Source: Cupriavidus taiwanensis | Lineage (GTDB): Bacteria > Pseudomonadota > Gammaproteobacteria > Burkholderiales > Burkholderiaceae | Length of the DNA stretch: 64,000 nt | NCBI RefSeq assembly: GCF_900249755.1 | Contig: NZ_LT976853.1 | Location: 803,142 to 867,141 of the forward strand | Direction: 5' to 3' | Shown here: one piece after another, positions 1 to 64,000 of the stretch | Numbering within the stretch: position 1 is the stretch's first letter | Layout of the letters: each line of letters starts with the position of its first letter | Position numbers and translations under genes: made by a program | The notes under the pieces: generated by a model | The model's input: the letters and a program-made list of their open reading frames with translations, nothing else | Databases searched by the model: none | What the model was told of the DNA's origin: nothing

Positions 1-868
1 AGGGTTGGGGTGAGGGGTGGTTTAGCTAGGAACCACATCAAGCAAGGCCAACGTCTTTGGGTGCGCCCAAGCCGCCCGAACTAGCCTAAGCAAGGTGTTC
101 TCCCTCTCCCCTCACGGGGAGAGGGTTGGGGTGAGGGGTGGTTTAGCTAGGAACCACATCAAGCAAGGCCAACGTCTTTGGGTGCGCCCAAGCCGCCCGA
201 ACTAGCCTAAGCAAGGTGTTCTCCCTCTCCCCTCACGGGGAGAGGGTTGGGGTGAGGGGTGGTTTAGCTAGGAACCACATCAAGCAAGGCCAACGTCTTT
301 GGGTGCGCCCAAGCCGCCCGAACTAGCCTAAGCAAGGTGTTCTCCCTCTCCCCTCACGGGGAGAGGGTTGGGGTGAGGGGTGGTTTAGCTAGGAACCACA
401 TCAAGCAAGGCCAACGTCTTTGGGTGCGCCCAAGCCGCCCGAACTAGCCTAAGCAAGGTGTTCTCCCTCTCCCCTCACGGGGAGAGGGTTGGGGTGAGGG
501 GTGGTTTAGCTAGGAACCACATCAAGCAAGGCCAACGTCTTTGGGTGCGCCCAAGCCGCCCGAACTAGCCTAAGCAAGGTGTTCTCCCTCTCCCCTCACG
601 GGGAGAGGGTTGGGGTGAGGGGTGGTTTAGCTAGGAACCACATCAAGCAAGGCCAACGTCTTTGGGTGCGCCCAAGCCGCCCGAACTAGCCTAAGCAAGG
701 TGTTCTCCCTCTCCCCTCACGGGGAGAGGGTTGGGGTGAGGGGTGGTTTAGCTAGGAACCACATCAAGCAAGGCCAACGTCTTTGGGTGCGCCCAAGCCG
801 CCCGAACTAGCCTAAGCAAGGTGTTCTCCCTCTCCCCTCACGGGGAGAGGGTTGGGGTGAGGGGTGGG
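1..868. repeat. Seven perfect 121-bp tandem repeats plus a partial eighth
   Basis: The same 121-bp unit starts at 1, 122, 243, 364, 485, 606 and 727 without visible differences. A partial eighth copy starts at 848 and diverges after about 20 bases. Each unit carries a perfect 10-bp hairpin (CCCTCTCCCC, loop TCAC, GGGGAGAGGG) and two smaller inverted repeats (GGTT/AACC and TTGGG/CCCAA). There is no unique spacer between units and no convincing coding capacity. The array runs off the left edge, so its full copy number is unknown. The hairpin and flanking GGTGAGGGG motif recur at 59.2 kb, so the unit looks like an amplified REP-type element. Confidence 0.95.
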
Positions 869-960
869 CTGGCAACGAGCCACATCAAGCGAAGCCAACG
901 GTTTCCACCCACGGGCCTCAGCCTTTGACGCTCCTGCCCTCACCCCCACCCCTCACCCCC
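869..960. repeat. Degenerate REP-like tail of the tandem array
   Basis: After the last partial unit the sequence still resembles the repeat (a shared CCACATCAAGC, then a diverged GCCAACG stretch) and ends in CCCTCACCCCCACCCCTCACC. That motif is the reverse complement of the GGTGAGGGG that opens each unit. This reproduces the organisation of the single element at 59.2 kb (hairpin, GGTGAGGGG, spacer, CCCTCACC). The tail overlaps the stop codon of the neighbouring EamA gene. Confidence 0.6.
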
Positions 961-1858
961 GCCGATTCACCAGCACGATCCCCGCCAGCACCAGCACCGC
1001 CGCCACCGCAAAGCGCGGCCCCACGGCATCGTGCATCAGCACCACGCCGAAGGCGACCCCGAACAGCGGCGTCAAAAACGAAAACACCGACAGCCGCGAC
1101 GCCAGGTAGCGCTGCAGCAGCCAGAACCAGGTCAGGTAGCTGGCAAAGGCAATCAGCACCGACTGGTAGAACAGGCTGGCCAGCACCACGCCGTCGAGTT
1201 GCATGGTGGCGGTCTGGCCCCCGGCCACCGCCATGGCCAGCAGCACCACCGCGGACACGGCCAGCTGGTACAGCAGCGTCTTGCTGGCCGGCGCGCTCGC
1301 CAGCGGGCTGGCGCGCACCACCACGGTGGTGGCCGCCCACAGCGCGCCGGCAAGGATGCCGAGCGCATCGCCCAGCAGCGTGCTGCCCTGCGCCGACGGC
1401 GCGGCGATGCCATCGGCAAAGGCCAGCGCCATGCCCGCGAATGCCAGTGCCACGCCCAGCCATTGCCCGGGACGCAGCCGTTCGCCCGGCACCACCGCAT
1501 GCAGTCCCAGCGCGGTAAAGATCGGCGCGGTGTACAGGAACACCGCCATGCGCGAGGCCGTGGTGTGCCCCAGGCCGACGAAGATGCAGAAGAACTCGGC
1601 CCCGAACAGCAGCCCGGCCAGCAGGCCGGCGTTGAGCGTGCCGTCGCGCCGCCACAGCGGCGTGCCGCGCCACGCCGCGAAGCCGAACACCAGCAGCGCC
1701 GCCACGGCCGAGCGCACGCCGGCCTGCAGCACCGCGCCCATCAGCGGCGCGGTGACCTTGATCACCACCTGCTGCAGCCCCCAGGCGGCGCACAGCACCA
1801 CCATCAGGCCGATGGCGGTGGCGTCGAGCGGCTGGCGCGCGATGCCCTGCGTGCTCAC
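953..1858 (-). CDS. EamA/DMT-family drug/metabolite exporter
   Basis: A 301-residue integral membrane protein with about ten hydrophobic segments and the two-fold EamA repeat pattern typical of 10-TMS drug/metabolite transporters such as RhaT/YdcZ-like permeases. Substrate is not predictable. I place the start at the GTG at 1858 (VSTQGIARQ), because the longer frame upstream runs through gloA in another frame and the N-terminus there is not membrane-like. A GAAGGCC stretch precedes the GTG as a possible ribosome site. It begins 11 bases after the gloA stop, so the two are probably co-transcribed. The last codons sit inside the repeat-derived tail of the left-edge array. Confidence 0.85.
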   Translation of the reverse strand: MSTQGIARQPLDATAIGLMVVLCAAWGLQQVVIKVTAPLMGAVLQAGVRSAVAALLVFGFAAWRGTPLWRRDGTLNAGLLAGLLFGAEFFCIFVGLGHTTASRMAVFLYTAPIFTALGLHAVVPGERLRPGQWLGVALAFAGMALAFADGIAAPSAQGSTLLGDALGILAGALWAATTVVVRASPLASAPASKTLLYQLAVSAVVLLAMAVAGGQTATMQLDGVVLASLFYQSVLIAFASYLTWFWLLQRYLASRLSVFSFLTPLFGVAFGVVLMHDAVGPRFAVAAVLVLAGIVLVNRRG

Positions 1859-1869
1859 GGCGCAGGCCT

Positions 1870-2277
1870 TCAGGGACGGCTGGCGTCGCGGGTGGAATGG
1901 CGCTCGATCAGCTCGATCTTGTAGCCGTCCGGGTCTTCGACGAAGGCGATCACGGTGGTGCCGCCCTTGACCGGGCCGGCTTCGCGCGTGACCTTGCCGC
2001 CCGCGGCGCGGATGCGCTCGCACGCGGCCGCGGCATTGTCGGTTTCCAGCGCGATATGGCCGTAGGCGGTGCCCAGGTCGTACTTGTCGACGCCGTAGTT
2101 GTAGGTCAGCTCCAGCACCGCGGTCTCGCTCTCCGGGCCATAGCCGACAAAGGCCAGTCGGTACTTGTATTCGGGGTTGTCGCTCTCGCGCAGCAGCTGC
2201 ATGCCGAGCACGCGGGTGTAGAAATCGATGGAGCGCTGCATGTCGCCGACGCGCAGCATGGTGTGGAGGAGTCGCAT
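1870..2277 (-). CDS. gloA: Lactoylglutathione lyase (glyoxalase I)
   Basis: Converts the hemithioacetal of methylglyoxal and glutathione to S-lactoylglutathione, the first step of cytosolic methylglyoxal detoxification. The 135-residue protein has the usual length of bacterial GloA and starts [12 protein letters not shown]. Four metal ligands of the nickel-dependent class can be placed: His5, Glu56, His74 and Glu122. The vicinal-oxygen-chelate fold pattern ([11 protein letters not shown] near the C-terminus) is intact. It lies upstream of an EamA exporter and downstream of the YgjP-like gene on the same strand, with 84 bases before it. Confidence 0.97.
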
Positions 2278-2361
2278 GGGAGGACCTTCAACTGTTATCG
2301 GTATGGGAAGGCGCCATTTTAGAGCCTTTGGCCGAAACCCACCGGGCGGGCCCCCCGGCCC

Positions 2362-3228
2362 TCAGAACGTCGGCAACAGCTCGGGCGGATGCGCGCGCAA
2401 CTGCGCGCGGGCGTCGCGGAACTCGGGAAAGATCGACTCGACGGTTTCCCAGAAGCGCGGGCCGTGGTTCATTTCCTTCAGGTGCGCCAGTTCGTGCGCG
2501 GCGACATAGTCGATCATCGACAGCGGGAAATGCATCAGCCGCCAGTTCAGCCGGATCTTGCCGTCGGCGGTGCAGCTGCCCCAGCGCGTGGCGGCCGAGG
2601 TCAGCGCGAAGCCGGTGTGGCGCACGCCGAGCTTGCCGGCATAGAGTTCCAGCCGCTCGGCCAGCAGGCGGCGCGCCTGCTGCTGCAGCCAGCCCTGCAC
2701 GCGATCCTTGATCTGCTGCTCGTCGGCGTGGGCGGGCAGCGCCAGGTGCAGCATGCGGCGGTCGGCATCGAACAGCAGCGCGCCGATCGGCGATTCCAGC
2801 GCCAGCGTCAGCGGCTGGCCCAGGAAGGGCAGGGCGGCGCCGTCGCGCCACTGGACCGTCGGCAGGATGCGGCGCGCTTCGCGGTGGCGCCACTCGCCCA
2901 GCTTGTTGAAGATCCAGCGCTGCTTTTCCAGGATGGCCGACTCGATGTCCGCCAGCGTGACCCAGCGCGGCGCCGTGATCGACAGGCCGCGGTCGTCGAT
3001 GGTGAAGCCGATGGTGCGGCGCGCCGAGCGCTTGAGCGTGTAGTGCAGCGGCCGCTCGCCGATGCGCAGCAGGCGCGCGTTGGGCTGCGGCACCGGCCAG
3101 GCCGGCGCCTGCGGATGCTGCGGCTCCGGTGCCAGCGGCGCCGCCGGCTGCGGCGCATGGCCGGATTCCGCCAGCGGCAGTTCCAGCTGCGCGCCGTCGG
3201 CGTCGGAGGCGGGGCGCAGCAGCTTCAT
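2362..3228 (-). CDS. YgjP/DUF45-family metal-dependent hydrolase
   Basis: A 288-residue protein of the YgjP-like metallopeptidase family (M48-like zincin fold, DUF45). The zinc signature HELAHLKEMNHGPRFW lies near the C-terminus and supplies the HExxH pair plus a third histidine. The family is widespread but its substrate is not established. The N-terminal 70 or so residues are Pro/Ala/Gln-rich and probably disordered. I chose the ATG at 3228 (MKLLRPASDADG), since it overlaps the plsC stop by four bases (ATGA), implying translational coupling; the longer frame upstream overlaps plsC out of frame. Confidence 0.88.
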   Translation of the reverse strand: MKLLRPASDADGAQLELPLAESGHAPQPAAPLAPEPQHPQAPAWPVPQPNARLLRIGERPLHYTLKRSARRTIGFTIDDRGLSITAPRWVTLADIESAILEKQRWIFNKLGEWRHREARRILPTVQWRDGAALPFLGQPLTLALESPIGALLFDADRRMLHLALPAHADEQQIKDRVQGWLQQQARRLLAERLELYAGKLGVRHTGFALTSAATRWGSCTADGKIRLNWRLMHFPLSMIDYVAAHELAHLKEMNHGPRFWETVESIFPEFRDARAQLRAHPPELLPTF

Positions 3229-3989
3229 GCGGCCGACTCGCTGCGCTGCGCGGTCCGGTAGCTTTCCGGGTCGATGCGGCGCATGTCGCGTTCGATCCAT
3301 TCGGCCACTTCCTGGTTGAGCTGGTCGGCGGTCTTGTTGGCCGAAGCGATCGGCGGGCCGACCGAGATCGTCACCATGCCCGGATATTTCATGAAGGAAT
3401 TGCGCGGCCAGACCCGGCCGGAATTGACCGCCATCGGCAGCACCCAGGCGCCGGTTTCCACCGCCAGGCGCGCGCCGCCGCTCTTGTAGCGCGGTTTTTC
3501 CAGGCCCGAACGGGTGCGCGTGCCTTCGGGGAACATGATGATCCACGCGCCTTCGGCGAGCCGCTCGCGGCCCTGGCGCACCGCCGAGGCGAACGCGCGG
3601 GTGCCTTCCTTGCGGTTGATATGGACCATCTTCAGCATGCCCAGCGCCCAGCCGAAGAACGGCACCAGCAGCAGCTCGCGCTTGAACACGAAGCACAGCG
3701 GCCTGGGCATCAGCGCCACGTAGGCCACGGTTTCCCAGGCCGACTGGTGCTTGGACAGCAGCACCACCGGCTTGTCCAGCATGACATCCATGTGCTCATG
3801 GCCCTGGATCTGGTACTGGATGCCGCAGATGGCGCGCGCGGCCCGGATCACCATGCGGGGCCAGCCGCGCACGAAGCGAAAGCGCTGGTCGGCATTCATG
3901 AACGGGAACACCAGGAAGCAGGCGCAGGCGTAGGGCGGCGTCAGCACCAGCAGGTACAGCGCGAACAACAGGGAACGGAGGAACGTCAT
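3225..3989 (-). CDS. plsC: 1-acyl-sn-glycerol-3-phosphate acyltransferase
   Basis: Acylates lysophosphatidate at sn-2 to make phosphatidate at the inner membrane. The 254-residue protein has an N-terminal membrane segment (residues 1-20) and the four LPLAT blocks in order: HQSAWE (an HX4D-like block with E in place of D), a KRELLLVPFFGW block, FPEGTRTR and a downstream VLPMAV block. The start at ATG 3989 (MTFLRSLLF) is preferred to the longer frame, whose extra residues (PKVPKVPKV) are an antisense reading of the gmhB repeat tail. It sits between gmhB and the YgjP-like gene, a lipid and LPS biogenesis context. Confidence 0.93.
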   Translation of the reverse strand: MTFLRSLLFALYLLVLTPPYACACFLVFPFMNADQRFRFVRGWPRMVIRAARAICGIQYQIQGHEHMDVMLDKPVVLLSKHQSAWETVAYVALMPRPLCFVFKRELLLVPFFGWALGMLKMVHINRKEGTRAFASAVRQGRERLAEGAWIIMFPEGTRTRSGLEKPRYKSGGARLAVETGAWVLPMAVNSGRVWPRNSFMKYPGMVTISVGPPIASANKTADQLNQEVAEWIERDMRRIDPESYRTAQRSESAA

Positions 3990-4041
3990 GCGGGGGGCGC
4001 AAAGGGAAATAATGGGTGCGGAGGGCCGGCCGCGGGCGTGG

Positions 4042-4695
4042 TCAGCCGGCGGCGCCATGGCCGCCAGGGGCACCATGGGCACTTTGGGCACTTTGGGCAC
4101 TTTGGGCACTTTGAGGGCCCGGGGCCGGCTGGCGCTGCCCGCCGTCGTTGCCGGTCAGCCAGCGGGCGAAGGCGCGCAGGTCGTCGTGCACCTGCGTGCC
4201 GGGCGGCAGCCCGCCCTTGTCGAGCGTCTTCAGGCCCTTGCCGCTGCGCACCAGGTGCGGCACGCAGCCGACCGCGACGCCGGCTTCGAGGTCGCGCAGC
4301 GAATCGCCGACGATCGGCACGCCGCGCAGCTCGATGCCGAAGCGCTCGCTGATCTGTTCCAGCATGCCCGAGCGCGGCTTGCGGCATGCGCAGCCGTCGG
4401 CGGCGGTATGGGGGCAGAAGAACACCGCCTCGACGCGCCCGCCCAGCCGTGCCAGCGCGTTGTGCATCTTCTCGTGCATGGCGTTGAGCGCGCTCATCTC
4501 GAACAGCCCGCGGCCGATGCCGGACTGGTTGCTGGCGATGACCACGCGGTAGCCGGCCTGGTTCAGCGCGGCGATGGCTTCCAGGCTGCCGTCGATCGGC
4601 ACCCATTCATCGGGGGTCTTGATGAACTGGTCGCTGTCGAGGTTGACCACCCCGTCGCGGTCCAGGATGACAAACTTGGGCGGCGTCTGCGGCAT
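4042..4695 (-). CDS. gmhB: D-glycero-beta-D-manno-heptose-1,7-bisphosphate 7-phosphatase
   Basis: Removes the 7-phosphate in ADP-heptose synthesis for the LPS inner core. HAD-superfamily histidinol-phosphatase-like protein of 217 residues. The catalytic pair is Asp12/Asp14 in VILDRDG, and SNQSGIGRG and VGDSLRD supply later HAD motifs. The structural zinc site CPHTAADGCACRKP (Cys94, His96, Cys102, Cys104) is present. The last 30 or so residues are an unusual tail with SAQ repeats and Gly/His, encoded by a 9-bp tandem repeat and absent from the usual 180-190-residue enzyme. It lies 39 bases downstream of glyS on the same strand. Confidence 0.95.
   Translation of the reverse strand: MPQTPPKFVILDRDGVVNLDSDQFIKTPDEWVPIDGSLEAIAALNQAGYRVVIASNQSGIGRGLFEMSALNAMHEKMHNALARLGGRVEAVFFCPHTAADGCACRKPRSGMLEQISERFGIELRGVPIVGDSLRDLEAGVAVGCVPHLVRSGKGLKTLDKGGLPPGTQVHDDLRAFARWLTGNDGGQRQPAPGPQSAQSAQSAQSAHGAPGGHGAAG
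4072..4116. repeat. 9-bp tandem repeat in the 3' end of gmhB
   Basis: Three exact ACTTTGGGC units at 4081-4107 are flanked by near copies (ACCATGGGC at 4072 and ACTTTGAGG at 4108). Because the period is a multiple of three it encodes a repeated Ser-Ala-Gln tripeptide in GmhB, so copy-number change would alter only tail length. Confidence 0.9.
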
Positions 4696-4734
4696 GTGCG
4701 GCTCCGTTGCTTGAGGCTTGGCTGCGGGCGCCGC

Positions 4735-6858
4735 TCAGGCGGCCAGCTTGGAGATGTCGGCGACGCGGTTGGCCAGCGCATGCAGCGAGGCCAGCAGCGC
4801 CAGCCGGTTGGCGCGCAGCTGCGCGTCCTCGGCCATCACCATCACGTCGTTGAAGAACTGGTCGACGGCGTCGCGCAGCTGGGCCAGGTCGCGCAGCGCG
4901 GCGGTGAAGTCGCCGCTGGCGAAGGCGGCCTCGACGGCCGGGCGCACGCGCTCGATGGCGGCATGCAGCGCGCCTTCGGCCTCTTCCCGGAACAGCGCCG
5001 GATCGACCGCGCCGACCGGCTCGGTGTTCTTGCGCAGGATGTTGGTGATGCGCTTGTTGGCGGCGGCCAGCGCCTCGGCCTCGGGCAGCGCGGCAAAGGT
5101 GCGCACGGCTTCCATGCGGCCGAGGATGTCGTGCAGCCGGTCCGGGCGCAGGCTGACCACGGCCTCGACTTCATTGGTGGTGTAGCCCTTGTCCTTCAGG
5201 TAGCCGCGCACGCGGTCGTACAGGAAGTCGAGGATGGCGTCGGGCGCCGGCTTGACCGCGGCGATGCCGGCAAAGGCCTGCTGCGTCTGCGCCAGCAGCG
5301 CCGACAGCGACAGCGCCAGCGGTTTTTCGATCAGCATGCGCAGGATGCCCAGCGCGTGGCGGCGCAGCGCGAACGGGTCTTTCTCGCCGGTGGGCTGCAG
5401 GCCGATGCCCCAGATCCCGACCAGGGTCTCGAGCTTGTCGGCCAGCGCCACCGCGGTGCTGACCGCGCCGGCCGGCAGCGCATCGCCGGCAAAGCGCGGG
5501 CGGTAGTGTTCGGAGCAGGCCAGCGCCACGTCCTCGGCTTCGTCGTCGTGGCGGGCGTAGTAGGTGCCCATGGTGCCTTGCAGCTCGGGGAACTCGCCGA
5601 CCATGTCGGTCAGGAGGTCGGCCTTGGCCAGTTCGGCGCCGCGCATCGCCGCGGCCTTGTCGGTGGCCACGCCGCTGGCGTTGAGCGCATCGGCGACATG
5701 GCCGGCGATCTGCTGCAGGCGCTGCACGCGGTCCAGCTGCGTGCCGATCTTGTTGTGGTAGACCACGCTGGCCAGTTGCGGCACGCGCGACGCCAGCGTC
5801 TTCTTGCGGTCCTGGTCGAAGAAGAACTTGGCATCGGCCAGGCGCGGGCGCACCACGCGCTCGTTGCCGGTAATGATCGATTGCGGCGTCTCGGTGGCCA
5901 GGTTCGACACGATCAGGAAGCGGTTGCGCAGGTGGCCGTCGGCATCGGTCAGTGCGAAGTACTTCTGGTTGGTCTGCATGGTCAGGATCAGGCATTCCTG
6001 CGGCACCGCCAGGAAGGCTTCCTCGAAATGGCAGGCATACACCACCGGCCATTCCACCAGCGAGTTGACTTCATCGAGCAGCGCCTCGGGCATGATCACC
6101 TGGTCGGCGCCGGCCTCCTGCAGCAGCGCGCTGCGCATGCGCTCGCGGCGCTCGGCATAGCTGGCCACCACGCGGCCGGCGGACTCGAGCTGCCTGGCAT
6201 AGTCATTGGCATGCGCGATCTCGATCGCGCCATGCGACAGGAAGCGGTGGCCCTGGGTCAGGTTGCTGGCCTGCAGCCCCAGCAGCGTCACCGGCAGGAT
6301 TTCCGAGCCGAACAGCGCGATCAGGCTATGCGCCGGGCGCACGAAATGCACGGTGCTGCCGTCCGGGCGCTGGTAGCTCATGACCTTGGGGATCGGCAAC
6401 TTCGCCACCGTGTCTTCCAGCGTGGCCTGCAGTCCGGCAGCCAGCTCGGCGCCGCGCGCGGTGTAGCGGTAGAAGAACGCCTCGGCCTTGCCGTCGGAGG
6501 CGCGCTCCAGCGACTGCCAGTCGATCTCGGCAACGCCGACGGACCTGGCCAATGCAGCCAGCTTCTTGGCCAGCGGCGCGGTCGGCTCGCCGTTGGCGTC
6601 CAGCGCCACCGACAGCGGCAGGACCTTCTCGCGCTGCTCGCGGTCCGGCGCGTTGCGGCGCACGCCGCTGACCAGCGCCGCCAGGCGGCGCGGGGTGGCG
6701 AACGGCGTCACCGTGGCGCCCGGCTCGAGCAGGTCGCGCTCGCCCAGGCCGGCGAACAGGCCCTGCGCGAAGGCGTCGCCCAGGCGCGCCAGCGCCTTGG
6801 GGGGCAGCTCTTCGGTGAACAGTTCGATCAGCAGCGAGTCGGTCATGGGTTGCGACAT
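4735..6858 (-). CDS. glyS: Glycine--tRNA ligase beta subunit
   Basis: Beta chain of the alpha2beta2 glycyl-tRNA synthetase, which binds tRNA-Gly and cooperates with GlyQ. About 707 residues, normal for the family (E. coli GlyS is 689). The conserved N-terminus [15 protein letters not shown] and the internal blocks [20 protein letters not shown] and [14 protein letters not shown] are recognisable, with the DALR-type anticodon-binding region at the C-terminus. I use ATG 6858 (MSQPMTDS); ATG 6846 (MTDSLLIEL) is equally possible because neither has a strong ribosome site. A secreted-protein gene separates it from glyQ. Confidence 0.96.
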
Positions 6859-6895
6859 GAATCGTATCCAACAGGTTGAAAGCGCGCGTTGCTTG

Positions 6896-7525
6896 TCAGC
6901 AGCGCGGCGAAAGATTAGGTTCCACCCCGGACAGCAGCCACAGGCCGTTCTGTTGCCGGAATTGCAGCGTGGTGTAGGCGCATTGGGCGGCCGCCGCGGC
7001 GCTGGCGGCGCCATTGCCGCCGCCGCGGCTGCCGGCGGCCGGGAAGCGCGCGTCGATGCGGCGCAGGCGCTTGTCGTAGCGGATCTCGTCGATGCGCCCG
7101 CCGACCCAGAAATCGATCTTCGGCGGCAGCTGCGAGGCCGAGTAGTAGGTCTTGACCTTGCGCCGGGTGCGGCCGTTGTGGGTTTCGGTTTCGACCCAGG
7201 TCAGCGGGTAGCGGATCGCGCTTTCATAGGCGCGCAGCGGCACGCGGTGCCAGCCCAGGTCGCGCTGGCCGGACAGGTCGCACGAGAACGAGCGCACCAG
7301 CTGCGTCCACTGGTCCAGTGCGTTCAGCGACGGCCGCCACTGGCGCGCCATCGCCAGCTGCAGTGCCTGCGCGTCGGCCTCGCACACATTGCTCAGCTCG
7401 GCCGGCAGCATCAGCACCTGCGCGCTGGGAGCGGCCTGCGCGCGCGCGCCGATGGCATTGCCCGCCGCGGCCAGCGTGGCAAGGGCCAGGGCGCAGCCCA
7501 GCGCGCTGCGCGCCAGCAGCCTCAT
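6896..7525 (-). CDS. Conserved exported protein of unknown function, inserted between glyQ and glyS
   Basis: A 209-residue protein with a clear Sec signal peptide ([20 protein letters not shown] followed by an Ala-rich stretch cut near residue 30). The mature part holds several cysteines ([27 protein letters not shown] and a C-terminal SPRC) that could form disulfides, and ends in a beta-rich [11 protein letters not shown] segment. No named domain is recognisable. Its ATG overlaps the glyQ stop by four bases, so translation is probably coupled to glyQ. A cell-envelope protein embedded in a tRNA-synthetase operon is unexpected; I cannot assign a role. Confidence 0.85.
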
Positions 7526-8484
7526 GCCTGCGCTCCGTCGCGCTTGCCGCACATCGGGAAGCCGAGGGCTTCGCGCGAGTCGTAGTAGGCCTGCGCCACC
7601 AGGCGCGACAGGTTGCGGATACGGCCGATATACGCCGCGCGCTCGGTCACCGAGATCGCGCCGCGCGCATCGAGCAGGTTGAAGGTGTGCGCGGCCTTGA
7701 GCACCTGCTCGTAGGCCGGCAGCGCCAGGCGCGTGCCGGCGTCTTTGCCGGAGTCCTGGCCAGCGTCGGCGCCTTCGCCATTGCCCATCAGCCGCCGCGC
7801 CTCGCCCTCGTGCTCGGCGAAATGGCGGAACAGGATTTCCGTGTTGCTGTGCTCGAAGTTGTAGGTGGACTGCTCCACCTCGTTCTGGTGGTACACGTCG
7901 CCGTAGGTCAGGCGGCGGGTCTCGCCGTTCTCGACCCACTCGGTCCAGACCAGGTCGTAGACGTTCTCGACCTTCTGCAGGTACATCGCCAGACGTTCGA
8001 TGCCGTAGGTGATTTCGCCGGTGATGGGCTTGCAGTCGATGCCGCCCACCTGCTGGAAGTAGGTGAACTGGGTCACCTCCATGCCGTTGAGCCAGACTTC
8101 CCAGCCCAGGCCCCAGGCGCCCAGCGTGGGGTTCTCCCAGTCGTCCTCGACGAAGCGGATGTCGTTCTGCTTCAGGTCCAGGCCGAGCGCCTCGAGCGAG
8201 CCCAGGTACAGCTCCAGGATGTTCTCCGGCGCGGGCTTGAGCACCACCTGGTACTGGTAGTAGTGCTGCAGCCGGTTCGGGTTCTCGCCGTAGCGGCCGT
8301 CCTTGGGCCGTCGCGACGGCTGCACGTAGGCGGCACGCCACGGCTCGGGGCCGATCGCGCGCAGGAAGGTGTGTACGTGGGATGTGCCGGCGCCGACCTC
8401 CAGATCGATGGGTTGCAACAGCGCGCAGCCCTGCCGGTCCCAGTAGGCCTGCAGGGTCAGAATCATTTGTTGGAAGGTCAGCAT
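7522..8484 (-). CDS. glyQ: Glycine--tRNA ligase alpha subunit
   Basis: Class II catalytic alpha chain that forms glycyl-adenylate. It has 320 residues, close to the roughly 300 of the family. The N-terminus [20 protein letters not shown], the [19 protein letters not shown] region and [20 protein letters not shown] are hallmark sequences. A short Gly/Asp insertion (about residues 230-245) makes it slightly longer than E. coli GlyQ. I start at ATG 8484, where homology begins; the upstream frame is Cys/Ala-rich filler. It is the first gene of the glyQ-exported protein-glyS-gmhB-plsC run. Confidence 0.97.
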
Positions 8485-8876
8485 AGGAAGACTAGGTAGA
8501 GGCAAGCGGAGGCAAGCCGAGGCCGCGCAGCACGTGCCGGAGCCGCCGCATACGGATTTTGCCAAACCCTGAATTCTATCGGCTTTTTGGCGCGGCGCCC
8601 CGTTTGGCGGGGCTGCATGGGGCACGCACCGATGGCCGGGCCGGCGCGCGGCGGTGCGTCAATGTCGGCCCGGCGCAACGCCTCGGGAAAATACTGACGC
8701 GGATTTCAAGTCCCGCCGCTGCTTGCCGATAACGTTTTTGTATACAGTATGAGTAAGCAACCCGTTTCAGAGCGTTGCGATTGACATTCCGTGCCGGTAT
8801 GCAGGCACGGCGGCTCCCGGACCGTACCGCGGCAGCCGCTCGTCAGATATTGAATAGTGATGGGGACATACGGATC
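8485..8876. other. Intergenic region upstream of the small peptide gene: divergent leader
   Basis: This 392-base stretch separates glyQ (minus) from the small peptide gene (plus). Besides the LexA-like site it holds a 5' leader of about 125 bases with a CGTGCC/GGCACG hairpin at 8790-8809 and a TTGACA hexamer at 8781 that lacks a good -10 partner. An in-frame ATG at 8799 could extend the peptide to 56 residues. No other gene is convincing. Confidence 0.5.
8732..8749 (+). promoter_or_regulatory. Putative LexA-type operator upstream of a small membrane peptide gene
   Basis: Read on the minus strand the site is TACTGT-N8-ACGTTA. One half matches the LexA consensus (TACTGT...ACAGTA) exactly and the other differs at two positions. 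The same local sequence (a TTGCC hexamer, a T-rich run, then TATACAGTA) occurs in the recA promoter of this window at 30145-30174. Together these suggest SOS control of whatever is transcribed rightward from here. Binding is inferred from sequence resemblance only. Confidence 0.5.
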
Positions 8877-8969
8877 ATGGCACTTCTTTCTCGCAAACCT
8901 TACCTGGTCGCAATCGCGGTCATGATCGCCGCGGCCACCGTGTCCGTGGCGACCGGACTGCTGAACTGA
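8877..8969 (+). CDS. Putative 30-residue single-pass membrane peptide, possibly SOS-controlled
   Basis: The frame MALLSRKPYLVAIAVMIAAA continues to a short TVSVATGLLN end. A basic SRK cluster precedes about 20 uninterrupted hydrophobic residues, the architecture of a one-helix inner-membrane peptide. GGGGA at 8862-8866 is a plausible ribosome site, ten bases from the ATG. The gene sits alone on the plus strand between two minus-strand operons, 128 bases downstream of the LexA-like site and followed by two GC hairpins. Size, hydrophobicity and position recall SOS-induced membrane peptides such as E. coli TisB, but there is no sequence match I can name. It could also be a non-toxic small membrane protein or spurious. 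Confidence 0.5.
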   Translation: MALLSRKPYLVAIAVMIAAATVSVATGLLN

Positions 8970-8976
8970 ACCTGCC

Positions 8977-9035
8977 GGCGCGCAACTGGCGCGCCACCGG
9001 TACCGGGCCTGCCGCGGTGATCCGCGGCGCCCGGT
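8977..9035 (+). terminator. Two GC-rich hairpins after the small peptide gene
   Basis: GGCGCGC/GCGCGCC (8977-8995) and a longer compound stem, ACCGGGC...GCCCGGT enclosing CCGCGG TGAT CCGCGG (9002-9035), lie between the small peptide stop and the lnt stop. No U-run follows on either strand, so a factor-independent terminator role is uncertain. Confidence 0.35.
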
Positions 9036-9054
9036 GCCTGCCTGCCTTGCGCCT

Positions 9055-10671
9055 TCAGCCGGCCCGGCGTTCCCCGCGTTTTCGGCGCGCGCGCCACGCC
9101 GCCATCCCCAGCACCAGCGCAACCAGCGCCAGCACCGGCGCATTGCCCCAGCGGATATAAGGCGTCAGCCCCTGCATGCCCTGCACCTCGGCCGTCAGCG
9201 TGCCGACGGTGAAGGTCGGCAGGCGTTGCTGCACCGAGCCGTCCGGGCGCACCACCGCGGTCATGCCGGTATTGGTCGAGCGCAGCATCGGCCGGCGCGT
9301 TTCCAGCGCGCGCATGCGCGAGATCTGCAGGTGCTGGTCCAGCGCGATGGTGTCGCCGAACCACGCCAGGTTGGTCAGGTTGGCCAGCAGGTTGGCGGGC
9401 GCCGGCTGCTGGCGCAGCGTCTGCGCGATCTCTTCGCCGAACAAATCCTCGTAGCAGATATTGGGTGCCACGCGCACGCCCCGCACCGGCAGCGAGTCCT
9501 GGTCCAGCCCGCCGCGGCGGAAGTCGCCCAGCGGCATCTTCATCATGTCGACGAACCAGCGGAAGCCCAGCGGGATGAATTCGCCGAACGGGACCAGGTG
9601 ATGCTTGTTGTAGCGGTACAGGCGCTCGGTTTCCGGGCCCAGGCCGAACACGCTGTTGGTGAAGTCGACCGGGGAATCGGCGCCGGCGGCGCCGAACAGC
9701 ACCGTGGTGCCGCTGCCCAGCGCGTAGTCGCGCACGGCGATGGCCACGTCGACCGGCAGCTCCTGCAGGATCACCGGGAACGCGGTTTCGGGCGTCACCA
9801 CCAGGTCGGCCGGCGCCGCGGTGATCATGTCGCGGTACAGCTCGATCGAGCGCTGGATGCCGGCGGGCTCGAACTTGATGTCCTGCGCCACGTTGCCTTG
9901 CAGCAGCCGCACCGTCAGCGGCTTGCCCGCGGGCGTGGTCCACGCCAGCGGCGCCAGCGCCGCGCCGGCGGCGGGCACCAGCAGCGCCAGCGCCAGCGCG
10001 CCCAGCGCGCGGCGCCGCTCGCCCCGGCCGAATCCCCGCACCGCGGCCGCCAGCAATGCCGCCACCGCGGCGGCGAGCGCGCCGATGCCGTACACGCCCA
10101 GCACCGGCGCGAAGCCCGCCAGCGGGCCGTCGGCGTGGGCATAGCCGCCCGACAGCCACGGGAAGCCGGTGAACACCACGCCGCGCAGCCATTCAGTGAG
10201 GCCCCACGCGGCGCCGAACGCCAGCGGCGCCAGCAGCGCGCCGGCAGGCAGGCGTGACGTCAGCCGGTGCCACAGCGCGCCGGCCAGCGCGGGATAGAGC
10301 GACAGGAAGCCCGCGAACAGCACCACCGCCAGCGCGGCCATCCACGACGGCATCTCGCCGTACACGTGCATGCTGATATAGAGCCACCAGATGCCGGACA
10401 GGAACCAGCCCAGGCCGAAGGCATAGCCGATGGCGCCGGCCGCGCGCGTGCGCGGCGCATCGGCGATCAGCGCGGCCAGGCCGGCCAGCGACAGGATCTG
10501 CAGCCACCACCAGTCATGCGGGGCGAAGGCCTGGGTATGGGCGATGCCGAGCACGCCGGCCAGCAGCAGCCGCGCCAGCGTCGCGGCGCGCGAATGCGCG
10601 CGCGTGCCGGGCACACCGGCAGCGCCGGCGTCGGCAGCGGCGCCGTTGGGGAGCGGAGCGGGAAACTTCAT
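9055..10671 (-). CDS. lnt: Apolipoprotein N-acyltransferase
   Basis: Transfers the third acyl chain to the N-terminal cysteine of lipoproteins at the periplasmic face of the inner membrane. The 538-residue protein has six or more N-terminal membrane segments and a C-terminal nitrilase-like domain. The catalytic triad is visible as Glu (VVTPETAFPV, about residue 295), Lys (RYNKHHLVPFGEF, about 356) and Cys (NICYEDLFG, about 406). A final membrane helix and a basic tail close it. The start overlaps the corC stop (ATGA), so it is coupled to corC as in many proteobacteria. Confidence 0.97.
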   Translation of the reverse strand: MKFPAPLPNGAAADAGAAGVPGTRAHSRAATLARLLLAGVLGIAHTQAFAPHDWWWLQILSLAGLAALIADAPRTRAAGAIGYAFGLGWFLSGIWWLYISMHVYGEMPSWMAALAVVLFAGFLSLYPALAGALWHRLTSRLPAGALLAPLAFGAAWGLTEWLRGVVFTGFPWLSGGYAHADGPLAGFAPVLGVYGIGALAAAVAALLAAAVRGFGRGERRRALGALALALLVPAAGAALAPLAWTTPAGKPLTVRLLQGNVAQDIKFEPAGIQRSIELYRDMITAAPADLVVTPETAFPVILQELPVDVAIAVRDYALGSGTTVLFGAAGADSPVDFTNSVFGLGPETERLYRYNKHHLVPFGEFIPLGFRWFVDMMKMPLGDFRRGGLDQDSLPVRGVRVAPNICYEDLFGEEIAQTLRQQPAPANLLANLTNLAWFGDTIALDQHLQISRMRALETRRPMLRSTNTGMTAVVRPDGSVQQRLPTFTVGTLTAEVQGMQGLTPYIRWGNAPVLALVALVLGMAAWRARRKRGERRAG

Positions 10672-11555
10672 GCGCTGGCGGCGCTGGCGCTGTCAGCGTT
10701 GGCTTCGCGGTGCACCTGCAGCAGGTGCACCTGGCGCGCGTCGGCGCGCAGCACCTCGAAGCGGATCGGCGGCAGCGTGATCACTTCGCCGCGATGGGGC
10801 ACGTGCCCCACATGGTTGGACAGCAGCCCGCCGACGGTATCGACATCGTGGTCGGAGAAGCCGGTGCCGAAGGCCTCGTTGAACTGCGCGATCTCGGTCA
10901 GGCCGTGCACGCGCCAGCTGCCGTCGGGCATCGGCAGGATATTGTCCTGGTCTTCGTCGAGGTCGAACTCGTCCTCGATATCGCCCACGATCTGTTCGAG
11001 CACGTCCTCAATCGTCACCAGCCCGGCCACGCCGCCGTATTCGTCGACGACCATGGCGATATGGTTGCGGTTGATGCGGAAATCGCGCAGCAGGATGTTC
11101 AGGCGCTTGGATTCCGGGATGAACACCGCCGGGCGCAGCGTTTCGCGCAGGTCGAAGGCGGGATCGGTGTAGTAGCGCAGCAGGTCCTTGGCCAGCAGGA
11201 TGCCGATGATGTTGTCGCGGCTGCCTTCATAGACCGGGAAGCGCGAGTGCGCGGTCTGCTGCATGAACGGGATGAAGGTCTCCGGCGCGTCGGCGATATT
11301 GACCATATCCATCTGCGCGCGCGGCACCATGATGTCGGCGGCGGTCAGTTCGGAAACCTGGAACACGCCCTCGATCATCGACAGGGAATCGGCATCGATC
11401 AGGTTGCGCTCGTGCGCTTCCTGGAGCACTTCAAGCAATTCCGCGCGGGTGTCCGGCTCGGGGGAGATCAGGTCTGACAGGCGTTCGAGCAGCGATCTGG
11501 GCCGATCGGCCTGCTTCAGGTAAGCGGGCTTCGAACTGGGATAGGGGTCGTTCAT
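10668..11555 (-). CDS. corC: CorC/HlyC-family protein with tandem CBS domains
   Basis: A 295-residue soluble CorC (YbeX)-type protein, associated by family with magnesium and cobalt efflux. Two CBS domains span about residues 70-185 (TAADIMVPRAQMDMVNI, then the DEYGGVAGLVTIEDVLEQIV block) and a CorC_HlyC transporter-associated domain follows from about 205 to 285. There is no DUF21 membrane domain, which is normal for CorC. It sits between ybeY and lnt, a widespread arrangement. Confidence 0.94.
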   Translation of the reverse strand: MNDPYPSSKPAYLKQADRPRSLLERLSDLISPEPDTRAELLEVLQEAHERNLIDADSLSMIEGVFQVSELTAADIMVPRAQMDMVNIADAPETFIPFMQQTAHSRFPVYEGSRDNIIGILLAKDLLRYYTDPAFDLRETLRPAVFIPESKRLNILLRDFRINRNHIAMVVDEYGGVAGLVTIEDVLEQIVGDIEDEFDLDEDQDNILPMPDGSWRVHGLTEIAQFNEAFGTGFSDHDVDTVGGLLSNHVGHVPHRGEVITLPPIRFEVLRADARQVHLLQVHREANADSASAASA

Positions 11556-11687
11556 TTCGCGGCGAGCGCGTGGTGGAGATCGTCTGAAGGATACACTAAA
11601 AGCCTGGCTGTCCCGTGACGGCGGGCCGCGGCACGGCTTCGTATGTGCCGCAGGAGACGCCTGCCGGCGCCCGCTGCGGCAGCCGCA

Positions 11688-12443
11688 TCACGCGGCCCGG
11701 TCTGCCTTTTCGGCCCGGTATGGGTCGGCATAGCCGAGCGCCTGCAGCGTCTCGGTCTCGATCGCTTCCATTTCCTCGGCCTCGGCGTCGTCCTCGTGCT
11801 CGTAGCCTTGCGCATGCAGCACGCCATGCACGACCAGGTGCGCATAGTGCGCCTCGAGCGGCTTGCGCTGCGCGCGCGCCTCGGCTTCGACCACCGGGCA
11901 GCACAGCACGATGTCGCCGGTGACCGGGTCGTCCTCATGCTCGGCGTAGGCGAAGGTCAGCACATTGGTGGCGTAGTCCTTGCCGCGATAGGTGCGGTTG
12001 AGCGCGCGGCCTTCTTCCTCGCCGACGAAGCGGATGGTCAGCGCGGCATCGGCATACAGCGCCGACTTGACCCAGGTCTCCAGCTTGCGCCGCGCCGGCA
12101 GGCCGTTGCCCTTGCCGATGCCGTCGCCGTGCTGGACTTCCAGCTCCAGCCCGGGCGGCGTTGCCGGGGTGCCGGTGGTGGTGGTCAGCGGCGCGGCGGT
12201 GACCGCGACCGACAGCGCGTCATGGTTGTCCGGGCGCACCAGCAGGCCGGCCTGCTGGTTGGTATCGGTGTGTTCGGCCAGCAGCGCGACCACGCCGTCG
12301 GCGGCCTGCGACAGGTCCAGCGTCAGGCTGCGGCCGTCGGGCAGCTGCACGCGCAGCGCGTGCGCGGCGCTCTTGCGCGCGCGGCCTTCGTTATCGAACA
12401 GGGTCAGGCTGACGCCGGAAGACTTGGATTTCGGGGATTTCAA
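11688..12443 (-). CDS. ybeY: Endoribonuclease YbeY with an N-terminal extension
   Basis: Zinc-dependent RNase needed for 16S rRNA 3'-end maturation and ribosome quality control. The YbeY core occupies about residues 98-246: [16 protein letters not shown], then the metal motif [15 protein letters not shown] (His206, His210, His216) and [19 protein letters not shown]. The protein is 251 residues, against about 155 in E. coli, because some 97 residues precede the core. That extension is not a signal peptide; it reads like a small beta-rich domain followed by a Thr/Pro linker. A start at the core lacks an obvious in-frame ATG, so the extension is probably real. It directly follows phoH (one base after its stop). 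Confidence 0.93.
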
Positions 12444-13445
12444 TTACGCGTCCTTGTGCTGGGCGTGGTATTCGTCATAGGCATCGACGATGCGCGCCAC
12501 CAGCGGATGGCGCACCACGTCGATGCTGGTAAAGCGGGTGCAGGCGATGCCGCGCACGTCGCGCAGCACATGCTGCGCTTCCACCAGGCCGCTCTTCTGG
12601 CCGCGCGGCAGGTCGATCTGCGTGGTGTCGCCGGTGATCACCGCCTTCGAGCCGAAGCCGATCCGCGTCAGGAACATCTTCATCTGCTCGGGCGTGGTGT
12701 TCTGCGCCTCGTCGAGGATGATGAAGGCATGGTTCAGCGTGCGCCCGCGCATGTACGCCAGCGGCGCGATCTCGATCATCTGCCGCTCGAACATCTTCTG
12801 CGTGCGGTCGAAGCCGAGCAGGTCGTACAGTGCGTCGTACAGCGGGCGCAGGTAGGGGTCCACCTTCTGCGCCAGGTCGCCGGGCAGGAAGCCGAGCCGT
12901 TCGCCGGCTTCCACCGCGGGGCGGGTCAGCACGATGCGCTTGACCGCGTCGCGCTCCAGCGAGTCGACCGCGCACGCCACCGCCAGGTAGGTCTTGCCGG
13001 TGCCGGCCGGGCCGATGCCCATGGTCAGGTCGTGCGACAGGATATTGCGCAGGTAGTCGCGCTGCGCCACGGTGCGGCCCTGCAGGCCGGTGCGGCGCGT
13101 CTGCAGCACCGGCGATTCGTCGCCTTCCTCGCGCTCGGCCTCGTCGTCAGTGCCGTTGCCGGGCAGGTAGCCGCCGTGCGCGCTGAGCTGGCGCGTCTCG
13201 ACCAGGCCCAGCTGCACGTCGTCGATCGACAGCGGCGTGCGCGCCTGGTTGTAGAAGCGCTCCAGCGCCAGCGCGGCATCCTGCGCGTAGGTGCCGCGGA
13301 TGGTCATGCGGTGGCCGCGGCGCTGGATGGTCACGTCCAGCGCCTGCTCGATCTGGCGCAGGTTTTCGTCGAGCGGGCCGCACAGGTTCTGCAGCCGGGC
13401 GTTGTCGTCCCGCGGGGCGACAAATTCTGCGGAAGGGATTTTCAT
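12444..13445 (-). CDS. ybeZ: PhoH-like ATPase (YbeZ)
   Basis: A 333-residue PhoH-family P-loop protein commonly paired with YbeY. The Walker A motif is [11 protein letters not shown], Walker B/DEAQ is [19 protein letters not shown], and the N-terminal 100 residues resemble a KH-like nucleic-acid-binding region. The family is thought to have RNA-related ATPase or helicase activity. Its stop is immediately adjacent to ybeY, implying co-translation, and miaB lies 75 bases upstream. Confidence 0.95.
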
Positions 13446-13520
13446 CGGTGGGCGATGGCCTCGCTGAAAGCTGCTGGGTGGATGGGCTTTGCTGGTGCGA
13501 TAGCGGTGCGTTGCCGTGCG

Positions 13521-14873
13521 TTACTGCCGCACCACGATCTCGCCGCGCAGCGAGTGCGGGAACGCCTGCGTGATGCTGACGTCGACCAGCTGGCCGACCA
13601 GCCGGTCGCGGCCCGCCTGCGGCACACCCGGCAGCGCAAAGTTGACCACGCGGTTGTTCTCGGTGCGCCCGTGCAGCTCGGTCGGGTCCTTGCGCGCCGG
13701 GCCTTCGACCAGGATGCGCTGGACCGTGCCGACCATGTTCCGGCTGATGCGCTGCACGTTTTCCTCGATGGTCGCCTGCAGCCGCTGCAGGCGCTGCAGC
13801 TTGACCTCGCGCGGGGTGTCGTCGTGCAGGTTGGCCGCGGGCGTGCCGGGACGCGGGCTGAAGATGAACGAGAACGAGGTGTCGTAGCCGATTTCCTCGA
13901 TCATCGCCATCAGCTTGTCGAAGTCGGCATCGGTCTCGCCGGGGAAGCCGACGATAAAGTCCGACGACATCGACATGTCCGGGCGCAGCGCGCGCAGCCT
14001 GCGGATGATGCTCTTGTACTCCAGCACGCTGTAGCCGCGCTTCATCGCCATCAGGATGCGGTCCGATGCATGCTGCACCGGCAGGTGCAGGTGGTTGACC
14101 AGCTTGTCGCAGCGGCCGTACAGCTCGACCAGGCGCGAGGTGAATTCCTTCGGGTGGCTGGTGGTGTAGCGGATGCGCTCGATGCCCGGGATCTCGGCGA
14201 CGTATTCGATCAGCAGCGCGAAGTCGGCGATCTCGCTGGTGTCGCCCATCTTGCCGCGGTAGGCGTTGACGTTCTGGCCCAGCAGCGTGACCTCGCGCAC
14301 GCCCTGGTCGGCCAGTCCGGCCACTTCGGCCAGCACGTCCTCGAACGGGCGCGACACTTCCTCGCCGCGCGTGTACGGCACCACGCAGTAGCTGCAGTAC
14401 TTGGAGCAGCCTTCCATGATCGACACGAACGCGCTCGGGCCCTCGACGCGCGCGGGCGGCAGGTGGTCGAACTTCTCGATCTCGGGGAAGGAGATGTCCA
14501 CCTGCGACTGGCCGGTGCGCTGGCGGCGCGCGATCAGGTCAGGCAGCCGGTGCAGCGTCTGCGGGCCGAACACCACGTCGACATAGGGCGCGCGCGAGAC
14601 GATGCTGGCGCCTTCCTGGCTGGCCACGCAGCCGCCCACGCCGATCACCAGGTCGGGCTTGGCGGCCTTGAGCGCCTTCATCCGGCCCAGTTCCGAGAAC
14701 ACCTTCTCCTGCGCCTTCTCGCGCACCGAGCAGGTGTTGAACAGGATCACGTCGGCGTCCTCGACGTTGTCGGTGGCTTCCAGCCCCTGGCTGGCGTTGA
14801 GGACGTCGACCATCTTGTCCGAGTCGTACTCGTTCATCTGGCAGCCGTACGTCTTGACGAAAACTTTCTTCAT
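13521..14873 (-). CDS. miaB: tRNA-2-methylthio-N6-dimethylallyladenosine synthase
   Basis: Radical-SAM methylthiotransferase that converts i6A37 to ms2i6A37 in tRNAs reading UNN codons. It has 450 residues, normal for MiaB. The N-terminal UPF0004 domain starts [16 protein letters not shown] with the first auxiliary-cluster cysteine, and the others lie in NTCSVREKA and [11 protein letters not shown]. The radical-SAM motif [17 protein letters not shown] (CX3CX2C) lies near residue 160. A TRAM domain forms the last 65 residues. It heads the miaB-phoH-ybeY-corC-lnt cluster. Confidence 0.97.
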
Positions 14874-14965
14874 ATGCCGATCTCAGTGGTTGACCTGGGG
14901 GCATCAGGGTGTTGCAACAACACGGCCGGCGCGTGGGGCACGCCGGTCGCACTTCGGGGACAGGT

Positions 14966-15361
14966 TTATTTCTTCAGCGCCTGCTGTTCGGCCTCGCTCA
15001 GCACCCACGCGGTCAGCAGCTGGCCGTACAGGTCCAGCCGGTACCGCACCGGCAGCTTCTGGCCCGCCACCGCGGTGGTGGCCAGCAACTGGTTGTCGGT
15101 GCCGAACAGGCGCAGGCCCGGCGCCACGCCCACGCGCTTGCCGTCGAGCGTGGCAGTCTGCGGCGCGCCGGCCGACGGCGCGGCGATCACCAGCCTGGCC
15201 GCCACGGCATCGTCCGGAATCGCGCGCACCGGCTGCGCCGCGGCGACCGCCGCGCCCAGCAGCAGCGCCGCGCCGCACGCCAGTCCGGCCCAGCGCTTGC
15301 GCCAGGGGCGGGATGTCACGGACTCCGGCGCCTCAAGGCGCGTAGCACGACCTGCTGGCAT
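14966..15361 (-). CDS. Small exported protein of unknown function
   Basis: A 131-residue protein from ATG 15361 (MPAGRATRLEAPESV). A basic stretch (RPWRKRW) precedes a hydrophobic segment (about residues 30-47), forming a signal peptide or N-terminal anchor with likely cleavage after AAAQ. The remaining 80 residues look like a compact beta-rich periplasmic domain (TATLDGKRVGVAPGLRLFG) and contain no cysteine. No family is recognisable. A longer upstream frame exists but adds no meaningful sequence. It lies between the CLC channel and miaB on the same strand. Confidence 0.75.
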   Translation of the reverse strand: MPAGRATRLEAPESVTSRPWRKRWAGLACGAALLLGAAVAAAQPVRAIPDDAVAARLVIAAPSAGAPQTATLDGKRVGVAPGLRLFGTDNQLLATTAVAGQKLPVRYRLDLYGQLLTAWVLSEAEQQALKK

Positions 15362-15478
15362 GGGGAACTCCGACAAATAGGGCGATGCGGTGGAAAAATG
15401 GCCCGAAGGCTCCTGGCCGGCAGGGCAACCGCGCATTTTACCTCGCTGGCGCGGGCTTGGTGTGGCCGGCAGGCGCGC

Positions 15479-17230
15479 TCAGAACAGGCAGGATGCCTCT
15501 TGCAGCACGCGCTGCTTGGAGACCGTGCCCATCAGTTCCCGGCTGTCAGTGTCGCGCACCAGCGGTATCCGGTTGATGCCGTGCGCGGCGAACACCGCCA
15601 GCGCGTCGCGCAGCCGCGAGTCCGGCGTCAGTGCCGGGAAGTCGCGCTCGGCCAGCGCCAGCACATCGTCCGCTGTGCCTTCGCGCTGGGCGCGCTGCAA
15701 GGCATGGATCGACAGCGCGCCCAGCAGGCGGCCGTCGGCCTGTACCAGGTAGAGGTAGCGCGTGCCGGTCTCGGCGAACTTGTCGGCGGCGGCGGCCAGC
15801 GTGGCATTGGGGTCTAGCACCGTATCGGTCGGGTCGCACAGGCCGGCCAGCGTCAGCGCGCGGGCATGCTCTGCGGCGGCCGACGCCTGCGCGCGCTCGG
15901 CGATCACGCTGTACAGCGACAGCGTCTGGCAGCGCGACGCGGTGTAGTACGCCGCCACCGCGCCGATCATCGACGGCAGCAGCAGCGCCGGCGCCAGCGT
16001 CATCTCGAACACCATCAGCACCGACATCAGCGGCGCCTGGCTGGTGGCCGCCAGGAAGGCGCTCATGCCCACCAGCGGCAGCAGCGGCGCCGCGCCCGCC
16101 GCCGTGCCCTGCAGGCCGATTGCCAGCAACTGGCCCAGCGCCGCGCCGACGAACAGCGACGGCGTGAACACGCCGCCGACCGCGCCCGAGCCCATGCTGA
16201 TCACGGTGGCCGCCAGCTTGGCCAGCAGCACGGCCGCCACCGGCACGCTCAGTGGCTGCTCCTGCAGGATGGTCTGGATGGTCGAATAGCCGTTGCCGAC
16301 CACCTCCGGCACCGCCATCGCCAGCGCGCCCACCAGCGCGCCGCCAAGCGCCAGCCGCGCCACCGGGCCGCCCGGCAGCGCCGCGAAGCGGCTGCGCGCA
16401 AAGCCGGCCGCGCGCAGGAACAGCGCGCCGGCGATGCCGGCGGCCACGCCCAGCGCCGCCGCGGCCAGCAGCATCTGCGGGCGCAGGTCCGGGGCGATAT
16501 CGAGGCCGGGGTAGAGCGGCTGCAGCCCGCCATGCCACTGGCTGACCATGGCGCCGGCGACCGACGCCAGGAACAGCGGCATCAGGCGCTGCACCGCGAG
16601 CGCGCCGAACACCACTTCGGCGACAAAGACCGCGGCGGAAAACGGGGTGTGGTAGACGGTGGCCAGGCCCGCCGCGGCGCCGCAGGCGGTCAGCATGCGG
16701 CGCATGTTGGAGCCGCCGCCGCGCTCGATCCGGGCCGAGGGGAACAGCGACCCGCACAGCGCCGCCAGCTGGATCATCGCGCCCTCCTTGCCGACCGAGC
16801 TGCCGGTGACGATCGAGCAGAACGACGACAGCGCGCGCAGCAGGGTGATCCGCACCGGCAGCCGGCCGCTGCCGTTGGCAACCGCCTCCATATAGTCGGT
16901 GGCGCCCGGGTGGGTGCTGGCCAGGCGGTTGGACAGCACCAGCAGGCCGCCCGCCAGCGCGCCGCCCGCTGCCGGCACCACCACGCGCCACGCCAGCGCC
17001 AGCGTGGCAAACACGGTGACCACGTCGGCATGGCTGGAAAACAGCACGACGCCCGCGCCGTCCAGCGCCTCCTTGAACAGCGTGGTGGCAATGGCGGCAA
17101 GGATCCCGACCGGGATGGCCGCAAGCAGGATGACTTCCTGGTCTTCGAGGAAACGCAAGCGCATGGCGGCTTTCCGGGCGGGCGGGGCGACGTGCCGGCC
17201 AGTGGCGGCGGCGCGGACCGAGGCCGTCAT
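15479..17230 (-). CDS. CLC-family chloride channel/transporter with C-terminal CBS domains
   Basis: A 583-residue CLC protein. About 420 residues of membrane helices carry the selectivity motifs GSSVGKEGA (gating Glu at about residue 149, in a GKEGA variant of the usual GREGP) and GAVGGVFTPSLFVGAALG (the GxFxP block). Two CBS domains fill residues 455-575, as in eukaryotic CLCs and a subset of bacterial ones, and may bind adenine nucleotides. Retention of the gating Glu is compatible with either Cl-/H+ exchange or channel activity. The start at 17230 gives a 22-residue basic N-terminus; ATG at MRLRFLED is the alternative. Confidence 0.93.
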   Translation of the reverse strand: MTASVRAAATGRHVAPPARKAAMRLRFLEDQEVILLAAIPVGILAAIATTLFKEALDGAGVVLFSSHADVVTVFATLALAWRVVVPAAGGALAGGLLVLSNRLASTHPGATDYMEAVANGSGRLPVRITLLRALSSFCSIVTGSSVGKEGAMIQLAALCGSLFPSARIERGGGSNMRRMLTACGAAAGLATVYHTPFSAAVFVAEVVFGALAVQRLMPLFLASVAGAMVSQWHGGLQPLYPGLDIAPDLRPQMLLAAAALGVAAGIAGALFLRAAGFARSRFAALPGGPVARLALGGALVGALAMAVPEVVGNGYSTIQTILQEQPLSVPVAAVLLAKLAATVISMGSGAVGGVFTPSLFVGAALGQLLAIGLQGTAAGAAPLLPLVGMSAFLAATSQAPLMSVLMVFEMTLAPALLLPSMIGAVAAYYTASRCQTLSLYSVIAERAQASAAAEHARALTLAGLCDPTDTVLDPNATLAAAADKFAETGTRYLYLVQADGRLLGALSIHALQRAQREGTADDVLALAERDFPALTPDSRLRDALAVFAAHGINRIPLVRDTDSRELMGTVSKQRVLQEASCLF

Positions 17231-17462
17231 GATAGCGCAGCGCCACCTGCTCGAACCCCATGTGCGCCGCCGCGCATCCGGCGCCGGATCTGGTACATAA
17301 CCCGCTTGCGCCGGACTGGTACACTACCGCTCTTTCCTTCGCGGGCGGGCCGGTGCCCTGCCAGGCCGGCTTCCCGGCGTTCGCGTTCCGATTCCGATCG
17401 ATTACAAGGAGCCATCCGGCGTTGGCGCACCGCGTGCGCAGCGATGGCCCAAGCAGCAATTC

Positions 17463-19025
17463 ATGTCTTTTTCTGAACTCGGCTTGTCCGAAAAGATTGT
17501 GCGTGCCGTAGCCGAACAGGGCTACACCACCCCGACCCCCATCCAGGCCCAGGCCATTCCCGCCATCCTCAAGGGTGGCGACCTGCTCGCCGGCGCCCAG
17601 ACCGGCACCGGCAAGACTGCCGGCTTTACGCTGCCGATGCTGCAGCTGCTGTCCGAAACCGCGGCACGCCAGTCCGGCGGCGCCCAGCGCAGCGGCCGCG
17701 TGGCCGTGCGCGCGCTGGTGCTGACCCCCACGCGCGAGCTGGCGGCGCAGGTCGAAGAGAGCGTGCGCAACTACGGCAAGTACCTGCGCCTGCGCTCGAT
17801 GGTGATGTTCGGCGGCGTCGGCATCAACCCGCAGATCGAGCAGCTCAAGCGCGGCGTCGAGATCGTCGTGGCCACCCCTGGCCGCCTGCTGGACCACGTG
17901 TCACAGCGCACCATCGACCTGTCGCAGGTGGAACTGCTGGTGCTCGATGAAGCCGACCGCATGCTCGACATGGGCTTCATCCACGATATCCGCAAGATCC
18001 TCAACGTGCTGCCGGCCAAGCGCCAGAACCTGCTGTTCTCGGCGACGTTCTCGGACGATATCCGCGCGCTGGCCGACCGCCTGCTGAACAATCCCGCGTC
18101 GATCGAGGTCGCGCGGCGCAATACCACCGCCGAGACCGTCGACCAGCGCGTCTACCCGGTCGACCGCGAACGCAAGCGCGAACTGCTGGCCCACCTGGTG
18201 CGCCAGCACGACTGGCACCAGGTGCTGGTGTTCACGCGCACCAAGCATGGTGCCAACCGCCTGGCCGAGCAGCTGACCAAGGAAGGCCTGTCGGCGCTGG
18301 CGATCCACGGCAACAAGAGCCAGTCGGCACGGACGCGGGCGCTGTCCGAGTTCAAGGCCGGCACGCTGCGGCTGCTGGTGGCGACCGATATCGCCGCGCG
18401 CGGCATCGACATCGACCAGCTGCCGCACGTGGTCAACTTCGACCTGCCCAACGTGCCCGAGGACTATGTCCACCGCATCGGCCGCACCGGCCGCGCCGGC
18501 GCCGAGGGCGAGGCGATCTCGCTGGTGTGCGTGGACGAGCTGGCGCTGCTGCGCGATATCGAACGCCTGATCAAGCGCAAGCTGGAGCAGACCGTGCTGC
18601 CGGGCTTCGAGGTCGACCCGAGCATCGCGCCCGAGCCGATCCAGAAGGGCCGCCAGCAGCGCGGCGGCGGCGGCCAGGCCCAGGGCCGCCCCCGGGCCGA
18701 GGCTCGCCCGGCCGGCGCCGGCGACGGCGCCCAGCGCCAGCGCCCCGCCCGCCAGGGGCAGGGCGGGCAAGCTGGCCAGGGTGCGCCGCGCCAGGCCCAG
18801 GGCGGCCAGCGCGGCAACGGCGCCGCCAACGGCAACCGTGCCGCCCAGCCCGCCGGCGCGCGCAACCCCGCGCCGCGCCGCGACGGCCAAGAGCCGGCAC
18901 GCCCGCAACGCGCCGCGGCCCAGCCCGCGCGCCAGCCGCACGACGCCGCGCCGGCTCCGGCGCGCAACCGCCGTCCGGCGCCGCAGGCGGCGCTGCTGGG
19001 CGGCAACCGCAAGCCGGCGCGCTAA
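17463..19025 (+). CDS. rhlE: DEAD-box ATP-dependent RNA helicase RhlE
   Basis: Unwinds short RNA duplexes, probably in ribosome assembly and RNA turnover. All motifs are present in order: Q motif ([11 protein letters not shown]), [27 protein letters not shown], a SAT motif in LFSATF, ARGIDI and [10 protein letters not shown], over residues 1-375. The remaining 145 residues are a low-complexity Gln/Gly/Arg/Pro-rich basic tail, typical of RhlE and likely RNA-binding. No strong ribosome site sits immediately before ATG 17463; an AAGGAG lies some 55 bases upstream. srkA follows 19 bases downstream. Confidence 0.96.
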
Positions 19026-19044
19026 AGCGGAGCCGGCCGGCACC

Positions 19045-20091
19045 ATGCACCCGTCCGACGCCCCCGCCGACTCTGGTGTCCCCTACGCGGGCCTGACGCC
19101 GGAGCTGATGCTGGACGCGCTCGAGGGCGCCGGCCTGCGCCCCGACGGGCGCCTGCTGGCGCTCAACAGCTACGAGAACCGGGTCTGGCAGGTCGGCATC
19201 GAGGACGCCGCGCCGGTCATCGCCAAGTTCTATCGCCCGGGCCGCTGGACCGATGCGGCCATCCTGGAAGAACACGCGTTCGTGCAGCAACTGGCCGACG
19301 CCGAAATCCCCGCCGTGCCGGCCATGGCGCTGGCGCCGGGCGAGGCCGGCACGCTGCGGCACCATGCCGGCTTTCGCTTTGCGGTATTCCCCCGCTGCGG
19401 CGGCCGCGAGCCGGCGCTGGACCGCGCCGAGACGCTGACCTGGCTTGGCCGTTTCATCGGCCGCATCCACGCGCTGGGCGCGACCCAGCCTTACCAGGCG
19501 CGCCCGGCGCTGGATCTGGACACCTTCGGCATTGCCCCGCGCGACTGGCTGCTCGCCAGCGGCTGCATTCCGGCGGATCTGCTGCCGGCCTGGCAGTCGG
19601 TGGCGCAACTGGCGCTGGATGGGGTGCGGCGCTGCTATGAGCGCGCCGGCGACGTGCAGCTGCTGCGCGTCCATGGCGACTGCCATCGCGGCAATGTGCT
19701 GTGGATCGACGAGGACGACGCGCGCGGCGGCGCCCATGGCGAGCCCGGCCCGCATTTTGTCGACTTCGACGACAGCCGCATGGCCCCGGCGGTGCAGGAT
19801 ATCTGGATGCTGCTCGAGGGCGACCGCGCCGCCATGCAAGGCCAGCTTGCCGACATCGTCGCCGGCTACGAGGACTTCGCGGAATTCCAGACCCGCGAAC
19901 TGTGGCTGGTGGAAGCGCTGCGCACGCTGCGGCTGCTGCACTACAGCGCCTGGCTGGCCAGCCGCTGGGCCGACCCGGCCTTTCCGGCCGCGTTCCCGTG
20001 GTTCGGTACGGCGCGCTACTGGCAGGACCGCATCCTGGAACTGCGCGAACAGGTGGCGCTGATGGACGAAGCGCCCCTGTGGGGCGCCTGA
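19045..20091 (+). CDS. srkA: Stress response kinase A (YihE/SrkA-like Ser/Thr kinase)
   Basis: A 348-residue APH-like kinase of the SrkA family, which in E. coli counters stress-induced death. Seen here: LNSYENRVWQVG and PVIAKFYRPGRW (nucleotide-binding Lys), the catalytic loop VHGDCHRGNVLW, the metal-binding FVDFDDSRMAPAVQD, and the family-typical RTLRLLHYSAWLASRW near the C-terminus. ATG 19045 (MHPSDAPADSG) lies 19 bases after rhlE and is probably in the same transcript. It converges with uspA. Confidence 0.95.
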   Translation: MHPSDAPADSGVPYAGLTPELMLDALEGAGLRPDGRLLALNSYENRVWQVGIEDAAPVIAKFYRPGRWTDAAILEEHAFVQQLADAEIPAVPAMALAPGEAGTLRHHAGFRFAVFPRCGGREPALDRAETLTWLGRFIGRIHALGATQPYQARPALDLDTFGIAPRDWLLASGCIPADLLPAWQSVAQLALDGVRRCYERAGDVQLLRVHGDCHRGNVLWIDEDDARGGAHGEPGPHFVDFDDSRMAPAVQDIWMLLEGDRAAMQGQLADIVAGYEDFAEFQTRELWLVEALRTLRLLHYSAWLASRWADPAFPAAFPWFGTARYWQDRILELREQVALMDEAPLWGA

Positions 20092-20140
20092 AGCCTGCCG
20101 GACGGCGGCGCCGTTGCGGCGCCGGCCGCCTGCTGCCGGC

Positions 20141-20584
20141 TTAACCCTTCTTCTTTTCCGGGGTCTTGACCAGCACCACCGGGCAGTCCGCCTGGGCCAG
20201 CACCCGGCCCGCCACCGAACCGATCACGGCATCGAAGAACGAGCCGCGCCCGTGCGTGCCCATCACGATGGCGCCGGCGTTCACGGAGTTCGCATAGGCG
20301 ACGATGCGCTCGGGCGCGAAGCCGTGCAGCGGGTGCCGCTCGAACGGCACATTGGCCGCGGCAAGGATGTCGCAGACCCCGACCATCGCCTTGTCGCTGG
20401 CTTCCTTGTGCCAGTCGTCGATGGTTTCCTTGCTGACAAAGGCGCGCACCTGGCCGCTCACTTCGGGCGCCACGTGCACGACATGCACGGTGAAGCCGCT
20501 CTGCAGCAGCTTGCCTTCGGCGATAAAGCGCGCCGCGGCGTCGCTGAAGGCCGAGCCGTCGGTGGCGAGGACGATATTGGTCAT
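20141..20584 (-). CDS. Universal stress protein, UspA family
   Basis: A 147-residue single Usp domain. It begins TNIVLATDGSAFSDAA and has the ATP-binding signature GTHGRGSFFDAVIGSVAGRV (G2xG9xGS/T), placing it in the nucleotide-binding UspFG-like class. The start at ATG 20584 is supported by a good AGGAGA ribosome site; a longer frame upstream adds 15 unrelated residues. It faces the srkA gene tail to tail and is divergent from the CoA-transferase gene. Confidence 0.94.
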   Translation of the reverse strand: MTNIVLATDGSAFSDAAARFIAEGKLLQSGFTVHVVHVAPEVSGQVRAFVSKETIDDWHKEASDKAMVGVCDILAAANVPFERHPLHGFAPERIVAYANSVNAGAIVMGTHGRGSFFDAVIGSVAGRVLAQADCPVVLVKTPEKKKG

Positions 20585-20946
20585 GGCGGAATCTCCTGGA
20601 TGGGGGCTGTCGGCAAGCGCCGCGGCCATGTGGCCGCAACGCCATCTGGAACCATCTTGCCCCCTAGTGTCGTGCCAGGATGCGATTCAGATCAAGTCGG
20701 ATCGGAATTGTCCGATTTCCCGGTGCGGTAATCGGCTGGCCGGTCCGCTGACGAATTCTGTCAATCCGGCTGAAGCATTTGGCCATTGCCCCGTCAACAC
20801 GGTGGCGCGTAGCATGCTCCCGAGCCCCGCGGCAGGCATGGCCCGCCGGTGCGCCGCAAGCGGCGACGGGCACACCGATCCCAAACCACCAATGCAAGCC
20901 GCCTCGCGCCACAGCGCGCGCAGGCGGCGATCCGGAGACAACCATC
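20585..20946. other. Divergent intergenic region, uspA / CoA-transferase
   Basis: The 362 bases contain no gene. A candidate promoter for the CoA-transferase gene is TTGCCC (20786) - 18 bases - TAGCAT (20810). On the minus strand a TTGACA (20764-20759) could be the -35 of uspA, but I find no good matching -10. No clear operator is visible. Confidence 0.3.
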
Positions 20947-22011
20947 ATGAGTGAGCGCAACCTGCAGCCCCTGCGCGGTATCAAGGTAGTGGAATTCGAA
21001 GGCATCGGCCCCGGTCCCTTGTGCGGCGCCATGCTGGCCGGCCTCGGCGCCGAGGTCACGCTGGTCACCCGCCCGGTGGCCCCCGATGCGCGGCGCATCC
21101 TGCGCGGGCAGGCGGTGCCGGCCGAGATGGAGCTGGAGCACGGCAAGCGCGTGGTGCAGCTGAACCTGAAGACGCCCGCGGACGTTGCGGCCGCGCTCGA
21201 CCTGGTGGCCGGCGCCGACGCGCTGATCGAGGGCCTGCGCCCCGGCGCGATGGAGCGCCTGGGCCTGGGTCCCAAGGCCTGCCATGCCCGTAATCCGCGC
21301 CTGGTCTATGGCCGCATGACCGGCTGGGGCCAGACCGGCCCGCTGTCGCAAAGCGCGGGCCATGACCTCAACTACATCGCGCTGACCGGCCTGCTGTCGA
21401 TGGCCGCGCGCGAAGGCAGCCTGCCGATGGTGCCGCCCACCGTGATGGGCGATGCCACCGGCGCGCTCGGGCTGGCCTTCGGCATCACCAGCGCCATCCT
21501 CAGCGCGCGCGCCAGCGGCGAGGGTTGCGTGGTCGATGCCGCCATCACCGATATCGTCGCCATGCTCGGCTCGCTGGTGCAGGTGTCGCGCGCGGCCGGC
21601 ACGCTGGGCGGCCCGCAGCCGAGCCCGTTCCACGATTCGCCGTTCTATGATGTGTTCCCGTGCGCGGACGGGCGCGCCATCACCCTCGGCGCGCTGGAGC
21701 CGCAGTTCTACCGCGAACTGCTCGAGCGCCTCGAACTGACCGACATCGACCCGGCCGCGCAATACGACCGCGCCCAGTGGCCCACGGTGAAGGCGCGCAT
21801 CGCCGCGACCATTGCCGCCAGGCCCAGCACGCACTGGGAGTCCGTGCTGGGCGGCACCGACGTGTGCTTTGCGCGCGTGCTGACGCTGGACGAGGCCGCG
21901 CGCCATCCGCACAACCAGGCGCGCGGCACGTACCGTCTGTACCAGCACGGCGAGCGCGAGGTGCCGCGCTCCGCACCGGCGCCGCGCTTCCTGCCTGCCG
22001 GGACGGAATGA
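20947..22011 (+). CDS. CaiB/BaiF family (class III) CoA-transferase, alpha-methylacyl-CoA racemase-like
   Basis: A 354-residue class III CoA-transferase/racemase. N-terminal LRGIKVVEFEGIGPGPLCGA and the GRMTGWGQTGPLSQSAGHDLNY block are diagnostic. In that block the residue pattern (GHDLNYIALTGLL) fits alpha-methylacyl-CoA racemase better than formyl- or carnitine-CoA transferases, since Mcr-type enzymes carry the equivalent His/Asp. The likely role is epimerising 2-methyl-branched acyl-CoAs for beta-oxidation, but the exact substrate is uncertain. GGAG lies nine bases before ATG 20947. Upstream in-frame sequence (from 20779) is untranslated filler. Confidence 0.9.
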   Translation: MSERNLQPLRGIKVVEFEGIGPGPLCGAMLAGLGAEVTLVTRPVAPDARRILRGQAVPAEMELEHGKRVVQLNLKTPADVAAALDLVAGADALIEGLRPGAMERLGLGPKACHARNPRLVYGRMTGWGQTGPLSQSAGHDLNYIALTGLLSMAAREGSLPMVPPTVMGDATGALGLAFGITSAILSARASGEGCVVDAAITDIVAMLGSLVQVSRAAGTLGGPQPSPFHDSPFYDVFPCADGRAITLGALEPQFYRELLERLELTDIDPAAQYDRAQWPTVKARIAATIAARPSTHWESVLGGTDVCFARVLTLDEAARHPHNQARGTYRLYQHGEREVPRSAPAPRFLPAGTE

Positions 22012-22188
22012 CCGGCGCCGCAGGCACTTGACGCTCACAGCGTCATCGAAGGAAAAGCCTGACTCTCGTGCAGAACCTGCTGCGTCCGTGCAGTGAGAAT
22101 TCGGCGTATCAAGGCAACTCAGGGCCCTTAACCTTTGGCATAGCCAGCCGCCTGGCCAATCCCTCGCCAGTTGTTAAGGAGCCTTGAA

Positions 22189-22815
22189 TTGCCACCCGCG
22201 CTGATCGTCGACGAACCCTCGAAGTTCCGCTCCTTGCTGTGCGCCGAACTCGCCGCTGAATTCGACGCGGACGAGGTCCTGGAAACGGATGGTGTGCGGG
22301 AGGGGTTTCGACTCGCCCGCGAGCACCGGCCCGGCCTGGTGCTGGTCGATGTCGAACGCTTCGGCAATCCCGGCATCGACTTTGTCCGGCGGGTCACGGC
22401 CACGCTGCCCAGCGTGCCGCTGCTGGTCATGTCCGGCAACGACACCGCCCAGGCTCCTGTGCGGGCCCTGCGCGCGGGCGCGCACGGCTTCGTGGTCAAG
22501 CAGCGCGGGGTTGAAGAAGTGATGCAGGCCGTGCGCGGCGTGCTGAGCGGCTACCTGGTATTTCCGCTGCAGACGCTGGAGACCGTGCGCCAGCTAGGCG
22601 AGCAGCAGCAGGCCGGCCTGCCGCGGCTGAGCAACCGCGAGATCACCATCCTCCAGTACCTGGCACGCGGCCATTCCAACAAGTCGATTGCCGCGCAGCT
22701 GCTGATCAGCAGCAAGACCGTCAGCACCCACAAGGCCAATATCATGGCCAAGCTGCACGTGGGCTCGCTGGTCGAGATGGTCGACTACGCGCGACGTCAT
22801 CAACTGGTGTGGTGA
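22189..22815 (+). CDS. Orphan NarL/FixJ-type response regulator with TTG start
   Basis: A 208-residue regulator with a receiver domain (residues 4-115) and a C-terminal LuxR HTH (about 140-205: LSNREITILQYLARGHSNKSI and ISSKTVSTHKANIMAKL). The phosphoacceptor Asp is at about residue 54 (LVLVDVERFG), with Ser82 and Lys104 conserved, but the usual xMPxMDG after Asp is replaced by ERFGNPG and the acidic pair is DE rather than DD. No ATG is usable. TTG at 22189 sits six bases after AAGGAG, which decides the start. No histidine kinase is adjacent. Confidence 0.9.
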   Translation: MPPALIVDEPSKFRSLLCAELAAEFDADEVLETDGVREGFRLAREHRPGLVLVDVERFGNPGIDFVRRVTATLPSVPLLVMSGNDTAQAPVRALRAGAHGFVVKQRGVEEVMQAVRGVLSGYLVFPLQTLETVRQLGEQQQAGLPRLSNREITILQYLARGHSNKSIAAQLLISSKTVSTHKANIMAKLHVGSLVEMVDYARRHQLVW

Positions 22816-22908
22816 CGGGCGCCTGGCGGGTCTGGCGAGCCGGTCCGCGCCGGCCGCCCATCGCGGGTAGACTGTTGGCATCTGTGACGAATCCGAGCTA
22901 TCCGCCCG

Positions 22909-24498
22909 ATGCCCCAGACCCTGAATGCTGCCGTGCGCTGCCTCGGCGCCGTCGCCATTGCCTGTGCCACGTGGCTTGCCATGCCCGCCTTTGCCAACGA
23001 ACCCATGTGGTTCGTGCAGGGCCGGCCGGTGCCGGAAGCCCGCCAGGCGGTGGATGCGCTGGCCGCAGTGGCCGCCGATGGCCTCGACCCGCGCGACTAC
23101 GATGCCGAAGCCCTGCGCCAGGCCGTGACCCAGGCTACCCACGGCCCGGCCTTGCCACCCGATGCCGCGGCCCGGCTGGATGCGGCGCTGAGCGCCGCCA
23201 TGGAGCGGATGCTGTCCGACCTGCACGGCGGCCGCATCAACCCGCGCGCGGTCCATGCCAATTTCGCGCCGCCGGCGGAGCGGCCTTTCGATGCCGCCAC
23301 CTGGCTGCGCGATGCCGTGGCGCAGCACCGCCTGCCCGATGCCATCCGCCAGGCGGCGCCGACGTTCCCGCTGTACGGCACGCTGCGCCAGGCGCTGGCC
23401 CGCTATCGCGACATCGCCAGGCAGCCGGTGTGGCAACAGCCGCTGCCGCCGCTGCCGGCCAGCAAGCTGACGCCGGGGCAGCCCTGGGCCGGCGCCGCCG
23501 CGCTGACCGCGCGCCTGGTGGTGCTGGGCGACCTGCCCGCCGGCACGCTGCCGCCGGCGCGCTACGAGGGCGTGCTGGTCGACGGCGTCAAGGCCTTCCA
23601 GTCGCGCCATGGGCTGGAGGCCGACGGCGTGATCGGCGCGGCCACGCTGGCGCAGCTGAACCTGCCCATCGCCGAGCGCGTGCGGCAGATCGAACTGACC
23701 ATGGAGCGCCTGCGCTGGACCCCGCTGGACGGCCCTCGCATGATCGTGGTCAACGTGCCCGAGTTCATGCTGCGCGCCTATGAATGGCGCGACGGCAAGC
23801 TCGACATCAAGCTGGAGATGAAGGTCATCGTCGGCAAGGCGCTCGACACGCGCACGCCGCTGTTCGAGGAGGACATGCGCTATATCGAATTCAGCCCGTA
23901 CTGGAACATCCCGCCGTCGATCGCGCGCCGCGAGACCGTGCCGCGGCTGCGCCGCGATCCGGGCTATTTCAACCGGCAGGGGCTGGAATTCGTCGGCAGC
24001 GATGGCAGGGCGGTGACCACGCTGTCCGAGGAAAACCTGAACGCGGTGCTCAACGGCAGCCTGCGCATCCGCCAGCGGCCCGGGCCGCTCAATGCGCTGG
24101 GCGACATCAAGTTCGTGTTTCCCAACAACGAGAACATCTACCTGCACCACACGCCGTCGCCGCAGCTGTTCAAACGCGACCGGCGCGACTTCAGCCACGG
24201 CTGCATCCGCGTGGAAGCCCCAGTAGCGCTGGCGCAGTTCGTGTTGCACGATATGCCGGACTGGAACGAGACCCGGATCCGCGAGGCAATGACACGTGGC
24301 AAGTCGAACACGGTGCGCCTGCAGCAGCCGTTGCCGGTGGTGCTGGCTTACGGCACGGTCATCGCGCGCGCCGATGGTCGTGTATCCTTCCTGCCTGACA
24401 TCTACGGTCACGACAAACTGCTGGACAAGGCGCTGCGGCAACGCACGGGGCGCCCCCAGCCACGCGCTGTTGCAAGCGCCTCCGGCGTCATACGCTAA
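22909..24498 (+). CDS. Murein L,D-transpeptidase, YcbB/LdtD-like
   Basis: Forms 3-3 (mDAP-mDAP) cross-links in peptidoglycan. A 529-residue periplasmic protein: signal peptide (residues 1-29, cleavage after AMPAFA), an N-terminal scaffold with LSDLHGGRINPRAVH, a peptidoglycan-binding domain around VLVDGVKAFQSRHGLEADGV, then the YkuD domain ending in the catalytic motif HHTPSPQLFKRDRRDFSHGC (active-site Cys) and IRVEAP. Length and domain order match YcbB rather than the short ErfK/YbiS types. The downstream M15-like gene is 82 bases away and is a logical partner in murein remodelling. Confidence 0.94.
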   Translation: MPQTLNAAVRCLGAVAIACATWLAMPAFANEPMWFVQGRPVPEARQAVDALAAVAADGLDPRDYDAEALRQAVTQATHGPALPPDAAARLDAALSAAMERMLSDLHGGRINPRAVHANFAPPAERPFDAATWLRDAVAQHRLPDAIRQAAPTFPLYGTLRQALARYRDIARQPVWQQPLPPLPASKLTPGQPWAGAAALTARLVVLGDLPAGTLPPARYEGVLVDGVKAFQSRHGLEADGVIGAATLAQLNLPIAERVRQIELTMERLRWTPLDGPRMIVVNVPEFMLRAYEWRDGKLDIKLEMKVIVGKALDTRTPLFEEDMRYIEFSPYWNIPPSIARRETVPRLRRDPGYFNRQGLEFVGSDGRAVTTLSEENLNAVLNGSLRIRQRPGPLNALGDIKFVFPNNENIYLHHTPSPQLFKRDRRDFSHGCIRVEAPVALAQFVLHDMPDWNETRIREAMTRGKSNTVRLQQPLPVVLAYGTVIARADGRVSFLPDIYGHDKLLDKALRQRTGRPQPRAVASASGVIR

Positions 24499-24510
24499 GG
24501 TCACCAAGAC

Positions 24511-24550
24511 CATTAGGGCCCCATTAGGGCCCCATTAGGGCACTTAGGGC
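24511..24550. repeat. 11-bp tandem repeat between two murein enzyme genes
   Basis: ATTAGGGC recurs at 24512, 24523 and 24534 with an 11-bp period (unit CCCATTAGGGC), and a degenerate ACTTAGGGC follows at 24542. It occupies half of the 82-base gap between the L,D-transpeptidase stop and the next ATG. Confidence 0.85.
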
Positions 24551-24580
24551 GCCGCACCACGCACATTCAGAGGAAGTACT

Positions 24581-25168
24581 ATGACTGACGCGACGCGCAA
24601 GGCACGCCGCCGCTTTCTTCATACCACCGGAACCCTGGCGCTCGCCGCCGGCCTGATGCCGCTGGCGCCGCGCCGCGCGCTGGCAAGCCTGCACGCCAAC
24701 CAGGCGCTGGCGGGCCTGCCCGATGCCCGCACGCTGGCGTTCGACCACACCCACACGGGCGAGCGCGTGTCGCTGGTCTACGCCGTCGGCGACCGTTTCG
24801 TGCCCGAGGCGCTGACCACGCTCAACGGCTTCCTGCGCGACCATTACTCCGGCAAGGTCGGCACCATCGACCCGCAGTTGTTCGACCTGCTGTTCCAGGT
24901 CCGCCGCGAGCTGGGCACCGACCAGCCGTTCCAGGTCATTTCCGGCTACCGCAGCCCGGCCACCAATTCACGCCTGCGCAACTCGCGCGGCGGCGGGGTG
25001 GCGAAGCACAGCCTGCATATGGACGGCAAGGCCATCGACATCCGGCTGGCCGGCGTTTCGCTGGCCGACCTGCGCGATGCCGCCAAGTCATTGCAGGGCG
25101 GCGGCGTCGGCTACTACGAGACCGACCAGTTCGTGCATATCGACACCGGGCGCGTGCGCTACTGGTAA
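24581..25168 (+). CDS. DUF882/YcbK-like M15-family murein peptidase, Tat-exported
   Basis: A 195-residue protein with a twin-arginine signal (RKARRRFLHTTGTLALAAG) cut after ALA near residue 35. The rest is a YcbK/DUF882 domain (Peptidase_M15_3) with the zinc-site segments SGYRSPATNSRL, KHSLHMDGKAIDI and FVHIDTGRVRYW. E. coli homologue MepK cleaves 3-3 cross-links, the bonds the upstream transpeptidase would make, so the pair may form a synthesis and hydrolysis module. AGAGGAAG before ATG 24581 is a strong ribosome site. Confidence 0.93.
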   Translation: MTDATRKARRRFLHTTGTLALAAGLMPLAPRRALASLHANQALAGLPDARTLAFDHTHTGERVSLVYAVGDRFVPEALTTLNGFLRDHYSGKVGTIDPQLFDLLFQVRRELGTDQPFQVISGYRSPATNSRLRNSRGGGVAKHSLHMDGKAIDIRLAGVSLADLRDAAKSLQGGGVGYYETDQFVHIDTGRVRYW

Positions 25169-25252
25169 GCATTGCCCGCGGGCCGTCCGGGATGGGTGGC
25201 CCGCGTTCATCGATGTGAATCGAGGTGAACGCCGCTGGCGCGCGCCAAAGCA

Positions 25253-25286
25253 AAAAGCCGCGATCTCTTGCGAGATCGCGGCTTTT
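25253..25286. terminator. Bidirectional intrinsic terminator
   Basis: A perfect 15-bp stem (AAAAGCCGCGATCTC, loop TTGC, GAGATCGCGGCTTTT) with A and T runs on both sides. It can end the murein peptidase transcript on the plus strand and the tRNA transcript on the minus strand. Confidence 0.92.
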
Positions 25287-25294
25287 CAAATAGA

Positions 25295-25371
<77 letters not shown>

Positions 25372-25450
25372 AACGAAGACTGCGATTATACCTGGGCTTT
25401 CGAAGCTGTCAACACCTTCCGGCGAAGATTTTGCACGGCGCTTCCCGGTA

Positions 25451-25483
25451 CAAAAAAACGGCAGGCCGGTGGGCCTGCCGTTT
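25451..25483 (-). terminator. Intrinsic terminator of the MFS gene
   Basis: On the minus strand AAACGGCAGGCC, loop CACC, GGCCTGCCGTTT is followed by a run of T. It lies 22 bases after the symporter stop codon. Confidence 0.9.
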
Positions 25484-25504
25484 CGTTCAGTGCCGCACGA
25501 CCGC

Positions 25505-27202
25505 TCAGTCGTTGGCGTAGATGTTCACGTCCTTGGTCTCGCGGATGAACAGCGCGCCGATCACGAAGGTGATGGCAGCGATGATGATCGGGTACCAGAG
25601 GCCGTAGTAGATGTTGCCGTTCTGGGCCACCAGCGCGAACGAGATGGTGGGCAGCAGGCCGCCGAACCAGCCGTTGCCGATATGGTAGGGCAGCGACATC
25701 GAGGTGTAGCGGATGCGGGTCGGGAACAGTTCCACCAGCATGGCGGCAATCGGGCCGTACACCATGGTGACGTAGATCACCAGGATGACCAGGATCACCA
25801 GCACCATGATCGTGTTCATCTGCGCCGGATCGGCCTTGGTGGGGTAGCCCGCCGCGGCCATCGAACCGCTCACCTCCTTCTTGAACGCCGCGATCTGCTG
25901 CTTGCTGGCGTCGTCGAAGCTGTGGCCGTTCACCACCTTGGCATCGAAGGCCTTGATCTCCTTGTCGCCGATCTTGACGCTGGCCACGGTGCCGGCCGGC
26001 GCCTCGACCACTTCATAGCTTGCCGAGGCCTGCGCCAGGGTACGCTTGGCGATATCGCACGAACTGCGGAAGTCGATCTCGCGGGCGATCGGGCTGCCCT
26101 GGAACGAGCACTGCTTCGGATCCGCGGTCACCACGATCTGGGCGCTTTGCTGCGCGCGCTCCAGCGCCGGGTTGGCGTAGTGGGTCAGCGCCTTGAACAG
26201 CGGGAAGTAGGTCAGCACGGCCAGCGCGCAGCCCGCCATGATGATCCACTTGCGGCCGATCTTGTCCGACAGCGCGCCGAAGAAGATGAAGAACGGCGTG
26301 CCGATCACCAGTGCGCCGGCGATCAGCAGGTTGGCCGTCTTGGCATCGACCTTGAGCACCTGCGTCAGGAAGAACAGCGCGTAGAACTGGCCGGTGTACC
26401 AGACCACGGCCTGGCCGGCGGTCAGGCCCAGCAGCGCCAGGATCACGATCTTCAGGTTGCGCCATTGGCCGAACGATTCGGTCAGCGGTGCCTTGGAGGT
26501 CTTGCCCTCGGCCTTCATGCGCTGGAACGCCGGCGATTCGTTCATCGACAGCCGGATATACACCGACACGCCCAGCAGCAGGATCGACAGCAGGAACGGG
26601 ATGCGCCAGCCCCAGGTCTCGAAGTTGGGACCGGTCAGCTCGCGGCACAGCAGGATCACGATCAGCGACAGGAACAGGCCCAGCGTGGCGGTGGTCTGGA
26701 TCCACGAGGTGTAGGCGCCGCGCTTGCCGTGCGGGGCGTGTTCGGCCACGTAGGTGGCGGCACCGCCGTACTCGCCGCCGAGCGCCAGGCCCTGCAGCAT
26801 GCGCAGCGCGATCAGGATGATCGGCGCGGCCCAGCCGATGGTGGCGTAGCCGGGCAGCAGGCCGACGATGAAGGTCGACACGCCCATGATCAGGATCGTC
26901 ACCAGGAAGGTGTACTTGCGCCCGATCATGTCGCCCAGGCGGCCGAACACCAGCGCGCCGAACGGCCGCACGATAAAGCCGGCGGCAAACGCGAGCAGCG
27001 CGAAGATGAAGGCCGAGGTCGGGTCCAGCCCGGCAAAGAACTGCTTGGCGATGATCGCCGCCAGCGAGCCATACAGATAAAAGTCGTACCACTCGAACAC
27101 CGTGCCCAGCGACGAGGCAAAGATCACCTTGCGCTCTTCGGCAGTCATCGGTGCGTTCTGCGCGCCCCCTCCGGGCACCGCAACGTTTTGCACGTTTGCC
27201 AT
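25505..27202 (-). CDS. MFS metabolite:H+ symporter (MHS family) with a large extra loop
   Basis: A 565-residue transporter of the metabolite:H+ symporter branch (ProP/KgtP/ShiA relatives). Seen: the opening ASSLGTVFEWYDFYLYG, the MFS signature GRLGDMIGRKYTF after TM2, RMLQGLALGGEYGGAATYVAE and GALSDKIGRKW. Family members are usually about 430-450 residues. Here roughly 120 hydrophilic residues (about 340-463, with Cys365 and Cys382) are inserted before the last membrane helices. The start at ATG 27202 is set by a strong GGAGGAGA site. Same strand as DUF4212, HK and RR upstream. Substrate is unknown. Confidence 0.92.
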   Translation of the reverse strand: MANVQNVAVPGGGAQNAPMTAEERKVIFASSLGTVFEWYDFYLYGSLAAIIAKQFFAGLDPTSAFIFALLAFAAGFIVRPFGALVFGRLGDMIGRKYTFLVTILIMGVSTFIVGLLPGYATIGWAAPIILIALRMLQGLALGGEYGGAATYVAEHAPHGKRGAYTSWIQTTATLGLFLSLIVILLCRELTGPNFETWGWRIPFLLSILLLGVSVYIRLSMNESPAFQRMKAEGKTSKAPLTESFGQWRNLKIVILALLGLTAGQAVVWYTGQFYALFFLTQVLKVDAKTANLLIAGALVIGTPFFIFFGALSDKIGRKWIIMAGCALAVLTYFPLFKALTHYANPALERAQQSAQIVVTADPKQCSFQGSPIAREIDFRSSCDIAKRTLAQASASYEVVEAPAGTVASVKIGDKEIKAFDAKVVNGHSFDDASKQQIAAFKKEVSGSMAAAGYPTKADPAQMNTIMVLVILVILVIYVTMVYGPIAAMLVELFPTRIRYTSMSLPYHIGNGWFGGLLPTISFALVAQNGNIYYGLWYPIIIAAITFVIGALFIRETKDVNIYAND

Positions 27203-27447
27203 GTTGTCTCCTCCGTCTGGAATGGATCTCGGGCGGACGTGGCGCGCGGGAAGCACCGCGCGGCTGGCCCATGCCCAGAGTTGCAGAGGATTGTGGTTGG
27301 CGAAACTTACTGCGGTCTGACAGATTCCGGCGCACCAGCGGCAAAAGGCGTCGGGGTATACGCTAGCCGCGGGCGCGGCTCCCGATGTTGCGCTGCAGAG
27401 AGTTGGCGCATCCGTTGCGCGCCGCGATGCGTGTTGCCGGCGTGCGG

Positions 27448-27786
27448 CTATGCAGCATCCGCGCCCGGCCCGCGCGACGCGCCTTGCGACGGCGTTGCCG
27501 CCGGCGGTGCCGCGGCGCTGTCGGCTTCGGCCTCGGCGTCGCCGTGGTTCATGCGCCAGGCATAGAGCGCGGCCATCAGTACATAGACCACCAGCGCGCC
27601 CTGCGCACCGACCCAGAACGAGAACGGCCAGCCAAAGAAATCGAAGCGCAGGTCGCGTGCAAACCACGCCACCACGAAGGTGACCGTGAACCAGACCGCG
27701 AGCAGGCCGCCGATCCAGCGCAGGTTGCGGCGCCAGGCGAGGCGATGGCGCGCTTCGGCGCTGCCGGGGGCAGGGGTGTCGTTCAT
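27448..27786 (-). CDS. DUF4212 sodium/solute symporter small subunit, orphan
   Basis: A 112-residue protein with two membrane helices in the DUF4212 pattern: RHRLAWRRNLRWIGGLLAVW, then FFGWPFSFWVGAQGALVVYV and YAWRMNHGD. In other proteobacteria it forms a pair with a large SSS-family (ActP-like) subunit encoded just downstream. Here no such gene follows: the next gene, 245 bases on, is an MFS symporter. A low-complexity Ala/Glu/Pro tail ends the protein. Its start overlaps the kinase stop by four bases (ATGA), so it belongs to the regulator-kinase operon. Confidence 0.85.
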   Translation of the reverse strand: MNDTPAPGSAEARHRLAWRRNLRWIGGLLAVWFTVTFVVAWFARDLRFDFFGWPFSFWVGAQGALVVYVLMAALYAWRMNHGDAEAEADSAAAPPAATPSQGASRGPGADAA

Positions 27787-29339
27787 GCGGGCGGAAAGCT
27801 CTCAGGGCGGCGCAGCGTCACGCGGAAATGCGCGCCGGCCAGCCGTGGCGATTGCTGATAGACGTGGTCCGAGATCTGGACGTCGCCGCCGTGCTGCTGC
27901 ACGATTTCGCGCACAATCGCCAGGCCCAGGCCGCTGCCTTCGGTGTTGGTGCCGAGCACCCGGTAGAAACGCTCCATCACGCGGTCGCGCTCGGACGGCG
28001 CAATGCCCGGGCCGGTGTCTTCCACGTCCAGGTAGGCGAACGGTTCGAAGGCATCGGCGCTGACCCGCACCGTGGCACGGCCGCCGCGCGGGGTGTAGCG
28101 GATGGCATTGTCGAGCAGGTTGTTCAGCATCTCGGTCAGCATCAGGCGGTTGCCCTGGACCATCACCGGATGGTCGTCTGCGTCCAGGCCCAGGTCGATG
28201 TCGCGCGCCCAGGCCTGCGGCAGCCAGTCCTTGACCACCTCGCGCGCCAGCGCCGACAGGTCCAGCGCGGCCATGCCGCCGGTGCCGGCCAGGTTTTCCA
28301 TGCGCGCCAGCGACAGCAGCTGCGTGACCAGGTGCGCGGTGCGTTCCGAGCTGCCCGCGATCTGCGCCAGCGAGCGCCGCAGTTCCTCGGGCGACTGCTC
28401 GCGCTGCGCCAGTTCGGCCTGCATGCGCAGGCCCGCCAGCGGGGTCTTCATCTGGTGCGCGGCATCGGCGATAAAGCGCTTCTGGGTCTGCACCGACTGG
28501 TCCAGCCGCGCCAGCAGGTCGTTGAACGAGCCCACCAGCGGCGTGATCTCCTGCGGCGCGGCGCGCTCGTCGATGGGGCTGGTATCGCCGGGGTTGCGCG
28601 CGCGGATGCGCTGCTGGATCGCGGTCAGCGGCGCCAGCCCGCGCGACAGCCCGAACCACACCAGCACCACCGCCAGCGGCAGGATCACGAACTGCGGCAG
28701 GATCACGCCCTTGATGATCTCGTTGGCCAGCCGCGCGCGCTTGTCCAGGGTTTCGGCCACCTGCACCAGCACCGGCTGGGTGCCGCTGACCTGCTTCAGC
28801 TCGATATACGTATAGGCCACGCGCACGTCGTTGCCGGCGACGCGGTCATCGCGCAGCGACACCAGCCCGGCGTGGCCCTGGTTGTCCTCGGACGGCAGCG
28901 GCAGGTCCTGGTCGCCGGCGATGTACTCGCCGCGCTTGCCGACCACCTGGTAGTAGATGTTGTCGGTCTCGTCGGCGCGCAGGATCTCGCGCGCCGACAG
29001 CGGCAGCTGCAGCGTGACGCGGCCGTTGACCTCGCGCACCTGCTGCGACAGCACGATGGCGCTGGCTTCCAGCGCGCGGTCGAAGGGGCCGTTGGCGATC
29101 GACTTGGCCACCAGGTAGGTCACGGCGATGCTCATCGGCCAGAGCAGCAGCAACGGTGCCAGCATCCAGTCGAGGATCTCGCCGAACAGCGAGCGCGGCG
29201 CGGGGTGGGCGGTGCTTTCTTCCAGGTGCGGCAGCGCGTCGGCCAGGTCCTGGTCGGTGGCGTCCGGGGTGGAAGAGGGGGAGGGCGGGGGTGGCGCGGC
29301 GCGGGGCACGCGGCGCCACGGCAGTCGCAGCAGGCTCAT
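27783..29339 (-). CDS. Two-component sensor histidine kinase, TctE/QseC-like
   Basis: A 518-residue inner-membrane kinase. TM1 (about residues 55-80) and TM2 (about 215-235) bracket a periplasmic 2CSK_N-type sensor. A HAMP-like stretch is followed by the H-box RFIADAAHQMKTPLAGLRMQ (phospho-His), then N box NLLDNAIRYTPRGG, G1 DTGPGIAP and G2 GSGLGLAIVREI. The N-terminal 45 residues are Pro-rich and cytosolic. The usual partner architecture in beta-proteobacteria is control of tricarboxylate or related carbon uptake. It is preceded by its cognate regulator and overlaps the DUF4212 gene. Confidence 0.94.
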   Translation of the reverse strand: MSLLRLPWRRVPRAAPPPPSPSSTPDATDQDLADALPHLEESTAHPAPRSLFGEILDWMLAPLLLLWPMSIAVTYLVAKSIANGPFDRALEASAIVLSQQVREVNGRVTLQLPLSAREILRADETDNIYYQVVGKRGEYIAGDQDLPLPSEDNQGHAGLVSLRDDRVAGNDVRVAYTYIELKQVSGTQPVLVQVAETLDKRARLANEIIKGVILPQFVILPLAVVLVWFGLSRGLAPLTAIQQRIRARNPGDTSPIDERAAPQEITPLVGSFNDLLARLDQSVQTQKRFIADAAHQMKTPLAGLRMQAELAQREQSPEELRRSLAQIAGSSERTAHLVTQLLSLARMENLAGTGGMAALDLSALAREVVKDWLPQAWARDIDLGLDADDHPVMVQGNRLMLTEMLNNLLDNAIRYTPRGGRATVRVSADAFEPFAYLDVEDTGPGIAPSERDRVMERFYRVLGTNTEGSGLGLAIVREIVQQHGGDVQISDHVYQQSPRLAGAHFRVTLRRPESFPPA

Positions 29340-29388
29340 GTCGGCGAGGTTGCGCTCAGGTCAGTCGCATGGCCTGCGGTGGTTGGGA

Positions 29389-30078
29389 TCAATGCGGCGT
29401 CGCCACCGCCGGCTGGAATTTTTCCAGGCAGTAGCCCAGCCCGCGCACGGTGGCGATGCGGATGCCACCCACCTCGATCTTCTTGCGCAGGCGGTGCACA
29501 TAGACCTCGATGGCGTTGTTGCTGACTTCCTCGCCCCATTCGCACAGGTGGTCCACCAGTTGTTCCTTCGATACCAGGCGGCCGCTGCGCGTGAGCAGGA
29601 TTTCCAGCAGTCCGATCTCGCGCGCCGACAGGTCCAGCATCTGGTCGTTCAGGTAAGCGATGCGCCCGACCTGGTCGTAGGCGAGCGGCCCGTGCCGCAT
29701 CAGCGTGGCGCCGCCGCCGGCGCCGCGCCGCACCAGCGCGCGCACGCGCGCTTCCAGTTCCGACAGCGCGAAGGGCTTGGCCATGTAGTCGTCGGCGCCC
29801 AGGTCCAGGCCCTTGACGCGCTCGTCGACGCTGTCGGCGGCGGTCAGGATCAGCACCGGCAGCATCGCGCCGCGCGCGCGCAGGCGCTTGAGCACCTCCA
29901 GCCCGCTCATGCGCGGCAGGCCCAGGTCGAGGATCAGCAGGTCGAAGGTCTGGGTCGACAGCGCCGAATCGGCTTCCAGGCCGTTGGCGACATGGTCGAC
30001 GGCGTAGCCCGAGTGGCGTAGCGAGCGTGTCAGGCCGTCGGCCAGCACGTCGTCGTCTTCGGCGATCAGAATGCGCAT
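29389..30078 (-). CDS. OmpR-family response regulator, TctD/QseB-like
   Basis: A 229-residue regulator: receiver domain ([16 protein letters not shown], phospho-Asp in [16 protein letters not shown], Lys in [11 protein letters not shown]) and a winged-helix DNA-binding domain ([20 protein letters not shown], ending VRGLGYCLE). The start is ATG 30078 with GGTGGAGA upstream; the longer frame adds ten unlikely residues. It is divergent from recA and shares the 235-base intergenic region that contains the LexA box. Confidence 0.95.
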
Positions 30079-30144
30079 GGTTGTCTCCACCCTGGCCGGC
30101 ATAGCCGGCACCCGTGCGCAAGGGGCGCGGGGGCGCGAAGGGGC

Positions 30145-30173
30145 TTGCCAAGCATACTGTTTTTTTATACAGT
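30145..30173 (+). promoter_or_regulatory. recA promoter with consensus LexA box
   Basis: CTGT-N8-ACAG at 30157-30172, extended to TACTGT...ACAGTA, matches the LexA operator. It overlaps a promoter with -35 TTGCCA (30145-30150) and -10 TACAGT (30168-30173) at 17-base spacing. LexA would occlude the -10 element, as expected for an SOS-regulated recA. Confidence 0.9.
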
Positions 30174-30313
30174 ACCCGCACGTTCCGCTGGGGCCGCCCG
30201 GGGAGACCCCCTGGAGTGCGGCCGCGCAGACAGCCGGGCCGGCGCCGATGCCGGCAAATGCCGGTGCCGCGCCACATGCGGCCTATTTATACACCATTGA
30301 CTCAAGGACGACC

Positions 30314-31378
30314 ATGGACGACAAGAAGGCAGGTGCCGGCGTGAGCGCCGAGAAGCAAAAGGCGCTTGCCGCCGCGCTCTCCCAGATCGAGAAGCAGTTC
30401 GGCAAGGGCTCGATCATGCGCCTGGGCGACGGCGAGGTCGAAAAGGACATCCAGGTGGTTTCCACCGGTTCGCTCGGCCTGGACATCGCGCTTGGCGTCG
30501 GTGGTCTGCCGCGCGGCCGCGTGGTCGAGATCTACGGTCCCGAATCCTCGGGCAAGACCACGCTGACGCTGCAGGTCGTGGCCGAGATGCAGAAGCTGGG
30601 CGGCACCTGCGCCTTTATCGATGCCGAGCACGCGCTGGACGTCAACTACGCCTCCAAGCTCGGCGTCAGCGTCGGCGACCTGCTGATCTCGCAGCCCGAC
30701 ACCGGCGAGCAGGCGCTGGAAATCACCGACGCGCTGGTGCGCTCGGGCTCGATCGACCTGATCGTGATCGACTCGGTCGCCGCGCTGGTGCCCAAGGCCG
30801 AAATCGAAGGCGAAATGGGTGATTCGCTGCCCGGCCTGCAGGCCCGCCTGATGAGCCAGGCGCTGCGCAAGCTGACCGGCACCATCAAGCGCACCAACTG
30901 CCTGGTGATCTTCATCAACCAGATCCGCATGAAGATCGGCGTGATGTTCGGCTCGCCCGAAACCACCACCGGCGGCAATGCGCTGAAGTTCTACGCCTCG
31001 GTGCGCCTGGATATCCGCCGCATCGGCTCGATCAAGAAGGGCGACGACGTGATCGGCAACGAGACCAAGGTCAAGGTGGTCAAGAACAAGGTATCGCCGC
31101 CGTTCCGCGAAGCGTTCTTCGACATCCTCTACGGCCAGGGCATCTCGCGCCAGGGCGAGATCATCGACCTGGGCGTGGACGCCAAGATCGTCGAGAAGTC
31201 GGGCGCCTGGTACAGCTACAACGGCGAGAAGATCGGCCAGGGCAAGGACAACGCCCGCGAATACCTGCGCGAGAACCCCGATATCGCCGACGAGATCGAA
31301 AACAAGGTGCGCGCGGCGCTGGGCGTGGTGGCGATGAACCCCACGGCCGCAGCCGCGGCGGCAACGGTCGAAGGCTGA
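30314..31378 (+). CDS. recA: Recombinase RecA
   Basis: Forms ATP-dependent filaments on ssDNA, drives strand exchange and activates LexA self-cleavage. 354 residues, the normal length. Walker A is GPESSGKTT (Lys81), Walker [11 protein letters not shown]. The loop L1/L2 regions ([20 protein letters not shown] and [20 protein letters not shown]) and the C-terminal domain are intact. ATG 30314 follows CAAGGACG. An intrinsic terminator follows, then recX. Confidence 0.99.
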
Positions 31379-31405
31379 CCGCGCCGGCGCCACTGCGCCA
31401 TCCGG

Positions 31406-31439
31406 AAGGCCGGGGCATCGCCGATGCCCCGGCCTTTTT
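31406..31439 (+). terminator. Intrinsic terminator after recA
   Basis: A 13-bp stem AAGGCCGGGGCAT, loop CGCCG, ATGCCCCGGCCTT, followed by T3, between recA and recX. Partial read-through would give recX at lower level than recA. Confidence 0.9.
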
Positions 31440-31485
31440 GCTTGGCCCGCAAGCCCCGCCTTCCCTTCGCTGATCCCGGTCATCC

Positions 31486-31959
31486 ATGGCAACCCGTCCC
31501 CCGCTGTCGCTGAAGGCCCGCGCCGTCGGCTACCTGTCGCGCCGCGAACACAGCCGCGCGGAACTGGCGCGCAAGCTGGCGCCCCATGCCGAGTCGCCCG
31601 AGCAGCTGGAACAATTGCTGGACGCGCTGGAGCGCGAGAACTGGCTGTCGAACCAGCGCTTCGCCGACAGCCTGGTGCATCGCCGCGGCGCCCGCTACGG
31701 CACCGCGCGCGTGATGCAGGAAGCCAAGACCCACAAGCTGGGCAGCGAGCAATTGGGCGAACTGCAGCAGCGCCTGCGCGCCACCGAAACCGAGCGTGCG
31801 CGCGAGGTCTGGCGCAAGCGCTTCGGCACGCCGCCCGATACGCCCGAGGCGCGCGCCAAGCAGATCCGCTTCATGGTGGCGCGCGGTTTTTCGCGTGCGG
31901 TGGTCGGCAAGATCATCCAGGGCGCGGACCAGGAAGAGGACTACGGCGACGGGGATTGA
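31486..31959 (+). CDS. recX: Regulatory protein RecX
   Basis: Inhibits RecA filament extension. The 157-residue alpha-helical protein shows the three-repeat RecX pattern: RAVGYLSRREHSRAELARKL, then ENWLSNQRFADSLVHRRGAR and a C-terminal KQIRFMVARGFSRAVVGKII. It lies 107 bases downstream of recA behind a terminator, which is typical. Confidence 0.95.
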   Translation: MATRPPLSLKARAVGYLSRREHSRAELARKLAPHAESPEQLEQLLDALERENWLSNQRFADSLVHRRGARYGTARVMQEAKTHKLGSEQLGELQQRLRATETERAREVWRKRFGTPPDTPEARAKQIRFMVARGFSRAVVGKIIQGADQEEDYGDGD

Positions 31960-32299
31960 GCGCGCGTGGCGCAGCGGCCAGGGCGCGATTACCTGCGCTG
32001 CCGTCATGTGTATTTCGCTGCGTTGCGGCATCCCGCAATGCCGGCACCCCGTTCCAGCCCTGGCCAGGAAGCCGGTGCCTGCTGGTGCATTGCGGCAATG
32101 CCCCCCGGCCTGCCGCGCCATCATGGTCGGCCGACAATCCGGGCGCGACAGTTGCCGCACAAGGATGTTCCCGGCCAACGCGGCATGGCATGTTAAACTC
32201 CCCGGGTTATTTCGGTGCCGCGGCACCACGGTGCCCCAGCCCCCGGATTCCCCGTAGCCTCCGTCTCTTCCGTATTCTCGTCCGTTTCCCTGCCTGGCC
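31960..32299. other. Intergenic region recX / DUF2889 gene
   Basis: 340 bases without a convincing gene. Near 32190 an AT-richer patch (TGTTAAACT) could be a -10 element with TTCCCG some 17 bases upstream, and a GGTGCC/GGCACC hairpin lies at 32214-32227 in the presumed leader. This may be the promoter for the DUF2889 gene and perhaps sucCD. Confidence 0.3.
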
Positions 32300-33007
32300 A
32301 TGCCTCTGTCCCAGCCCGTCAACCGCTCCCTGCGTCACCGTCGCGCCATTACGGCCGAGGCGTACCAGAGAGAGGACGGCCTGTGGGACATCGAAGTGCG
32401 CCTGACCGACACCAAGCCCCGTGATATCGAACTGGCCGGCGACCGCATCCGCCCGCAAGGCCAGCCGCTGCACGACCTGTGGCTGCGCATCACCATCGAC
32501 GAGGCCATGACGGTGCTGGATGCCGAGGCGTGTTCCGACTGGGTGCCGTATCCGTCGCAGTGCGACACCATCGGCCCGGCCTACCGCAAGCTGATCGGGC
32601 TGAACCTGCGCAAGGGCTTCCGCAAGGCCGTGCGCGAGCGCCTGGGCGGGATCCATGGCTGCTCGCACCTGACCGAAGCCGCCGGCGTGCTGCCCAGCAC
32701 CGCGATCCAGGCCTTTGCCGGCGAGGTCATCAGTATCCGCGACAACGGCGAGGACGATCCGAATCCGGAGCCGCCCTATCAGTTGCACGGCTGCCACGCC
32801 CTGCGTTTCGACGGCGAGGTGGTTCGTCAGTTTTACCCGCGCTGGTATGGTCACCAGCCGACGCCCAAGGTACGGGCCGAGGCCGCGCCTGCCGTCGCAT
32901 CCGCGCCTCAGGCGCAGCAGCCCGCGGCCAATGGCGACCGCGGTGGTCACGCAATCGACGGCAACGACGCTGTCCCGGCCGACCGGCCGACCGGCACCTC
33001 CGGCTGA
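32300..33007 (+). CDS. DUF2889 family protein
   Basis: A 235-residue cytosolic protein. Residues 1-190 match the DUF2889 pattern ([20 protein letters not shown], then [18 protein letters not shown], a [18 protein letters not shown] block and GCSHLTEAA). The conserved His/Cys (GCSHLTE) and the YPSQC segment could make a metal or catalytic site, but the family function is unknown. The last 45 residues are Ala/Gln/Asp-rich and likely disordered. It precedes sucC by 91 bases on the same strand. Confidence 0.85.
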
Positions 33008-33098
33008 TTCCCAGGATCGGCCAGCCCGACGAGAGAGTTCGTCTTCTTTTTCAGATTCTTCCCTTCACCCTTTTACGCCTACCCGAAAGGAAACACGC

Positions 33099-34265
33099 AT
33101 GAATATCCATGAGTATCAAGGCAAGGAAATCCTGCGCAAATACAATGTGCCGGTTCCGCGCGGCATCCCCGCGTTCTCGGTTGACGAGGCCCTGAAGGCC
33201 GCAGAACAGCTCGGCGGCCCGGTGTGGGTTGTCAAGGCGCAGATCCACGCGGGTGGCCGCGGCAAGGGCGGCGGCGTCAAGGTTGCCAAGAGCATGGACG
33301 AGGTCAAGACCTACGCGTCCAACATCCTGGGCATGCAACTGGTCACGCACCAGACCGGTCCGGAAGGCAAGAAGGTCAACCGCCTGCTGATCGAAGAAGG
33401 CGCCGACATCAAGAAGGAACTGTACGTTTCGCTGGTGGTGGACCGCGTGTCGCAGAAGATCGCGCTGATGGCGTCGAGCGAAGGCGGCATGGACATCGAG
33501 GAAGTCGCCGCCCAGACCCCGGAGAAGATCCACACGCTGATCATCGAGCCGTCGACCGGCCTGACCGACGCCGACGCCGACGACATCGCCCGCAAGATCG
33601 GCGTGCCCGACGCGAGCGTGGCGCAAGCCCGCCAGGCCCTGCAAGGCCTGTACAAGGCGTTCTATGAAACCGACGCTTCGCTGGCCGAAATCAACCCGCT
33701 GATCCTGACCGGCGACGGCAAGGTCATCGCGCTGGACGCCAAGTTCAACTTCGACTCGAACGCGCTGTTCCGTCACCCGGAAATCGTCGCCTACCGCGAC
33801 CTGGATGAAGAAGACGCCAACGAAATCGAAGCCTCGAAGTTCGACCTGGCCTATATCTCGCTGGACGGCAACATCGGCTGCCTGGTGAACGGCGCCGGCC
33901 TGGCCATGGCCACCATGGACACCATCAAGCTGTTCGGCGGCGAGCCGGCCAACTTCCTCGACGTGGGCGGCGGCGCCACCACCGAGAAGGTGACCGAAGC
34001 CTTCAAGCTGATGCTGAAGAACCCGAACGTGCAGGCCATCCTGGTCAACATCTTCGGCGGCATCATGCGTTGCGACGTGATCGCCGAAGGCGTGATCTCG
34101 GCCTCGAAGGCCGTGTCGCTGAACGTGCCGCTGGTCGTGCGCATGAAGGGCACCAACGAAGAGCTGGGCCGCAAGATGCTGGCTGACTCGGGCCTGCCGA
34201 TCATCTCGGCCGACACGATGGAAGAAGCCGCCCAGAAGGTCGTGGCTGCCGCCGCCGGCAAGTAA
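33099..34265 (+). CDS. sucC: Succinate--CoA ligase (ADP-forming) beta subunit
   Basis: Beta chain of succinyl-CoA synthetase in the TCA cycle, providing the ATP-grasp nucleotide site. 388 residues, as in E. coli. N-terminal [23 protein letters not shown]-grasp segment [30 protein letters not shown] and the C-terminal [17 protein letters not shown] are all conserved. GAAAGGAAA precedes ATG 33099. sucD follows after 88 bases. Confidence 0.99.
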
Positions 34266-34353
34266 GCCGAGGCGCCGTTACCCAATACAAGCGAACTTCG
34301 GCAGCGCGCGTGGCCTTTGCCCGCGCTGCCAGAGTCAAGCAAAGGACGAAAGC

Positions 34354-35235
34354 ATGTCGATTCTGATCAACAAAGACACCAAAGTCATCACCCAGGGCAT
34401 CACCGGCAAGACCGGCCAGTTCCACACCCGTGGCTGCCGCGACTATGCCAACGGCAAGAACGCCTTCGTCGCCGGCGTGAACCCGAAGAAGGCCGGCGAA
34501 GACTTCGAAGGCATTCCCATCTACGCCAGCGTCAAGGACGCCAAGGCCCAGACCGGCGCCACCGTGTCGGTCATCTACGTGCCGCCCGCAGGCGCCGCCG
34601 CCGCGATCTGGGAAGCCGTTGACGCCGACCTGGACCTGGTGGTCTGCATCACCGAAGGCATCCCCGTGCGCGACATGATGGAAGTCAAGGACCGCATGCG
34701 CCGCGAGAACAAGAAGACCCTGCTGCTGGGACCGAACTGCCCGGGCCTGATCACGCCGGACGAAATCAAGATCGGCATCATGCCGGGCCACATCCACCGC
34801 AAGGGCCGCATCGGCGTGGTGTCGCGCTCGGGCACGCTGACGTACGAAGCCGTGGGCCAGCTGACCGCGCTGGGCCTGGGCCAGTCGTCGGCCGTCGGCA
34901 TTGGTGGCGACCCCATCAACGGCCTGAAGCACATCGACGTGATGAAGATGTTCAACGACGATCCGGACACGGACGCCGTGGTCATGATCGGTGAGATCGG
35001 CGGCCCCGACGAGGCCAACGCCGCCCACTGGATCAAGGACAACATGAAGAAGCCGGTGGTCGGCTTCATCGCTGGCGTGACCGCGCCTCCGGGCAAGCGC
35101 ATGGGCCACGCCGGCGCGCTGATCTCGGGCGGTGCCGACACCGCCCAGGCCAAGCTGGAAATCATGGAAGCCTGCGGCATCAAGGTGACCAAGAACCCGT
35201 CGGAAATGGGCCGCTTGCTGAAGGCAATGCTGTAA
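34354..35235 (+). CDS. sucD: Succinate--CoA ligase alpha subunit
   Basis: Alpha chain that binds CoA and carries the phosphohistidine intermediate. 293 residues. CoA-binding N-terminus SILINKDTKVITQGITGKTG, the LLGPNCPGLI block and the catalytic His in KRMGHAGALISGG are present. Ribosome site AAAGGACG precedes the ATG. An inverted repeat terminates the operon downstream. Confidence 0.99.
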   Translation: MSILINKDTKVITQGITGKTGQFHTRGCRDYANGKNAFVAGVNPKKAGEDFEGIPIYASVKDAKAQTGATVSVIYVPPAGAAAAIWEAVDADLDLVVCITEGIPVRDMMEVKDRMRRENKKTLLLGPNCPGLITPDEIKIGIMPGHIHRKGRIGVVSRSGTLTYEAVGQLTALGLGQSSAVGIGGDPINGLKHIDVMKMFNDDPDTDAVVMIGEIGGPDEANAAHWIKDNMKKPVVGFIAGVTAPPGKRMGHAGALISGGADTAQAKLEIMEACGIKVTKNPSEMGRLLKAML

Positions 35236-35278
35236 GCCCTGGCCGCCTTTCCCGCTGCGGCGGGATCGTTTGCTGCTG

Positions 35279-35306
35279 CAATGCCCCCGCTCCGGCGGGG
35301 GCATTG
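35279..35306 (+). terminator. Hairpin downstream of sucCD
   Basis: Perfect 12-bp stem CAATGCCCCCGC, loop TCCG, GCGGGGGCATTG, followed by TCGTTT. The U-tract is short, so termination may be incomplete. Confidence 0.65.
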
Positions 35307-35348
35307 TCGTTTCCGGGGAGTGATTCGGGCGCCATCTTGACCCTGAAC

Positions 35349-35369
35349 ATTACAAGATTGAAATGTAAT
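35349..35369. promoter_or_regulatory. Inverted repeat upstream of the TerC-family gene
   Basis: ATTACA-N9-TGTAAT lies about 100 bases before the TerC-family GTG in an AT-richer stretch. It resembles sites of OmpR-type metal-responsive regulators but I cannot name one. Confidence 0.35.
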
Positions 35370-35471
35370 CGAAAGGTTCATCGGTTAAACAGTCATGTCT
35401 GCGCTGTCAGACATCCGAAATCCCGTCAGATGACGGGGCGCACCACCACATAGAACTCGAGGAGCCTCCCC

Positions 35472-36167
35472 GTGGAACTGCTGTCTTCCACCACTTTCTG
35501 GATTGCGTTGGGATCGATCATCCTGACCAATATCGTCCTGTCCGGCGACAACGCGGTGGTGATCGCGCTCGCCTCGCGCAACCTGCCGCCCGCCCAGCAG
35601 AAGAAGGCCATCTTCTGGGGCAGCGCCGCCGCCATCATCATGCGCGTGGTGCTGACCGTGGCCGCGGTCAAGCTGCTGAGCCTGCCGTACCTGAAGATCA
35701 TCGGCGCCGTGCTGCTGGTCTACATCGGCGTGCAGCTGCTGACCGGCGAGGACGACGAAGACGGCCATGATGCCAAGGACAATATCTGGGCCGCCATCCG
35801 CACCATCCTGATCGCCGACCTGGTGATGTCGCTGGACAACGTGGTCGCCGTGGCCGCCGCCGCGCAGAAGGGGCCGGAAGGCAGCCAGCTGCTGCTGCTG
35901 ATCGTGGGCCTGGGCCTGTCGATCCCGCTGATCGTGTTCGGCAGCACCATCCTGCTCAAGGTGATGGAGCGCTTCCCGGTCATCATCGTGCTGGGCGCCG
36001 CACTGCTCGGCTACCTCGCCGGCGAAATGCTGGTCAGCGACCCGGTCGACGCCGCCTGGTTCGAAGTCCACGTGCCGCACGCCCACCTGGTGTTCGGCGC
36101 CGCCGGGGCGATCCTGGTGGTGATCATCGGCAAGCTGCTCAGCCGCCGGTCGGCAAAGACGGCCTGA
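35472..36167 (+). CDS. TerC/YjbE-family integral membrane protein, probable metal-ion exporter
   Basis: A 231-residue membrane protein with about seven helices. Two family motifs with membrane-embedded Asp residues are present: NIVLSGDNAVVIALASRNLP and [19 protein letters not shown]. An acidic/His loop (GEDDEDGHDAKD) lies between helices 3 and 4. TerC-family relatives such as E. coli Alx and B. subtilis YceF/YkoY act in manganese export, so that is the likely role. The GTG at 35472 with CGAGGAG upstream is the start. I looked for a yybP-ykoY Mn riboswitch upstream and did not see one. Confidence 0.92.
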   Translation: MELLSSTTFWIALGSIILTNIVLSGDNAVVIALASRNLPPAQQKKAIFWGSAAAIIMRVVLTVAAVKLLSLPYLKIIGAVLLVYIGVQLLTGEDDEDGHDAKDNIWAAIRTILIADLVMSLDNVVAVAAAAQKGPEGSQLLLLIVGLGLSIPLIVFGSTILLKVMERFPVIIVLGAALLGYLAGEMLVSDPVDAAWFEVHVPHAHLVFGAAGAILVVIIGKLLSRRSAKTA

Positions 36168-36186
36168 CGGCGATCTGACTGATGCG

Positions 36187-36213
36187 AAGGGCGGCCATGT
36201 GGCCGCCCTTTTT
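36187..36213 (+). terminator. Intrinsic terminator after the TerC-family gene
   Basis: 10-bp stem AAGGGCGGCC, loop ATGT, GGCCGCCCTT, then TTT. It separates the TerC-family gene from the pilin promoter region. Confidence 0.88.
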
Positions 36214-36275
36214 CGTTGGCCACGGTGCGGCATCTGTCGGTGCCCGTGCCAACTAACTCATGTGAGTGATCGCAC

Positions 36276-36367
36276 TTTTTGTCGCGCTGGCCTGAGGCAG
36301 CGGTCTCAGGTGACAATTTTTGGCGCAATCGGCGAGCTTTCCCCTGGCGGGTGACGAAATTTGTCGC
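36276..36367 (+). promoter_or_regulatory. Candidate PilR-type upstream activating region
   Basis: Three TGTC/GACA-type motifs cluster here: TTTTTGTCGC (36276), TGACAATTTTTGGCGC (from 36311) and the near-palindrome TGACGAAATTTGTCGC (36352-36367). They sit 40-130 bases upstream of the sigma-54 promoter, where an enhancer-binding protein such as PilR would bind. Resemblance to PilR sites is from memory of Pseudomonas. Confidence 0.45.
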
Positions 36368-36397
36368 TTTTCACCCCCTACCGATGGGGGATGCCGC

Positions 36398-36412
36398 TGG
36401 CACACTTGCTGC
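36398..36412 (+). promoter_or_regulatory. Sigma-54 promoter of pilA
   Basis: TGGCAC-N5-CTGC keeps the invariant GG at -24 (36399-36400) and GC at -12 (36411-36412) with the required ten bases between. It lies about 70 bases before the pilin ATG. Pilin genes of this class are commonly RpoN/PilR-dependent. Confidence 0.75.
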
Positions 36413-36482
36413 TCAATCGTCCCCGCGTCACGCAACCGAAGACGTGCAACGCTTAACCAAAATCTCTTCGAGGGGTCAAATT

Positions 36483-36941
36483 ATGCAACGGGTACAACAA
36501 CTGAAGAAGCTGGGCCGTCGGGTTCAGAAGGGTTTTACGCTGATCGAACTGATGATCGTGGTGGCGATCATTGGTATCTTGGCGGCGATTGCGATTCCGC
36601 AGTATCAGGACTATGTGACGCGTAGCCGGTGGGCGTCGGTGTACTCCGGACTGGCAAGTGTGAAGACGGCAATTGGCATGTGTACTCAAGAAAATGCCGG
36701 GGCGCTCGCGAATTGCGATGCTGGTACGGCTCCGGTCCCGGCGATTGCAGACGTGAACATGCCCGCAAACGCCGTGCTGACTTCGATTACCGATGGTGTT
36801 ATCACCGTCACTGGCGGCGCGCCGCTTGGCGGCTGTGTCGTGACGGTGACACCGGGACTCGTGGCTGGGCAGAGCGCGATTACGTGGGCAATCGCTTCTG
36901 CAACGGCTGGCTGTGGGCGGGCCGTTATCGGCGGCGTATAA
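36483..36941 (+). CDS. pilA: Type IVa major pilin
   Basis: A 152-residue prepilin. A long 17-residue basic leader ([17 protein letters not shown]) is followed by the processed N-terminus [20 protein letters not shown], with Glu5 needed for assembly and methylation of Phe1 by PilD. The globular domain has two cysteine pairs: one close pair (GMCTQ and ANCDAG) and one towards the C-terminus (GGCVV and AGCGRA). The protein ends in AVIGGV, without the C-terminal Ser that TfpO-type enzymes modify in some Pseudomonas pilins. GAGGGG precedes ATG 36483. A terminator follows, then a PglL-like gene. Confidence 0.95.
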
Positions 36942-36974
36942 TTGTTTGGCTGAAACTGAACACTCAGCAACGGG

Positions 36975-36996
36975 AAAGCGCCTTCGGGCGCTTTTT
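36975..36996 (+). terminator. Intrinsic terminator after pilA
   Basis: 8-bp stem AAAGCGCC, loop TTCG, GGCGCTTT, then a T-rich run. A UUCG tetraloop stabilises it. It would make pilin mRNA the major product and the downstream oligosaccharyltransferase a minor read-through product. Confidence 0.88.
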
Positions 36997-37048
36997 CTTT
37001 GCCCAGCCCCCAAGCTATCATGCGCCTTTCCCCAACCCAGGCGCCGCA

Positions 37049-38866
37049 ATGCCGCCGTCCCGGCCAAACTTCTCGTCGGCTGTTCTCATCGCAGCAATCG
37101 TCATCCCGCTGCTGGTCTCCCGGCACACGCTGCCGCTAGCGACGTTCTACGGCGAATGGGCCGCCGCGCTATGCGGCATTGCCATGATCGCCGCCGTCGC
37201 TTTTCATGCGATACGCAGCCCGGTTACGGCGACAGCCGCACCATCCGCGTCGCTGCCGTCAATCGCGCTGCTATTCCTCTGGCTCGTCATCGTCAGCCTG
37301 ATCTTCGCGAGCCTCGGACACGCCGACGTCTCCGGCAGCCGCTTGATGACAGTCCTTACATTACTGCTCGGTGCCGCCGTGGCATCTGCCGCATGGTGGT
37401 ATCGCCGCACGCAGGCGGGCAGCGAATCGGATACTGGCGACGCCCTTGCCGTTGCGCTGCTGGTTGCCGGCCTGCTAGGCACCGTTTCGCAATGGGTCCA
37501 GCTGTTCCACCTCGAACCCCGCTCCTTCGGCCTCGTCTCTACCTATTTCTACGACACCAACCGCCGCCTCTGGGGCAACCTGAACCAGCCCAACCACCAG
37601 GCCACGGTACACGGCCTGGCACTGGTCGCGTCGGTATGGCTGGCCTCGCGTGGTCGCCTCCGCTTTCCGATGTGGCTGGCCGCGGTGGCCTTGCTCGAAA
37701 GCGGCATCGTGCTGTCCGGCTCGCGCACCGGCGTGCTGCATGTGGGCCTCGCCGCGTGCTACGCGTTGGTTGCGGCATGGCTGGCGCGTGGCGATCGCCG
37801 CGGCCCGGATCCGATGCAGCGCCCGGTCGGACTGGTCGTCGCTGCCATCGCCATGGTGGCCATGCTGCTGGTCCTGCAACCCGCCATCAAGGCAGCAGGG
37901 CAGGCCTTCGACTGGCGCCTGTTCGACACCGTCGCCCAACTCGAAGCCGAAGACCAGATCTCAGCGCGCGGCGCGCTGTGGGCGCATGCCATTGCCATGT
38001 TCCGCGCCCACCCGTGGTTCGGCGTGGGCTGGGGCGAGTTCGGCTGGGCGCAGTTCCAGCAGCTCGACCAGGTCGGCGTGAAGGTCGAGATGTCCCTGCA
38101 TGCGCATAACGCGATTCTCGATCTGCTGGCCAAGACCGGCATCGTCGGTACCGTCGGCGTCGGCGTGATCCTGCTGGCGTGGCTGTGGCGCGTGGTGCGG
38201 GTGCGTCTGTGGCATGGCGATGGCGAGGAGCGCACGCAGACCGTGCTGGTGCTGACCTGGCTGGCAATGCTGTGCGCGCATTCGATGCTGGAATATCCGC
38301 TGCATTACCTGTATTTCTTCCTGCCGTTCTGCTTCATGCTGGGGTGGCTGGAGCCGTCGGGCTTCGGGCGCTGGCGCGTGCCGTTGGCGGTGGCGCGGGG
38401 GCTGGCGCTGGCGTTCGTCGCGGTGGCAGCGGTGGTGCTGGGCACCATGTGGCACGACTATCGCCGCGCAGAGGCACGCGAGTATGCCAGCAGCGAAGGC
38501 CGCGAGCTCCTGCCGATGCCGCGCTTCTGGTTCCGCCAGCATGCCCAGGCCGATGCGGCGGGGCAGGCCGCGATCACGCCGGAGAATGCGGCGGCGCTGC
38601 TGCCCGCGCATGTCGCCGCGGTGCACCTGCTGCCGACGCCGACCATGATCGCGCGCACGGCATGGCTGCTGGCGCTGACGGGCGATGCCGCGCAAGGCCG
38701 GCAGTGGATGGAGCGCCTGCGCTGGTATTACCTGGGCGACGAGGCCGCCCAGTACGCGACCATCGCGCAGGCGTGCCGCGGCGTGGCGGCGGGCGAGCGC
38801 CCGCAGGCGTTCTGCGGCTGGGCGATCGATCGCTCGCGGCGGCTTGCGGAACTGGGCCGGGACTGA
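37049..38866 (+). CDS. PglL/PilO-like O-oligosaccharyltransferase (Wzy_C family)
   Basis: A 605-residue polytopic membrane protein with about eleven helices and a C-terminal soluble region. The Wzy_C/PglL-type segments are recognisable: GNLNQPNHQATVHGLALVA in a periplasmic loop, LSGSRTGVLHVG, then FGVGWGEFGWAQFQ and SLHAHNAILDLLAKTGIVG. Its neighbour is pilin, so it probably transfers a lipid-linked glycan to Ser/Thr of PilA in the periplasm. An O-antigen ligase or polymerase would be the alternative. Start ATG 37049 (MPPSRPNFSSAV) gives TM1 at once; the frame upstream reads through the pilin gene out of frame. Confidence 0.9.
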   Translation: MPPSRPNFSSAVLIAAIVIPLLVSRHTLPLATFYGEWAAALCGIAMIAAVAFHAIRSPVTATAAPSASLPSIALLFLWLVIVSLIFASLGHADVSGSRLMTVLTLLLGAAVASAAWWYRRTQAGSESDTGDALAVALLVAGLLGTVSQWVQLFHLEPRSFGLVSTYFYDTNRRLWGNLNQPNHQATVHGLALVASVWLASRGRLRFPMWLAAVALLESGIVLSGSRTGVLHVGLAACYALVAAWLARGDRRGPDPMQRPVGLVVAAIAMVAMLLVLQPAIKAAGQAFDWRLFDTVAQLEAEDQISARGALWAHAIAMFRAHPWFGVGWGEFGWAQFQQLDQVGVKVEMSLHAHNAILDLLAKTGIVGTVGVGVILLAWLWRVVRVRLWHGDGEERTQTVLVLTWLAMLCAHSMLEYPLHYLYFFLPFCFMLGWLEPSGFGRWRVPLAVARGLALAFVAVAAVVLGTMWHDYRRAEAREYASSEGRELLPMPRFWFRQHAQADAAGQAAITPENAAALLPAHVAAVHLLPTPTMIARTAWLLALTGDAAQGRQWMERLRWYYLGDEAAQYATIAQACRGVAAGERPQAFCGWAIDRSRRLAELGRD

Positions 38867-38867
38867 C

Positions 38868-39383
38868 CTAGTAGTACGGGTACGGGCTGTAGTAGACCGG
38901 CGGCGGTGGCGGCGGATAGTAGTACCGCGGCGCCGGAGCAGGCACTGCGGCCACGCGCCCCGGCACGGGCACGCGATTGCCGCTGGCGTACATGCACTGC
39001 ACGTAGGCGGCGTCGTATTGCTGCTGCGTGCCATAGCCCGCGTACTGCGCATTGCCGGCGCCGACCGCAGCGCCTGTCAACAGGCCGATGCCCGCGCCCA
39101 CCGCGGCACCCGATCCACCATTGAAAGCCGCGCCAGCGGCGGCACCCAGCGCGGTGCCGACCGCGGCGCTGCCGAGCGCGGCATTGTTGGCCGCCTGTGC
39201 CGAAGACACGCCGCCGACTCGCCCGAAGGCGAATTGCCGGCAGTTGTAGTCGTCGGCGCGGAACTGGTCGAAGTTCTTGCCGGTACCGGGCAGCGCCATC
39301 ACGCTGGGTCCGGAGGGAAGCACGGCGCAGGCGCCGAGGGCGAGAGTGGCCACGGCCAGCGTGGCCCGGATCAGGGCATGCAT
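38868..39383 (-). CDS. Glycine-zipper lipoprotein with Tyr/Pro-rich tail
   Basis: A 171-residue lipoprotein: signal peptide with lipobox LGAC at residues 17-20 (TLALGAC), then a spacer, then a glycine-zipper region (about 65-110: AALGSAAVGTALGAAAGAAF and AGIGLLTGAAVGAG) of the YmgG/OmpA-like type that can insert in membranes. The C-terminus is dominated by Tyr and Pro (RYYYPPPPPPVYYSPYPYY). No enzymatic motif. The last bases abut the oligosaccharyltransferase gene tail to tail (one base between stops). It is downstream of another Tyr/Pro-rich secreted protein gene on the same strand, 14 bases apart. Confidence 0.85.
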   Translation of the reverse strand: MHALIRATLAVATLALGACAVLPSGPSVMALPGTGKNFDQFRADDYNCRQFAFGRVGGVSSAQAANNAALGSAAVGTALGAAAGAAFNGGSGAAVGAGIGLLTGAAVGAGNAQYAGYGTQQQYDAAYVQCMYASGNRVPVPGRVAAVPAPAPRYYYPPPPPPVYYSPYPYY

Positions 39384-39397
39384 GGTGTCACCCCGCA

Positions 39398-39832
39398 TCA
39401 GGAATTGGCCGGCGGCTGTGCCGGTACGCGCTGCCAGCCGCCGGGGCACGACGCCACGTAGGGGTAGTAGCCTTCAGGCTGGCTGCAGTGGTACCACCAG
39501 CCCTGCTGCGGCATCACGCCGTCGGGGCCGGGGGCCGGCACCGGGCCGTTCGGGCCTTGCTCGATGTACTGCGGCGGCGCCGCGGGCACCGCCACCACGG
39601 GCGGCGGGTAGTAATACGGAGCGGGGTAGTAATAGGGATAACCGCCGTAGAACGCGCCGGGCCCGAGATAGATGCCGACGCCTACACTGGTGCGCGTCTT
39701 CACCATGCCGTCGCGCAGATCGCCGCCGTGCCACGCGGCATCGTTGAGATCGGCCCGCCCGGCAAGGGCGGCGCCGCTGGCGGCCGTGGCCGCGAGTGCC
39801 AGGGCGATCTGGCAGAGCATGCGCCCGTTCAT
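39398..39832 (-). CDS. Secreted Tyr/Pro/Gly-rich protein
   Basis: A 144-residue protein with a Sec signal peptide (MNGRMLCQIALALAATAASG, cut after ALA near residue 26). The mature protein starts GRADLNDAAWHGGDLRDGMV and contains a YGGYPYYYPAPYYYPPP block, then a C-terminal domain with two cysteines (YHCSQPEGYYPYVASCPGGW). That HCSQPxGYYPYVxxCPxGW pattern occurs in a family of small exported proteins of Burkholderiales I know only as uncharacterised. GAGGTGA precedes ATG 39832. It is probably co-transcribed with the glycine-zipper lipoprotein downstream. Confidence 0.82.
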   Translation of the reverse strand: MNGRMLCQIALALAATAASGAALAGRADLNDAAWHGGDLRDGMVKTRTSVGVGIYLGPGAFYGGYPYYYPAPYYYPPPVVAVPAAPPQYIEQGPNGPVPAPGPDGVMPQQGWWYHCSQPEGYYPYVASCPGGWQRVPAQPPANS

Positions 39833-40062
39833 GGTATTCACCTCATCCCCGCGCGCGCGGACAGGGTCAGCCGGCCGCAATCGCTGGCGGCCCGCAATCA
39901 TATTGAATACCAAATTGTCGCGCGCAGATGGCGGGGAAGACGCGCCTGGAAATGCGGCGTTACCTTTATTACCGGGGAACGAATCTGGCGTAATTCGAGG
40001 CCGGGCCCGCGCTTGCACCGCGTACTGCGCGCGTCACGTACGTGGTGCAGCGAAGGTAGCGA

Positions 40063-40542
40063 TCAACCCGCGGCCACCCAATCCCCGGACTTGCCGCCAT
40101 GCTTTTCCAGCAGCTTCACATTGCCGATCACCATGCCCCGGTCCACCGCCTTGCACATGTCGTAGATCGTCAGCAGCGCGACCTGCACGCCGGTCAGCGC
40201 CTCCATTTCCACGCCGGTCCGGCCGCGGGTCTCGGTGCGCACGGTGCAGGCGACGGTGGCCGTGGGTTCGTCCAGCGCGAACTCGACCGCGACCTTGGTC
40301 AGGCCGATCGGGTGGCACAGCGGAATCAGGTCGGCGGTACGCTTGGTGGCCATGATTGCCGCCACGCGGGCGATGCCGATCACGTCGCCCTTTTTTGCGC
40401 TGCCGTCGCGCACCAGCGCGAAGGTGGCGGGCTGCATGGTGATGGTGCCGGTGGCCACCGCGACGCGATGGGTGCTGGCCTTGTCGCCGACGTCGACCAT
40501 GTGGGCTTGTCCGGCGGTGTCGAAATGGGTGAGCTGGGTCAT
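40063..40542 (-). CDS. moaC: Cyclic pyranopterin monophosphate synthase
   Basis: Converts 3',8-cyclo-GTP to cPMP, the second step of molybdenum cofactor synthesis. 159 residues, standard length. The N-terminus [19 protein letters not shown], the [20 protein letters not shown] block and LIPLCHPI are conserved, with the catalytic Asp/Lys residues in [11 protein letters not shown] and the last Lys-rich helix ([12 protein letters not shown]). It is divergent from the M48 protease gene; no other moa gene is adjacent. Confidence 0.98.
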
Positions 40543-40646
40543 GATCGAGAGCTTCGGAGTGCGTGCATGGGGCCGCCGGTGCCGGCGGCAAGCGTCGCCA
40601 GACGGGTCCGATGGGAACGGCCACGGGAGGCCGCTATCATAGCAAC

Positions 40647-42479
40647 ATGCCAAAACACCCATCGCTTCGCAGGTCTGCCGCACGCGGCCGTGGCGCCGTG
40701 GCAGATGCTGTTCCTGCCGGTTCCGCGTCACATCGCGGCGCCGACAGCCAATGCCGCGCGGACGTCGCGTGGTCGCCGTGGCGGCGGCCGCTGGCGGCGC
40801 TGCTGGCGCTGACCTTCGCGGCCCCGGCCTGGCCCCAGGGTACGCCGCGCCCGCCCGCGGCGCCAGCGACGCCGATGGCTGCGCCGCGCGCGCCGGCGCC
40901 CGCCACCCCGGTCACATCGTCCGAGGCCGCCGACCAGGTCTACGACAACCTGAACCGCAGCGTGAAGGCGGGCCAGAAATCGGAGTTCGGCCTGCGCAGC
41001 AACAACGCGGTGGTGGAAGCGGGCGGGGTGCAGCTGCCGGATCTCGGCGACCCGTCCACCGCATCGCTGTCGCCCGACATGGAAAAGCGGCTGGGCGACC
41101 GCATCATGCGCGATATCCGGCGCGACCCGCTGTACGTGCCCGATCCGCTGCTGTCCGATTACCTGAACGCGCTCGGCTACCGGCTGGTGCAGGCGGCGCG
41201 GCGCCAGAACATCTCGGGCTCGACCGGCGCGGGCACCTTCGCCACCGGCTTCGACCTGTTCGCGGTGCGCGACCGCAGCATCAACGCCTTTGCGCTGCCG
41301 GGCGGCTATATCGGCGTGCATACCGGGCTGCTGGTGCAGTCCGATACCGAATCCGAGCTGGCCTCGGTGCTGGGCCATGAAATCGGCCACGTGATGCAGC
41401 GGCATATCGCGCGCGGCATCACCCAGCAGGACCAGTCGATGTGGATTGCGCTGGCGTCGATGGTGCTGGCCGGGCTGGCGGCGACGCGCAGCCCGGATGC
41501 GGCGGCGGCGCTGGCGATGGGCGGGCAGGGCGCCGCCATCGCCAACCAGCTGTCGTTCTCGCGCGGCGCGGAGCGCGAGGCCGACCGGGTCGGGTTCCAG
41601 ATCCTGACCGCGGCGGGCTTCGATCCGCAGGGCATGCCGGATTTCTTCATGCGGCTGCAGCGCGCTTCGGGCACCGCCGAGAATTCGGTGCCGTCCTATG
41701 TCCGCACCCACCCGCTGACTTCCGAGCGCATCGCCGACATGCAGGACCGTGTCAGCCATGCCAGCCAGCGCAAGGTGCCGAACACGCCCGAGTACGAGTT
41801 CGCACGGATGCGCGCGCGCGTGATCCAGGAAGCGTCGCCGAGCGACCTGCAGAACCTGCGCGCCGCGCTGCGCACGCAACTGAGCGGGGCGTCGACGCTG
41901 CGCGCGCCGGCGGTGCACTATGCGCTGGCCTTCGTCGAGCAGCGCCTGCGCCGCTATCCGGCCGCCGAACAGGAACTGGCCGAGGCCCGCCGCCTGTACG
42001 GCAATATCCCCGGCGCCAGCTCGGGCAGCCCGATGCTCGACGTGATGGCGGTGGAACTGGCGCGCGCGCAGGGCCGCGTGCCCGAGGCGCTGGCGCAGGC
42101 CGGCGCTTCGATGAAGGCCTTCCCGCTGTCGCACGCGGTGGCGGTGGCCTACGCCGAGACCCTGATCGGCTCCGGCCGCCATGACGAAGCGGTGCGCTTC
42201 CTGCGCGAGCGCACGCGCCAGGAGACCGGCCGCAGCGAATGGTGGGAGATGCTGGCGCGCGCCTACGCCGGCCAGGGCAAGCGCCTGCAGCAACACCAGG
42301 CGCTGGCCGAGAAGTACGCGATGGATGGCGCCTACCAGGCCGCCATCGAACAGCTGCAGATCGCGCGCAAGGCCGGCGACGGCGACTTCTACACGCTGTC
42401 CGAGGTCGATGCGCGCCTGCACCAGCTGGAGCGCCAGTACCGCGAGGACAAGCAGGACAACAAGGGCATGCCGAACTGA
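40647..42479 (+). CDS. M48-family periplasmic metalloprotease with TPR repeats (BepA-like)
   Basis: A 610-residue protein of the BepA (YfgC) class, which in E. coli works on LptD and BAM assembly. After a long basic/Ala-rich N-region a hydrophobic segment (about residues 47-60, [15 protein letters not shown]) serves as signal sequence. The zinc motif [11 protein letters not shown] sits at His244/His248, with the third ligand in AEREADRVG. From about residue 380 to the end, TPR-like helical pairs (for example [15 protein letters not shown] and [18 protein letters not shown]) follow. The N-region before the signal is unusually long, and no later in-frame ATG would fix it. Confidence 0.9.
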
Positions 42480-42488
42480 GCTTGCGGC

Positions 42489-43079
42489 TCAGCCCGCCGG
42501 CGGCGCCGGCTGGCGCACGAAGCCGAAGCGCTTGGGCACCTCGCTCTCGGCAATCGGCTCGATCGGGATATCGCGGCCATCGTGGTGGAACACACCGAGG
42601 TCGGCGCCGCAGGCTTCGCCATGCCAGGTGCTGGCGCCGCTGAACTGCTCCAGGTCGTGGTCGTGCAGCAGCGCGGCCTGCAACGCCGGCGCGGTGCCCG
42701 CGGCCATGCCGTCGACGCTGCCCGCCAGCACCACGTTGCCGTGCTCGTCGGCAAAGCAGCCCTGCAGCGTGAAAGGCTGCCCGGTGGTGGTCTGCAGCGC
42801 GCCCTGGTGCAGCCGCACGATCCACGGCGCATAGCCCAGCGACACGAAGACCCGCTGCGGGCCGTTCTGGAAGTACCAGCAACCGCGCTCGTCGCACTGG
42901 TAGTTGCGCTCGATAAAGCCGATCAGCGCCTCATGGCGGATGGGGTCGCCCGAGAGCCCGTGCTGCTGCGCGTACTCATTGCGCAGGCGCCACTGGCCGC
43001 GGCGGTCCAGCGCGAGCCAGCCATAGGCATTGGGCACGTTGGGCCAGCGTGCCATGGCCTGCCTGACGATGTCGTCCAT
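42489..43079 (-). CDS. Conserved protein of unknown function (DUF2946-unrelated)
   Basis: A 196-residue cytosolic protein with no signal peptide or membrane helix. It contains several His/Cys residues (NYQCDERGCWYFQNGPQRVF, HGEACGADLGVFHHDG), a mixed alpha/beta pattern, and a Pro/Ala-rich end. It looks like a small beta-rich cytosolic protein conserved in Burkholderiales, but I do not recognise the family and assign no function. It lies tail to tail with the M48 protease gene and 37 bases downstream of the YheT-like hydrolase on the same strand. Confidence 0.8.
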   Translation of the reverse strand: MDDIVRQAMARWPNVPNAYGWLALDRRGQWRLRNEYAQQHGLSGDPIRHEALIGFIERNYQCDERGCWYFQNGPQRVFVSLGYAPWIVRLHQGALQTTTGQPFTLQGCFADEHGNVVLAGSVDGMAAGTAPALQAALLHDHDLEQFSGASTWHGEACGADLGVFHHDGRDIPIEPIAESEVPKRFGFVRQPAPPAG

Positions 43080-43116
43080 CTCTGTCTCCCCGGCGGGCCC
43101 GGGTAGGGCGCCCGCC

Positions 43117-44196
43117 TTACATCATGCTGTCGAAGAATTGCAGGATCCGCGCCGGCAGCCATTCGATATGGCCGCCGAAGCGCCCGTCCGCCTGCAGCGG
43201 CAGTTGCCGGCGCCAGCCCGCGGGCGGCGTCATGAAGCCGACATGGCCGCCGTGCTCGGGCTGCTCCAGCCACACCTGCGGGCTGGCGTCGGCCGGGCCG
43301 GGCAGGTGCCGGGCCGGCAGGAAGGGATCGTTGCGCGCGTTGAGCACCAGCGTGGGCACGGCGATATCGCGCAGCACGGGTTTGCTGGCGGCGCGGCGCC
43401 AGTAGTCGTCGGTATCGGCAAAGCCGTGCAGCGGCGCGGTGACGACGTTGTCGAACGCGTACAGGTCGCGGCTGGCGAGCATGGTGTCGCGGTCGAACAG
43501 GCCCGGGAACTGTTCCAGCTTGGCCAGCGACTTGCGCTTGAGCGTCTGCAGGAACATGCGCGTGTAGACCAGGTTGAAGCCGGCCGACAGCGCCGCGCCG
43601 CCCGCGGCCAGGTCCAGCGGCGCGGAGATCGCCGCGGCCGCATGCACGTGGCCGGCGCGGCTGCCGTCTTCGCCCAGCATGCGCAGCAAGGCGTTGCCGC
43701 CCAGCGAGATCCCCACCACCAGCAGCTTGCGCCCGCCGGCGCAGTGGTGCTGGCGCATGCGCTCCAGTACCCAGCGCAGCTCGGCCGAATCACCGGAGTG
43801 GTAGAAGCGCGGCGCCAGGTTGAGTTCGCCCGAGCAGCCGCGGAAATGCGGGATCACGCCCTGCCAGCCGCGCAGCGACAGCGCATGCATCAGCGCCTGC
43901 GCGTAGTGGCTGCCGGAGTCGCCCTCCAGCCCGTGGAACATCACCACCAGCGGCGTATCCGGCAGCACCGCGTGGGTGGTCCAGTCGAGGTCGATGAAGT
44001 CCTGGTCGGGCGTGGCCCAGCGTTCGCGGCGAAAACTGACGCGCGGCGGGCGGCGCGTGAAGCGCGCGGGGATGATGGTCTGCGCGTGGCCGCCGCGCAG
44101 CCACCACGGCATCGGCACGCCTTCGCCGTAGCCGTGCGCGGCGGCGGGATCCGCCTGGATGGCGTAGGGCAGTCGGTGGTGCGGAAGCTGCGTCAT
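43117..44196 (-). CDS. YheT-family alpha/beta hydrolase
   Basis: A 359-residue alpha/beta hydrolase of the YheT (UPF0017) group, related to esterases. The nucleophile elbow is GISLGGNAL (Ser), the acid is in LNARNDPFLP (Asp), and the base is in EHGGHVGFM (His), so the full catalytic triad is present. The opening PWWLRGGHAQTIIPARF is typical of the family. Substrate is unknown; related bacterial enzymes act on medium-chain esters. A NTF2-like protein gene lies upstream. Confidence 0.92.
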   Translation of the reverse strand: MTQLPHHRLPYAIQADPAAAHGYGEGVPMPWWLRGGHAQTIIPARFTRRPPRVSFRRERWATPDQDFIDLDWTTHAVLPDTPLVVMFHGLEGDSGSHYAQALMHALSLRGWQGVIPHFRGCSGELNLAPRFYHSGDSAELRWVLERMRQHHCAGGRKLLVVGISLGGNALLRMLGEDGSRAGHVHAAAAISAPLDLAAGGAALSAGFNLVYTRMFLQTLKRKSLAKLEQFPGLFDRDTMLASRDLYAFDNVVTAPLHGFADTDDYWRRAASKPVLRDIAVPTLVLNARNDPFLPARHLPGPADASPQVWLEQPEHGGHVGFMTPPAGWRRQLPLQADGRFGGHIEWLPARILQFFDSMM

Positions 44197-44238
44197 GCCG
44201 GCCTGGTGTTGCGGCGGGCCGCTGCGCGGCCGCGGATT

Positions 44239-44679
44239 TCAGTGCAGCGCCTGGCCCGGCGTGGCGGCCACGGCGGCCACCTGCACCGCGTTGGCCGGGC
44301 TGCAGTGGATATGGGCCAGGCGCCAGCCTTCGTGGTTCTGCATCAGCACGTAGGTGGTGTGCACGTACAGGTCGGCCTCGACGCGGTCGCTGCCGAAGCG
44401 CAGTGCCTCGGTCACATCGAAGATCGACACGGCCATCGACGCGTGGCTGCTGGTTTCGATCGCGTCGACCAGCACCGGCTGTTCTTCCAGCAGTTGCGAG
44501 AATGCCTGGCGCAGCTGTTCGTGGCCGATCAGGCGCTGCCCGTCGGGCAGCACGCAGGTGATCGAGTCTTCGTCCAGCCACAGGCGCAGCGCGCCTTCGG
44601 CGTCGCGCAGCTTCAGCGCTTCGCGGAAGGCTTCGACGATGTCTTCGGCGGAATCGAACAGGCGGGCAAAGCGAGGCAT
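44239..44679 (-). CDS. NTF2/SnoaL-like (DUF4440-type) protein
   Basis: A 146-residue protein with the nuclear-transport-factor-2-like cone fold pattern: N-terminal helices (SAEDIVEAFREALKLRDAEG), WLDEDSITCVLPDGQRLIGH, then beta strands ending in YVLMQNHEGWRLAHIHCS. This fold is used by SnoaL-type hydratases and by non-enzymatic binders, so no activity is assigned. It lies between the YheT-like hydrolase and waaF genes, with short gaps to both. Confidence 0.85.
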   Translation of the reverse strand: MPRFARLFDSAEDIVEAFREALKLRDAEGALRLWLDEDSITCVLPDGQRLIGHEQLRQAFSQLLEEQPVLVDAIETSSHASMAVSIFDVTEALRFGSDRVEADLYVHTTYVLMQNHEGWRLAHIHCSPANAVQVAAVAATPGQALH

Positions 44680-44710
44680 GGTGGCAATGGACGTGGCTAG
44701 GGCAGGGAGG

Positions 44711-45733
44711 TCAGGGCCGGTGCAGCAGCTTGCGCAGCTCGACGAACACCATTTCCGGTTCGATGTCTTTCAGGCAGCGCAGGTGGCCCAGCGGACACTC
44801 GCGCTTGAAGCACGGACTGCACTCCAGCTGCAGCCACATGATACTCGCTGCCTGCGACAGCGGCGGCGTGTGGCGCGGATCGCTCGAGCCGTACACCGCC
44901 ACCTGGGGCCGGCCCAGCGCCGCGGTCACGTGCATCAGGCCGGAGTCATTGCAGACCGCGGCTTCGGACAGCGCCAGCAGGTCGACTGCGTCGTCGAGCG
45001 AGGTCTGGCCGCACAGGTTGCGCACAAACGGGGCCTCGCTGGCGATTTCCGCGGCGATCTCGGCGTCCTTGGCCGAGCCCAGCGCGATCATCTGCGCGTA
45101 CGGGTAGGAGCGCCGCAGCATCTGCGCCAGCCTGGCGAAATGGGCAGCGGGCCAGCGCTTGGCCGGGCCGAACTCGGCGCCCGGGCAGAACGCGATCACG
45201 CGCGTGTGCGGCGCCAGCCCGAAGCGCTCGGCGGTGGCCGCCACGCGCGCCGGGTCCACGCGCAGGCGCGGCTCGCTCAGGTTCTCGGGCAGGCGCGCGC
45301 CGGGCTTGAGCGCCAGGCGGGCGTAGTGCTCCACCATCGGCGGGCGGTGGTCGCGCGGCGGGTTGGCGTGGCGCACGTTGAGCATGCCGAAGCGCGCTTC
45401 GCCGCGGTAGCCGATGCGCAGCGGAATGCCGGCCAGCCACGGGATCAGCGCCGATTTGAGCGAGTTCGGCAGCACGTAGGCGAGGTCATAGCCTTCGTTT
45501 TTCAGCTGCTGCGCGAACATCAGCCGCGCCGACAGCTGCAGCTTGCCGTGCGCGAGGTCGGACGGGAACACGCGGCCGATTTCCGGCATGCGCGCGAGCA
45601 CCGGCGCGACCCACTTGGGCGCGAGGGCGTCGATGACCAGGCGCGGATGGCGCGCCTTGAGCAGCGCGAACAGCGGCTGCGCCATCAGGGCGTCGCCGAT
45701 CCAGTTGGGGGCGATGACGAGGGCTTTCTTCAT
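44711..45733 (-). CDS. waaF: ADP-heptose:LPS heptosyltransferase II
   Basis: Adds the second L-glycero-D-manno-heptose to the LPS inner core at the cytosolic face of the inner membrane. 340 residues of the GT9 family. Opening KKALVIAPNWIGDALMAQP, then GYDLAYVLPNSLKSALIPW, FCPGAEFGPAKRWP and the ADP-heptose site CNDSGLMHVTAALGRP are all characteristic of WaaF. ATG 45733 (MKKALVIAP) is chosen over an upstream ATG. The CHCC zinc protein gene is upstream. gmhB of the same pathway is in this window at 4 kb. Confidence 0.97.
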   Translation of the reverse strand: MKKALVIAPNWIGDALMAQPLFALLKARHPRLVIDALAPKWVAPVLARMPEIGRVFPSDLAHGKLQLSARLMFAQQLKNEGYDLAYVLPNSLKSALIPWLAGIPLRIGYRGEARFGMLNVRHANPPRDHRPPMVEHYARLALKPGARLPENLSEPRLRVDPARVAATAERFGLAPHTRVIAFCPGAEFGPAKRWPAAHFARLAQMLRRSYPYAQMIALGSAKDAEIAAEIASEAPFVRNLCGQTSLDDAVDLLALSEAAVCNDSGLMHVTAALGRPQVAVYGSSDPRHTPPLSQAASIMWLQLECSPCFKRECPLGHLRCLKDIEPEMVFVELRKLLHRP

Positions 45734-45851
45734 GGAAGGGGCGCAAGGAGCCGGCACGGGCGCAGCGGCGCGGGCGCCGGCAACGCCAACGCTCCGGGGC
45801 GCCTGTGGGCGGCCCGGAGCGTCAGGGTGGTGCGATGGCAGTCGGCTCGGG

Positions 45852-46046
45852 TCAGTGGTGGCCCTTCAGCACGGTGCCCGGCTTGAGCTTGTACACGGTG
45901 CCGCAGTAGGGGCACTTGGCTTCGCCGGTGTCGGCCACGTCGAGAAACACGCGCGGATGGTAGTTCCATGCCGGGGTGTTGGCGGTGGGGCAGTGCAGCG
46001 GAATGTCTTCAGCGCCGATTTCGATGATGGTCGCGGTTTGCGTCAT
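45852..46046 (-). CDS. CHCC zinc-finger protein (zf-CHCC family)
   Basis: A 64-residue protein of the zf-CHCC family (NDUFS6-like). The ligands read as Cys in PLHCPTAN, His in WNYHPRVFLD, and Cys-X2-Cys in AKCPYCGTVYKL. The family is widespread in beta- and gamma-proteobacteria and its role is not settled; relatives in mitochondria belong to complex I. ATG 46046 (MTQTATIIEIG) is preferred; an upstream ATG would add six residues. ilvE lies immediately upstream on the same strand, an arrangement common in Burkholderiales. Confidence 0.93.
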   Translation of the reverse strand: MTQTATIIEIGAEDIPLHCPTANTPAWNYHPRVFLDVADTGEAKCPYCGTVYKLKPGTVLKGHH

Positions 46047-46140
46047 GGTGTTGCAGGGAATCAAGCTTATTGTTCGTCAAACAAGGGCCGTGCCGCGCCC
46101 GCAGCAGCGGGCGCCGGACACGCGGGCTGCCGGCCGGTGC

Positions 46141-47061
46141 TCAGACCAGCGTCAGCCACTTCTTGTACTTTTCGTCGGTGCCGCCGACGGCGGCAAAGAA
46201 TGCGTCCTGGATCTGCTTGGTCACCGGGCCGCGGCGGCCCTCGCCGATGATGCGGTCGTCCAGCTCGCGGATCGGCGTGACTTCGGCGGCGGTGCCGGTG
46301 AAGAAGGCTTCGTCGGCGCAGTACATCTCGTCGCGGGTGATGCGCTTCTCGCGCACCTCGATGCCCAGGTCGCGCGCGATGGTCAGGGTGGCGTCGCGGG
46401 TGATGCCGTCCAGGCACGAGGCCAGGTCCGGGGTGTAGATCACGCCGTTGCGCACGATGAAGACGTTCTCGCCCGAGCCTTCGCTGACGTAGCCGTCGGT
46501 GTCGAGCAGCAGCGCTTCGTCGTAGCCCAGCCCGGTGGCTTCCTGGTTGGCCAGGATCGAGTTGATGTAGTAGCCGCTGGCCTTGGCGCGCACCAGCGAC
46601 ACGTTGACGTGGTGGCGGGTGAACGAAGATGTCTTGACGCGGATGCCGCGCTCCATGCCTTCCTCGCCCAGGTAGGCGCCCCACGGCCACGCGGCGATGG
46701 CGACGTGGATGGTGTTGCCCTTGGCCGAGACGCCCAGCTTTTCCGAGCCGATCCACACCAGCGGGCGGATGTAGCAGGATTCCAGGTTGTTGGCGCGCAC
46801 CACCTCGCGCTGCGCGGCTTCGAGCGTGGCCTCGTCGAAGGGCATCGCCATCTGGAAGATCTTGGCCGAATTGAACAGGCGGCGGGTGTGCTCCTTCAGG
46901 CGGAAGATGGCGGTGCCTTCAGGGGTCTTGTAGGCGCGCACGCCCTCGAACACGCCCATGCCGTAGTGCAGCGTATGCGTCAGCACGTGGATCTTGGCGT
47001 CGCGCCATTCGATCAGCTTGCCGTCCATCCAAATCTTGCCGTCGCGATCCGCCATCGACAT
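46141..47061 (-). CDS. ilvE: Branched-chain-amino-acid aminotransferase
   Basis: PLP-dependent class IV transaminase for Leu, Ile and Val. 306 residues, normal length. N-terminal ADRDGKIWMDGKLIEW, the arm segment HYGMGVFEGVRAYKT, the PLP Lys in VRAKASGYYINSILA and the GSGENVFIVRNGVIYTP phosphate-binding block are present. It is followed by a CHCC zinc protein gene and waaF on the same strand and is divergent from the SNF2 helicase. Confidence 0.97.
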   Translation of the reverse strand: MSMADRDGKIWMDGKLIEWRDAKIHVLTHTLHYGMGVFEGVRAYKTPEGTAIFRLKEHTRRLFNSAKIFQMAMPFDEATLEAAQREVVRANNLESCYIRPLVWIGSEKLGVSAKGNTIHVAIAAWPWGAYLGEEGMERGIRVKTSSFTRHHVNVSLVRAKASGYYINSILANQEATGLGYDEALLLDTDGYVSEGSGENVFIVRNGVIYTPDLASCLDGITRDATLTIARDLGIEVREKRITRDEMYCADEAFFTGTAAEVTPIRELDDRIIGEGRRGPVTKQIQDAFFAAVGGTDEKYKKWLTLV

Positions 47062-47211
47062 GTCTGTTCTCCCTGCGCCGTGAAAGTAGCAAAAACGATA
47101 TTGTAAGCCCGGGGGGCATGGGTCACAACGCGATGACGGCGCCGCGGCGGTCTAGAATGCGCTTTTTCCGGGCATTGCCGCCGTGGCGGCGGTACGCGCG
47201 CCCACCGACCC

Positions 47212-50200
47212 TTGCTGCGAGCCGTGCCTCCGAGCCCACTTTCCCGCCCCGATCGCCAGCCTGACGCCGTGCCGGACGCCCCCGACGCCCCGGCGCCGCA
47301 GGCCGACTGGCAGCAGGCACTGGACGCGCTGCGCGCGCTCGCGGGCACCGATGCGGAAGCCGCGGCTGGCGCGGCCGGGCCGGCGCGGCGCCTGCTGTGG
47401 GCGCTGACGCTGGACGCCGACGGCGCGCCCGGCACGATCGAGCCGCTCGAGCAGGTGCGCGGCCCGAAGGGCTGGGGCAAGCCGCGGCCGGTGCCGCTGG
47501 CGCGGATTGCCGGGGACGACCGGCTCGAACCCTGGGACGCGCGCGTGGCGCGCGCGATCCGCCGCGACGCCTCGCACCACCGGCGCTATGTGCTCGACCG
47601 CGCCATGGCGCTGATGGCGCTGGCCGGGCACCCGGGCGTGGTGCTGGCCCACGCGCCCACGCAGACGCTGGAGGTGGTCGAGGACGCGCCCGCGCTGGAG
47701 GCGGTGCGCAGCGCCGGCCGCTACGTGCTGCGGCTGTTCCCGCCACTGCGCGAGGCGCCGGCCATGGAGGCGCTGCTGCCCGCGGCCGCGCGCCAGGAGG
47801 CCGAGGCGCTGCGCCAGCTCACGCTGCTGCGCGACGGCCCGCACCGGTTGCGGCTGATTCGCTATACCCCGGCCCAATTCGAGGCCGCGCGGCTGATCGG
47901 CAACGGCCTGGCGATCCCTGAGGAAGGCCACGCCCGCCTCGACCAGACCCTGCGCGCGCTCGCCGGGCAGTTCCAGATCCAGGCCGATGCCGCGGCCGGC
48001 ACGCGCACGGTCGAGGCCGAGACGCGCCTGCGCGCCGAAGTGGCGCCGGTGGGGCGCGGCATCTCGCTGCGGCTGGTGGTGACGCCGCTGGGCCCGCTGG
48101 GGCCGCGGCTGGCACCCGGCGCCGGGCGCGAACGGCTGATGGCCACGGTGCGCGGCGAGACCCTGTCCACGCAGCGCGACCTCGACGCCGAGCTGGCCAG
48201 CGTGGCCGAGGTCTTCGCCGCGCTGCCGCAGCTGGTGGCGCTGGCGCCGCCGGGCGGCGAATACACCTGGTCGCTGGACGATCCCGAGGACGCGCTCGCG
48301 GTGGTCGAGGCGCTGCCGTCGCTGCCCGCGGTGCAGGCGCTCGAATGGCCGCGCGGCAAGGCGCTGCGCGTGCTGCCCGCCGACCTGCCGCAGCTGGGCG
48401 TGCAGATCGAGAGCCGCGGCGCCTGGTACAAGCTGGCGGGCGAGCTGCGCGTGGCCGAGGGACTGGTGCTGGAACTGGGCCAGCTGATCGACTGGACCGG
48501 CAGCCATGCCGGGCGCTTCGTGCCGATGGGGCAGGGCGTCTACGTGGCGCTGACGAGTGCGCTGCGGGGACGGCTGCGCGATCTTGCCGGCGTGGGCGAG
48601 CGTGTGCCCGACGGCATCCGCGTGCCGCAGATGGCCACCCCCTGGCTGGACGATGTGCTGGCCGGCGCGGGCGTCGATCCCGACGCGCATTTCCGCACGC
48701 GCATGGCACAGTTGCGCGCCGCGCGCGCAGCCGAAATCGCGCTGCCTGCCACCCTGGCGGCCGAGCTGCGCCCCTACCAGGAAGCCGGCTACCGCTGGGC
48801 CATGACGCTGGCCGCCTCCGGCCTGGGCGCCTGCCTGGCCGACGACATGGGACTGGGCAAGACCCTGCAGGCGCTGGCCGTGCTGGTCGCGCGCGCGCCT
48901 GGCGGCGCGGCGCTGGTGATCGCCCCCACCTCGGTGTGCGGCAACTGGGCCGCCGAGGCGCGGCGCTTCGCGCCCACGCTCAACGTCCACGTCTATGCCG
49001 AGGGCGACCGCGACGCGCTGCTGGCGCAGGCCGGGCCGCATGACCTGGTGATCGTCTCGTACACGCTGCTGCAGCAGGCCAGCAAGGACTTCTGCGCGCG
49101 CGACTGGCATACCGTGGTCGCCGACGAGGCCCAGGCCTTCAAGAACGCCGTCACGCGGCGCGCGCAGGCGATGTTCGCGCTGCCGTCGGGCTTCCGCATG
49201 GCGCTGACCGGCACGCCGGTGGAGAACCGGCTGGCCGAGCTGTGGTCGGTGATGCGGTTCTGCAATCCGGGGCTGCTGGGCTCGCTGGCGCGTTTCAACG
49301 AGCATTTCGCCAACCCGATCGAACGCGCCGGCAGCCGCGAGGCGCGCCTGCGGCTGCGCCGCATGATCGCGCCGTTCGTGCTGCGCCGGACCAAGGCGCA
49401 GGTGCTGGACGAACTGCCGCCGCGTACCGAGCTGGTGATCCGGGTCGAGCCCGAGCCGGCGGAGGCCGCGCACTACGAAGCGCTGCGCCGCCAGGCCCAG
49501 ACCGAGGCCGAAGCCGCGCTGGCGCGCGTGGAGTCCGCGCGCAAGGCCAACCGCGATGCGCCGGCGGGCGCGCGCGCGCGGGCGCAGGTCCAGCAGCAGG
49601 CGCAGGCACGCCTGCACGTGCTGGCGCAACTGATGCGGCTGCGCCGCGCGGCGTGCGACCCGCGCCTGGTCACGCCGGAAATCAGTGGGCAGTTGGACCA
49701 AGGCGCCAAGCTGCGCGCCTTTGTGGAACTGGCCAGCGGGCTGGCCGCCAGCGGCCACAAGACCCTGGTGTTCAGCCAGTTCGTCGATTTCCTGCAGCTG
49801 CTGCGCCAGGGGCTGGAGCGCGCCGGGCTGGCGCTGCAATACCTGGACGGCGCCACGCCCGCGGCCGAGCGCACGCGCCGCGTCGCCGCGTTCCAGTCCG
49901 GCGAGGGCGATGTGTTCCTGATCAGCCTGAAGGCCGGCGGCTTCGGCCTGAACCTGACCGCGGCCGACTACGTGATCATCGCCGACCCGTGGTGGAACCC
50001 CGCCGCCGAGGACCAGGCCATGGGCCGCGCGCACCGTATCGGCCAGCAGCGCCCGGTCACGGTGTACCGGCTGATCAATGCCGGCACCATCGAGGAGCGC
50101 ATCGTCGACCTGCACCGCGACAAGCGCGCGCTGGCCGACGGCCTGCTGGAGGCGGACGACGACCACCCGGCGGGCACCGGCGCGGCGCTGCCGGACGTCG

Positions 50201-50229
50201 ACGAGCTGGTGGGGCTGCTGCGGCGCTGA
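47212..50229 (+). CDS. SNF2-family DNA/RNA helicase-like ATPase
   Basis: Up to 1005 residues. The C-terminal half holds both RecA-like lobes: DDMGLGKTLQALAV (Walker A), VIAPTSVCGNW, the DEAQ box in VVADEAQAFKN, MALTGTPVENRLAELWS, then LVFSQFVDFLQLLR, LISLKAGGFGLNLTAADYVI and AMGRAHRIGQQRPV. The first 500 residues form a bacterial SNF2-associated N-terminal region without a recognisable SWIM zinc finger. It may remodel protein-nucleic acid complexes, like RapA. The frame opens at TTG 47212; GTG 47224 and GTG 47269 are alternatives, and none has a clear ribosome site. Confidence 0.88.
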   Translation: MLRAVPPSPLSRPDRQPDAVPDAPDAPAPQADWQQALDALRALAGTDAEAAAGAAGPARRLLWALTLDADGAPGTIEPLEQVRGPKGWGKPRPVPLARIAGDDRLEPWDARVARAIRRDASHHRRYVLDRAMALMALAGHPGVVLAHAPTQTLEVVEDAPALEAVRSAGRYVLRLFPPLREAPAMEALLPAAARQEAEALRQLTLLRDGPHRLRLIRYTPAQFEAARLIGNGLAIPEEGHARLDQTLRALAGQFQIQADAAAGTRTVEAETRLRAEVAPVGRGISLRLVVTPLGPLGPRLAPGAGRERLMATVRGETLSTQRDLDAELASVAEVFAALPQLVALAPPGGEYTWSLDDPEDALAVVEALPSLPAVQALEWPRGKALRVLPADLPQLGVQIESRGAWYKLAGELRVAEGLVLELGQLIDWTGSHAGRFVPMGQGVYVALTSALRGRLRDLAGVGERVPDGIRVPQMATPWLDDVLAGAGVDPDAHFRTRMAQLRAARAAEIALPATLAAELRPYQEAGYRWAMTLAASGLGACLADDMGLGKTLQALAVLVARAPGGAALVIAPTSVCGNWAAEARRFAPTLNVHVYAEGDRDALLAQAGPHDLVIVSYTLLQQASKDFCARDWHTVVADEAQAFKNAVTRRAQAMFALPSGFRMALTGTPVENRLAELWSVMRFCNPGLLGSLARFNEHFANPIERAGSREARLRLRRMIAPFVLRRTKAQVLDELPPRTELVIRVEPEPAEAAHYEALRRQAQTEAEAALARVESARKANRDAPAGARARAQVQQQAQARLHVLAQLMRLRRAACDPRLVTPEISGQLDQGAKLRAFVELASGLAASGHKTLVFSQFVDFLQLLRQGLERAGLALQYLDGATPAAERTRRVAAFQSGEGDVFLISLKAGGFGLNLTAADYVIIADPWWNPAAEDQAMGRAHRIGQQRPVTVYRLINAGTIEERIVDLHRDKRALADGLLEADDDHPAGTGAALPDVDELVGLLRR

Positions 50230-50415
50230 ACAACCGGCAGCGCGCAGGGCCGTTGCCATATGCCCGCACGGCATACCTTCAGGCAAACTCAGTCGTTTGG
50301 TTTTGGCAGGAACCTTGCTATCTTGTTGCGCTGGCCCGGGGCCCAGACCCCGGCCAGCGTGCCGGTCCACAGCTCCGGGCCGCTTCCTTGCTGACATCCA
50401 CCGACGGTGCCCCCA

Positions 50416-51432
50416 ATGCCAAATTCGTCCCGCCTGCTTCCGCGCTTGTCCTTCCGTTCCGCCGCCCGCGTGGCCGCGCTGTGTGCCGCCGCCGTCAGCA
50501 CGGTCAGCCTGCCCGTCCACGCGCAAGGTGAATGGCCGGCGCAGCCGGTGACGATCCTGATGGGCTTCACCGCCGGCTCCGGTGTCGACATCGTCGGCCG
50601 CACGCTGCAGGAATCGCTGCAGAAGTCGCTGAAGACCACCATCGTCTATGACTACCGGCCGGGCGCCGGCGGCAACGTGGCTTCGGAGGTGGTGGCGCAT
50701 GCCAGGCCGGACGGCTATACGCTGCTGCTCGGCACCGCCGCCACGCACGGCATCAACCCGGCACTGTACAAGACGCTGCCGTTCGATGCCGATGCGGATT
50801 TCACCCCGATCGCGCCGCTGGTCGAGGTCTCCAACGTGCTGACCATCAACCCGGCGGTGCTCGACGTCAAGTCGGTCAGGGAATTCATCGAGAAGGTCAA
50901 GGCCAATCCCGGCAAGTACAACTTTGCCTCCACCGGCAACGGGACCGGCACGCACCTGGCGTTTGCCGAGTTCAATGCGCGCGCCGGGCTGGACATGGTG
51001 CACGTGCCCTACAAGGGCGGCCCCGACGCGCTGCAGGCGGTGGTGAAGGGCGAGGTCTGCTGCATCTTCAACCAGGTGCAGAGCGTGCTGCCGCAGTACC
51101 GCGCCGGCAAGGTGCGGCTGCTGGGCGTGACCACCAAGCAGCGCGTGCAGGTGATCCCCGACGTGCCGACCATTGCCGAGAGCGGCCTGCCCGGCTTCAA
51201 CAGCACCATCTGGTTCGGCCTGTTCGGACCCAAAGGGCTGGACCCGAAGATCGCGCGCAAGGTCAATGACGCGGTCAAGGTGGCGCTGGAAACGCCGGCG
51301 ATCCGCCAGAAGCTGATCGATGCCGGCAACACGCCGCGGGTCGAGACCGTGGACCAGTTCAAGGCCACGGTGAAGGCCGACCGCCAGAAGTGGGCGGGCG
51401 TGGTCAAGACCGTGGGCGCGTCGATCGACTGA
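50416..51432 (+). CDS. Bug-family (TctC-like) periplasmic solute-binding protein
   Basis: A 338-residue tripartite tricarboxylate-type binding protein, a family hugely expanded in Burkholderiales. Signal peptide from ATG 50416 (MPNSSRLLPRLSFRSAARVA) with cleavage after VHA. The mature protein has WPAQPVTILMGFTAGSGVDI, YRPGAGGNVASEVVA, a DFTPIAPLVEV loop and VHVPYKGGPDALQAVVKGEV in the expected order. Ligand cannot be predicted. TctA/TctB genes are absent here, as is usual for orphan Bug proteins. A weak promoter candidate is TTGGTT (50297) - 16 - TATCTT (50319). Confidence 0.93.
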   Translation: MPNSSRLLPRLSFRSAARVAALCAAAVSTVSLPVHAQGEWPAQPVTILMGFTAGSGVDIVGRTLQESLQKSLKTTIVYDYRPGAGGNVASEVVAHARPDGYTLLLGTAATHGINPALYKTLPFDADADFTPIAPLVEVSNVLTINPAVLDVKSVREFIEKVKANPGKYNFASTGNGTGTHLAFAEFNARAGLDMVHVPYKGGPDALQAVVKGEVCCIFNQVQSVLPQYRAGKVRLLGVTTKQRVQVIPDVPTIAESGLPGFNSTIWFGLFGPKGLDPKIARKVNDAVKVALETPAIRQKLIDAGNTPRVETVDQFKATVKADRQKWAGVVKTVGASID

Positions 51433-51464
51433 TCGCGCTCCACGCGGCCGGGGGGCCTGCGCCG

Positions 51465-52601
51465 CTAGGCCCGCACCCCCAGCCGCGTCAGCAGGTGCGC
51501 CAGTTGCGCCTGCGTGCCGGTCCCGGTCTTGGTGAAGATGGCCTTGAGCTGCGTGCGTCCGGTCTCGCGCCGGATGCCGATCAGCTCGCAGGCCTCGGGC
51601 AGGCCGATGCCCGTGGACAGCTGCAAGGCCAGCCGTATTTCCGCCGGCGTCAGGCCGTAGAGGTCGCGCAACACGGTGGGCAGCGTCATCGGCGCGGCGC
51701 CTGGCTCGTGAATCGCCACCAGCACGCTGGGGCGCTGCCAGTCCAGCGCCAGGTGATGGGCCGGGGGCAGCGGCAGCAGGATCACCTGCGCCTGCCGGCC
51801 CGCGCCATCGACGGCGCGCAGTGCCTGCGCCGGCTGCACGGTGGCGGGGCTGCACACCGCCCGCAGCGCCTCGGCGAACGGGCGCGACAGGGTCCAGCCG
51901 CCATCCTCGCGCGCGGCGAACGGCGCCGCGGCGCTGGTTTCGATCGACACCGCCGGCAGCAGCCTGCGCACCCAGGTTTCGCCGATGCTGTTGGCCAGCA
52001 GCGGCTTGCCGTCGTCGCGGAACACGATCACGCCGAACGGCAGCCGCTCCATCAACTGCGACGACGCATGCGCCAGCGCCGATACCTGGTGGGTGCGCTC
52101 GCGCAGCGCCATGGCCTGGCGCACGTGCGGGATCGCCCAGTCGAGCGCGCGTGCGTCCTCGGGCGAGAAGTGGTCGTGGCCGTGCGGGCGCTGCAGCGAC
52201 AGGAATACGTCGTAGTGCGGCTGGCGCTCGACCAGGCAGGCCATCACCGATGACTGTTCGATCGGGCGCAGGAACTCGCCGTAGAAGGGCGACTTGCGCA
52301 TGACCTGCGGGCCCAGCTCGCGCGAATCGATATACCAGCTGCCCACCGCCATGCGCCGCGCGAACGGCAGCGCCGGATCGATCGCGGCGAACTGTTCGCG
52401 GTAGGCGGCCACCGCCTCGGGCATCGGGTTGACCTCCTGGTGCACCAGCACGCGCTCGTGCACGGTGTCGAGCACGAGCAGGTGCGCGTGACTGCTGCCG
52501 CTGGCCTGGCACAGCGCGCCCAGACTGCGCTGCCAGGCGTCGGCGTCGAAAATCCCCTCGTACAGCGCGCGAATGGTGTCGTGCATCTGTGTGTCGCTCA
52601 T
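51465..52601 (-). CDS. LuxR-type transcriptional regulator, tandem paralogue A
   Basis: A 378-residue regulator. The C-terminal 60 residues are a LuxR-type HTH (LYGLTPAEIRLALQLSTGIG and IGIRRETGRTQLKAIFTKTG). The N-terminal 300 residues form a sensor-like region with blocks shared with its neighbour: TIRALYEGIFDADAWQ, GSWYIDSRELG, ACLVERQPHYDVFLSLQR and FGVIVF. No phosphoacceptor or autoinducer pocket is evident. Start ATG 52601 follows AAGGGAAG. It is tail to tail with the Bug protein gene (33 bases). Confidence 0.85.
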   Translation of the reverse strand: MSDTQMHDTIRALYEGIFDADAWQRSLGALCQASGSSHAHLLVLDTVHERVLVHQEVNPMPEAVAAYREQFAAIDPALPFARRMAVGSWYIDSRELGPQVMRKSPFYGEFLRPIEQSSVMACLVERQPHYDVFLSLQRPHGHDHFSPEDARALDWAIPHVRQAMALRERTHQVSALAHASSQLMERLPFGVIVFRDDGKPLLANSIGETWVRRLLPAVSIETSAAAPFAAREDGGWTLSRPFAEALRAVCSPATVQPAQALRAVDGAGRQAQVILLPLPPAHHLALDWQRPSVLVAIHEPGAAPMTLPTVLRDLYGLTPAEIRLALQLSTGIGLPEACELIGIRRETGRTQLKAIFTKTGTGTQAQLAHLLTRLGVRA

Positions 52602-52700
52602 GGCTTCCCTTCTTTTTACTTCTTTTATTTTTAGCACTTTACCCGCGTGGCAGCGCGCGTGCCGCCGCGGCGGCACGGCCTGCGGCGAGACGTAGCGTGT

Positions 52701-53804
52701 TCAGCCCTGATCCAGCGCCGCGCCAAGGCGCGAGAGCAGATGCGTGAGTTGGGCCTGGCTGTTGCAGCCGGTCTTGTGGAATACCGCCTTGAGCTGCGTG
52801 CGCGCGGTCTCGTGGCGGATGCCAAGCTGCTGGCTGGCTTCGGGCAAGCCCTCGCCGTGGGCCAGCTGCACGCTCAGCCGGGTTTCAGCCGGCGTCAGCC
52901 CGTACAGGTCGCGCAGCACGGGCCCGAGCAATAGCGGCGCGCGGTCCTGCTCATGCACGATCACCAGCGCGGCGGGTTCCTGCCACTGCGCGGCAAAGGC
53001 GTGCGAGGGCGGCAGCGGCAGCACGATGACCTGCGCCGTGGCGCCGCCGCTGGTGGCGCGTGCCGCCTGCGCGGCCACGGCGCGGCGCGGGTCGCAGGCT
53101 GCCTGGACCATGTCGGCGAAGGGCCGCGACAGAGTCCAGTCGGACACCTTGCCGGCCGGGTCCAGCCGCCGCGCCCAGCGTTCGCCGGCGCGGTTGCACA
53201 GCAGCACATGGCGCTGCGGCGAAAACACCAGCAGCGCGAAATTGAGCCGCTCGACCAGCTGCGTCGACAGCCGCGCCAGCACCGTCAGCCCGAGCGTGCG
53301 GTCGCGCATCGCCATGGCGCTGCGCATATGCGGGATGATCCAGTCCAGGCCGCCGGTGTCGGCGGTCGAGAACAGCGGCTGCCGCTGCGCGCGCTGCATC
53401 GAGAAATAGACTTCGCAATGGGGCTGGCGCTCCACCAGGCAGGCGACGTAGGAGCGCAGGCCATAGCGGTGGAAGAAGTCGCGGTAGAACGGATGGCGCG
53501 CCATGGTGCCTTCGCCCAGTTCGCGCGCGTCGATATACCAGTCGCCCGGCTGCAGGCGCGGCGCGAACTGCTTGGCCGGGTCGATGGCCTGGTAATCCGC
53601 TTCGTATTCGGTGAACAGCTCGACCACCGGATTGACGATCTCGTTGACGGTGACCTGGTCGCGCACCGTGTCCCAGACCATCATCGAGGCATGTGCCGTG
53701 CCGGCCAGCTCGGTCAGGGTGCGCAGGCTGTCCTGCCAGGCCCCGGGATCCAGAATGCCCTCGTACAAGCCGCGGATGGCTCCGTGCATGTCGGCTTCAT
53801 TCAT
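52701..53804 (-). CDS. LuxR-type transcriptional regulator, tandem paralogue B
   Basis: A 367-residue regulator similar along its length to the next gene, for example AIRGLYEGILDPGAWQ, GDWYIDARELG, ACLVERQPHCEVYFSMQR and the HTH LYGLTPAETRLSVQLAHGEG with LGIRHETARTQLKAVFHKTG. Conservation across the sensor region suggests a duplication and then divergence of ligand binding. Start ATG 53804 (MNEADMHG) is the first Met where the paralogue also begins. It is separated from paralogue A by 99 bases on the same strand. No ligand is suggested by the sequence. Confidence 0.85.
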   Translation of the reverse strand: MNEADMHGAIRGLYEGILDPGAWQDSLRTLTELAGTAHASMMVWDTVRDQVTVNEIVNPVVELFTEYEADYQAIDPAKQFAPRLQPGDWYIDARELGEGTMARHPFYRDFFHRYGLRSYVACLVERQPHCEVYFSMQRAQRQPLFSTADTGGLDWIIPHMRSAMAMRDRTLGLTVLARLSTQLVERLNFALLVFSPQRHVLLCNRAGERWARRLDPAGKVSDWTLSRPFADMVQAACDPRRAVAAQAARATSGGATAQVIVLPLPPSHAFAAQWQEPAALVIVHEQDRAPLLLGPVLRDLYGLTPAETRLSVQLAHGEGLPEASQQLGIRHETARTQLKAVFHKTGCNSQAQLTHLLSRLGAALDQG

Positions 53805-54213
53805 CTGACTTACCCCTTGCATTCGCGACAAAAATAATGCGCGGCACCGGCGATGCGTCCGCTCGCACCCCGGCATGCTTTGTTGTTATGGCTGCTTGTC
53901 TTTGGCCGCATCGGTATCGGCCGCCGCTTGTCTTGGCCGTTTGTAGACCGGCTCTGGCGTGATGGCGTGTCTGTTGTAGCAGACGTTGCGTACATTACCG
54001 CACTCGGGGGACTCGCGGAAAACGCTGGCGCCCCTTCTTTGGTGGGGAGTCCGGCAAGACGCGGCGCCCGGCGGCGCGCCATTGCGGGCCGGTTTGTGCG
54101 TTCCCGGGCGCTTCCCGGCGCTGCACGGTCCGGAATCGGCAAAGCCCTGATCACGATCAGGTAAAATGCCGGTTTCCCCGAATCAGCAGCGAAATCTCGC
54201 GCCATCCACCGTC
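53805..54213. other. Divergent intergenic region, LuxR paralogue B / pgk
   Basis: 409 bases with no convincing gene; a plus-strand frame of 103 codons at 53853-54164 has no family match and poor start context, so I leave it out. The right end carries the pgk promoter candidate and a palindrome. Nothing else clear is visible. Confidence 0.4.
54146..54167 (+). promoter_or_regulatory. Palindromic operator candidate and -10 of pgk
   Basis: A perfect 7-bp inverted repeat, CCTGATC-AC-GATCAGG (54146-54161), abuts a TAAAAT -10-like hexamer (54162-54167) about 47 bases upstream of the pgk ATG. No good -35 is present at 17-18 bases, which fits a regulated or activator-dependent promoter. The binding protein is unknown. 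Confidence 0.5.
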
Positions 54214-55410
<1,197 letters not shown>

Positions 55411-55503
55411 CGCACCCGCCGCGCGCCTGGCGGGGCCGTCGGCCCGCCGGGCGCGCAACACCGGCCGTCGGGCCATCGAGCGCTGAAACCAGGAAACCCC
55501 CGC

Positions 55504-56940
55504 ATGACCCGCTCCACCAAGATCGTCGCCACCATCGGCCCCGCTTCCAGCTCGCTGGAAATCCTGACGCGCATGATCGCGGCGGGGGTCGACGTGGTGC
55601 GGCTGAACTTTTCGCACGGCACCGCCCAGGACCATCTCGACCGCGCCCGGCTGGTGCGCGAGGCGGCGCAGGCCTGCGGGCGCGAGGTCGCCATCATGGC
55701 CGACCTGCAGGGCCCCAAGATCCGCGTGGGCAAGTTCGAGCACGGCAAGATCCTGCTCAAGGCGGGCGAGCCCTTCATCCTCGATTCCAGCTGCAAGCTC
55801 GGCAACGAACAGCGCGCCGGCCTGGACTACCAGGACCTGCCGCGCGACGTCGGCCCGGGCGACCTGCTGCTGCTCAACGACGGCCTGATCGTGCTGGTGG
55901 TCGAGCGCGTGCTGGGCACCGAGATCTTCACCACCGTGCGCGTGGGCGGCGAGCTGTCCAACAACAAGGGCATCAACCGCCAGGGCGGCGGGCTGTCGGC
56001 GCCGGCGCTGACCGCCAAGGACATGGACGACATCAAGACCGCCATGGCCCTGGGCGCGGACTACGTCGCGGTCAGCTTCCCCAAGAACGCCACCGACATG
56101 GAAATGGCGCGCCAGCTGGCCGCCGTGGCCGGCCAGCCGCACGGCCACCGGGCCCGCATGATCGCCAAGATCGAGCGTGCCGAGGCCATCCACCCGGGCG
56201 TGCTGGAAGAAATCCTGCAGGCCTCCGACGGCATCATGGTGGCGCGCGGCGACCTTGCCGTGGAAGTCGGCAACGCCGCCGTGCCGGCGCTGCAGAAGCG
56301 CATGATCAAGCTGGCGCGCGAGGCCAACAAGCTCACCATCACTGCCACGCAGATGATGGAAAGCATGATCGTCAACCCGGTGCCGACGCGCGCCGAGGTC
56401 TCGGACGTGGCCAACGCCGTGCTGGACGGCACCGACGCCGTGATGCTGTCGGCCGAGACCGCCGCCGGCCGCTATCCGGTGGAAACCGTCGAGGCCATGG
56501 CCGCGGTCTGCATCGAGGCCGAGAAGTCCGAGGTGGTGCAGCTCGACACCGATTTCCTGAACCAGACCTTCTCGCGCATCGACCAGTCGGTGGCGATGGG
56601 GGCGCTGTTCACCGCCTATCATTTGCAGGTGAAGGCGATCGCGGCGCTGACCGATTCGGGCGCGACCGCGCTGTGGATGAGCCGGCACCGCATCCATGTC
56701 CCGATCTACGCGATGACGCCCAACCTGGCGTCGCAGCGCAAGATGCAGCTGTACCGCAACGTGGTGCCGCTGCCGCTGCAGTCCAGCACCGACCGCGATA
56801 CCGCGCTGGAGCAGGCCGAGGAGCTGCTGCTGGCGCAGGGCGTGGTGCAGCGGGGCGATTTCATCGTGCTGACCATCGGCGAGCCGATGGGCCAGCCGGG
56901 CGGCACCAACACCCTGAAGATCGTCAGGGTGGGGCATTGA
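55504..56940 (+). CDS. pyk: Pyruvate kinase
   Basis: Transfers phosphate from PEP to ADP, the last glycolytic step. 478 residues. TRSTKIVATIGPASSS, RLNFSHGTAQDH, the active-site signature MIAKIERAEAIHPGVLEEIL and the metal/K+ site VMVARGDLAVEVG are present, with the regulatory C-terminal domain ending in GGTNTLKIV. Together with pgk upstream and fba downstream it gives a compact lower-glycolysis block. AAACCAGGAAA precedes ATG 55504. Confidence 0.98.
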   Translation: MTRSTKIVATIGPASSSLEILTRMIAAGVDVVRLNFSHGTAQDHLDRARLVREAAQACGREVAIMADLQGPKIRVGKFEHGKILLKAGEPFILDSSCKLGNEQRAGLDYQDLPRDVGPGDLLLLNDGLIVLVVERVLGTEIFTTVRVGGELSNNKGINRQGGGLSAPALTAKDMDDIKTAMALGADYVAVSFPKNATDMEMARQLAAVAGQPHGHRARMIAKIERAEAIHPGVLEEILQASDGIMVARGDLAVEVGNAAVPALQKRMIKLAREANKLTITATQMMESMIVNPVPTRAEVSDVANAVLDGTDAVMLSAETAAGRYPVETVEAMAAVCIEAEKSEVVQLDTDFLNQTFSRIDQSVAMGALFTAYHLQVKAIAALTDSGATALWMSRHRIHVPIYAMTPNLASQRKMQLYRNVVPLPLQSSTDRDTALEQAEELLLAQGVVQRGDFIVLTIGEPMGQPGGTNTLKIVRVGH

Positions 56941-56990
56941 GCGCCGACAGAAGAATACAGAGACATCCCATTTTCATTTAGGAGTTAGAC

Positions 56991-58055
56991 ATGCCACTCG
57001 TTTCGATGCGCCAGCTGCTGGACCACGCCGCCGAGAACAGCTACGGCCTGCCGGCTTTCAACGTCAACAACCTCGAACAGGTGCAGGCCATCATGCAGGC
57101 CGCCGACGAGGTCAACGCGCCGGTGATCATGCAAGCCTCGGCCGGTGCCCGCAAATACGCCGGCGAGCACTTCCTGCGCCACCTGATCGAGGCCGCGGTC
57201 GAAGCCTACCCGCACATCCCGGTGGTGATGCACCAGGACCACGGCCAGTCGCCGGCGATCTGCCAGGCCGCGATCGACCTGGGCTTCTCGTCGGTGATGA
57301 TGGACGGCTCGCTGCGCGAAGACGGCAAGACCCCTGCCGACTACGAGTACAACGTCGACGTGACCCGCAAGGTGGTGCAGCTGTCGCACGCCATCGGCGT
57401 GACCGTCGAGGGCGAACTGGGCTGCCTGGGCTCGCTCGAAACCGGTGAAGCCGGCGAGGAAGACGGCATCGGCGCCGAAGGCAAGCTGGACCACTCCATG
57501 CTGCTGACCGACCCGGAGCAGGCCGCCGACTTCGTCAAGGCCACCCAGCTCGACGCGCTGGCGATTGCCATCGGCACCTCGCACGGCGCCTACAAGTTCA
57601 CCCGCAAGCCCACCGGCGACATCCTGGCGATCAACCGCATCAAGGAAATCCACGCCCGCATCCCCAACACCCACCTGGTGATGCACGGCTCGTCGTCGGT
57701 GCCGCAGGAACTGCTGGAAGAGATCCGCAAGTTCGGCGGCGACATGAAGGAAACCTACGGCGTGCCGGTCGAGGAAATCCAGGAAGCGATCAAGTACGGC
57801 GTGCGCAAGATCAATATCGACACCGACATCCGCCTGGCCATGACCGGCGCGATCCGCCGCTTCTTCGTCGAAAACCCGAGCAAGTTCGACCCGCGCGAAT
57901 ACCTGAAGCCGGCCCGCGAAGCCGCCAAGCAGGTGTGCAAGGCGCGCTACCTGGCGTTCGGCTGCGAAGGCCAGGCCGGCAAGATCAAGCCGGTGGCGCT
58001 GAGCGAGATCGCGCAGCAGTACAAGTCGGGCAAGCTGGCGCAGGTCGTGCAGTAA
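56991..58055 (+). CDS. fba: Fructose-bisphosphate aldolase, class II
   Basis: Zinc-dependent aldolase; cleaves fructose 1,6-bisphosphate to DHAP and G3P. 354 residues, the CbbA/Fba group (also able to act on sedoheptulose bisphosphate in the Calvin cycle of relatives). Seen: [20 protein letters not shown], zinc ligands in [33 protein letters not shown] and [23 protein letters not shown] precedes the ATG. A palindromic repeat pair follows the stop codon. Confidence 0.97.
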
Positions 58056-58062
58056 GTTTTCA

Positions 58063-58156
58063 TCGTCGTTCCCGCGCAGGCGGGAACCCAGCGTCTTTAG
58101 CGCGGCGCTGACCAAAGGCAAAAGTCACTGGGTCCCCGCCTCCGCGGGGACGACGC
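58063..58156. repeat. Palindromic intergenic repeat pair (GTTCCCGC/GCGGGAAC type)
   Basis: Two hairpins, GTTCCCGC/GCGGGAAC (58068-58087) and GTCCCCGC/GCGGGGAC (58132-58151), face each other with inverted ends (TCGTCGTTCCC and GGGGACGACG). The whole forms a 94-base REP doublet in the gap between fba and purC. Such elements are dispersed in many beta- and gamma-proteobacteria. It could also stabilise or terminate the fba transcript. Confidence 0.85.
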
Positions 58157-58218
58157 ATTTTTGAGCGTCAGTGTTTTTTGCGGACGCTGTGCTTTACCTC
58201 CGTTTTATCGGAACCATC

Positions 58219-59127
58219 ATGTCCAACGCTCTCTACCAGTCCTCCATCAACTCGCTGCCGCTGCTGGGCCACGGCAAGGTGCGCGACAACTACGCCGTCG
58301 GCAACGACAAGCTGCTGATCGTCACCACCGACCGCCTGTCGGCGTTCGACGTCATCATGGGCGAGCCGATCCCCGACAAGGGCCGCGTGCTGAACCAGAT
58401 GGCGAACTTCTGGTTCAGGAAGCTCGCGCACATCGTGCCGAACCACGAGACCGGCATCGCGCCCGAGACCGTGGTGGCAGCCGATGAAGTGGAGCAGGTC
58501 AGGGGCCGCGCGGTGGTGGTCAAGCGCCTGAAGCCGATCCTGGTCGAGGCCGTGGTGCGCGGCTATCTTGCCGGCAGCGGCTGGAAGGACTACCAGGCCA
58601 CCGGCAAGGTGTGCGGCATCGCGCTGCCGCCGGGCCTGCAGAACGCGCAGAAGCTGCCCGAGCCGATCTTCACGCCGGCGGCCAAGGCCGAGATGGGTGA
58701 GCACGACGAGAACATCTCGTTCGCCGAGGTCGAGGCCCGCATCGGCATCGCGCTGGCGCGCCAGATGCGCGAGATCTCGATCCGCCTGTACAAGGAAGCG
58801 GCCGAGTTCGCGGCCACGCGCGGCATTATCATCGCCGACACCAAGTTCGAGTTCGGCCTGGACGACAACGGCGTGCTGACGCTGATGGACGAAGTGCTGA
58901 CCGCCGACTCGTCGCGCTTCTGGCCGGCCGATTCGTACCAGGTGGGCACCAACCCGCCGTCGTTCGACAAGCAGTTCGTGCGCGACTGGCTGGAAGCCGT
59001 GCGCATCGACGGCAAGCCGTGGCCCAAGACCGCGCCGGCACCGCAGCTGCCGGAAGACGTGATCGAGAAGACCGCGGCGAAGTACCGTGAGGCGCTGACG
59101 CGCCTGACGGGGGAAGAGTTGAAGTAA
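58219..59127 (+). CDS. purC: Phosphoribosylaminoimidazole-succinocarboxamide synthase
   Basis: SAICAR synthetase of de novo purine synthesis. 302 residues, the longer purC type. [39 protein letters not shown] and the ATP/Asp-binding [14 protein letters not shown] are conserved. Start ATG 58219 ([10 protein letters not shown]) is chosen; the longer frame runs into the repeat. Followed by a second repeat element and purE. Confidence 0.98.
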
Positions 59128-59163
59128 GTTCCCACCCCGGCTTCCCACAAGCCAACGGTGTTT

Positions 59164-59274
59164 CCCTCTCCCCTCACGGGGAGAGGGCAGGGTGAGGGGT
59201 GGTATGGCAAGGCACCACGCGTCGAGAACCGCTCGGCCCTCACCCCCGCCCCTCTCCCGCCAGCGGGAGAGGGG
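59164..59274. repeat. REP-like element with the same hairpin as the left-edge tandem array
   Basis: Begins with CCCTCTCCCC-TCAC-GGGGAGAGGG (59164-59187), the hairpin of the 121-bp units, followed by GGTGAGGGGTGG, a 40-base spacer and CCCTCACCCC, and ends with a second hairpin CCCCTCTCCCG-CCAG-CGGGAGAGGGG (59249-59274). It occupies the purC-purE gap. Part of it is the untranslated leader of purE. Confidence 0.9.
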
Positions 59275-59296
59275 AGCAAACAAGCAAGGATCAAAC

Positions 59297-59794
59297 GTGA
59301 GCAAGCAAGACAAGCCATTGGTCGGCGTGGTCATGGGCAGCAGTTCCGACTGGGACGTGATGCAGCACGCCGTGGCCATGCTGAAGGATTTCGGCGTGCC
59401 GTTCGAGGCCCAGGTGGTGTCCGCGCACCGCATGGCCGACGACATGTTCCGCTATGCCGAGAGCGCCCGCGGCCGCGGCATCCGCGCCATCATCGCCGGT
59501 GCCGGCGGTGCCGCGCACCTGCCCGGCATGATCGCCGCCAAGACCATCGTGCCGGTGTTCGGCGTGCCGGTGCCGTCGAAGTACCTGCGCGGCGAGGACT
59601 CGCTGCTGTCGATCGTGCAGATGCCCAAGGGCGTGCCGGTGGCCACCTTCGCCATCGGCGAGGCGGGCGCGGCCAACGCCGCGCTGCACGCGATCGCCAC
59701 GCTGGCGACCACCGATGACGCGCTGGCCGCCGCGCTGGAAGCGTTCCGCGCGAAGCAGACCGAAGCCGCGCGCGCCATGACTTTGCCGCTGTAA
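59297..59794 (+). CDS. purE: N5-carboxyaminoimidazole ribonucleotide mutase
   Basis: Converts N5-CAIR to CAIR. 165 residues, normal for class I Pur[49 protein letters not shown] and [20 protein letters not shown] are conserved. The GTG at 59297 with AAGGA six bases upstream decides the start; an in-frame ATG upstream lies inside the repeat. It precedes purK by 41 bases. Confidence 0.97.
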
Positions 59795-59835
59795 TGCTGC
59801 CGCTGTAATCCTCCGGACCCACACGGAACCGAGCA

Positions 59836-61080
59836 ATGCCTACCGATATCCATCCCCATCTCTCCGAAGCCCACACGCCGGAATCGCGCGCCGAGTTCGG
59901 CGTCGACCGACCCGACGCGCCCATCCTGCCCGGCGCGTGGCTGGGCATGCTGGGCGGCGGCCAGCTCGGCCGCATGTTCACGCATGCGGCGCAGGCGATG
60001 GGCTATCGCGTGTGCGTGCTCGACCCGGACCAGGACAGCCCCGCCGGCGTGGTCGCCGACAAGCACATCTGCGCGCAGTACACCGACGAGGCCGCGCTCG
60101 CCGAGATGGGCAAGCTGTGCCAGGCGGTCAGCACCGAGTTCGAGAACGTGCCGTCGCTGTCGCTGGACCGGCTGGAGCAGCTCGGGGCGTTCGTCGCGCC
60201 GCGCGGCTACTGCGTGTCGATCGCGCAGAACCGCATCGGCGAGAAGAAGTTCTTTGCCGCGTGCGCCGAGCGCACCGGCGTGCCGACCGCGCCGCACTGG
60301 GTGATCCAGCACGACGCCGACGTCGACCAGCTGCCCGACCACGTGCTGCCCGGCATCCTCAAGACCGCGCGCATGGGCTACGACGGCAAGGGCCAGGCGC
60401 GCGTGAAGACGCGCGACGACGTGCGCGCCGCGTGGAAGGCGATGCAGCACGTGCCGTGCGTGCTCGAGCAGATGCTGCCGCTGGCGTACGAGGTCTCGGT
60501 GCTGGCCGCGCGCGGCGCCGACGGCGCCACCGCGACCTGGCCGCTGGCCGAGAACGTGCACCGCGACGGCATCCTGTTCTCGACCGAGATGCCGTCTGCC
60601 AGCGTCTCGCCCGAGATCGCCGATCGTGCCCGCGCCGCCGCTGCCGCCATTGCCACGGAAATGGGCTATGTCGGCGTGCTGTGCATCGAGTTCTTCGTGC
60701 TGACCGACGGTTCGCTGGTTGCCAACGAAATGGCGCCGCGCCCGCACAATTCCGGCCATATCACCATGGACGCCTGCGAGACCAGCCAGTTCGAACAGCA
60801 AGTGCGCGCCATGGCGCGGCTGCCGCTGGGCAGCACGCGCCAGCACTCGGCCGGCAAGATGCTGAACCTGCTCGGCGACGTGTGGTTCGAGTTCGGCCTG
60901 GAACGCACCCCGGCGTGGGACGAGGTGGTGGCGCAGCCCGGCGCCAAGCTGCACCTGTACGGCAAGAGCGATGCGCGCCCGTCGCGCAAGATGGGGCACG
61001 TCAACTGCATCGGCGAGCATGCCGAAGCCGCCGACGCCGCTTTCAAGGCGGCCGCGCAGGCGCTGCACATCCCGCTCTGA
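59836..61080 (+). CDS. purK: N5-carboxyaminoimidazole ribonucleotide synthase
   Basis: ATP-dependent carboxylation of AIR. 414 residues, ATP-grasp fold. [20 protein letters not shown], the [16 protein letters not shown] block, [17 protein letters not shown] and [20 protein letters not shown] (metal-binding Glu/Asn) are recognisable. The N-terminus is about 30 residues longer than in E. coli (Asp/Pro-rich). The Sua5-type gene follows after 18 bases. Confidence 0.97.
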
Positions 61081-61098
61081 TTCGACGCAAGGAACACA

Positions 61099-62088
61099 AT
61101 GTCGCCGCGCACCCCCACGGCCGCCGAACTCGATGAAGCCGTCCGCCTGCTCGAGGCCGGGCAACTGGTCGCCTTCCCGACCGAGACCGTCTACGGCCTT
61201 GGCGCCGATGCCGAGAACCCCGCGGCGGTCGCCCGCATCTTCGCGCTCAAGGGCCGGCCGTCGAACCATCCGGTGATCGTGCACGTGGTCGACGGCGCCG
61301 ACATCGGCTACTGGACCGACGACGTGCCCGAGGCCGCGCAGCAGCTGATCGACGCCTTCTGGCCCGGCCCGCTGACGCTGATCCTGAAGCGCGCCGCGCA
61401 TATCGACGCCGCCGTCGCCGGCGGGCAGGACAGCATCGGCCTGCGTTGCCCGTCGCATCCGGTGGCGCAGGCGCTGCTGTCGCGCTTCAAGCGCGGCCGC
61501 GGCGGCATCGCCGCGCCTTCCGCCAACAAGTTCGGCCAGGTCAGCCCGACCACCGCGCAGCATGTGCGCGATGAATTCGGCGACGCGGTTTATGTGCTGG
61601 AAGGCGATGGCGTCGAGGTCGGCATCGAATCGACCATCGTCGACCTGTCGCGGCTGGACCAGGGCATCGGCCCGGTGCTGCTGCGCCCGGGGGCGGTCAC
61701 GGTGGGAATGCTCGCGCAGGTGCTCGGCGAAGCCCCGCAGCCGCCGGACGCCGCCGCGCCGCGCGCATCGGGAACGCTGAAGGCCCACTACGCCCCGCAC
61801 ACGCCGCTGCTGCTGGCCGATGCGCAGGCTGCCGCCGCGCGCCTGGCAGCGCTGCCGGCGGATGCCCGCGTGGCCTGGGTCGGACGCGCGCCGCTGGCGG
61901 ACCAGCGCTGCACCTGGGTACAGGCGCCCGCCGATGCCGGCGCCTATGCGCAGGAGCTGTACCGGCTGCTGCGCAAGCTCGACACGCAGGGTTATACGCA
62001 GCTGGTGTTCGAGGTGTTGCCGCAGGGGCAGGACTGGGCCGGCGTGCGCGACCGGCTGGAGCGGGCGGCGGCGGCGTTTGGCGGGTAG
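61099..62088 (+). CDS. L-threonylcarbamoyladenylate synthase, Sua5-type
   Basis: Makes threonylcarbamoyl-AMP for t6A37 in tRNAs that read ANN codons. At 329 residues it is Sua5-like (YrdC domain plus C-terminal Sua5 domain), not the 190-residue TsaC form. The N-terminal domain has EAGQLVAFPTETVYGLGADA, ALKGRPSNHPVIVHV and FWPGPLTLILKR. A linker around residues 215-225 leads to the Sua5 domain ending in FEVLPQGQDWAGVRDRLERA. It closes the plus-strand run that began with pgk. Confidence 0.93.
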   Translation: MSPRTPTAAELDEAVRLLEAGQLVAFPTETVYGLGADAENPAAVARIFALKGRPSNHPVIVHVVDGADIGYWTDDVPEAAQQLIDAFWPGPLTLILKRAAHIDAAVAGGQDSIGLRCPSHPVAQALLSRFKRGRGGIAAPSANKFGQVSPTTAQHVRDEFGDAVYVLEGDGVEVGIESTIVDLSRLDQGIGPVLLRPGAVTVGMLAQVLGEAPQPPDAAAPRASGTLKAHYAPHTPLLLADAQAAAARLAALPADARVAWVGRAPLADQRCTWVQAPADAGAYAQELYRLLRKLDTQGYTQLVFEVLPQGQDWAGVRDRLERAAAAFGG

Positions 62089-62131
62089 GGCGGGTGGTGG
62101 TTTGGCGCAGGTCTGACTTCGTCGACGCGCT

Positions 62132-62278
62132 GGCCCTCACCCCCGCCCCTCTCCCGCACGCGGGAGAGGGGAGCACACAGTCGGGAAGCGAGAGGAACTG
62201 AGCTAGCTGAATGCCTCGGCATGCCAGCGGTTTGCTCCCCTCTCCCGCACGCGGGAGAGGGGCCGGGGGTGAGGGCCG
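62132..62278. repeat. REPIN-like doublet: two inverted hairpins flanked by CCCTCACC/GGTGAGGG
   Basis: Two 12-bp stems with AC loops, CCCCTCTCCCGC/GCGGGAGAGGGG, lie at 62146-62171 and 62237-62262. Outside them the ends are GGCCCTCACCCCC and GGGGGTGAGGGCC, an exact inverted match. The inner 65 bases have no gene. The arrangement (inverted REP pair) fits a REPIN. It fills the gap between the Sua5-type gene and azlD, which converge here. Confidence 0.9.
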
Positions 62279-62305
62279 GCGCCTGCCAGGCACGCCGCCC
62301 CCAGC

Positions 62306-62632
62306 TCACCCCCCCAGCAACCGCAACCCCGTATACACGGCCATCCCCACCACAATCATCCCCACCATCTTCCTGGTCACCAGGTAGAACACCGTCGCCG
62401 CCACCCCCGCCATCAGCTTGTAGTTCGACAACGCCACCGTGAAATGCCCCTGCCACGTCATCAGGTCCGGCAGGATGATCGCCGCCAGCGCCGCCGCCGG
62501 CGCATAGCGCAGCGCGCGCTGGATGCGGTCCGGCACGGTGATGTGCTCGCCTGCCATCAGAAACAGCGCGCGCGTGATCACGGTGACGACCGCCATGCCG
62601 ACGAGCGCGATCCAGACTTCGGTATGGCTCAT
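62306..62632 (-). CDS. azlD: AzlD-family branched-chain amino acid exporter small subunit
   Basis: A 108-residue, four-helix membrane protein (MSHTEVWIALVGMAVVTVIT) with an internal hydrophilic stretch (GEHITVPDRIQRALRYAP). It partners AzlC in branched-chain amino acid efflux. ATG 62632 overlaps the azlC stop by four bases (ATGA), so the two are translationally coupled. The stop codon lies inside the end of the REPIN-like repeat region. Confidence 0.93.
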   Translation of the reverse strand: MSHTEVWIALVGMAVVTVITRALFLMAGEHITVPDRIQRALRYAPAAALAAIILPDLMTWQGHFTVALSNYKLMAGVAATVFYLVTRKMVGMIVVGMAVYTGLRLLGG

Positions 62633-63456
62633 GCGCGGTCTCCCGGCGGCGTTTCCGGCGCGGCGGTGTTCGTGACCTCGGGGACCTTGGCCCGGCGCCG
62701 CCGGATGCCGCGCAGCGCGGCACGCGCGGCCAGTTCGTCGCTGGCCATGCCGGCGGCGATCGCGCCCACCACGGCCACCACCAGCCCGAGCCGGTACGGC
62801 AGGTCGAAGCACAGCAGCGCCAGCACCGCGGAAATCACCACCGCCATCAGCGTCGAGCGCGAGTTGATGGTGGCGATCATCACCGGGATCAGCGCCATGG
62901 TGCCGGCGAGGCCCAGGCCCCAGCTGTCGGGGAACAGGCTGGCCAGCACGATGCCGATGATCGACGACACCTGCCACATGCAGAAATTGGTCAGCGCCAT
63001 GCCCCAGAAGTAGCCTTCCTTGCCGGGCTCATAGCCGGGCGTGCTGTACTTCTGCAGGAAGTAGACGAAGTGCAGGTCGCCGTTGAAGAAGCCCAGCACG
63101 GTGCGCCGCGCCAGCGTCAGGTAGCTGAAGTGCGGCTGCATGCCGGCGCTGAAGATGACGAAGCGCAGGTTGACCATGGCCGCGGTCAGCCAGATGGTCC
63201 ACAGCGGCAGCCCCGCGGCAAACAGCGGCAGCACCGCCAGCTGCGCCGAGCCGGCGTAGACCAGCAGCGACATGCCGATGGCCTCGGGCACGGTCAGCAC
63301 GGACTTGCTCATGGCCACGCCGGTGACCAGGCCCCAGGAAAACACCGCGGGCAGGGACGGGGCAAAGCGGCGCGCGCCGTCGATAAAGCCGGCGCGTTCG
63401 GCCGGTGCGAAGCGATGCCAGAGGCGCAGCCACACCGGGGGTTGTCGGGAAGTCAT
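62629..63456 (-). CDS. azlC: AzlC-family branched-chain amino acid exporter large subunit
   Basis: A 275-residue membrane protein with six to eight helices. The conserved AzlC core is seen: SLPAVFSWGLVTGVAMSKSV, LLVYAGSAQLAVLPLFAAG and MVNLRFVIFSAGMQPHF. With AzlD it exports Leu/Ile/Val or analogues such as azaleucine. Start ATG 63456 (MTSRQPPVW) is the first plausible one; upstream sequence is Pro/Ser filler. Tail is Arg/Ala/Pro-rich and cytosolic. Confidence 0.93.
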   Translation of the reverse strand: MTSRQPPVWLRLWHRFAPAERAGFIDGARRFAPSLPAVFSWGLVTGVAMSKSVLTVPEAIGMSLLVYAGSAQLAVLPLFAAGLPLWTIWLTAAMVNLRFVIFSAGMQPHFSYLTLARRTVLGFFNGDLHFVYFLQKYSTPGYEPGKEGYFWGMALTNFCMWQVSSIIGIVLASLFPDSWGLGLAGTMALIPVMIATINSRSTLMAVVISAVLALLCFDLPYRLGLVVAVVGAIAAGMASDELAARAALRGIRRRRAKVPEVTNTAAPETPPGDRA

Positions 63457-63653
63457 GTCAGAGGAAGCGGGGGCGATGCGGCCCGGGGCCGAAGGCCGGC
63501 CCGGAAGGCTGCCGCCGCAGGACGCGGCCGGCACCCTGGCATTATAGGGTCGGATGGCAGGCTGGTAAGCGAGCGCTTAACAAAATGCCGCCGCGGCGTT
63601 GGCGGCAGGCCACGGCGCTGCGGCGTGGCCTGCACCGGATGCGCGCCAGCGCG

Positions 63654-64000
63654 TCACTGCGCTCCGCGGTACACCCACTGCAGCAGCGCGTCGTGCGCCT
63701 CCTGCGCCTGCGCGGCGTTGGGGTGGTTGATCATGCTGACCACCACGTAGCGGCCGCCTTCGGCCGCATCGACGTAGCCGGCGAGCGCGCGCACATCGGC
63801 CAGCGTGCCGGTCTTCAGGTAGCCGCTGCCGGCCGCGCTGGCGCGGGTCAGGCGATTGCGCAGCGTGCCGTCGACGCCCAGCACCGGCAGCGAGTCGATC
63901 AGCACCGGCCCGACCGGGCTGGCCGCGGCCTGCTGCAGCAGCCGCGCCATGTCATAGGCGCTGATGCGTTCCGCGCGCGACAGGCCCGAGCCGTTGTCCA
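63654..64000 (-). CDS. dacB: D-alanyl-D-alanine carboxypeptidase/endopeptidase (PBP4-like), 3' part
   Basis: Only the C-terminal 115 codons are in the window; the gene continues past the right edge. The DNGSGLSRAERISAYDM segment is the usual DGSGLSR region of PBP4-type enzymes, and GYLKTGTLADVRALAGYVDA supplies the KTG motif. It hydrolyses D-Ala-D-Ala bonds in peptidoglycan in the periplasm. The N-terminal SxxK and SxN motifs cannot be checked here. Confidence 0.9.
   Translation of the reverse strand, partial: DNGSGLSRAERISAYDMARLLQQAAASPVGPVLIDSLPVLGVDGTLRNRLTRASAAGSGYLKTGTLADVRALAGYVDAAEGGRYVVVSMINHPNAAQAQEAHDALLQWVYRGAQ

Follow-up and report, generated by a model that had tools for sequence, protein, structure and literature searches.

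A short genus-specific membrane-peptide gene between glyQ and lnt in Cupriavidus and its candidate sigma-28 promoter

The stretch of Cupriavidus taiwanensis DNA considered here, termed the window throughout, comprises 64,000 nucleotides, and all positions given below are counted from its first letter. Within a minus-strand region of the window, glyQ (minus strand, ATG at 8484) and lnt (minus strand, stop at 9055) are separated by a gap of 570 bases. The question raised by this locus is whether the gap holds a gene of its own and, if so, by which signal such a gene would be switched on. A first-pass annotation had proposed that it could hold a small membrane-peptide gene under SOS control; the gap size given there was borne out.

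The small gene and its peptide

Two features of the gap are required to describe the gene itself:

8877..8969, plus strand: gene for a 30-residue membrane peptide, MALLSRKPYLVAIAVMIAAATVSVATGLLN
8862..8867, plus strand: ribosome-binding site GGGGAC, 9 bases 5' of the ATG

At all 57 genus loci that were fetched, one per genome, the frame is intact and lies between glyQ and lnt on the strand opposite to both. The ortholog set consists of the 56 loci that were parsed by script, while the 57th, which has His for Arg, was judged by eye. GGGGA[CT] stands at most 22 bases from the ATG in 53 of the 56 orthologs. For codons 1-24 of 47 distinct sequences, pN/pS was 0.24, with pN below pS in 1079 of 1081 sequence pairs, and the variable columns numbered 12, 7 and 22 at codon positions 1, 2 and 3, respectively. 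The small frame is under purifying selection. Because it is intact and syntenic at 57 of 57 loci and has a pN/pS of 0.24, the 30-residue frame is a genuine gene that has been conserved, and a chance ORF is excluded; conservation among close relatives, which the first-pass annotation had named as the point to check, was thus found.

The distribution of the gene was derived from searches of DNA and of protein profiles. The DNA search of 60 genomes gave matches in 35, including 33 of the 36 genus genomes in that set, and the promoter and the frame emerged from it as separate conserved blocks. The profile search of 398 genomes of the family gave a single match in each of 57 genus genomes. In total, the gene is present in 57 of the 60 genus genomes examined, and those without a match are G012 (54% complete), G415 (78% complete) and G396 (420 contigs, 6% contamination), G012 having been covered by the DNA search only and the profile search having had two other matchless genus genomes. 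Three profile hits outside the genus (E 0.002-0.009) lie inside frames of 378-938 residues and were taken as chance. No credible homolog outside the genus was found in the searches made, which by profile extended to the 398 family genomes. At 20 loci of other genera no peptide-like frame was seen by eye among those printed for the glyQ–lnt gap, and TGTATACA was absent from it; lnt was within the fetched stretch at 18 of these 20 loci, its match starting at most 320 bases from glyQ in 14 of the 20 and 225-258 bases from it at the seven loci with the closest glyQ (genera g28 and g48). A scan of named genomes, made with two short peptide patterns only, confirmed seven loci, six in genomes titled Cupriavidus and one in 'Burkholderiaceae bacterium 16'. 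As far as searched, the gene is genus-specific.

Genes so short are often missing from annotation. Three fragments of the peptide matched no text in the literature searched, and among the matches listed for Cupriavidus literature on FliA, start sites, small proteins and LexA the gene is absent from titles and from the openings of abstracts. The main text of a study of C. metallidurans start sites contains neither 'lnt' nor 'glyQ' and does not name the gene (PMC9045368), and no such gene is named in the orphan-TSS section (3.2.6) of a paper on C. metallidurans CH34 (PMC7563307).

The orthologs encode a peptide of 27-30 residues with one helix and, with few exceptions, the core M[AST]LLSRKPYLVAIAVM. 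Charged residues are absent from positions 9-26 in 54 of 56 orthologs, and an acidic residue (D or E) occurs in none of the 56. Since an Arg-Lys pair precedes the helix, the positive-inside rule suggests that the N-terminus is cytoplasmic (N-in). Small residues are conserved in the helix and suggest packing against a larger membrane protein, although both this partner and the effect on it are speculative. Searches of Pfam, NCBIfam and PHROGs gave nothing above cut-off for the window peptide, a consensus-like form of it matched TIGR02811 at E 0.015, below cut-off, and among PDB chains none was convincing for the window peptide (best E 0.44). As a proposal of a hitherto undescribed gene for a one-helix membrane peptide in the Cupriavidus lineage, the first-pass annotation therefore stands, in that the gene is conserved in the genus, carries its own conserved upstream block and is apparently undescribed.

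The upstream block and a candidate sigma-28 promoter

The block conserved ahead of the gene can be divided into four elements:

8683..8697, plus strand: imperfect dyad TCGGGAAAATACTGA (in some other species TCGGGTAAATCCCGA), a candidate regulator site whose centre is 48-50 bases 5' of the predicted start
8706..8710, plus strand: predicted -35 of a sigma-28 (FliA) promoter, TCAAG, assigned by pattern match, likeness to E. coli flgKL and ortholog tally
8725..8732, plus strand: predicted -10 of the sigma-28 promoter, GCCGATAA, assigned by ortholog tally and from the fliC promoters of the genus
8735..8748, plus strand: almost invariant TTTTTGTATACAGT, core of the supposed LexA site, at the predicted transcription start (about 8738-8740)

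What is kept upstream is TCAA-N15-GCCGATAA at 8706-8732, which has the form of a sigma-28 (FliA) promoter, the published consensus being TAAAGTTT-N11-GCCGATAA (PMC2859248). The window sequence TCAAGTCCCGCCGCTGCTTGCCGATAAC has the same boxes and spacing as the FliA site of E. coli flgKL, given as TCAAGTCCGGCGGGTCGCTGCCGATAAT (PMC4183435), and is identical to it in 21 of 28 letters. The commonest form at the end of the conserved block is T[C/A]A[A/G]-N15-GCCGATA-NNG-TTTTTGTATACAGT, and the window site at 8706-8731 agrees with T[AC]AA-N15-G[CT]CGATA. Among 55 orthologs the -35 reads TCAG in 26, TCAA in 20, TAAA in 6 and TAAG in 3, and the -10 reads GCCGATA in 41, GCCGTTA in 5, ACCGATA in 3, GTCGATA and GTCGTTA in 2 each, and GCCGACA and GACGATA in 1 each. 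TCAG, the commonest -35 variant, is a weaker box; the FliA sites of E. coli include TCAA (flgKL, fliL, modA), TTAA (ycgR), TAAG (trg) and GCCGACA (aer) (PMC4183435).

The agreement was compared with chance in several ways. TMAAG-N14-GYCGWTA occurs once in the 64-kb window against 0.02 expected and in 2 of 100 shuffles, and a TMAA-N15-GYCGWTA site is held by 2 of 5000 shuffles of the gap, these strict patterns being the consensus combined with features already seen in the window and in the fliC, flhB and receptor promoters. The strict pattern, drawn after the window had been seen, fits 23 of 56 orthologs, and the loose pattern T[ACT]A[AG]-N15/16-[GA][ACT]CG[AT][TC]A, drawn after the orthologs had been seen, fits 55 of 56 against 97 of 22400 control windows. 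Genome-wide, TMAA-N15-GYCGWTA has 12 sites against 14 for the reversed control, and because they do not exceed that control this count alone is no evidence. Nine of the 12 precede a gene, namely fliC, flhB, a TarH-type receptor, a CheW-receiver (CheV-like) protein, a DUF3391/HD-domain protein, a protein with a sub-threshold FlxA match, the peptide, metK and an S11 peptidase; the remaining three lie inside frames of at least 300 residues, one of them (L234) also 41 bases 5' of an unidentified 230-residue frame. The fliC loci of the genus carry TAAA-N15-G[TA]CGATA in 31 of 31 cases (GTCGATA in 29, GACGATA in 2). Of 14 receptor loci, seven have a sigma-28-like site that agrees at 10-12 of 13 positions and lies close to the start of the frame, in some cases within the frame itself; the other seven have no site reaching 10 of 13.

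Some of these sites merit mention in their own right. Those before the DUF3391/HD-domain protein (L235, G000:C1:1945133) and the CheW-receiver protein (L238, G000:C2:1839947) mark candidate FliA targets, and those before metK (L144, G000:C1:481752) and the S11 D-alanyl-D-alanine carboxypeptidase (L124, G000:C1:1642943) are perhaps due to chance. At L129 (G000:C2:746550-746575, minus strand) a sigma-28-like TCAAGTTCCGCACGAACCTGCCGATA stands before a protein of 159-173 residues, whose FlxA match (E 0.0076) is below cut-off and one of 19 weak hits; flxA of E. coli is FliA-dependent (PMC4183435). In the window itself, TAAA-N15-ACCGATAA at position 2321 and the next 26 bases, minus strand, lies about 18 bases 5' of a glyoxalase-family frame and may be chance. 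A further conserved block at 8560-8601 (minus strand AAAAAGCCGATAGAATTCAGGGTTTGGC), which shows up when 33 genus loci are aligned, is perhaps the glyQ promoter.

Two genomes of the genus, G266 and G023 (100% and 97% complete; loci L166 and L029), have no FliA above cut-off and no flagellin; in both the peptide gene is intact and the start element is kept. The -10 is GCCGACA in G266, which is also the -10 of E. coli aer, and GTCGTTA in G023, as in the FliA-bearing G345. Considered as a natural test, the loss of FliA was uninformative. FliA control of the peptide gene is probable from these likenesses and not proven, because two FliA-less genomes keep the gene and 26 of 55 orthologs have the weaker TCAG.

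The dyad upstream of the predicted -35 recurs as GGGNAAA[TC]NC, unchanged in position, in all 56 parsed orthologs. Its half-site pairs are complementary at 5 of 5 positions in 8 orthologs, at 4 of 5 in 25 and at 3 of 5 in 23, the window being among the last. With at most one mismatch, TCGGGNAAATNCYGA has 13 sites in the genome against 2 in the reversed control; two of the 13 belong to one rRNA-like stretch (by eye) and most others lie inside frames, and no clear regulon could be discerned. At E. coli aer, transcription starts 6 bases past the -10 octamer, and CRP centred at -49.5 activates the sigma-28 promoter (PMC2859248). Applied to the window, the same rule would place the start at 8738 (8740 if the next purine is taken) and the dyad centre, 8690, at -48 to -50.

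Across the predicted start lies TTTTGTATACAGT (8736-8748), the most invariant stretch of the block. Eleven of its 13 columns are identical in all 56 orthologs and the other two are 98% and 95% conserved, column 8735 following with 89%, and TTTTG[TG]ATACA is found in 56 of 56 parsed orthologs. The genome contains one exact copy of this element and one more with a single mismatch, at the recA LexA box. TTTTGTATACAGT falls outside the sigma-28 explanation; candidate roles for it are a second -10 of the housekeeping type, an operator and a functional 5' RNA end.

The promoter could accordingly be of the housekeeping type, with TACAGT (8743-8748) as its -10 and no -35, and activated by a regulator on the dyad, which would then lie at about -65; the GCCGATA block would be part of the regulator site and FliA would be uninvolved. 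A position of -65 is usual for an activator. Class I CRP sites, for instance, are centred at -61.5 (PMC2859248), the most invariant TTTTGTATACAGT includes a passable -10, and it is TTTTGTATACAGT that the FliA-less genomes retain. Nevertheless, a standard scan of the gap for sigma-70 promoters and terminators found neither, no conserved -35-like letters stand 16-18 bases 5' of TACAGT, and the sigma-28 match would be left as a coincidence, including the GTCGATA and GCCGTTA variants that also stand before fliC and flhB. A promoter of this kind is a possible explanation that we regard as unlikely.

The leader and the LexA-like site

Beyond the start element, the leader has one further feature:

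8757..8778, plus strand: 5'-leader hairpin GCAAC...GTTGC, directly after the start element, with stem letters that vary and pairing that is mostly kept

The structured leader of 125 bases described in the first-pass annotation did not hold up as a whole: the predicted fold of 8740-8900 is no more stable than that of shuffled sequences (z 0.41; 135 of 200 at least as stable), and comparative support is confined to the short hairpin. In 20 representatives taken from the 56 orthologs, 83.3% of cells were paired against 75.1% in shuffled alignments and covariation was 0.291 against 0.170, with 0 of 500 shuffles as high on either measure, in a test where relatedness alone can beat shuffles. Slid controls gave 19-42% paired. 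Four pairs were changed on both sides, no more than shuffling gives (260 of 500), and RNAalifold yielded just -0.5 kcal/mol. Fold energy was unremarkable: the mean z was -0.29 for the 5' window (48 distinct sequences) and -0.59 for later leader windows (27), and the distance from TGTATACA to the ATG ranges from 63 to 152 nt across the orthologs. By eye, the hairpin loop often contains CAGA.

The RNA itself might be conceived as the main product, a sigma-28-dependent sRNA of dual function whose fixed, single-stranded 5' GUAUACAGU and hairpin regulate motility genes while its frame makes the genus-specific peptide; if true, one flagellar-class transcript would tune motility at two levels. The almost invariant start-site letters and the covarying hairpin immediately downstream of them are in keeping with such a role, and sigma-28-dependent sRNAs are known (PMC10578931). 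However, in 245 kb of the genome's own DNA (flagellar and chemotaxis loci and the window) the complement ACTGTATAC occurs at its own site only, and shorter forms of the complement come near a frame start only at the recA LexA box. The complement of GUAUACAGU was set aside as a target site, none standing in front of genes within the 245 kb examined. Moreover, the remainder of the leader is unconserved, no terminator-like site was found in the gap, and the locus has no Rfam match, the Rfam search being also the one made for an antisense RNA. A dual-function RNA at this locus is quite improbable.

The LexA-like site of the first-pass annotation, TACTGT-N8-ACGTTA, lies at 8730-8749 (minus strand TACTGTATACAAAAACGTTA). 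Sites with at most three mismatches to the LexA box are expected 3.0 times per window and were found twice, the other being the perfect recA box, and in the whole genome CTGT-N8-ACAG occurs 23 times against 16 for the reversed control. A LexA matrix was built from 13 AT-rich perfect boxes of the source genome, including those before recA, lexA and a uvrD-like gene (names by eye). On this matrix the window site scores 11.0, the second-best score in the window after recA, and 33 orthologous sites score -0.7 to 17.4, all under the 13 boxes at 20.5-31.3, a comparison in which a matrix made from perfect cores favours perfect sites and penalises imperfect ones. The half TGTATACAGTA is a perfect half-site. 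Just one of the 56 orthologs reads CTGT at the second half-site, where the variants include ACGT in 17, CCGT in 8, ATGT in 6 and GTGT in 5. The one exception, L167 (G303), is the sole ortholog with both half-sites; its TACTGT-N8-ACAGTT is a full box that, by its letters, could bind LexA, and its near relatives have CCGT. L015, L031 and L033 differ in half-site spacing, the last two having lost the good half as well. The LexA character of the site is weak, and the conserved block is, judged by its motifs, a better fit to sigma-28 than to LexA.

A structured leader is a feature of tisB; the leader here is variable in length and sequence. TisB requires K12, Q19 and a C-terminal lysine, its helix bearing the charged or polar K12, Q19 and D22 (PMC11449926). 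A membrane toxin of the TisB kind, under SOS control through LexA repression at 8730-8749, is hence very improbable, the size of the peptide, the one perfect half-site, the matrix rank after recA and the full box of L167 being outweighed by a second half-site confined to that one ortholog, scores below every genome box, altered spacings, the variable leader and a helix that is uncharged in 54 of 56 orthologs and free of acidic residues in all. Because the sequence upstream of the gene is more like a sigma-28 promoter than an SOS switch, a small protein linked to motility is a likelier product than a toxin of the DNA-damage response.

Proposed role and comparison with known systems

Overall, the explanation that we favour, with modest confidence, is a genus-specific one-helix inner-membrane peptide whose gene has a sigma-28 promoter at 8706-8732, is expressed alongside the flagellar and chemotaxis genes and may act by modulating a larger membrane protein. 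Conservation of the gene, purifying selection on it and the conserved block upstream are the observations from which this account proceeds. Sigma-28 recognition, the start site and the topology are inferred from motif and peptide likeness. FliA would switch the gene on together with the late motility genes through the promoter at 8706-8732, and a dyad-binding protein would probably tune this promoter, helping or limiting it, much like CRP at E. coli aer. The transcript would begin at about 8738-8740, its 5' end being approximately GUAUACAGU followed by a small hairpin, and translation would proceed from the GGGGA site. The resulting peptide of 27-30 residues would enter the inner membrane with its Arg-Lys N-terminus in the cytoplasm. 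More speculatively, its conserved small residues could pack on a larger membrane protein of the motile cell, such as a receptor, stator, export or c-di-GMP protein, and modulate it. The locus would offer a clean case of a lineage that possesses a membrane micropeptide of its own and has apparently placed it under an existing flagellar regulon, and the tempting SOS and persister reading is corrected.

Among known systems, TisB/istR-1 of E. coli (PMC11449926, PMC8145889) resembles the present gene in its length of about 30 residues, its one hydrophobic helix and its own promoter. In contrast, the LexA box is found here in 1 of 56 orthologs, the leader is unconserved, the helix lacks the charged residues and the glutamine on which TisB depends, and the peptide gene is single-copy in 57 of the 60 genus genomes examined. 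TisB is comparable in size only.

On the side of the promoter, flgKL of E. coli (PMC4183435) shares both boxes and their spacing with the window, whereas TTTTGTATACAGT at the start site lies outside the sigma-28 consensus. The activator position of -49.5 at aer (PMC2859248) is close to the -48 to -50 of the dyad, but the dyad is not a CRP site. The sigma-28-dependent sRNAs MotR, UhpU, FliX and FlgO of E. coli (PMC10578931) are, like the transcript proposed here, transcribed under FliA in addition to the classical structural genes. Those are UTR-derived RNAs, whereas the RNA here carries a conserved peptide frame.

FlgV is a small protein. It is described as a membrane-associated flagellar accessory protein, and flgV belongs to a flagellar superoperon and is broadly conserved (PMC11607428, PMC10655999). 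Compared by description only, FlgV resembles the proposed product in being a membrane-associated flagellar accessory protein (PMC11607428), while the peptide gene, unlike flgV, stands alone between glyQ and lnt and is specific to its genus.
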